This document shows, piece after piece, positions 1 through 34,041 of a stretch of DNA of 34,041 nt. Positions within the stretch are counted from its first letter, which is position 1, and each line of letters starts with the position of its first letter. A model generated the notes under the pieces. It saw only the letters and a list, made by a program, of their open reading frames with translations, did no database searches and was not told where the DNA came from. This DNA comes from Sphingobacteriia bacterium (lineage in GTDB: Bacteria > Bacteroidota > Bacteroidia > UBA7662): positions 1 through 34,041 of the forward strand of contig RFMW01000212.1 of assembly GCA_009927485.1 (NCBI GenBank), written 5' to 3'. The position numbers and the translations under genes were made by a program.

Positions 1-32
1 CCTTCGTTGAGCCTTCGTTGAAGCTTGCAAAT

Positions 33-1478
33 TTAACGCCTGATCAGAAGGGCGATGTTTTCGATATGGGCCGTCTGCGGAAACAAATCCACCGGACGAA
101 AGCGCTCCAAGCGGTACAACTCGTTCAGGGACTGCAAATCCCGCGCTTGAGTTGCAGCATTGCATGATACGTACACAATGCGCTCGGCATTGCTCTTCAG
201 CAGCATTTGAACTACATCGGCATGCATGCCGGCACGGGGTGGGTCCACCACCACGACATTGGGGCGACCATGGGCGCTGTAAAAATCCTCGTTCAAAAGA
301 CGGGCCATATCTCCCGCATAAAATTCGGTGTTACGGATACCGTTGGCTTCCGCATTGCGCCGCGCATCTTCGATAGCGGATTCTACGTATTCAATACCAA
401 TTACTTTGGCTGCATGTCGGGCCAAGAACAAGGCAATGCTGCCCGTTCCTGTGTAAAGGTCGTACACCAGTTCATCCCCTTGCAAGGCACACCAATCCAA
501 GGCCAAACGATACAAAGCCAAGGCCTGCCTGGGGTTGGTTTGAAAAAAAGAAGTGGCGGAGATGCCAAATCGCAAACCGTCCAGGGTTTCGGTCAAGCGG
601 TTTTGGCCTTGATGCACCTGTATTTCAAGGCCTTCCAAACTATCATTGGCCTTGGTATTGACAGTATAGAGCCACTGATCTACTTGGGGCAGCTGGGGCC
701 TCAAGGCCTCCAGGTATGGAAGCAGGATCTCGGGTTTATCCTCTGATACCGAAAGCAAAACCATCCATTGTCCATCGACAGTGTTTCGTAACATCAAATT
801 GCGAAGGTATCCCTGCCGCGATCGAAGGCTGTAGAAGGATAGATTCATGGCCACTGCCTGACGGTAAAAGGTATTGCGAATCAAGTCCGCCACCTCGTCC
901 ATCAAATAACAAGTTTCGATATGCAGGATTCGCTCAAAACGACCGCTCAAATGAAAACCCAGTCCCATACCGGGAAAGCCATGGGTTGGAGCATCGATAG
1001 TAGCGGACTGCTCTTGGGATTGTAGCAGTTCTTCCCTGGTCAACCAACGGCGGTCGGTGAAGGTGAACTCAAGTTTGTTGCGGAATCGATAGATCGCAGG
1101 GGCAGGTAAAGCGGGCTCAGCCTGCACGCCCTCCAGGGATAAACCGCCGATGCGGGTGAGAGCATCGTGCACCTGTTTGGTTTTGTACACCAATTGCGTA
1201 GGGTAATCCATGTTTTGCCATTTGCAACCCCCGCAGGTACCAAAATGCTGACAAACCGGGCTGACCCGATGGGATGAGGGTTCCAACAATTCCACAACCC
1301 TGCCTTGCGCGTAGCGGCCTTTGTTTCGGTAAATTTGGACCTGCGCGCGGTCCCCCGGCATGCCGCCTTCCACAAAAACCACCTTTTCGTCAACCCTAGC
1401 CACGCCCAAGCCATCGACCCCCATATCGGTCACGTGGCATTCCACAACAGGCATTGGCTTGGGATGGGGTCGTGGCAT
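33..1478 (-). CDS. rlmD: 23S rRNA (uracil-C5)-methyltransferase, RlmD/RumA (TrmA) family
   Basis: TRAM-like N-terminus, 4Fe-4S cysteine cluster CQHFGTCGGCKWQ, SAM motif DLYTGTGSIALFLA, catalytic VDPPRAGM and YVSCN motifs. Start placed at internal MPRPHPKP rather than the longer ORF start at 1598. Confidence 0.93.
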   Translation of the reverse strand: MPRPHPKPMPVVECHVTDMGVDGLGVARVDEKVVFVEGGMPGDRAQVQIYRNKGRYAQGRVVELLEPSSHRVSPVCQHFGTCGGCKWQNMDYPTQLVYKTKQVHDALTRIGGLSLEGVQAEPALPAPAIYRFRNKLEFTFTDRRWLTREELLQSQEQSATIDAPTHGFPGMGLGFHLSGRFERILHIETCYLMDEVADLIRNTFYRQAVAMNLSFYSLRSRQGYLRNLMLRNTVDGQWMVLLSVSEDKPEILLPYLEALRPQLPQVDQWLYTVNTKANDSLEGLEIQVHQGQNRLTETLDGLRFGISATSFFQTNPRQALALYRLALDWCALQGDELVYDLYTGTGSIALFLARHAAKVIGIEYVESAIEDARRNAEANGIRNTEFYAGDMARLLNEDFYSAHGRPNVVVVDPPRAGMHADVVQMLLKSNAERIVYVSCNAATQARDLQSLNELYRLERFRPVDLFPQTAHIENIALLIRR

Positions 1479-1501
1479 CGTTTTGTTTTTGAAACTCAGG
1501 A

Positions 1502-2374
1502 TTAAGACCGGGGTTGGTTCATGGATGGAGCCGAATGTTGGTCCAGGAATTGAAGCAATATCGACAACAAGATATCGGGGGCATCGGCGTGGACCCAATG
1601 GCCCGCCCCGGGAACGGTATGAAATTCAGCGTGAGGAAAACGTTCGAGGAAGGCTTGCCAATCCGCTTCTGTAACATAATTTGATTTCTCCCCTCGCACC
1701 AACAAAGCTGGAAGGTCCAAAGGGGATTGAGGTGGAAGTGCACTACCGATGGAAGACAAGGATAGGCTGAGCGGGCCCAAGGCAATTCTCCATCGAAAAC
1801 GTCCTTGCTCATCGCGCTCTATGTTCTTGAGCACAAACATTCTAGTGGAAAGCTCGGGGATATCGTCCCTCAAGGCTGCATCCAGATCTCCTCGGCTTTG
1901 ACAAGCCGACAGGTCCAGGTTTTGCATCGCGGCGAGCATTTTGGCATGATGATCCAAGGCATAGGCCTTGGGGGCAATGTCCACGACCGTCAGGGAAAAA
2001 AGTCGCTTTGGATACAACGCTGCAAAACGCATGGCCGCCTTGCCGCCCATGGAATGGCCGACGAGGTGAATCTTGTCCAGGCCGATCCGATCCATCCACT
2101 GCCTCAAATCCTCGGCCAACAAATCATAACCAAAATCATCCGAATGAAATGATTTGCCATGATTGCGCTGATCGGGAAGAAAAACCCTGTAGCGATGGTC
2201 CAATCGCCGGGCCAAGGTCAGCCAATTATCCCCTGAACCAAATACACCGTGCAGGATCACCACATTCGGGCCTTGGCCACTTTCCCAAACATGCCATACC
2301 GGAACTGGAGAGGATAGGTTAGGAGAGAGAGGGGCGGGAGAAGATGGGGCGGGAGAAGATGAGGAGCTTTCCAT
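1502..2374 (-). CDS. alpha/beta hydrolase (YbfF-like esterase)
   Basis: ILHGVFGSGDNW, nucleophile elbow GHSMGGKAAM, C-terminal GAGHWVHAD. N-terminus is Ser/Pro low complexity. A TACCTTTG -7-like box lies just upstream (2385-2392, minus strand). Confidence 0.88.
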   Translation of the reverse strand: MESSSSSPAPSSPAPLSPNLSSPVPVWHVWESGQGPNVVILHGVFGSGDNWLTLARRLDHRYRVFLPDQRNHGKSFHSDDFGYDLLAEDLRQWMDRIGLDKIHLVGHSMGGKAAMRFAALYPKRLFSLTVVDIAPKAYALDHHAKMLAAMQNLDLSACQSRGDLDAALRDDIPELSTRMFVLKNIERDEQGRFRWRIALGPLSLSLSSIGSALPPQSPLDLPALLVRGEKSNYVTEADWQAFLERFPHAEFHTVPGAGHWVHADAPDILLSILLQFLDQHSAPSMNQPRS

Positions 2375-2466
2375 GGGGAAGTGGCAAAGGTAAGGCTATC
2401 TTTTTGTTGGGATTCCCAAAACCTTTTGGGCAGACTTTGGTCATTATAGAAGACCGTTTGCCGCTC

Positions 2467-3273
2467 ATGACGCCTCGCTACCCCTTTGTCCCCTCCTGGG
2501 AGCCTCAAACCAGCATTTGCGATATCCTCAAGGTGTTTCCAACTGTAGGAGTCGAGCTGGAGCGCTTGGGGGTCCCCCCCGCTGCGGTCCATGATTGCAT
2601 CACGGTAGGCGAAGTCGCCAACCATGTCGGCTGGAACCCCTATACTTTGCTTAGTTTCTTGATTCCCACGGCGGATCCTCATGCCCCAACCGATTCCAGA
2701 CCCTCATCCCAAGTTGATCAGCGGGAATCCTGTGTCGCGATTGTTCAGGCCCTGAGGGCTGACCATGTACGGCTTTTGGGCGCCTACATAGGTCCTATCC
2801 GTGAGCAGTGGGAACATTGGGAAAGCAAGGGTTATCCTCCAGATTACCCTCAACTTGGCCTCCTGAGGGACGAGTTCGAAACCCTCTGTGCAGAAATTTC
2901 CTGCCATTTTCTTTTGGAAGAGGAGGAATTGTTCCCGTATGCCATCGAGCTTCACGAGGCCTGTACGGCCCAGGTTTCCGCCCAGGATGCGCTCAAAATT
3001 TTGGAAAACAAATCCCTCACCGACGATGGAGAAATTATCGCCTTGGCGGATTTGCTTGAACATTTGTTATCCCGATTTCCGGAAGGATACAAAACCCCTT
3101 CCGATGCGGCAGCCAAGAGTTTGAAGGCGGAGAACACCCAGGATACAGGACGGCATTTATGGGCCAATTTGGTGGCCTTCCGTGATAGCTGGTTGCTGCA
3201 CGAGGCCAAGGAAACCACCGGGCTTTTTCCCCGCATCCTGGAGCTTGAAAATCATTTGCTTCGCAAAAACTAA
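2467..3273 (+). CDS. hemerythrin-like protein related to the iron-sulfur repair Ric/ScdA/YtfE family
   Basis: N-terminal DUF542-like segment followed by hemerythrin-like helices (CHFLLEEEELFPY; HEAKETTGLFPRILELE). Start chosen at MTPRYPF. Confidence 0.7.
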   Translation: MTPRYPFVPSWEPQTSICDILKVFPTVGVELERLGVPPAAVHDCITVGEVANHVGWNPYTLLSFLIPTADPHAPTDSRPSSQVDQRESCVAIVQALRADHVRLLGAYIGPIREQWEHWESKGYPPDYPQLGLLRDEFETLCAEISCHFLLEEEELFPYAIELHEACTAQVSAQDALKILENKSLTDDGEIIALADLLEHLLSRFPEGYKTPSDAAAKSLKAENTQDTGRHLWANLVAFRDSWLLHEAKETTGLFPRILELENHLLRKN

Positions 3274-3287
3274 TTGAACTATCTTTG
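3255..3287 (+). promoter_or_regulatory. Bacteroidota-type promoter upstream of the dehydrogenase
   Basis: TTTG (3255-3258), 21-nt spacer, TATCTTTG (3280-3287): matches TTTG-N19..21-TAnnTTTG. Confidence 0.65.
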
Positions 3288-3320
3288 AGCATCCCGGCAC
3301 TTTAGCGCAGGGCATTCTTT

Positions 3321-4663
3321 ATGTCTGATAGTCAAGTTATTGAAAGGCTTCAAGCCTTTGAGCGGCAAGCTCCCGAAATTGTCTTTGAATGGAACGACGC
3401 AAGCACCGGAGCAAGGGGTTGGGCGGTCCTTAATTCCCTAAGAGGGGGAGCTGCAGGTGGCGGAACGCGGATGCGCATAGGATTGGACCGTCGGGAGGTA
3501 GAATCCCTGGCCAAAACCATGGAAATCAAATTTACCGTTTCGGGGCCGGCCATTGGCGGTGCCAAATCAGGAATCGACTTTGACCCATCCGACCCCCGCA
3601 AAGAAGAAGTCTTGAGGCGTTGGTACAAAGCCCTTGACCCGCTGCTCAAAAATTATTACGGCACCGGAGGAGATTTGAACGTGGATGAATTCACGAGGTT
3701 ATTCCCTATACCCTGGTTAACGACCTCCAACACCCCCAGCAAGGGGTTGTTCAGGGTCATTTTGGACGTTCGCTACGCGAAATGCGCATTGCCCAACTCA
3801 GGGAGGGGGTAAGCCTGCCGGTCCATGATCGTGAATTAAGCCCGTTGCATCCCATGGCCCCCCAGGGGACCTATACCGTGGCGGATTTGATCACCGGGTG
3901 GGGGGTGGCGGAGTCCATACTTTCCTATTATGCCCACCGAGCAGGCGCAGTACTCCCCGCAGACAGCGAGGGGTCTTGGATTCTGCAGGGTCACCCGGCC
4001 TTCGAGGGCCGCAAGGTATTGATCCAAGGTTGGGGAAACGTCGCTGCAACCACTGCCTATTATTTGTGTTATGCAGGGATGCGGATACAGGGCATTTTGG
4101 ACCGGGATCACGGTTGGTTGGCCCCAAGCGGGGAGCCTATGGATTTGACCCAATGCCTGAGCATGCTTCAAGGCCGTTTAGGGAACGCCATGAACCCTGA
4201 CCAAAAAGGTGTTGAACCGCGTCATGCCATGGAAGCGCGATTTTGGCAACAAAAGGCCGATGTCTTTGTCCCGGCAGCCGCATCACGCTTGGTAACCCTT
4301 GACCAGATTAATTCGTTAATGGACCAAGGATTAGAACTCGTTGCCTCCGGGGCAAACGTGCCCTTTGCCGACCCTGAAATTTTCATGGGACCCATTTCCA
4401 AGGCCGTAGATGACCGCATCGCCTTGATTCCTGATTTTGTGGCGAATTGCGGAATGGCCAGAGTTTTTGGTTACCTAATGCAAGAAAATATACCGGTGAA
4501 TGCGCGGGCCATATTCAAAGATGTAGCAACCATTGTCCGTGATGCCGTTGGATCCTGCATGCCCGCGGCTCCTTCCCTTTCTTCGATAGGCGGGGTGACC
4601 GGTCTAAGCGTTCGTGCTTATGCCAAGGCTTTGGATCAACTCATGCCCTCTTTCAAATCCTGA
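3321..4663 (+). pseudogene. Glu/Leu/Phe/Val dehydrogenase, frame broken near 3687-3689
   Basis: ORF 3321-3812 carries GGAAGGGTRMR, GGAKSGIDFDP and GTGGDLNVDE. Reading the next frame from 3689 continues IHEVIPYTLVNDLQHPQQGVVQGHFGRSLREMRIAQL into ORF 3782-4663 (YTVADLITGWGVAESI; VLIQGWGNVAATTAYYL). Confidence 0.85.
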
Positions 4664-4673
4664 ACACAAGATC

Positions 4674-5780
4674 ATGCTTGCATTCCTTCATTCGCAGTCC
4701 TGGGCCGGCCAAACCTATTTCCAATGGCTCATGGCCTTGGGCCTGGTATTGGGGACGATTCTGCTGCGCAGGCCCCTGGCTAATTCGCTGAACTGGTTGT
4801 TTTACAGAGCCTTTAGCGAAAGAAACCTTGAGAAACGTAAACGATTTCATGACCTTACAGGCCAAAACTTGAGGCGTTTGTTGGTGCTGTTGGCTTTATA
4901 CATGGCTCTCAGCATTCTGAGCATACCCACGCATTTTCAATGGTTTGGGAAGCCCTACCGCCTTGCTTTTTATTTGGATATTCTCTTGCAATTGGGCTTG
5001 GTTTGGACCGCTTCCAAAATATTGTTACGAATTGCAGATTTTGTCGCGGGTGTTTGGCAGGACAAGAGCGAAATTAACAGCGATCCCGCCAGAGCCCAAT
5101 GGGTTCCGTACATCAAGGACGGCATCAAGGTCGCCGTTATTTTGTCAGCATTTCTCTTTGTCATCGGTATCGTATTCCAAGCCAATATCGCGGCCTTGGT
5201 GGGCGGTTTGGGGATAGGAGGACTTGCGGTGGCATTGGCCGCGCAGGAGAGTCTTGCCAACCTCTTGGGGTCCTTCACCATCTTCCTCGACAAACCCTTT
5301 ACGGTGGGGGATACCATTGAATTCAAGGGAATTACCGGAACGGTTGAACATGTGGGCTTTCGTTCAACCCGCATGAGGACCCTGGACAAAAGTTATGTTA
5401 CCGTGCCCAACAAGGCCTTGGTCACCGAGCCCCTGAACAACATCACGGAAAGCACCCATCGCAGGGCCGCCTTCAAGTTGGGTCTCGTTTACCAAACCAA
5501 GCCCGAAACCCTTCAAGCGATTATTCGGTCCATACGGGAAATTCTGGAAGCCAATCCCTTGATTGAAGAAAATCCTACCGTGACTTTTTTTGGCTATGGC
5601 GAAAGTTCCCTTGATCTTCAAATTATTTATTTGGTCAAAACATCGGATTATAACGAATACCTTCAGGTGAGAGAAATCGTGAATTTCGAGATTTATCGCA
5701 TTGTCGATGAGCATGAAACTGATTTTGCTTTCCCTACGCGCACCATGGTAACGGTCCACGAAGATGGGTCCAAAACTTAA
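4674..5780 (+). CDS. mechanosensitive ion channel, MscS family
   Basis: TM3/beta-domain signature ALVGGLGIGGLAVALAAQESLANLLGSFTIFLDKPFTVGDTIEF and the downstream VPNKALVTEPLNN motif. Start at MLAFLHSQ. Confidence 0.93.
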   Translation: MLAFLHSQSWAGQTYFQWLMALGLVLGTILLRRPLANSLNWLFYRAFSERNLEKRKRFHDLTGQNLRRLLVLLALYMALSILSIPTHFQWFGKPYRLAFYLDILLQLGLVWTASKILLRIADFVAGVWQDKSEINSDPARAQWVPYIKDGIKVAVILSAFLFVIGIVFQANIAALVGGLGIGGLAVALAAQESLANLLGSFTIFLDKPFTVGDTIEFKGITGTVEHVGFRSTRMRTLDKSYVTVPNKALVTEPLNNITESTHRRAAFKLGLVYQTKPETLQAIIRSIREILEANPLIEENPTVTFFGYGESSLDLQIIYLVKTSDYNEYLQVREIVNFEIYRIVDEHETDFAFPTRTMVTVHEDGSKT

Positions 5781-6254
5781 TTTCCAAAAGGTAAGCTGGG
5801 GGAGTGCCGCCTATGCCCTCACGGTGGCTCTTCGTTACGATATGTTACGGGAGCCTCTGGGTTTGCATTTTAACTTGAACGATTTGGATTACGAACAGGA
5901 CTCGGTGCACTGGGCGGGATTTAGCGAAGAAGGCGAGGTCTTGGCCTGTTTGGTCCTGCGGCCTGCCTCCACGACTTCGGTTCTTCCCGAGGGCTATTCC
6001 ATGGAAGAAGCCTACCAAATGCGCCAAGTGGCCGTTAAACCCAGCTACCAAGGCCTCGGATTGGGCCGCGCATTGGTCCTTCATTCCCAAAATTGGCTTC
6101 GTGATCAGTCAAGGCCCGCCTTGTTTTTTTGCATAGCAGGCCCCAAGCCGTGGGTTTTTACCAAAGGCTGGGTTACCAGGCCTATCACGAACCTGTCATG
6201 GAAGTGGGGCTTCTGCATTCCAGGATGTTCATGGATCTCCAATCCCCCGTCTAA
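5764..6254 (+). pseudogene. GNAT family N-acetyltransferase, frame broken at a T7 tract (6124-6130)
   Basis: MRQVAVKPSYQGLGLGRALVLHSQ acetyl-CoA motif. After the T7 tract the -1 frame restores HSRPQAVGFYQRLGYQAYHEPVMEVGLLHSRMFMDLQSPV* (stop 6252-6254), a normal GNAT C-terminus. Confidence 0.82.
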
Positions 6255-6260
6255 ATCCCA

Positions 6261-7016
6261 ATGAACGCAATCGCCCTTATCCCTGCGCGTTTGGAGTCTT
6301 CCCGTCTCTCCCGCAAAATGCTTGCCGACCTGGGCGGGAAGCCCTTGGTCGTTCGCACCCTGGAGGCGGTTCGTCGCGCTTCGTGTTTGGATGATGTCAT
6401 CGTTGTTACGGATTCCACGGAAATACTGGAGGTCGTCCAAGACCACGGGGGGTCGGCGGTTCTTTCGTCTCCCAATCACTGCAGCGGAAGCGATCGCCTG
6501 GCCGAAGCCTTGCAATCCCTTTCCCTAAGCAACCGTTACGATGTGGTGATCAATGTTCAGGGTGATGAGCCCCTGGTCCCGGCCTCGGCTTTGGATGGTT
6601 TGGTGGCCTTGTTCCAAGACCCTGCGGTTCAGGTGGCTTCGGCTTGTTGCCCATGGCCCGAAAACGAAAATGCCCACAACCCTGATCGAGTCAAGGTGGT
6701 CCTGGACGCCCAAGACCGTGCCCTCTATTTTTCGAGGGCGGCCATTCCGGTCCAACGCTCGGATTCCGACCGACCCGCCGAGCGATTCCTGCATGCGGGC
6801 CTCTATGCCTATCGACCTGCCCGGCTTTTGGAATTTACACACCTGAAGCCGGCCCCTTCCGAAGAATCCGAAAAACTGGAGCAATTGCGCTTTTTGCACC
6901 ATGGGATTCCGATCCACATGCTCCGACTGAACGAGCCTCTGCCATCGGGGGTGGATAATCCCGATGACCTCGAACGAGTGCGTGCTCTTTACGGAAGACC
7001 CAGCTCTTTGCGCTGA
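6261..7016 (+). CDS. kdsB: 3-deoxy-manno-octulosonate cytidylyltransferase
   Basis: [58 protein letters not shown]. Confidence 0.96.
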
Positions 7017-8767
7017 ACTGGGTCGATACCCGATGGAGCATCAATCATCACATCACGACCGGCGTTGTTTTTGGGGAAGGCAATAAAATCCCGGATGCTT
7101 TCCTGACCTCCAAACAAAGCGCAGAGCCTATCGAAACCAAAGGCAATGCCCCCATGCGGTGGTGCGCCGTATTCAAAGGCTTTGAGCAAAAAGCCGAATT
7201 TGGCTTGGGCGTCGTCGGCCTCAAAACCAAGGAGTTCGAACAACCTGGCCTGCAGGTTTTTGTCGTGTATACGAATGGAGCCTCCGCCTATTTCTGTGCC
7301 GTTCAACACCATATCGTAGGCATTGGCCCGCACCTTGCCAGGCTCGCTTTGCATCAAGCCCATGTCTTCGGGCAATGGCGATGTAAAAGGATGGTGCATC
7401 GCGACCCATCGCCCACTTTCGTCATCCCAATCCAACAAAGGAAAATCCACCACCCACAAGGCTTTGTACGTATCAGGCGATCGCAGCCCGAGTCGCTGCC
7501 CAATTTCAAGGCGTAGTTCTGCAGCGGCTTTGCGGGTCAATGCCTCGGGGCCCGCCAAGACCAACATCAAATCCCCGGAGCCCAGGCCCGCCCTTGTCAT
7601 CCAATCCTTCAAATACGCTGCTCCATAAAATTTGTCCACCGACGAACGGTACGCCCCGTCTGCGCTTTCGCAGCGTACCCAAACCATGCCTTTCATGCCC
7701 ATTTGCGGCCTTTTGACCCAGTCGGTTAAGGCATCCAATTCTTTGCGGGTCCATGAGGCACCCCCGGGTACCGGAACGGCAATCACCGCTTCCGCCTCCT
7801 CAAAAACGCCAAACCCTACCCCCTCTACCCCCAAACCAACCCCGGGAACCGCCCCATACGCCTGACCCCCTTTGAGGGTCAACAGGGGAGCGGTCCAACG
7901 CAAATCCGGTTTGTCGTTGCCGTAGAGCAGCATCGCATCGGCATAGGTCATCACCGGAATTTCGCCGATGTCCAAGCCTTTGACTTGCAAAAACAAATGG
8001 CGAAAAAGGCCTTCGAACATGGCCAAAATATCCGAACGCTCAACAAAAGACATTTCGCAGTCAATCTGGGTGAATTCGGGTTGGCGATCGGCGCGTAAAT
8101 CTTCGTCACGAAAACATTTGACGATCTGAAAATACCGATCCAGACCCCCAACCATCAAGAGTTGTTTGAAGGTTTGGGGCGATTGGGGTAAAGCATAAAA
8201 CTGCCCGGGGTGCATCCGCGATGGGACCACAAAATCACGGGCCCCTTCGGGGGTTGTTTTGATCAAAACGGGGGTTTCTACTTCAATAAACGACTGGCTA
8301 TCAAGGTATTTACGCACCTCTTGGGCCATGCGGTGACGTAATTCCAGCTTGGAGCGCACCGGGTTGCGCCGGATATCCAGATAACGAAACTGCATGCGCA
8401 AATCTTCACCGCCATCGGTTTCGTCTTCAATCAAAAATGGAGGTAAAGCCGACGCGTTGAGAATCTCGAGGGAATTCACACGGATTTCAATTTCACCGGT
8501 TCGTAGGTTGGGGTTTTTGTTATGACGCTCCACCACCAGACCGCTGGCCCGCACCACAAATTCCCGACCCAAGGATCGCATGGTCTCCAAAACGTCCTGC
8601 GCTGTCTGCCCTTCTTCGGCAACCAATTGGGTGAGCCCATAGCGGTCCCTCAAATCCACCCAGATCAAGCCCCCTTTGTCCCTGATCTTGCTTACCCATC
8701 CGCAGAGGGTTACGTTATGGCCCGTATGGGCCAGGTTCAATTCATCGCAGCGGTGGGTTCGTAGCAT
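6989..8767 (-). CDS. aspS: aspartyl-tRNA synthetase
   Basis: OB-fold N-terminus, [39 protein letters not shown]-terminal [27 protein letters not shown]. Confidence 0.97.
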
Positions 8768-8850
8768 AAATTAGGAGTATAGCCCACAAAAATAGAACTT
8801 TCGCCCTTACAGCGCTTCGCTGAGGGCAGGGCTCAAGCCTATCTTTGAAA

Positions 8851-9297
8851 ATGCTCGGTCACGAAGGCGACGAATATTACATGGAACAAGCTTTGCGCTT
8901 GGCGCGGCAGGCCTATCGCATGGGCGAAATTCCCGTCGGGGCAGTCATTGTCCACGGAGGCAAAATTATCGGGCGGGGTCATAATCGTTGTGAACAACTC
9001 AACGACCCCACGGCTCATGCCGAAATGGAGGCGATCACCGCGGCTACCCACCAACTCAGCTCCAAATACCTCAACGAATGTACCCTCTATGTGACGCTTG
9101 AACCCTGCGTGATGTGCGCCGGGGCTTTGTTTTGGAGCCAAATAGGGCGCGTAGTGGCCGGGGCCTCGGACCCCAAGCGGGGCTTTACGCTTCACGGTTC
9201 GCTCTTACACCCCAAAACAGCCTGGTCCATGGGCCTTCTGCATGAGGAATGCGGCAGCCTGATGACGTCCTTCTTTCAATCGCTGCGGCATGGGTGA
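8851..9297 (+). CDS. tadA: tRNA-specific adenosine-34 deaminase / nucleoside deaminase
   Basis: PTAHAEMEAI zinc/catalytic motif and TLEPCVMCAGALFWSQIGRVVAGASDPKRG. Confidence 0.93.
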   Translation: MLGHEGDEYYMEQALRLARQAYRMGEIPVGAVIVHGGKIIGRGHNRCEQLNDPTAHAEMEAITAATHQLSSKYLNECTLYVTLEPCVMCAGALFWSQIGRVVAGASDPKRGFTLHGSLLHPKTAWSMGLLHEECGSLMTSFFQSLRHG

Positions 9298-9919
9298 GCG
9301 CTGGTTTTACCTCCAAACCTTCTTCGAGGGCCTTTTGGTGGGTATCCCCTTTTGCTTAAGTCTGGGGCCCGTCATGTTTTCGGTTATTCAGAACAGCATT
9401 GAACACGGACGTTTGGTCGGTTTTATGTTGGCTGTCGGGGTTGTTATCGCGGACATCCTTCTCTTGGGAATCACCTTTTCGGGGGTTGAAAATTTGATAC
9501 CCGGGGAACTCAATTACCGAATGCCCGCTCAAATTATCGGGGGTTTACTTTTGATTGGAATGAGCCTTAACAATATTCTACGCAAATCTCGGGCTTCTTA
9601 CCAAAGCGTCGGTCACCGCTCGCTATGGCTGTATGTAGGCATGGGTTTTAGCATCAATTTCCTTAACCCGACCAATTGGATTTCGTGGTTAGCCATCATT
9701 GCCTACGCCTCCCAGGTTTTGGATTATAATTTCTACCAAAACATGAATTTTTTTGGGGGGATTGTGGTCAGTGTTTTGGCGACCGAAACGGCCATAGCCT
9801 TTGCAGCGCACCGTATAAAAAAATGGCTTACTCCCATGATAATGAGAAGAATACACCTTGGAACAGGGCTAGTTTTTGGAGTTTCAGGGCTCTACTTGTT
9901 GTACCGCTGTTTTTTTTGA
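9290..9919 (+). CDS. LysE/RhtB-family translocator
   Basis: Polytopic protein with N-terminal GIPFCLSLGPVMFSVIQNSIEHGRLVGFMLAVGVVIAD and NFLNPTNWISWLAI. Overlaps tadA by 8 nt (ATGGGTGA). Confidence 0.85.
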   Translation: MGERWFYLQTFFEGLLVGIPFCLSLGPVMFSVIQNSIEHGRLVGFMLAVGVVIADILLLGITFSGVENLIPGELNYRMPAQIIGGLLLIGMSLNNILRKSRASYQSVGHRSLWLYVGMGFSINFLNPTNWISWLAIIAYASQVLDYNFYQNMNFFGGIVVSVLATETAIAFAAHRIKKWLTPMIMRRIHLGTGLVFGVSGLYLLYRCFF

Positions 9920-9926
9920 TCCACCC

Positions 9927-10739
9927 ATGCCTTACGATTTCCATCACGATCACGAATTTTACCTGGACTTCTTGGCACGCAATGCCCGCGATAGCATCAT
10001 GCCTTTTTGTTTGGAAGGCCTGCAGGCCCTCGACCCTTCGCGAAAAGGCTGGGAGGGCTTGGAGGTTTTGGAATTGGGTTGCGGCGAAGGAGGAAATTTA
10101 CTTCCCTTTGTGGAAGCGGGATGCCGGGGTACTGGTATTGACCTAAACCGCACCAAAATCGAATTTGGTCGTCAAAGAATGTCCAAATACACCCAGACCG
10201 GCCAAATGGACCTGCGCGCTGAGGATATCTACAATCCCGACATCGAGGAGGAATTTACGGTGCGTTTTGATTTGATTGTTCTCAAGGACGTTATTGAGCA
10301 TTTGCCGGACCAGCCCAGGGCCTTGAGGCAAATGCAGAAGTTCCTGAAGAACAACGGCTTGCTATTTATTGGCTGGCCCCCTTGGACCATGCCGTTTGGA
10401 GGTCACCAACAAATCGCTGAAGGCTGGATACAGAAATTTCCCTGGATCCACCTGTTACCAAGGTCTGCCTACGATTCGATCATTCGAATCACCGGTCAAA
10501 ATGCGGAAACCCGCGATGAATTGCTTTCCATCTACGATTGCGGAATCGGCATTCAACGGATGCATCGCATCGCCAAGGATTGCTCGATGCCAGTCCATCG
10601 TGAAGTCCATTACCTGATCAACCCTATTTACGCCTACAAGTTTGGCTTGAAAACCCGCAAACAATGGGGCATCGTCCGGGCATTACCTTATGTTAGAGAT
10701 TTTCTAACCACCTCGGTTTATCTTTTGTTAAGAAAGTAA
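9927..10739 (+). CDS. class I SAM-dependent methyltransferase
   Basis: VLELGCGEGGNLLPFVEAGCRGTGIDLN, DLIVLKDVIEHLPDQPRALRQM. Start at MPYDFHHDH. Confidence 0.88.
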   Translation: MPYDFHHDHEFYLDFLARNARDSIMPFCLEGLQALDPSRKGWEGLEVLELGCGEGGNLLPFVEAGCRGTGIDLNRTKIEFGRQRMSKYTQTGQMDLRAEDIYNPDIEEEFTVRFDLIVLKDVIEHLPDQPRALRQMQKFLKNNGLLFIGWPPWTMPFGGHQQIAEGWIQKFPWIHLLPRSAYDSIIRITGQNAETRDELLSIYDCGIGIQRMHRIAKDCSMPVHREVHYLINPIYAYKFGLKTRKQWGIVRALPYVRDFLTTSVYLLLRK

Positions 10740-10760
10740 CCAACGGCCTTGGTGTTTCGT

Positions 10761-11336
10761 TCAAGACGCAGTTTGACGGGTCCATTTCCACCAGCCCCTT
10801 ACGGCCAATCCCGCAAATACGCAGTATTGTAACGCCGTGGGGGTCATTCCTTTGTGGAGGTAGAGCCCTACTGACATCAGGTTGATTATCAACCACAAAG
10901 GCCAATTCCAACGGTAGCCTGCCGCCATCCAGAGCATCGCGGTAATGGCCAAGGACGAAGTCGTAGTGTCCCATAACACCACCGAGCTGTCCGTATAGTT
11001 TTTCAGCACAAACCAAAAGAGAAACCAAGCCAATAAGCCAAAGCCTAGTCCAAGGACCAAGCCCTGACGGGTCATGGCTTGAGCAAGATGGGTTTGGGTT
11101 TCGACTTGTCTTTTCTTCCACGAAACCCAGCCCACAACGCCCATGATGCTGTACCAGACATTGATTACCGCATCTGCATAGATTCCGTTGACTGCGCACA
11201 AGAAAATATAAAGAACCGTGCTTGCTACGCCGCTCAGATAACCGCGTCGATGGCCACTGCCCAAATCCCAAACTCCCCAAATCCCCAAAATCGCAGCCCC
11301 GGTTTCCACCCAAAAAGAGGGTCCCGGTACTTGCAT
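10761..11336 (-). CDS. pnuC: nicotinamide mononucleotide/riboside transporter PnuC
   Basis: Polytopic PnuC-like pattern (GAAILGIWGVW, NVWYSIMGVVGWVSWKKR, CVFAGLAVRGWWKW). ATG shares one base with the infB stop (TAATG). Confidence 0.85.
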   Translation of the reverse strand: MQVPGPSFWVETGAAILGIWGVWDLGSGHRRGYLSGVASTVLYIFLCAVNGIYADAVINVWYSIMGVVGWVSWKKRQVETQTHLAQAMTRQGLVLGLGFGLLAWFLFWFVLKNYTDSSVVLWDTTTSSLAITAMLWMAAGYRWNWPLWLIINLMSVGLYLHKGMTPTALQYCVFAGLAVRGWWKWTRQTAS

Positions 11337-14284
11337 TATAACTTGGCTTTTACCTCTACGCGATCATACCCCTCAATCAAGTCACCAACTTTGATGTCAT
11401 TAAAATTCTGGATGTTAAGACCGCATTCGTAGCCTGTGGCCACCTCTTTGACATCTTCTTTGAAGCGCTTGAGCGAGGCCAATTCCCCGGTATAAATGAC
11501 GACACCATCTCGGAGAACGCGAACCTTGGTGTTCCGGTTGATTTTGCCGTCCAAGACCATGCAACCTGCTACCGTGCCCACCTTGGTAATCTTGAAGACT
11601 TCGCGGATTTCGACGTTGGCCACCACCTTTTCTTCTACCGTAGGGGCTAGCATGCCTTCCATCGCGCTCTTGATTTCGTTGATTGCGTCGTAAATGATGG
11701 AATAGGTTCGAATATCAATTTCTTCTTGCTCCGCAAGACGTCGAACCGAGGCAAGGGGTCTCACCTGGAAGCCTACGATAATGGCGTCTGATGCAGAAGC
11801 CAACATCACATCGGTCTCCGTGATTTGACCAACGCCTTTGTGAATAACATTCACTTGGATCTGCTTGGTGGACAGCTGCAACAACGAATCGCTCAGAGCC
11901 TCCACCGATCCGTCCACATCCCCTTTGACGATGAGATTCAATTCCTTGAAGTTTCCAATGGCCAAACGGCGGCCAATTTCGTCCAAGGTAATGTGTTTGC
12001 GGGTACGCATTCCTTGTTCGCGCATGAGTTGTTGACGCTTCGTGCCAATTTCTCTTGCAGCAGATTCGCTTTCCGTTACGTAAAAACGCTCTCCTGATGT
12101 TGGCGCGCTGGCAAAACCCAAGACCTGCACCGGTTGCGCCGGGCCTACCTGACTGATTTTCTGTCCTCTTTCATTTTGAAGGACTTTCACGCGGCCATAA
12201 TGTGCCCCTGCCAAAATTGGATCACCGGAACGCAACGTCCCAGACTCGATCAAAACGGTGGCAACCACGCCTCGACCTTTGTCCAACGACGCCTCGATGA
12301 CCGTACCAACAGCGCGCTTGTCCGGATCGGCCGTTAACTCCAATACTTCGGCTTCCAATAGAATTTTCTCCAATAGCAAATCCACGTTCAAGCCTTTTTT
12401 GGCCGAGATTTCCTGGTCCTGGTACTTCCCCCCCCAACTTTCGACCAAAATATTCATTGCGGACAATTGCTCACGGATTTTCTCCGCATTGGCTTCGGGT
12501 CGATCAATTTTGTTAATCGCAAAAATCATGGGAACACCGGCCGCCTGGGCGTGACTAATGGCCTCCTTGGTTTGAGGCATGACCTTGTCATCTGCTGCGA
12601 TGACGATCACAACGATATCGGTCACCTTGGCACCGCGAGCACGCATGGCCGTAAAGGCTTCGTGACCCGGTGTATCAAGGAAGGTGATATGCTTACCATC
12701 GGGTAGGGCCACCTCGTATGCTCCGATATGCTGGGTAATCCCCCCGGCCTCACCGGCTATCACGTTAGCATTTCGGATATAATCCAAAAGCGAGGTCTTA
12801 CCGTGATCGACGTGACCCATGATGGTCACAATCGGGGCTCTGGGCTTCATGTTGTTCGGATCGCTTGGCTCTTCCAGCATGGGCTCATCGTCCGCCGCTG
12901 AAATGAAGCTGACGTCAAAACCAAATTCATCCGCTACAATAACAATTGTTTCTGCATCCAATCGCTGGTTGATGGTCACCACAATACCCAAGGCAAAACA
13001 TTTCATAATGACTTCCCCTACAGCTACATCCATCAATCCTGCCAATTCCCCGGTGGTGATAAATTCTGTAAGTTGCAATTTGGTCTTGCCATCGCGAGTC
13101 TGCTGCGACGAACCCGTGTTCGCGGCTTCTTCACCTTCAAGACGACGCAACTGCTTTTTGAATTTGGCACGGCTCCCTGTTCCCTTTCCTCCTTGGAGGC
13201 GGGCCAACGTGGCCTTGATTTGATCTTGAATTTCCTTTTCGGTCGGTTCGGCTTTGGGGCCAGAACCTGTACCCGCTGGTCCTCGACGGCCGGCTTGATC
13301 ACCAACCCGTCCTCGGGGAGGCCTTGCCGAAACCGACCCTACACCGCTAACGCTGGGTCTTTGGTTGGGGTCTGCCGCAGCTCCAGGTTCCGGCGTGCTG
13401 CCGTCAACCCTTTTCCGTTTTCTTTTGCCCACCTGGTCCGTCGCGGAGGAAGCAACCGGCTTACGTTTTTGGAATTGACTGACATCTATTTTTCCTAAGA
13501 CGGTGGTTCCTTGCAATCGATCCGCCACAGCGCGCACCAATTCCTCTGGCGTATCTTTCTTTTCGCCTTCCGGCTTGTTCTCTTCCGATGAGGGCGCTGG
13601 TTGGGTCTCTGCTGTTGGATTTTCTTTTGGGGCGGCGGTAGGTTTGGCTCCCTTGGATACGGCTGCTGGCTCCGCACCCTCGCCTTGGAGTTGATTTTCA
13701 GGGGTTGGTTCCTGGGCGGGCGTTGTTGCTTCCGCCTCCGACGAATCGCTTTTTTTCTTTGATTTTTTGGGACCTTTGGTCGCCTCTGTGGACAAATCAA
13801 TTTTGCCCACTACTTTGAGCCCTGTTACAGGCTCTGCCTTGGCCTCGACCACGGGCTCTGGGGTGGGTGTATGATCCGGGGTCTTTTCCGGCTCGGGAAC
13901 TACCGCTTCGGTTTTAGGAGCCTTGGGGAGCTCCGCTTCTGCCTTCTTGGCCTTGGCCGGGGTGGTGGCCGTGTTGGTTCCCATTCCTTTGATCAGAACC
14001 TCCTTCTGTTCAGCTCTTGATTTAGGTGACTGGCTAACGGATTTCTGGTCAAGCACCAAATCCTCCTTCCCGGCTTTACCAATATGGATTTGGGCAGCTT
14101 GTTCTTTGATCTTTTTGTCCTGACCAAAATCCCTCAGGAGCGCCTGGTACATTTCGTCCGTGATCTTGGCATTTGGATTCGACTCGACACTAAATCCTTT
14201 GGATGCCAGATGCTCCACCAAGTGCTGAACACTGATGTTGAACTCTGTTGCGGCTTTTTTGACTCTGACGGTTCCTTCGGACAT
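11336..14284 (-). CDS. infB: translation initiation factor IF-2
   Basis: GTPase motifs [34 protein letters not shown]; low-complexity N-terminal region. Confidence 0.98.
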
Positions 14285-14338
14285 TCTGTTGGGGTCTGGT
14301 TAAAAGGTATAGGGCTTAATGTTCTAGGGACGCTTGGT

Positions 14339-15607
14339 TTATTCGAATTCTGATCTCAGGATTGCCAAAACCTGGGCGGCGGTTTCTTCTTCAAGTTCCG
14401 TGCGTCGCACCAATTCTTCCAACCCAATTTTGATGACCGACTTTGCGGTGTCGCAACCCAAGGCCTTGAGTTCGTCAAGAACCCATCCCTCAATTTCGTC
14501 TGAAAATTCATCCAAATCAACATCGGAATCATCTTCTTGTACATCCCGGAACACGTCAATTTCATAACCCGTGAGCTTAGCGGCCAATCGGATATTATGC
14601 CCCCCTTTGCCAATAGCCAAGGATACTTGGTCCGGTTTGAGGAACACGTTGACCTTCATCGTTTCTTTGTTAATCTCCAGGCTCACCACCCTGGCCGGAC
14701 TCATGGCGCGCTGGATAAAGAGTTCCAGGTTGTTGGTATAATTGATGACATCGATGCTCTCGTTGCGGAGCTCCCTGACAATGCCGTGGATCCTGGAACC
14801 CTTCATACCCACGCAGGCGCCTACCGGATCGATTCGGTCATCGTAGCTTTCCACCGCAACCTTGGCCCTTTCGCCCGGTTCCCTAACAATACTTTTAATG
14901 GTAATCAAACCGTCGAAGATTTCCGGAACCTCCATTTCCATTAATCTCGCCAAGAAAGCTGGATCGGTCCGCGAAATAATAATCCGTGGGGTAATGTTCT
15001 GCATTTCCACGCGAAGAATTACCGCCTTTAGGGCATCCCCTTTTTTGTAAAAATCAGCCGGTATTTGTTCGTTTTTGGGTAAAATAAGCTCATTACCCTC
15101 ATCATCCAGGACCAATATTTCCTTTTTCCAAATTTGATAGACCTCCCCGGTGATGATATCCCCAACCCTATCCTTGTATTTCTTGTAAATATTGTCTTTC
15201 TCTAATTCCAAAATACGTTGTACCAAGGTCTGCCTTGCGGCAAGTACTGCACGACGACCGAAATCCTCCAATTTAATCTCGTCGGATACCTCTTCACCAA
15301 CCTCAAAATCAGGCTCAATCAACTGCGCTTCCTCCAGGGAAATCTTATCCGGCATTCCCAATTCTTCCGAATCATTCTCAACAATTTCCCTGTTCCGCCA
15401 AATTTCAAGGTCCCCCTTTTCGGTATTCAAAATAACATCAAAGTTCTCGTCTGTTCCAAATTTGCGTTTCACCATGCTTCGAAATACATCTTCCATAATT
15501 CTCATCATGGTTGCACGATCAATGTTCCTAAACTCTTTGAATTCAGAGAAAGAAGTAATCAGAACTTGATTTTGATTGACGGGTTGGGGTTTGGTTTTAA
15601 CAGCCAT
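14339..15607 (-). CDS. nusA: transcription termination/antitermination factor NusA
   Basis: S1 domain, KH motif VGACVGMKGSRIHGIVREL and LAIGKGGHNIRLAAKLTGYEID. Confidence 0.97.
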   Translation of the reverse strand: MAVKTKPQPVNQNQVLITSFSEFKEFRNIDRATMMRIMEDVFRSMVKRKFGTDENFDVILNTEKGDLEIWRNREIVENDSEELGMPDKISLEEAQLIEPDFEVGEEVSDEIKLEDFGRRAVLAARQTLVQRILELEKDNIYKKYKDRVGDIITGEVYQIWKKEILVLDDEGNELILPKNEQIPADFYKKGDALKAVILRVEMQNITPRIIISRTDPAFLARLMEMEVPEIFDGLITIKSIVREPGERAKVAVESYDDRIDPVGACVGMKGSRIHGIVRELRNESIDVINYTNNLELFIQRAMSPARVVSLEINKETMKVNVFLKPDQVSLAIGKGGHNIRLAAKLTGYEIDVFRDVQEDDSDVDLDEFSDEIEGWVLDELKALGCDTAKSVIKIGLEELVRRTELEEETAAQVLAILRSEFE

Positions 15608-15735
15608 AACAAGGAAATAAAAGTATTTTCAAATTAAGAATTAAGGTAATGGGCAAGAATAGTGCACTGTTGAATTATGTTTTGGAATGTGGTTTGGAAT
15701 CTCTATTTATATGACAAATATTTGTATAACAATTT

Positions 15736-16263
15736 TTAAAAAATCACCACCTTGGCTTCTTTGATTTCTGGAAAGGTTACAGTGCTATCTAAGCCGTCTT
15801 TTCCTTTCAATACCAATTTGGAGGCATCCGCCTCCATCAAACTCCCCATAAATACTGTCCCGTTGAGCAGTGTGATTTTCAATTGACGGCCTAGATGCTG
15901 AGGATACTGCCTACTCAAAACCAACGGGGCTTCGGCTCCAGGTGATCCAACCTCCAAGACTATAGGGCCTTGCCAACCATGTTCATCAATCAGTTTACCC
16001 AGAGAACGGTTAAGCGTTGCACATGCATCTATATTGACGCCCTGGTCGCCATCAACCTTAACCAAAAGCCTTCGAGAATCGGATGACCATTGTATCCCAA
16101 CGACGAAATGCGCAGTGCCCTCCAGGGCGCGTTCGATATGCCCGGCCACTTGGCTCTTCAAATCGGCTAATAATTCCGGAGTTTGAGGCGGAGCCATCTC
16201 TTCCGCACCCCGAATCCGGTCTGTAGCCCTTGTTTTGCTTGTAACCTGCGCTTTGGGTGGCAT
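15736..16263 (-). CDS. rimP: ribosome maturation factor RimP
   Basis: VDACATLNRSLGKLIDE-like segment and LEVGSPGAEAPLVLSRQYPQHLGRQLKITL; canonical position upstream of nusA-infB. Confidence 0.93.
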   Translation of the reverse strand: MPPKAQVTSKTRATDRIRGAEEMAPPQTPELLADLKSQVAGHIERALEGTAHFVVGIQWSSDSRRLLVKVDGDQGVNIDACATLNRSLGKLIDEHGWQGPIVLEVGSPGAEAPLVLSRQYPQHLGRQLKITLLNGTVFMGSLMEADASKLVLKGKDGLDSTVTFPEIKEAKVVIF

Positions 16264-16317
16264 TCCTGTTTGGTATAAATCGTTTGTGGCTTGTTACAAA
16301 ATTTAAACAAAAGAAAA

Positions 16318-16333
16318 GGGGGCTTGCGCCCCC
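16318..16333 (-). terminator. GC-rich stem-loop followed by U-rich tract in the rimP leader
   Basis: Minus strand GGGGGC-GCAA-GCCCCC then TTTTCTTTTG. Confidence 0.55.
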
Positions 16334-16346
16334 TCCATTTCTGCTG

Positions 16347-16354
16347 CAAATATA
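16347..16354 (-). promoter_or_regulatory. Bacteroidota -7-like box TATATTTG for rimP-nusA-infB
   Basis: Perfect TAnnTTTG match on the minus strand, upstream of rimP; no convincing -33 TTTG seen. Confidence 0.5.
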
Positions 16355-16432
16355 CATCTTTTGACTGCCCATGCGCCATTTGATTTTACCACCACTGTTG
16401 AGGCTCTTCCACGCCAAAGAGTCGCCTAAAAC

Positions 16433-16461
16433 AAAACCGCCCCCTTTCGGAGGCGGTTTTT
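16433..16461 (-). terminator. intrinsic terminator downstream of the collagen-like gene (possibly bidirectional)
   Basis: AAAACCGCC-CCCTTTCGGA-GGCGGTTTT inverted repeat with TTTTGTTTT-type tract on the minus strand and T5 on the plus strand. Confidence 0.75.
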
Positions 16462-16491
16462 AATAATCCCATAGGATCTACAAGCCCAATT

Positions 16492-18699
16492 TTATGGGCA
16501 ATTAACTCCTCCGTTACAGAATGGGGTGCTTGGAATTACGTCTGCAACTTCGTCAGCGTATTCACAGTTACCAGGAGTTGCCGTATCCCACTTGATTGCG
16601 GTATTACCCGGAGCAGTAACCACAAACCTTACATTGAACAACAATCCGTTGATTGTAACCGGAGTAAGATTAAACCAGGCTGCACGGAATTGGCGTCTGG
16701 TGCTGCTGGTATAGGGTGGGTTGGCATTCAAGTTCTGAAACAAACCGCAATTGCTTAGGAATCCAGCAGAAATAGCAGGGTTAAGACTGGTCACCGCCGA
16801 AATACAACGCAGTTTCGTGCTATCGTAATCCATAGCCAGTGAAATGGCAGCTGTAGGAATTGAACCCATGGTTATGGTTACAGGGACTACGATGGTGTCA
16901 CCCACGTTACAAGAGCTGCTCAAAACAGGAATGGTTGTCACGACATTGGTACCAGTGCCTACGCATGATGCGGTAATAGGGGGAGTGCCACAGGAGGTCG
17001 TGCTAAAAGATTCTTGTGATCCATAGGCTGTCCCTACGCTATTGGTTGCATAAGCGCGCACATTGTACGTTGTGCTGGCGCTTAGTCCGGTGAGGTTGCT
17101 GGTGAAAGATCCAGTCCCTGTACCACCAGATACTGTGCTATTGGCCGTAGTTGGGTTCGCCACTGTACCATAAGCAATACCTCTTGCACTAACCGCCGCA
17201 CCTCCATCGCTGGTCACGTTACCACCTGATGTTGCAGTCGCACAAGTCACTGAGCTGGCAGCAGTGGTGGAAACCGAAGCAAGCGTCGCGGGAGGCGCAG
17301 AAGTTGTGAACGACACATTGCTACCGTAAGAAGTTCCCACTGAATTGGTTGCATAGGCACGTACATTGTAGGTTGTGCTGGCTGAAAGACCGGTAATGTT
17401 GCTGGTGAAGGCTCCAGTACCCGTTCCACCGGAAACAGTGGTATTAGCAGTTGTTGGATTGGCTGCCGTACCATAGGCAACACCGCGAGCGGTAACCGAA
17501 GCATTTCCATCGCTGGTTACATTGCCCCCACTCACTGCGGAAGACGAGGTAATGGAACTGATGGCGGTGGTGGTCACGGTTGGGGCAACTTGTTGTACTG
17601 CCGTGGTAAATGTTAATTCATTACCATAAGCCGTGCCTGCGCTGTTGGTAGCATAAGCACGAACAAAATAAGCCGTTGAGGCACTAAGTCCTGTGATGCT
17701 GGAGGTAAAAGCACCCGTTCCAGTGCCGTTGCTAGTCACCGTTCCGGATACTGTAGGATTGGCTGAGGTTCCGTAAGCGACACCACGTGCGGTGACCGAA
17801 GCACCACCATCGTTGGTAATGTTCCCGCCCGATGAGGCGGTGCTGGCCGTAATTCCAGTTACAGCTGTGGTCGTTAAAGTGGCCGTACATGGGTTAAATT
17901 GAAGCGTGCCGTTGCACACAAACAATGAGGCCGGGCCGTTAGGAGTTCCTGAAGGAATCGTTACACCACCAGCAGGACCAGCAGGACCTTGAGGGCCAGC
18001 AGGACCTTGAGCACCGGCGGGGCCTTGAGGACCAGCAGGACCTTGAGCGCCTTGAGCACCGGCGGGGCCTTGTGGGCCAGCAGGGCCTTGGGCACCAGGG
18101 GCACCGTCGTTACCGGCAGGACCTTGTGGACCGGCAGGACCTTGTGGACCGGCAGGACCTTGGGCACCGGGAGCACCGGGAGCACCTTGTGAGCCGGCAG
18201 GACCGGCAGGGCCTTGGGCGCCAGGAGTACCGTTATTACCGGCAGGGCCTTGGGGTCCAGCGGGTCCAGCAGGACCTTGTGGGCCAGGGTTTTTGGCGTA
18301 CAACGCAAACGGAACGCTTAACAATTGGGATGTGCTGGAAATACCGTAGTTGGTACCGCCCGTTAAATCGGCTTCAACTTTCAGGTAAAAAGCAGCGCTA
18401 CCCCAATTTATCCCGGCAAAAGTGCCAGATTGAGCGACCCCTCCACCAATCTCGATGCTCATCAAGCCGTTGGCATTGGTGGTTGCACTATGCCTTTCCA
18501 CATAAACAGCAGAACCGCTTGCAGAACCCGACAAAACGGATACTTTAACGCCAATGCTTTGGTTGGATAGCAATTGTCCGCTGGCGCCACGCATCACCGC
18601 TTGGTGGGTGAAGCGCTCAGGAACCTGAGCAAAAACTTGAGATGCCACCATCAGCATCATCAACATTTGCATGACAAGGATTTGTAAGCCTTTTTTCAT
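16492..18699 (-). CDS. secreted collagen-like repeat protein with three FN3-like repeats and a C-terminal cohesin-like domain
   Basis: Signal peptide [26 protein letters not shown]-terminal domain [25 protein letters not shown]; 35 uninterrupted Gly-X-Y triplets; three ~100-aa repeats ending GLSAST.[10 protein letters not shown].GT.YG; C-terminal Cys-rich [34 protein letters not shown]. Confidence 0.85.
16990..17874 (-). repeat. three tandem ~300-bp FN3-like coding repeats
   Basis: Repeat units begin near 17874, 17574 and 17271 (100-101 codons apart); units share long near-identical nucleotide stretches. Confidence 0.88.
17971..18285 (-). repeat. collagen-like GXY-coding repeat, 35 triplets
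   Basis: Counted from translation [12 protein letters not shown]...GPAGPA; nucleotide pattern of ccagcaggaccttg(a/g/t)g(g/c)(g/a)cc-type 9-18 bp units. Confidence 0.95.
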
Positions 18700-18745
18700 G
18701 AGTTTGGATTTTAAGGGGTGTTGGTTGGTTTATGGATAGATAATT

Positions 18746-20119
18746 TTATTTGATTTTGTTGAATTTGAGGCGAGTAGAGAACTCTTGGTTGCTGCTTACA
18801 AAATTGAGAGCAACGTGATATTGTCCCTCTGCCCATGCGTTGCTTTCTAGGTCGATTTCTTGGTTGCCGCTTGAGGCAATGAAATAGGTGGCTTGATTCA
18901 CAATTCGGCCGCTCAAATCGGTAACAGTCACAGACAAATCACCGGGGAAAGGAAGGCGTACCGATAAGAAGGCGTTTGCATTGGTTGGATTGGGATAAAC
19001 CACCGCCTGCCATGATGAAGAATTGTTACGATTCTGCAACCTTGGCGCAGATAGCATGAAATCTCCGTAGGATACAGCCCAAGCATCGGCCAATTCGCTG
19101 TATTTGCCCATGGACAATTCTCCTTCGCCATTTCCTGATAATTGAAGGAACAACAAAGGCTCGCCGTCACGGACCTGGAATGGCTCAAGAGAATACCACC
19201 CCATGCGCAGTTGGCGGCCTTCTTGTTTGTAAATCAAATCGGCGTTTGAAGCTTCGCCACCCATCCGAATGCCTTGAACACTAAGCCCTTCTGGGATTTC
19301 TAAATCAAGACTCACAGCGCCTAAGTCATAAGAACCCTGTGCATAGACTGGCCATTCGATAATACCGTTGGAGGCCTGAAGTGTACCTTTGGGATCGAGG
19401 TTGATCCATTGTTGACGAAGATTAATGTCCGGGGTATAGGTTCCGTTTACATCACCATATACGAGGGCAAGATTGCTTTCTTGCAATTCTTGGCCGCTAT
19501 TGATTTGTTTGCTGCTTGGCAAATCATAGGCCCAGTCTCCTACCGAAAAACTGTTATCCGAGCCTACATAGCGACGGTGCACCAACAATGCGTCTGTTCC
19601 GTTGATAATATTGGTACCATTGACATCGCCAGCCCGAAAATTAATTCCTGTCAGGGTGGTCATTACGTTAAAATGCCTCTTCATGATGAGAGCATCGCTG
19701 GAGTTTACGGCACCCAAACCTCCCCAAGGCTTGTTGGTGGTAGCTGTCATCTGATAAATCCCTTGGGGGATACCGCTGAATAAATAGGCCCCGTTGGCGT
19801 CGGTTCTGGCGGTGTCCACCAATTGCCCGTTGGCAAGGAGGTTAATGCGGGTGTTGGTCATTGGGGTTCTGGCCGTATTGGCATAACGCAACAGGCCCGC
19901 CAAACGCGCCCCATATATTTCTACAGGGATTTGCACACCATAAGAAACTCGACCTGCAGAAACGCTGGTTTGTTCCACCGAAAGCTGGGCATTGCTGAAG
20001 CTCATGGAGCCGTAACCTGCAATGGTCACATCTCCTCCGCTCGACAAAATAGCTGATTGGGCTAAAGCCTGAACAGATAAAACCGCAAAAAAGAGCGTAG
20101 AATATAGGGTTTTCCTCAT
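18746..20119 (-). CDS. secreted T9SS type A sorting-domain protein with dockerin-like and cohesin-like modules
   Basis: Signal peptide MRKTLYSTLFFAVLSVQALAQ; prealbumin/CNA-B-like LAGLLRYANTARTPMTNTRINLLANG; dockerin-like VNSSDALIMKRHF...GDVNGTNIINGTDALLVHRRYVG; C-terminal VVYPNPTNANAFLSVRL...GRI...LKFNKIK sorting domain. TATATTTG at 20139-20146 (minus) supports the 20119 start. Confidence 0.85.
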   Translation of the reverse strand: MRKTLYSTLFFAVLSVQALAQSAILSSGGDVTIAGYGSMSFSNAQLSVEQTSVSAGRVSYGVQIPVEIYGARLAGLLRYANTARTPMTNTRINLLANGQLVDTARTDANGAYLFSGIPQGIYQMTATTNKPWGGLGAVNSSDALIMKRHFNVMTTLTGINFRAGDVNGTNIINGTDALLVHRRYVGSDNSFSVGDWAYDLPSSKQINSGQELQESNLALVYGDVNGTYTPDINLRQQWINLDPKGTLQASNGIIEWPVYAQGSYDLGAVSLDLEIPEGLSVQGIRMGGEASNADLIYKQEGRQLRMGWYSLEPFQVRDGEPLLFLQLSGNGEGELSMGKYSELADAWAVSYGDFMLSAPRLQNRNNSSSWQAVVYPNPTNANAFLSVRLPFPGDLSVTVTDLSGRIVNQATYFIASSGNQEIDLESNAWAEGQYHVALNFVSSNQEFSTRLKFNKIK

Positions 20120-20183
20120 GACGTAGGGTTTATCAGACCAAATATAAATATTTCTATTCGAAAATCCACACGATTTCCACATT

Positions 20184-20729
20184 TTATGAAAATTTTACAA
20201 GGACTTGTCCTTTCTCCACCGCCTCTCCGGGTTGAATAACGAGAGCAATAACCTTGCTATCCGATTGTGCGCGCAGTACATTCTCCATTTTCATGGATTC
20301 CAGCACCAAAATTGGGTCGCCCGATTGCAATAACTGGCCCTCGGTGACCAAAACCCGCAGGACAAGTCCGGGCATTGGGGCCTTGAGGGCTGTTTGCTTG
20401 CGGTCCTTGGTTCCGGCGCCTTGAACGCCGGCGAGTAGCAATTCTCGCTTGTTCTTGATGGGTAAGCGGTAACGAATGCTGTTAATCCTCAAAAGGAGTT
20501 CACCTTCCTCCGTTCGTTGCAGATGCTCTAAACGAATAGAACGCCCATTAATCAACAAATGAAGGCTTTGACCCGTACCCGGTGAGGTGTCAACATCAAT
20601 ACCCTGATTTCGACCTTGTATAAAAAGGCGACCTGCCGAATCCACAGAAAGCTGAACCTCCACGCCCTCCCAAAGGATTTGATAGGGCGCCAAATCACCC
20701 TCCTCCGCTTTCATGGCTAAATTCTTCAT
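20184..20729 (-). CDS. biotin/lipoyl attachment-domain protein (acyl-CoA carboxylase biotin carrier-like)
   Basis: APMPGLVLRVLVTEGQLLQSGDPILVLESMKMENVLRA...GQVLVKFS biotinyl-domain signature (MKM). Confidence 0.88.
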   Translation of the reverse strand: MKNLAMKAEEGDLAPYQILWEGVEVQLSVDSAGRLFIQGRNQGIDVDTSPGTGQSLHLLINGRSIRLEHLQRTEEGELLLRINSIRYRLPIKNKRELLLAGVQGAGTKDRKQTALKAPMPGLVLRVLVTEGQLLQSGDPILVLESMKMENVLRAQSDSKVIALVIQPGEAVEKGQVLVKFS

Positions 20730-20767
20730 AAGTTTGCGAAAATAAGCCCAGCAACCACAATTTCCCG

Positions 20768-23296
20768 ATGAAAACCAACTTGTTATTCTGCATTGCGGCC
20801 TTAGTCGTAACAGCCTGCACCCACAGGTCCATTCCGACGGCCAAGCCTACGGGGGCAAGCCCATTTTCTGAAAACGTGGCCACCTTAAGCGCTATCCAAA
20901 ACGATACAACCCCCGCATGGGCTCAATGGTACCGGGCATCCAGGCCCCTGGATTTCCGCTTGGTTCACACCAAGCTTGATCTCAAACCCCTCTTCGAGAC
21001 CGCTCAATTGGAAGGCAAAGCATGGATCCGCATGCAGGTTGGATTTTATCCCGTTCAAAGTGTTGACTTGGATGCCCAAGGTTTTACCATCCGTCGGTTA
21101 GCCATGCGTACCCTCGATGCGGATTCAAACCGCTGGATTGAGCTGCCCTATCGCTACAACCGCAAAGTGGTTTCGGCCAAATTGCCCAAAACCCTGGCGG
21201 GCGGAACCGCCCTGGAGATTCATATGGACTACCTCGCCTCTCCGGATTCCTTGAATGCCGGGGCGGGATCTGCGGCAATCCAAGGTGAAAAGGGCCTGTA
21301 CTTCATCCGTCCCGATTCGGTTTACCCCGATAAGCCCCTTCAAGTTTGGACCCAAGGCGAAACGGATCATAATTCTTGTTGGTTCCCCACCATCGACGCC
21401 CCTAACCAGAAAATGACCCAGGAAATATCGATTCGGGTAGATACGGCCATGGTGACCCTTTCCAACGGAATCATGGTGAGGTCCACTCAGCATGAAGACG
21501 GAACCCGAACAGATACCTGGTCGCATCATCTACCGCACGCACCCTACCTGGCCATGATTGCGGCGGGCAAATTCTCGGTGACCAAGGATACGTGGAGAAA
21601 TATTCCGGTGCATTATTATGTAGAGCCCCAATATGCGCCCTTGGCAGCTCGAATATTCCACCGGACCCCCGATATGCTTGATTATTACTCCAAAGTTCTT
21701 GGGGTGGACTATCCTTGGTCGAGCTACCATCAAATTGCCGTGAGGGATTTCGTTTCCGGAGCGATGGAAAATACCGGGGCGGTTGTGTTTGGTCAATGGG
21801 CCCAACGAAGCGCCAGGGAATTGGTCGATGGATCCGCAGAAGGCACGGTGGCCCACGAAATGTTCCATCATTGGTTTGGCGACCTGGTCACCTGCGAGAG
21901 TTGGAGCAACCTTAGCCTCAACGAATCCTTTGCCACGTACGGGACACCGCTGTGGTACGAACACGCTTACGGTCGAGAAGAGGCCGACGCGGCCTTGGAG
22001 GGCAACCTGCGTGATTATTTGGCAGAATCCCGCCGCAAACAAGTGGATCTTATCCGGTATTATTACGAAGACAATGAGGATATGTTTGATCGGCACAGCT
22101 ATGCCAAGGGGGCGAGAGTTCTTCATATGTTACGAAATGAGATTGGCGACAAGGCCTTCTTCGAGTCCCTTCGCTTGTACCTCACCAAGCACCGCTTCAA
22201 AGCAGCAGAAATTCATGATTTCCGTATCGTTTGCGAAGAGGTCACTGGAAGGGATTTGCAGGTTTTCTTTAACCAGTGGTTCTTGTCCAAGGGGCACCCT
22301 GTGCTTACGATGAAATACCGTTATGACCAAGACGCTAAACAATGTGTTTTCAATATTTCCCAGAAACACAGCGCCATTCCGGGCAAGCTCTTTTCCTTGC
22401 CGATTCAGCTTGAATTTTACTTTTACGATTCATCGACTTCCCGGCGAATCGTCCTCGACAAGCAAGAACAAGAATTTCGTTTTGATTTGCCTCAGCCGGT
22501 ATGGACAGGGCATGATTTGGGGAGAATTCTCTTGTGCGAATACGACGATCAACGAACTTTTGAAGAATTTGTTTTGCAATTCAAGGGGGGGCTTTTTTAC
22601 TACGATCGCAAAAGGGCGCTTGAACAACTTCTTCGCAATCCACTATTCTTTGGGGCCTGGAACGATCCCTCCAAGGTCACCGAGGCCATGGAATACCAAA
22701 ACATTGTTACTCGCGCCTTGCGGGACCCTTCCCCGGTTATCCGATCCTTGGCGGCAGAATCCATTCCCGTTCATGTGCTAAAGCAAGATTTTCTGCTTTA
22801 TAAGCTGCTCGGTAAAACCGTGGAGTCCGATACTCGATCCTCCGTTCGCCAAAAGGCGCTGATCAAACTCCTTGAAGTCTCGGACTCTGGCAAAGCCTTG
22901 GAAGCAGGGTGGTTGGAGCAGGTACTGAGCAAAGACTCCTCGTTGCTCGTTGCAGCGGCTGGCTTGAAGGGTTTGGTCAAAGACCAAGCAGCTAAAGCGC
23001 TCGCCACCGCGCGAAGCCTCGAAAGCGAACCCACCATGGTCGGTGCCTTATTAGATTTTTATGCCCAGCACGGGGAAAGCCAAGACCTCTCCTTTATAGA
23101 AAAATCATTGTTACAGTTAAGAGACGCTCGTTCCCAGCGCCAATACGCGATATGGCTCAAGGCCTATAACAAAGCCGTGATGAGGCTGGACCAAAAAAGT
23201 CGGGGCATAACCCTTTACGAAAAATTATCGCAACACCCTTCGGGTAGAATTCGTGCCATCGCGGCAGAACAAAGGCTGGATTTGGATAGCAAGTAG
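20768..23296 (+). CDS. M1 family metallopeptidase (lipoprotein)
   Basis: Lipobox VTAC, GAMENTGAVVF, HEMFHHWFGDLVTCESWSNLSLNESFATY zinc site. Upstream TAAGTTTG at 20729-20736. Confidence 0.95.
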   Translation: MKTNLLFCIAALVVTACTHRSIPTAKPTGASPFSENVATLSAIQNDTTPAWAQWYRASRPLDFRLVHTKLDLKPLFETAQLEGKAWIRMQVGFYPVQSVDLDAQGFTIRRLAMRTLDADSNRWIELPYRYNRKVVSAKLPKTLAGGTALEIHMDYLASPDSLNAGAGSAAIQGEKGLYFIRPDSVYPDKPLQVWTQGETDHNSCWFPTIDAPNQKMTQEISIRVDTAMVTLSNGIMVRSTQHEDGTRTDTWSHHLPHAPYLAMIAAGKFSVTKDTWRNIPVHYYVEPQYAPLAARIFHRTPDMLDYYSKVLGVDYPWSSYHQIAVRDFVSGAMENTGAVVFGQWAQRSARELVDGSAEGTVAHEMFHHWFGDLVTCESWSNLSLNESFATYGTPLWYEHAYGREEADAALEGNLRDYLAESRRKQVDLIRYYYEDNEDMFDRHSYAKGARVLHMLRNEIGDKAFFESLRLYLTKHRFKAAEIHDFRIVCEEVTGRDLQVFFNQWFLSKGHPVLTMKYRYDQDAKQCVFNISQKHSAIPGKLFSLPIQLEFYFYDSSTSRRIVLDKQEQEFRFDLPQPVWTGHDLGRILLCEYDDQRTFEEFVLQFKGGLFYYDRKRALEQLLRNPLFFGAWNDPSKVTEAMEYQNIVTRALRDPSPVIRSLAAESIPVHVLKQDFLLYKLLGKTVESDTRSSVRQKALIKLLEVSDSGKALEAGWLEQVLSKDSSLLVAAAGLKGLVKDQAAKALATARSLESEPTMVGALLDFYAQHGESQDLSFIEKSLLQLRDARSQRQYAIWLKAYNKAVMRLDQKSRGITLYEKLSQHPSGRIRAIAAEQRLDLDSK

Positions 23297-23317
23297 AATC
23301 ACCAGCATGCGCATCGG

Positions 23318-23980
23318 TCATACTTGCAACGGCATGACCATCAGGCTTTGGTGAATAAGGTACGTCTCTCGCCCGGGGAGGCGAAGGCAGCGGTATCGAG
23401 TGCGGCCTTTAGGGCCTTTGAGAAAGGTCATACCGGCTTTGGTGCGGAAACGCACACCCTCTTTCAATTGCTCCAGCGGGTACCAGCCCTCTTCTTGTCC
23501 TTCGTATTTCCGAAGCCATTCCATCAATTCCGGTTGTGCACAGCCCGAAACTTGAGGGTTTCGCATGGCTTTTCGAAGCGGCCCGTGCATGGCCTCCGGA
23601 AAAAATCCGCGTTGGATGGCCCCGTTAACCAGGCTTGCATACGCTTTGGCCCATTCGGCTCCATGAATTGCAACGCGGGGGCCGTAATCCACCCAATTCA
23701 ACAAATGCGCATATTCATGAAGAAAGATGAGCAGAAAACTTAGGGGCCTAAGGTTGTAATTCAGTGTGATGACGTGGCCTCTTCCTTTCCACGGTGGACG
23801 GTAATCCGCAAATTTGGAACTTCGTTCTTGAGTGATTAGCAATTCAACACCATGAACAATCAATAGCTGTGCAACCCACACAGCGGCCTCCTCGCTCATG
23901 TACGGCTTAAGCTGCTGAATAAGGGGGGTTAGAAGGACCCGGTTTTGATAATTAGGTACGCGGGTCAAATCAATAAACAA
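23318..23980 (-). CDS. SprT-like metallopeptidase domain protein
   Basis: LLIFLHEYAHLLNWVDYGPRVAIHGAEWAKAYASL: HEYAH motif and downstream H. Confidence 0.82.
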   Translation of the reverse strand: MFIDLTRVPNYQNRVLLTPLIQQLKPYMSEEAAVWVAQLLIVHGVELLITQERSSKFADYRPPWKGRGHVITLNYNLRPLSFLLIFLHEYAHLLNWVDYGPRVAIHGAEWAKAYASLVNGAIQRGFFPEAMHGPLRKAMRNPQVSGCAQPELMEWLRKYEGQEEGWYPLEQLKEGVRFRTKAGMTFLKGPKGRTRYRCLRLPGRETYLIHQSLMVMPLQV

Positions 23981-25959
23981 AGGCGATAAACCAAAAATGA
24001 GCCCGCATAGGCCAGGAAACTAAGGTATGCAAGTTGAAGCATCGGCCATTTCCAGGATTTGGTTTCCATACGCGTCGCGGCAATGGTGCTCATGCATTGC
24101 AAGGCAAAGGCATAAAAAATTAACAAGGACCAGACCGTTGCGGAATCAAACATGGGTTGTTGGGTACCGGCCTTGAGGTCAGCGTCCATCCTTTCTTTCA
24201 GCCTCTTTCCGGTATGGGGATCATCCGGATCTCCTTCGAGCCCGTAAATGGTAGCCATGGTGCCCACAAATACCTCCCTTGCCGCAAAGGAAGTTACAAG
24301 AGCAATTCCTATTTTCCAATCAAAGCCCAAAGGCTCCACCACGGGCTCCAGGGCTCTTCCTAGGACGCCGGCATAGCTTTGTTCCAGCGGCGGGGCTTCT
24401 TCTTGGCCACGGAGGGTGGCCATCATGTTGTTTCTTGGACCGAATGAAGACAATGCCCACAACAACACCGAAACCAAAACAATCACCTTACCGGCGCCTT
24501 GAACAAAATTAACACAATACCTTGCGGGCACCTGCCATAAATTGCGGGAAACTGGCCATTGATAGGGGGCAATTTCAAGCATAAAATAGGACTGGCCTTT
24601 GGGCTTGATACAATACTTCATCACCAACGCAGAGCCTATGGCCGCCACGACGCCCAAAAGGTACAGCCCCATCATGGTTAGACCTTGAAGGCTAAAAATA
24701 CCCAACCAATATCCGCCCGGCACGGCGAACTGGATCAGCAGCGCATAAACCGGAAGCCTGGCGCTGCAGCTCATGAGGGGCAACACCATGATGGTGGCCA
24801 TTCTTTCTTTCCAAGATACAATGTTACGGGTCGCCGTGATCGAAGGTACAGCGCAGGCAAAGCCCCCAATCATCGGCACGATTGACTTCCCGTTAAGGCC
24901 AATCGATTTCAAGCCATGATCCATCAAGTAGCTGACCCTCGACATGTAACCGCTTTCTTCAAGCACCACCAAAAAGAAAAACAAGAGAAAGATCTGCGGC
25001 ACAAAAACCAGAACGCCGCTAATCCCCGGTATCAGCCCTTGCACCAAAAACCTTGACCATCCGGGGTAATGTGATTGCAGGGCCTGCTGGGTGTAATCTG
25101 CGGCCCATAACATCATACTTTCGATCCCGTCCATGGGGTAAGAGGCCCAAGCGAACAGGGCCTGAAACATCAGGGACATCACCGCCACAAAAACCGCATA
25201 GCCCCAGAATGGATGCAACAGTACCCTATCCATCGAATTCGGCAAGGCGGGTTTGGCTTTGGTTTCGTGAACCGGACAGGATTTAAGCTGAGCCGCAATG
25301 AGGCTGTAGCGCTCCACGGTTTCCTTGGAATGTTGCCGACGAATTTCTTCTTGACGAGCAGGAGGCGATGAGGCTTCGGGGGAATCGTATAACTGCTTCC
25401 ACTGATCGGCAGGAGACGGTCCTGCACCTCGTTGGCCAACCGCATAGGCCTCCAATGGCTTACGGATTGCCCGTTGAATTTCTGGCAATCCTCTACCCTT
25501 GCGGGCATCGGCAGCCACGGCAACCAAACCAAGTTCATCGGAAAACCACTGGATCACGCCCTTAAGGTTTGGGCTGCTTACGCGATCGGCCTTGTTCAAT
25601 ACCACCAACATGGGCAGATTGAGATCGCGGATTTGACTGATCAAGAGCATGCTTCGAAACAGGTTCGAGGCATCGAGCACCAACAAAATCAGGGTAGGTG
25701 TTTGCGATTCCAAGGAGGCCTGGATCAGCTCACGGCAGGCGACCTTTTCGTCTTCGGATTGCGGATACAAGCTGTAGGTCCCGGGAAGGTCCACCAAATC
25801 AGCCATAACGCCGTTGCCCAAATCCAAGGTGGATTGAAGGCTCTCTACGGTAACGCCCGGAAAATTCGCTGTTTTTTGGTGCAAACCCGAAAGGGCATTG
25901 AACAGGGTGCTTTTGCCGGAATTGGGATTTCCTGCAACGTAGATTCTACGCCGCATCAT
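23965..25959 (-). CDS. feoB: ferrous iron transporter B
   Basis: GNPNSGKSTLFNALSGLHQKTANFPGVTVE, DLPGTYSLYP, NKADR; membrane Gate motifs. Start ATG overlaps feoA stop (ATGA). Confidence 0.96.
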   Translation of the reverse strand: MMRRRIYVAGNPNSGKSTLFNALSGLHQKTANFPGVTVESLQSTLDLGNGVMADLVDLPGTYSLYPQSEDEKVACRELIQASLESQTPTLILLVLDASNLFRSMLLISQIRDLNLPMLVVLNKADRVSSPNLKGVIQWFSDELGLVAVAADARKGRGLPEIQRAIRKPLEAYAVGQRGAGPSPADQWKQLYDSPEASSPPARQEEIRRQHSKETVERYSLIAAQLKSCPVHETKAKPALPNSMDRVLLHPFWGYAVFVAVMSLMFQALFAWASYPMDGIESMMLWAADYTQQALQSHYPGWSRFLVQGLIPGISGVLVFVPQIFLLFFFLVVLEESGYMSRVSYLMDHGLKSIGLNGKSIVPMIGGFACAVPSITATRNIVSWKERMATIMVLPLMSCSARLPVYALLIQFAVPGGYWLGIFSLQGLTMMGLYLLGVVAAIGSALVMKYCIKPKGQSYFMLEIAPYQWPVSRNLWQVPARYCVNFVQGAGKVIVLVSVLLWALSSFGPRNNMMATLRGQEEAPPLEQSYAGVLGRALEPVVEPLGFDWKIGIALVTSFAAREVFVGTMATIYGLEGDPDDPHTGKRLKERMDADLKAGTQQPMFDSATVWSLLIFYAFALQCMSTIAATRMETKSWKWPMLQLAYLSFLAYAGSFLVYRLCLLI

Positions 25960-26261
25960 CCTTGCGTTGATGTTATTGCAAAAAAATCCATGTCCGCCAC
26001 GGGGGATTCTCCCCATCGAACCATAACCGCCCTGGCCTCTTCGGCCCTTAGCGCCAAGACATAGTCCGCAACCTGCAAAGCAAGAGCGTGACCACCGGAG
26101 GCCCGATGGACGATTTCCACCCATTGCCCAGGAAGGCAGCCCATTTCCATAAGCTTTAGCGATAGGTCTCCCTCAATGAGCCGGATAACCCTCAGCGGCT
26201 TGCCCATTGGCGCAGTGTTCAAATAGCCCTCAGCATTGGAGCGCCCCGGTAGATCACCCAT
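25956..26261 (-). CDS. feoA: FeoA domain protein
   Basis: IRLIEGDLSLKLMEMGCLPGQWVEIVHRA...LALRAEEARAVMV, immediately upstream of feoB. Start at MGDLPGRS. Confidence 0.85.
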   Translation of the reverse strand: MGDLPGRSNAEGYLNTAPMGKPLRVIRLIEGDLSLKLMEMGCLPGQWVEIVHRASGGHALALQVADYVLALRAEEARAVMVRWGESPVADMDFFAITSTQG

Positions 26262-26457
26262 GAAATTGATCCGTTTGGTTGGGTTTGTCTTGAAAATTCT
26301 CGCCGATTTGAGGACAATTGCAACCCCTCTTACGAACAGATGCACAACTTGTTATGAAAAGCAAGATGAAAAGCAAGGCGATTTTTGGAAGTGCCCCTTT
26401 TGGAAATGCCGAGCCGCTTGTACGCCCAATGAAAAAAGTCGAATAGAAAGGGAACAT
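26254..26457 (-). CDS. small putative lipoprotein with GCNCP motif
   Basis: Hydrophobic segment KIALLFILLFITSC lipobox followed by ASVRKRGCNCPQIGENF; stop overlaps feoA start by 8 nt (ATGGGTGA). Confidence 0.6.
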   Translation of the reverse strand: MFPFYSTFFIGRTSGSAFPKGALPKIALLFILLFITSCASVRKRGCNCPQIGENFQDKPNQTDQFHG

Positions 26458-26489
26458 GGTCTCGGTCAAATTTAAGGTCTTTTGGGGAT

Positions 26490-29114
26490 TCAACCTCGGG
26501 TATAAACCCTCTGAACGCGATCCGAAATGGAGGTTAAAATTTCATACGGGATGGTATCGCAGGTTTTGGCCCATTCCTCGATGGTGCCGGGCTCCCCAAA
26601 AAGACAAACCTCATCCCCAATTTCAACGTCCATATCCCCCAAATACACCAAACAAAAATCCATGCTAATTCGGCCAATGGTTGGAACGGGCCTGCCTTTG
26701 CATTTCATGGTGATTTTGCCCAAGCCCAGGGCTCTTCGCAAACCATCCGCATAACCTACGGGCAGAACACCAACTTGGCCATCTTGGGGCATGCAACCCT
26801 CGTTGCCGTAGCCAATACGATCGCCTTTGCGCAGCCAATGGATTTGAGAAATCACGGTTTTGAATTTGGTCAAGGGCTTAAGTTGCGCCTGTAGAATGCC
26901 TGTGGGCTCAAGCCCATACAGTCCAAGTCCCAAGCGAACCATGTCGCCTTGAAAATCCGGAAAACGAAGAATCCCCGCCGTATTCAAAGCATGAATCAAA
27001 GGCCTGTAACCGATTTGTTTTTGGAACCTATCGGCAAAGGATTGTAATTCCAACCATTGCCGCTGACTGTACGCGTCTTGGCTTCCGTCTTCGGCCGAAG
27101 TAAGGTGGGTGTAAATGCTGCGAACACGCAATCCACCGCCGGCAGTTTGGAGCAAATCCAGGGCCTTGGTGTGCTCAGAAAGCGAAATGCCCAAACGCCG
27201 CATACCCGTATCCAATTGCAAATGAACGCCTACGGGTTCACCATTCACGCCGGACCGTTCACGCCCAAGGGCTATCCAGTTTTGGATTTCCAAACAATCG
27301 TATAAATCCGGCTCCAAATTGGCCTTGAGCAAGGCTTCCGGATGAATATTACCGCTATTCATCACCATGATGGGCAAGCGGATACCTTCGTTGCGCAGTT
27401 CCAGGCCTTCTCCGGCATAGGCCACCGCGAGGTAATCAGCCCCCGCCTCTTCCATAGTCCTTGCAATTTCGATGCTTCCACTTCCATAAGCCCTTGCCTT
27501 GACCATGACCATCACGCGGACTCCAGGTTGAAGCGAGCTTTTGAAGAGACGATAATTATGCTTGGCGGCTTCCAAATCAATCTCCAAAACAGTTTGATAA
27601 CCCAACACCAGGAGGCGTTGTTCTACTCGCTCAAAAGCAAATTTTCGGGATCCTTTCACCAAGACCGTTAGACGGCGTAAATCATTCAAAGGCCAACGCT
27701 GCAACAGGTCTTCGGTGGATTCATAACGAAATACCTTGGTGGATTCGCTTTCTGAAAATTGGATAGCATCCCATAATTTGCCTACAAGAATTAAGGTATC
27801 CCACCCAAAAGAAACCAAAAGCTCCCTTAACTCCATGAGGGTTTGAATTGGGTCAATACGGGAGTTGGCCTTTGCGATATCGGGCTCGGATAACACAACA
27901 ACACCCTGATTGCCCCCACGTCGAGAGGACCATTCTTCCAGGGCCAATTTAAGGGAGTCTTTGTCCAGGCTGTAACTGTCGTTGATGAGTCGAGAAGATC
28001 CCGGTAATTCCCTTATTTCTAGACGCATAGGCAATGGGCGTAAGGAGGAAAATCGAGGGCCGATTTCGGGGCGCCATTCTCCGCCAGCCCAAAGCAATAA
28101 AGCGGCGCCCGTCATGTTCTCCAAAACCGCGCGGTGGCTGTTTGGGGATTCAAACTCAATGGTCTCCACTTGGTCCACGCCGAATAAGCGCAAAATCATA
28201 TGCTGGGGTCGGGCTTGTCCTGATTCTGCAACCCATAACATTATTTTTTGTGGATCAAGGCTCTTGGCCAATGCCTCTTCTTTCCAAGCAAGCCAACGGT
28301 CTCTTAGGTTTTCTGTGTCTTGAAATTCCCAAAAAACAAACCTGGTCGATTTGTTTTTTTCCATGTATTCCCGCCAAACTTCAGGGAACCTTAGGACGAC
28401 TTCAAGCCTCGCAACAAGGGTATGGGAATGAACAAAGACTTTTAATTTTTCGCGAAGTTTCTGCGCTTCATCCTCAAAACCTTCGCGGTGTGCCGCGCCA
28501 AAGTGAACCAGCAAGCCCAAATCAGGTTGAAGAATCTGGGCGAGGTTTTCCATTTCTCCTGATTTGGAAATACCGGCCTCCATAACAGCCCAGGGGTGAC
28601 GCTCTTGCAGGCCCAAAACAGACAGAGGAACGCCCAATTGAGAATTGAAACTACCCGGTGTTTTGCCGGGAATTACCCAATCAGCAACAAGATCGGTCAG
28701 CCATTCCTTGACCTGCGTTTTGCCGTTAGAGCCCGTGATGGCCCATACAGGGCGACCCCATTGCCTACGGTGCTCTGCGGCAATGGTTTGCAATGCTGTT
28801 AACACTTTGGGCACCATAAGCACGCTTGCCCCGGCCAGCTTAATCATCTCCGGGGTTTGCTCCTGATCCACCACAAAATTGCGAATACCCATGGTATAGG
28901 CCTGTTCAAGGTATTGATGACCATTACGGGCATTGGAACCCTGCCCGCTCAGTGCCAAAAAGACTGCTTTTCCCGGGGAGGCACAACGCCTAGTATCGTA
29001 AACCCACTCCTCGATGGGGATATTTAGACTCGCTTCCTTGTTCAGCCACCTGGAATTGGGGCAAACAGCAGCGACCCGCTCCAAGGTCCATATCAATTCC
29101 TCCCCTTTATTCAT
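26490..29114 (-). CDS. bifunctional UDP-MurNAc-tripeptide:D-Ala-D-Ala ligase / alanine racemase (MurF-Alr fusion)
   Basis: N-terminal Mur ligase (WAITGSNGKTQVKEWL, AVMEAGISKSGEM) and C-terminal racemase (VMVMVKARAYGSGSIEIA, HLQLDTGMRRLG, VGYADGLRR, GRISMDFCLV). Start at MNKGEEL. Confidence 0.94.
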   Translation of the reverse strand: MNKGEELIWTLERVAAVCPNSRWLNKEASLNIPIEEWVYDTRRCASPGKAVFLALSGQGSNARNGHQYLEQAYTMGIRNFVVDQEQTPEMIKLAGASVLMVPKVLTALQTIAAEHRRQWGRPVWAITGSNGKTQVKEWLTDLVADWVIPGKTPGSFNSQLGVPLSVLGLQERHPWAVMEAGISKSGEMENLAQILQPDLGLLVHFGAAHREGFEDEAQKLREKLKVFVHSHTLVARLEVVLRFPEVWREYMEKNKSTRFVFWEFQDTENLRDRWLAWKEEALAKSLDPQKIMLWVAESGQARPQHMILRLFGVDQVETIEFESPNSHRAVLENMTGAALLLWAGGEWRPEIGPRFSSLRPLPMRLEIRELPGSSRLINDSYSLDKDSLKLALEEWSSRRGGNQGVVVLSEPDIAKANSRIDPIQTLMELRELLVSFGWDTLILVGKLWDAIQFSESESTKVFRYESTEDLLQRWPLNDLRRLTVLVKGSRKFAFERVEQRLLVLGYQTVLEIDLEAAKHNYRLFKSSLQPGVRVMVMVKARAYGSGSIEIARTMEEAGADYLAVAYAGEGLELRNEGIRLPIMVMNSGNIHPEALLKANLEPDLYDCLEIQNWIALGRERSGVNGEPVGVHLQLDTGMRRLGISLSEHTKALDLLQTAGGGLRVRSIYTHLTSAEDGSQDAYSQRQWLELQSFADRFQKQIGYRPLIHALNTAGILRFPDFQGDMVRLGLGLYGLEPTGILQAQLKPLTKFKTVISQIHWLRKGDRIGYGNEGCMPQDGQVGVLPVGYADGLRRALGLGKITMKCKGRPVPTIGRISMDFCLVYLGDMDVEIGDEVCLFGEPGTIEEWAKTCDTIPYEILTSISDRVQRVYTRG

Positions 29115-29165
29115 GGTACGCGCAAAAATACCGAAATTTGAAGCCCCTTGAACGAAGGAGGCCTC

Positions 29166-29668
29166 TTGAACGAAGAATACCACAAACCCCTTGGGCCTAA
29201 GCCCGATAAACCCCAAACCGTGCTTGCGCGGTTGATGCGCTATTGCTCGCGGCGCGAATGTTGTTCTGGACAAATGATCCTTCGCTTAGAAAAAACCACC
29301 CTTGGTGAAGACGAACAATTGGAAATTTTAAACAGGCTTGTTCGGGATCGTTTTGTGGATGACGATCGATTTGCGGCCATTTATTGCCGGGACAAAGCCC
29401 TCCATGCACGATGGGGTTGGATCAAAATCCGACAGCATCTTAAACGGTGGAAGCTGGATCATGCCCTACCCACAGCGCACAGGGTATGGATGGAGCTGAA
29501 CCCCAACAACGACGGTCTTGCGGCCCTATCGGCCAGCAAATGGAAGCAATTGCCCGACAACCTGCCCGTTAACAAACGCTGCGCCCGCTTGTCTCGCTTT
29601 CTTTGAGCAGGGGTTACCCAATGCATGATGTAATCGAGGCCGTTCGCCCCTATTTTGGCAAGGTATGA
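29166..29668 (+). pseudogene. recX: RecX-like regulatory protein, frame broken in last ~20 codons
   Basis: LMRYCSRRECCSGQMILRL, RFVDDDRFAAIYCRDKALHARWGWIKIRQHLKRW, SKWKQLPDNLPVNKRCARLSRFL; skipping t29604 and t29626 restores EQGLPNADVIEAVRPYFGKV* ending at 29668. Start TTG (29148 or 29166) uncertain. Confidence 0.75.
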
Positions 29669-30660
29669 GCAGTGCATCCATGACCGGTTTTGGGCGTTCC
29701 ACTTTTGAGTGGGGGCAGATTGAATACCGTATAGAAATCAAGTCCTTGAATGGAAAATCGTTGGACCTCCAAATCAAGGCCACCGAGCCTTGGGCTGTTC
29801 TGGACAATGTCGCTTACAAGGTCCTGCAACAACGTTTGCTAAGGGGTAAAATTTCGATGCAAGTTTGGGCGGCCCCCAGAGCTACTTCCCATTCGTCGAC
29901 GATCAACCATTCTGAGGAAAAACCCCCGTTGACCATCAACACCACGGTATTGAATGCGCTGATTCAACAATGGCGCGATTGGTCCGCAACCGAAAAAGTC
30001 AACAGCCAAGTCCCTTGGGTTGATGGGGCGCTTTGGGGTCGCCTGGTTGCCGCTCATCCCATGATTTATCAAAAGCCCTCCACAGAAGGGGCCGCTATCG
30101 CTTCAGTAGGCGCTCTCGATTTGCCCGATAACAACGAAGAAGCCGCAAGGGCCTACCTAACCGCTTTGGAGGCGGCCGTTCAAGATTGCCTCGAACACCG
30201 TCTGGCGGAGGGTAAAGCCATCGCCGAGGCCCTGCTTCAATACCTCGAAGAAATACGTTCTAGCGCCGAGGCTATCCAACAAATTGACTCGCTCAAAGAG
30301 CCGTTAATCCGCAGGAAAATTGAAGAATTTTGGACTGAATGGAACGATCAACCTGAACGCGACGGGGTTCCGGCTCTTCGTCCTGACCCTCTTCGTTTGG
30401 AGCAAGAGCTTCTTTATTACCTCGAAAAGAAAGATATTGCCGAAGAATTAGTTCGCTTAAAGCAACACCTGTCCTTTGCGCTGGAAATTCTGGGTAACCC
30501 CGGAGAACAAGGAAGAAAGCTTGGTTTTGTCGCCCAAGAAATTGGCAGGGAATTGAATACCATAGGATCCAAGGTTTCGGATTTTGAAATACAAAGGCTT
30601 ATTGTGTTATCCAAAGAGGTCCTTGAAAAAATTAAAGAGCAATCGCTTAATCTTTTGTAA
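29665..30660 (+). CDS. YicC family protein (putative endoribonuclease)
   Basis: SMTGFGRSTFEWGQIEYRIEIKSLNGKSLDLQIK and C-terminal GRKLGFVAQEIGRELNTIGSKVSDFEIQRLIVLSKEVLEKIKEQSLNL. Confidence 0.95.
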   Translation: MSSASMTGFGRSTFEWGQIEYRIEIKSLNGKSLDLQIKATEPWAVLDNVAYKVLQQRLLRGKISMQVWAAPRATSHSSTINHSEEKPPLTINTTVLNALIQQWRDWSATEKVNSQVPWVDGALWGRLVAAHPMIYQKPSTEGAAIASVGALDLPDNNEEAARAYLTALEAAVQDCLEHRLAEGKAIAEALLQYLEEIRSSAEAIQQIDSLKEPLIRRKIEEFWTEWNDQPERDGVPALRPDPLRLEQELLYYLEKKDIAEELVRLKQHLSFALEILGNPGEQGRKLGFVAQEIGRELNTIGSKVSDFEIQRLIVLSKEVLEKIKEQSLNLL

Positions 30661-30665
30661 TTTTT

Positions 30666-31235
30666 GTGAAAAAGATTTTTTTTGTTTTTTCTGCGCCCAG
30701 CGGAGCCGGCAAAACCACCCTGGTTCGCTATTTGTTGAAGCGCTTTCCTTCTTTCAGGTTTTCGGTTTCTTATACCAGCAGGCCTCTTCGGGGGCAAGAG
30801 GTGAATGGTGTTGATTATCATTTTGTGAAGGCGGAAGAGTTCCGCGATTTGATCCAAAAAGATTTTTTTGTGGAGTGGGAAGAGGTTTACCCTGACCATT
30901 TTTACGGAACCCCTAAGCAAACGGTTCTTGAATGCATGGCGTCCAACACCGTGCTTTTGTTGGATTTGGATGTTCAAGGCGGCTTGGAATTCAAGAAAAA
31001 ATTTCCTTCTCAAACCTTAGCAATTTTTGTGGGGGTTTCGAGTTTAGCTGTTTTGGAGGAGCGTCTTCGCAAGAGGGGTACCGACAGCGATTCCAAAATT
31101 CAAACCCGCCTTGCCAAAGCGGCCCTGGAAACTCAAAGCGCCCCTGAATTTGATGCCCTCCTAATCAACGATGATTTGGAAAAGGCTTCGGAAGAACTTC
31201 TGCAGATTATGGCGAATAGCGGTTACCATCCTTAA
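30666..31235 (+). CDS. gmk: guanylate kinase
   Basis: FVFSAPSGAGKTTLVRYLLKRFPSFRFSVSYTSRPLRGQEVNGVDYHF. Confidence 0.96.
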   Translation: MKKIFFVFSAPSGAGKTTLVRYLLKRFPSFRFSVSYTSRPLRGQEVNGVDYHFVKAEEFRDLIQKDFFVEWEEVYPDHFYGTPKQTVLECMASNTVLLLDLDVQGGLEFKKKFPSQTLAIFVGVSSLAVLEERLRKRGTDSDSKIQTRLAKAALETQSAPEFDALLINDDLEKASEELLQIMANSGYHP

Positions 31236-31253
31236 TTTTTCCTTGTTTTTTTC

Positions 31254-31850
31254 ATGAAATACACGGGTCTATTTTTAGGTTCTTTCAATCCTGTTCATCA
31301 AGGGCATTTGATCCTTGCAGAGACTTTTGCTTCTTTGGAGGATATGAAGGAGGTTTGGTTGGTTGTAAGCCCACAAAATCCTTTTAAATCGAACGAAAAA
31401 TTATTGGATTTCGAAACCCGTGTTCGTTGGGTTCAAGAAGCAATTCAAGACAATCCAAAACTTCGAGTAAGCAGCATCGAAAAAGAACTCTCTGTACCCT
31501 CGTATACCATCCACACCCTTGAAGCGCTAAGAGAATCTTATCCTGAACGCGATTTTGTTTTGCTGCTTGGCGAGGATCAGTTGGCTGGTTTTCATGGTTG
31601 GCATCGTTACCAAGAAATTCTCTCTCTCGTTCCCTTATGGGTTTATCCGCGTCACCATACGAATTCTCCGCATCAACATACAAATTCTCCCCATCAAGTA
31701 GAATTTCCTTACCGTTTATTGGAAGCGCCCAAAATTGAGATTTCATCGACCTATGTCCGCGAACGAATACGTTCAGGACTTTCCGTTCGCTATTTACTGC
31801 CTGAAGCCATATGGATAAGTTGTTCAAAACACCCTTTCTGGTGTGGATAA
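31254..31850 (+). CDS. nadD: nicotinate-nucleotide adenylyltransferase
   Basis: GLFLGSFNPVHQGHLILAE, VVSPQNPFK, LLGEDQLAGFHGWHRYQEIL, IEISSTYVRERIRSGLSVRYLLPEAIW. Confidence 0.95.
   Translation: MKYTGLFLGSFNPVHQGHLILAETFASLEDMKEVWLVVSPQNPFKSNEKLLDFETRVRWVQEAIQDNPKLRVSSIEKELSVPSYTIHTLEALRESYPERDFVLLLGEDQLAGFHGWHRYQEILSLVPLWVYPRHHTNSPHQHTNSPHQVEFPYRLLEAPKIEISSTYVRERIRSGLSVRYLLPEAIWISCSKHPFWCG
31656..31697 (+). repeat. in-frame 21-bp tandem duplication inside nadD (HTNSPHQ x2)
   Basis: catacgaattctccgcatcaa / catacaaattctccccatcaa, 19/21 identical. Confidence 0.95.
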
Positions 31851-32140
31851 GCAGCTCTTCCTTGGGTATAGAGGGTTTACAATTCAAAAGTCAAAATTGA
31901 ATCCCTTGGATTTTTGCACAGCAATTTTAGAAAATTGAAAAGTTATAATTGTCCTGTTTCTTATACACTTTTCCACATAGAATTTATATATCTTAATCTG
32001 GAACTCATTTAAGAAGATTTTATTGAAATTATAGTGGAAAAGCTGGTGGATAAATCTGTGGTAAGTCTTTTTCCACCTTTCCACAGCGCTAACAAACAAA
32101 AACAAAAAATAAATAGTTTAATTTTTAAAATACTTGTTCA
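31810..32140. other. candidate oriC: DnaA-box-like cluster plus AT-rich stretch
   Basis: TTWTNCACA exact matches at 31842-31850 (-), 31912-31920 (+), 31969-31977 (+); one-mismatch matches at 31810-31818 (-), 31961-31969 (+), 32033-32041 (-), 32045-32053 (-), 32069-32077 (+), 32077-32085 (+); A/T-rich run 32090-32135. Confidence 0.6.
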
Positions 32141-32148
32141 AAGCTCTT

Positions 32149-32181
32149 CTTGATTCCCTTAGCGTCTTAAGGCTACCTTTG
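32149..32181 (+). promoter_or_regulatory. Bacteroidota-type promoter upstream of the aminotransferase
   Basis: CTTG (32149-32152), 21-nt spacer, TACCTTTG (32174-32181). Confidence 0.55.
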
Positions 32182-32200
32182 GTTTTCACTTTCTCCTAGC

Positions 32201-33379
32201 ATGATGGCCCTGAAGCAAAGCATTTTTTCGCACATGAATGAGCTTGCTTTGTTGCACAACGCAGTGAATCTTGGTCAGGGTTTTCCGGATCATGATCCAC
32301 CTCAAGGTTTAATCGATGCTGTGCATCGCTCTTTGGAAGATTCTGCTTTTCAATATTTTCCTTCTTCAGGTTATCCGGCATTGCGTGATCAAATTTCCGG
32401 GATGTTAGCCCAGGATGATTCCATTCAGGTGGATCCCATTTCTGAGATAACCGTTACTGCGGGTGCTACCCAAGGTTTAGCGGATGCAATACGTAGCTTG
32501 GTCGGTACCGGGGATGAAGTGATTTTGGTGGATCCTGCCTATGATTCTTATGCGCCAGTTATCCAATCAACTGGGGCCAAGCCTTGTCGAATTTCCATGC
32601 TATATGATGTTGATGATGGTTTTTCGATGGATTGGCAGCGAATTTCTGATTCGATTAGCAAATCCACCAAACTTCTTATTCTGAATAATCCGCATAACCC
32701 TAGCGGGTATTTAATGAACGGTTCCGATCACCATTATTTGGAGACTTTGATGGAAAAACATAGTCAACTTCACTTATTGGGGGACGAGGTTTATGCGCAT
32801 ATCGTATTTGAAGGTTCTTTTCGTAGTTTTTTGAAAATGAGTTCTTTCAGAGAAAGAATTTTGGTGGTTCATTCGTTTGGTAAAACTTACCATTGCACAG
32901 GGTGGAAATTGGGTTTTGTGGCCGGCTCTCCAACGTGGATGCAGAAATTTAGGAAGGCTCACGAATTTAATGTTTTTTGTGTTAATTCTTTGTTGCAAAA
33001 AGCTTTTGCTGATTTTCTTGCAACGGATCAATCGCGGCATGAAATTTCTTCCTTTTACTTGGAACAAAGAGATTACATGATGGATTGGATTCGTAAGGGC
33101 CCCTTACAAGCAATTCCTGTACAAAGCACTTATTTTCAATGGATTGATTATAGCCAATGGGCTAACCAAGGTGGTTACCTTGTTCAAGGAAATTCTGATT
33201 TGGAACAAGCCGAGATTTGGTGTCAAAAAGCAGGATTTACTGCTATACCTTTTACCCCTTTTGTGGATACCAATAGTGGATGGAATCACCGTTTAATGAG
33301 GCTTTGTTTCGCCAAGAGTAAGGACAAAATAAACCACGCCTTTCAGAATTTATACAGCGCTTTGGGTGTTCAATATTAG
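32201..33379 (+). CDS. PLP-dependent aminotransferase, class I/II (methionine/glutamine aminotransferase, YbdL-like)
   Basis: VNLGQGFPDHDPP, GATQGLADAI, LILNNPHNPSGYL, VHSFGKTYHCTGWKLGF (PLP lysine). Confidence 0.92.
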   Translation: MMALKQSIFSHMNELALLHNAVNLGQGFPDHDPPQGLIDAVHRSLEDSAFQYFPSSGYPALRDQISGMLAQDDSIQVDPISEITVTAGATQGLADAIRSLVGTGDEVILVDPAYDSYAPVIQSTGAKPCRISMLYDVDDGFSMDWQRISDSISKSTKLLILNNPHNPSGYLMNGSDHHYLETLMEKHSQLHLLGDEVYAHIVFEGSFRSFLKMSSFRERILVVHSFGKTYHCTGWKLGFVAGSPTWMQKFRKAHEFNVFCVNSLLQKAFADFLATDQSRHEISSFYLEQRDYMMDWIRKGPLQAIPVQSTYFQWIDYSQWANQGGYLVQGNSDLEQAEIWCQKAGFTAIPFTPFVDTNSGWNHRLMRLCFAKSKDKINHAFQNLYSALGVQY

Positions 33380-33385
33380 TACGTT

Positions 33386-34041
33386 ATGCGCTTTATTCTT
33401 TATCAAAACGCGGCCCAATGGGGTAATCCTGTTGCTTCTATACAGAACCTTGAAGAAGGATTGCTTTCATTGAAGGGCTCCTGGAAGAAAGGGGATGTTT
33501 TGGTTTTACCGGAAATGTTCAGCACGGGGTTCATCACCGAGGAATCGCTCTTGTCAGATAGAAATCAATTAATTGAAAATCAGGACTATACCCTTGGATG
33601 GATGCGGAAATTTGCCCAAGAAAACCTTGTCAGTGTGATGGGATCCATACCGTATTGGAATGGGGAACTTCTGTTTAATCGTCTCTTTGTGATTGATGAA
33701 GGAAACGCGGTTAGGCAGAAGGAGCTCTCACATTATAATAAGCGCCATCTCTTTGGTATCGCCGGGGAGAATCGCATGTACACAGCAGGCCAAGAGCGTG
33801 TAATTGTAGACAAAGGGGAGTTGCGTTTGAATATGAGTATTTGTTACGATTTGCGTTTCCCGGTATGGCTGCGTAATAGAGGCGATTACGATGTTTTGGT
33901 TTGTGTGGCGAATTGGCCTGTAGCAAGGTCCACCGCTTGGAGAGCTCTATTAATTGCCAGAGCCATCGAAAATCAATGCTATGTTCTTGGGGTTAATCGT
34001 GTAGGAATTGATGGTACCCAGACGCCGTACGGTGGTGGTTC
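33386..34041 (+). CDS. carbon-nitrogen hydrolase (omega-amidase, YafV/Nit2-like), truncated by window end
   Basis: Translated by eye from ATG 33386: DVLVLPEMFSTGF (Glu), HYNKRHLFGIAGE (Lys), NMSICYDLRFPVW (Cys); open at 34041, so absent from the ORF track. Confidence 0.88.
   Translation, partial: MRFILYQNAAQWGNPVASIQNLEEGLLSLKGSWKKGDVLVLPEMFSTGFITEESLLSDRNQLIENQDYTLGWMRKFAQENLVSVMGSIPYWNGELLFNRLFVIDEGNAVRQKELSHYNKRHLFGIAGENRMYTAGQERVIVDKGELRLNMSICYDLRFPVWLRNRGDYDVLVCVANWPVARSTAWRALLIARAIENQCYVLGVNRVGIDGTQTPYGGG

Follow-up and report, generated by a model that had tools for sequence, protein, structure and literature searches.

The window, the whole stretch of 34,041 nucleotides that was analyzed, is one entire contig (G000:C207) of a 1.94-Mb genome of a Sphingobacteriia bacterium, assembled in 251 contigs and estimated to be 97% complete. 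Bacteroidetes genomes from metagenomes are its nearest named relatives. At its right end lie yicC, gmk, nadD, a 350-bp gap and a gene for a PLP aminotransferase, in that order (Table 1). The gap is occupied by a cluster of DnaA boxes, which starts inside the final 41 bases of nadD and extends as far as 32085. A tRNA search of the window and an Rfam search of 28000-34041 gave no match. The initial annotation described the gap as a candidate origin without dnaA, and an intact dnaA was indeed found on another contig, G000:C245, as a 491-aa open frame (E 4e-64 to the Bac_DnaA family). Adjacency to dnaA, which is common for oriC but not required, is absent here.

Further to the left in the window, a Glu/Leu-dehydrogenase-like gene (3321-4663, plus strand) is split across overlapping ORFs (3321-3812 and 3782-4663), which suggests a frameshift or assembly error near 3780, and the C-terminal part of an acetyltransferase-like ORF (5764-6264, plus strand) seems to be out of frame, another possible frameshift. 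On the minus strand, a protein with a collagen-like G-x-x stretch (16492-18699) adjoins one with a type IX secretion sorting tail (18746-20182).

Table 1. Features of the nadD–aminotransferase region, in positions of the window.
Feature	Position	Strand	Basis or remark
nadD (nicotinate-nucleotide adenylyltransferase), left neighbor	31254..31850	+	TIGR00482, 167 bits vs. 112-bit cut-off
DnaA box, one mismatch (TTATCCATA), within nadD 3' end	31810..31818	-	same place in G001, G004
DnaA box, one mismatch (TTTTGAACA)	31821..31829	-	same place in G001, G004
Consensus DnaA box TTATCCACA	31842..31850	-	nadD stop codon inside box on + strand; kept in G001, G004
DnaA box, exact (TTTTGCACA)	31912..31920	+	motif scan
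Tandem box pair, 8-nt spacing (TTATACACT / TTTTCCACA)	31961..31977	+	motif scan
AT-rich middle stretch	31983..32032		window's least stable 50-bp segment
Two inverse boxes, 3 nt apart (TTTTCCACT, TTATCCACC)	32033..32053	-	arrangement also in G007
Tandem box pair, 8-nt spacing, adjoining unwinding element (TTTTCCACC / CTTTCCACA)	32069..32085	+	similar pair in relatives
GC-rich spacer GCG	32086..32088		GCC or CCC in most relatives
DnaA-trio-like motif, lower strand, from box 3'-GAT TGT TTG TTT-5'	32089..32100	-	trio definition from papers
AT-rich candidate duplex-unwinding element	32089..32139		composition and stability
PLP-dependent aminotransferase, right neighbor	32201..33379	+	closest model methionine aminotransferase PRK09082, below its cut-off

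Within 31810-32085, a span of 276 bp, there are three exact TTWTNCACA boxes, at 31842(-), 31912(+) and 31969(+), and seven boxes with one mismatch, at 31810(-), 31821(-), 31961(+), 32033(-), 32045(-), 32069(+) and 32077(+). The initial annotation had the three exact boxes right but counted only six with one mismatch; the two 17-nt tandem pairs it described, with 8-nt spacing and 14/17 identity, were correct in both respects. Dinucleotide shuffles of 31800-32150 (n = 3000) gave on average 0.084 exact boxes, or 1.57 boxes when up to one mismatch was allowed, and while three exact boxes occurred in a single shuffle, ten boxes occurred in none. The boxes of the gap are clustered beyond chance, as is characteristic of an oriC. 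The genome has 93 exact TTWTNCACA sites in total, and a second exact triple within 400 bp, sought in all 251 contigs, was found nowhere besides the nadD–aminotransferase gap. By such triples, the expectation that no stronger cluster exists elsewhere holds, uniqueness being judged here by exact sites alone; a one-mismatch scan with TTATCCACA gives 453 sites in this genome.

The right end is the most constant part of the cluster. In the window, this end module reads TTTTCCAC-CTTTCCACA-GCG-CTA-ACA-AAC..., and then passes into DNA of 18% G+C. The pattern common to the family of the window (f1) and its sister family (f2) consists of two boxes with 8-nt spacing, of which one is often weak, then three nucleotides rich in G+C, TTA or CTA (in two cases CCA), steps of ACA or ATA and finally an AT-rich run. 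Pairs similar to the last one of the window, again often with one weak box, are present in f1, f2, G054, G058, Terrimonas and G127. The AT-rich run first noted at 32090-32135 was borne out: 32100-32149 has 18% G+C in a window of 50% G+C and is among its three least stable 50-bp stretches. An easily melted element adjoining the boxes, another characteristic of oriC, is present at this locus. In 6/11 f1 genomes, the 50 bp of lowest stability in the region start directly after the end module, and in the other f1 genomes, the stretch after it is among the lowest 1% in stability.

Read 3' to 5' from the box, the trio-like repeat is GAT TGT TTG in the window, GAT TGT TGT TGT TAT in G011 and G013, and AAT TAT TAT in f2. 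The search rule for DnaA-trios calls for at least three 3'-NAN-5' trios after a box, and its authors suspect that there are also deviant trios without the middle adenine (PMC8287927). At least three trios with a middle A are present in f2 (AAT TAT TAT), Terrimonas and G127; the window falls short of this rule, since only the first trio of GAT TGT TTG TTT has one, and the irregularity of its own repeat counts against the reading as oriC. The basal unwinding system also has a box no more than 16 nt from the repeat and a GC-rich spacer, and the window has both, with a 3-nt spacer after the last box. Judged by its sequence, the end module has the layout of that system: boxes, a GC-rich spacer and putative trios on the opposite strand. 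A search of 242 genomes of the class for the end-module motif of genera g2 and g4, CACANNCCTAACAACAACAA, gave matches in three f1 genomes only, so the exact motif is family-specific. A looser motif, searched in the order, matched at the presumed origin of six genomes and twice at other sites, and did not match in the window.

The order yicC-gmk-nadD-cluster-aminotransferase is found in 11/11 f1 genomes examined, representing four genera, including that of the window. The aminotransferase follows the cluster directly or after one gene, and in genera g3 and g4 it comes after nadA. In three f2 genomes, the cluster lies immediately after nadD, with a consensus box directly following the gene, comparable to that at 31842..31850 in the window. 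The proposal that the boxes might be conserved together with nadD among relatives was confirmed in these eleven f1 and three f2 genomes, and a conserved position is a further mark of oriC. G018, from a third family of the order (f3), has no cluster after nadD and has one upstream of nadA instead. As a class-wide origin marker, nadD was considered and rejected; outside f1 and f2, the stretches around it are mostly without a box cluster. At locus L006 (G003:C64), from the same genus as the window, the contig ends at 18046, a few bases from the end of nadD, where the origin would start: an assembly break.

GC skew was followed on the window and on the contigs of relatives, not on the whole genome of the window. 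The switch that the initial annotation had left unmeasured is present in the window: cumulative GC skew is lowest at 30310, and the best-supported change-point is 32398. Since the contig continues for just 2 kb beyond the cluster, the signal in the window alone is weak (block-permutation P 0.03). On the contigs of six relatives, skew turns from negative to positive within 5.1 kb of the cluster, clearly so in five. The change-point is 2.2 kb from the cluster in G013 (533-kb contig), 3.3 kb in G010 (531 kb), 2.7 kb in G009, 2.4 kb in G011 and 5.1 kb in G017 (f2), with P <= 0.001 in each; in G015, the place agrees (3.2 kb) but the strength does not (P 0.42). Between 180 and 250 kb, the cumulative curve of G013 has almost no slope. 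The nadD cluster is also the top-scoring one on the stretches covered of G013, G010, G015, G009 and G017. The genomes tested are related and the tests therefore not independent, and part of the skew reflects the orientation of the genes, which changes near the cluster as well. The skew check suggested at the outset nonetheless came out in favor of an origin in the relatives with longer contigs, and G013, G010, G009, G011 and G017 have the switch at the locus that is expected of oriC.

The boxes and nadD synteny of the relatives, their skew switch and the unique exact triple support the initial proposal, and the nadD–aminotransferase gap is very probably the chromosomal oriC, with a probability of about 0.93. 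The initial annotation had left room for a DnaA-titration or regulatory site, one that binds DnaA without starting replication. The E. coli loci datA and DARS are of this DnaA-regulatory kind, box clusters that are not at the skew minimum. The window resembles them in having its boxes away from dnaA, and a titration site, too, would show up as a dense group of boxes outside dnaA. However, the cluster described here is not located away from the skew switch as a datA-like site would be, and a regulatory function would leave that switch in the relatives unexplained. It would also have to contend with the AT-rich element that adjoins a directional tandem pair, and with a genome that offers no other exact triple to serve as the true origin. 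Of the two alternatives, oriC was thus upheld, while a titration or regulatory site now appears very improbable.

Slightly less probable still is that the true oriC lies at another site, either close to dnaA or in a gap of the assembly, and that the cluster is a secondary or former origin. With the genome in 251 contigs, skew cannot be traced across it, but the dnaA contig C245, when scanned, had no box cluster comparable to that of the gap, and the long contigs of the relatives put the skew switch at the nadD cluster. Moreover, an oriC far from dnaA is common in Bacteroidetes, according to the report on Prevotella intermedia OMA14, whose own origin was predicted by skew and boxes (PMC4755523). 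Finally, a chance cluster, or promoter sequence of the aminotransferase gene, has a negligible probability: the gap is AT-rich and DNA of this kind often contains one-mismatch boxes, but the observed number of boxes was reached in 0/3000 shuffles, and the cluster is conserved at the same place in two families while the gene to its right varies between genera.

The gene that separates the cluster from the aminotransferase in g3 and g4 reads as nadA, encoding quinolinate synthase. In G059, a distant closed genome, the best cluster lies between a nadA-like gene and one that reads as nadB. When the NadA protein was searched in 60 relatives, none was found in the genus of the window, in g2 or in f2. 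At the nadA loci, 650 bp upstream was scored for boxes against 200 mononucleotide shuffles. The score exceeded all 200 in G018 (f3, locus L238), G058 (f41, L213), G059 (f42, L214), G054 (f37, L224), G041 (f24), G033 and G040, and likewise in Terrimonas pollutisoli (Terrimonas locus L260), Pedobacter yulinensis, two Mediterranea, two Bacteroides and several further genomes; a nadA-upstream cluster is also present at L294 (G127). Terrimonas and G127 share a closely similar end module, box-box-GCC-(G/T)TAATAGTAATAGG. The skew minimum lies 15 kb from the nadA cluster in G054 (300-kb stretch) and 9 kb from it in G059 (71-kb stretch), and in both the nadA cluster is the best-scoring of its stretch; thinly spaced samples farther along G059 showed no clear pattern of skew. 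The G058 locus is unusually dense, with 12 exact and 13 one-mismatch boxes in about 650 bp, and G130 and G096, from the same family, have similar arrays.

Not every genome of the class shows the link to nadA. Among those with no cluster upstream of nadA are G032, G056, G036, G027, G028, Saprospiraceae UBA2365 and Flavobacteriaceae M30B78, and the strict end-module pattern matched upstream of nadA at 5/37 loci. At locus L256 (G045:C34, around 117591), a strong cluster of boxes, with a score of 7.0, is located downstream of nadA and not upstream. From these gene neighborhoods, it looks as if the origin has long remained next to genes of NAD synthesis (nadA, nadD) in many families of the class. 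The origin of the window looks like an old nadA-linked class origin from which nadA has since been lost in its genus, leaving nadD and the aminotransferase gene as its present flanks. Whether the class origin was ancestrally upstream of nadA and is still recognizable there in many families, with the family of the window having a deviant trio 3'-GAT-(TGT)n-5' that lacks the middle adenine, is a proposition on which we would lay even odds. A partial survey of the literature, with DoriC outside its scope, gave no report of oriC linked to nadD or nadA in Bacteroidetes.

Like the window, Prevotella intermedia OMA14 has its predicted oriC in a box cluster at a GC-skew switch, far from dnaA (PMC4755523). 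The locus of the window differs in lying beside nadD (nadA in relatives), while the passage on the OMA14 origin names neither flanking NAD genes nor a tandem-box/trio end. The end module resembles the oriC of Bacillus subtilis (DnaA-boxes 6/7 and trios), where tandem boxes also point toward a short GC-rich spacer, followed by a repeat beginning with 3'-GAT-5' (or AAT) and then by AT-rich DNA (PMC6669920, PMC8287927). Unlike the B. subtilis basal unwinding system, the cluster of the window is not beside dnaA, and in the window and several f1 genomes, the first trio is followed by 3'-TGT-5', with no middle adenine, whereas f2, Terrimonas and G127 keep the A. The TTGTT of the window is taken here to be an E. 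coli-type TT(A/G)T(T) motif. As in the unwinding elements of Thermotoga maritima and E. coli with their TTATT-type motifs, the putatively bound strand of the window has TTGTT/TTATT-like repeats leading to the spacer and box (PMC10316083).

If the locus works as an origin, DnaA-ATP supplied from the distant dnaA gene would occupy the boxes of 31810-32053 as well as the tandem pair at 32069-32085. Starting at this pair, a filament of DnaA would grow rightwards over the GCG spacer and onto the trio-like repeat of the lower strand at 32089-32100, opening the AT-rich run to about 32139. Helicases could then load at the opened run and start bidirectional replication.

The distance from dnaA is not new, because such distances are stated to be common in Bacteroidetes in the OMA14 report (PMC4755523); added interest may come from the position conserved with NAD-synthesis genes and from the possible deviant trios. 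With a contig of only 34 kb, the probable oriC of an uncultured lineage can be narrowed down to some 300 bp. With nadD to the left and nadA, unless lost, to the right, the arrangement offers a way to locate oriC in the fragmented genomes of this class, in which dnaA is no guide, and the location would anchor growth-rate estimates from read coverage. The natural TAT and TGT variants of the trio may serve for testing how DnaA reads single-stranded DNA.
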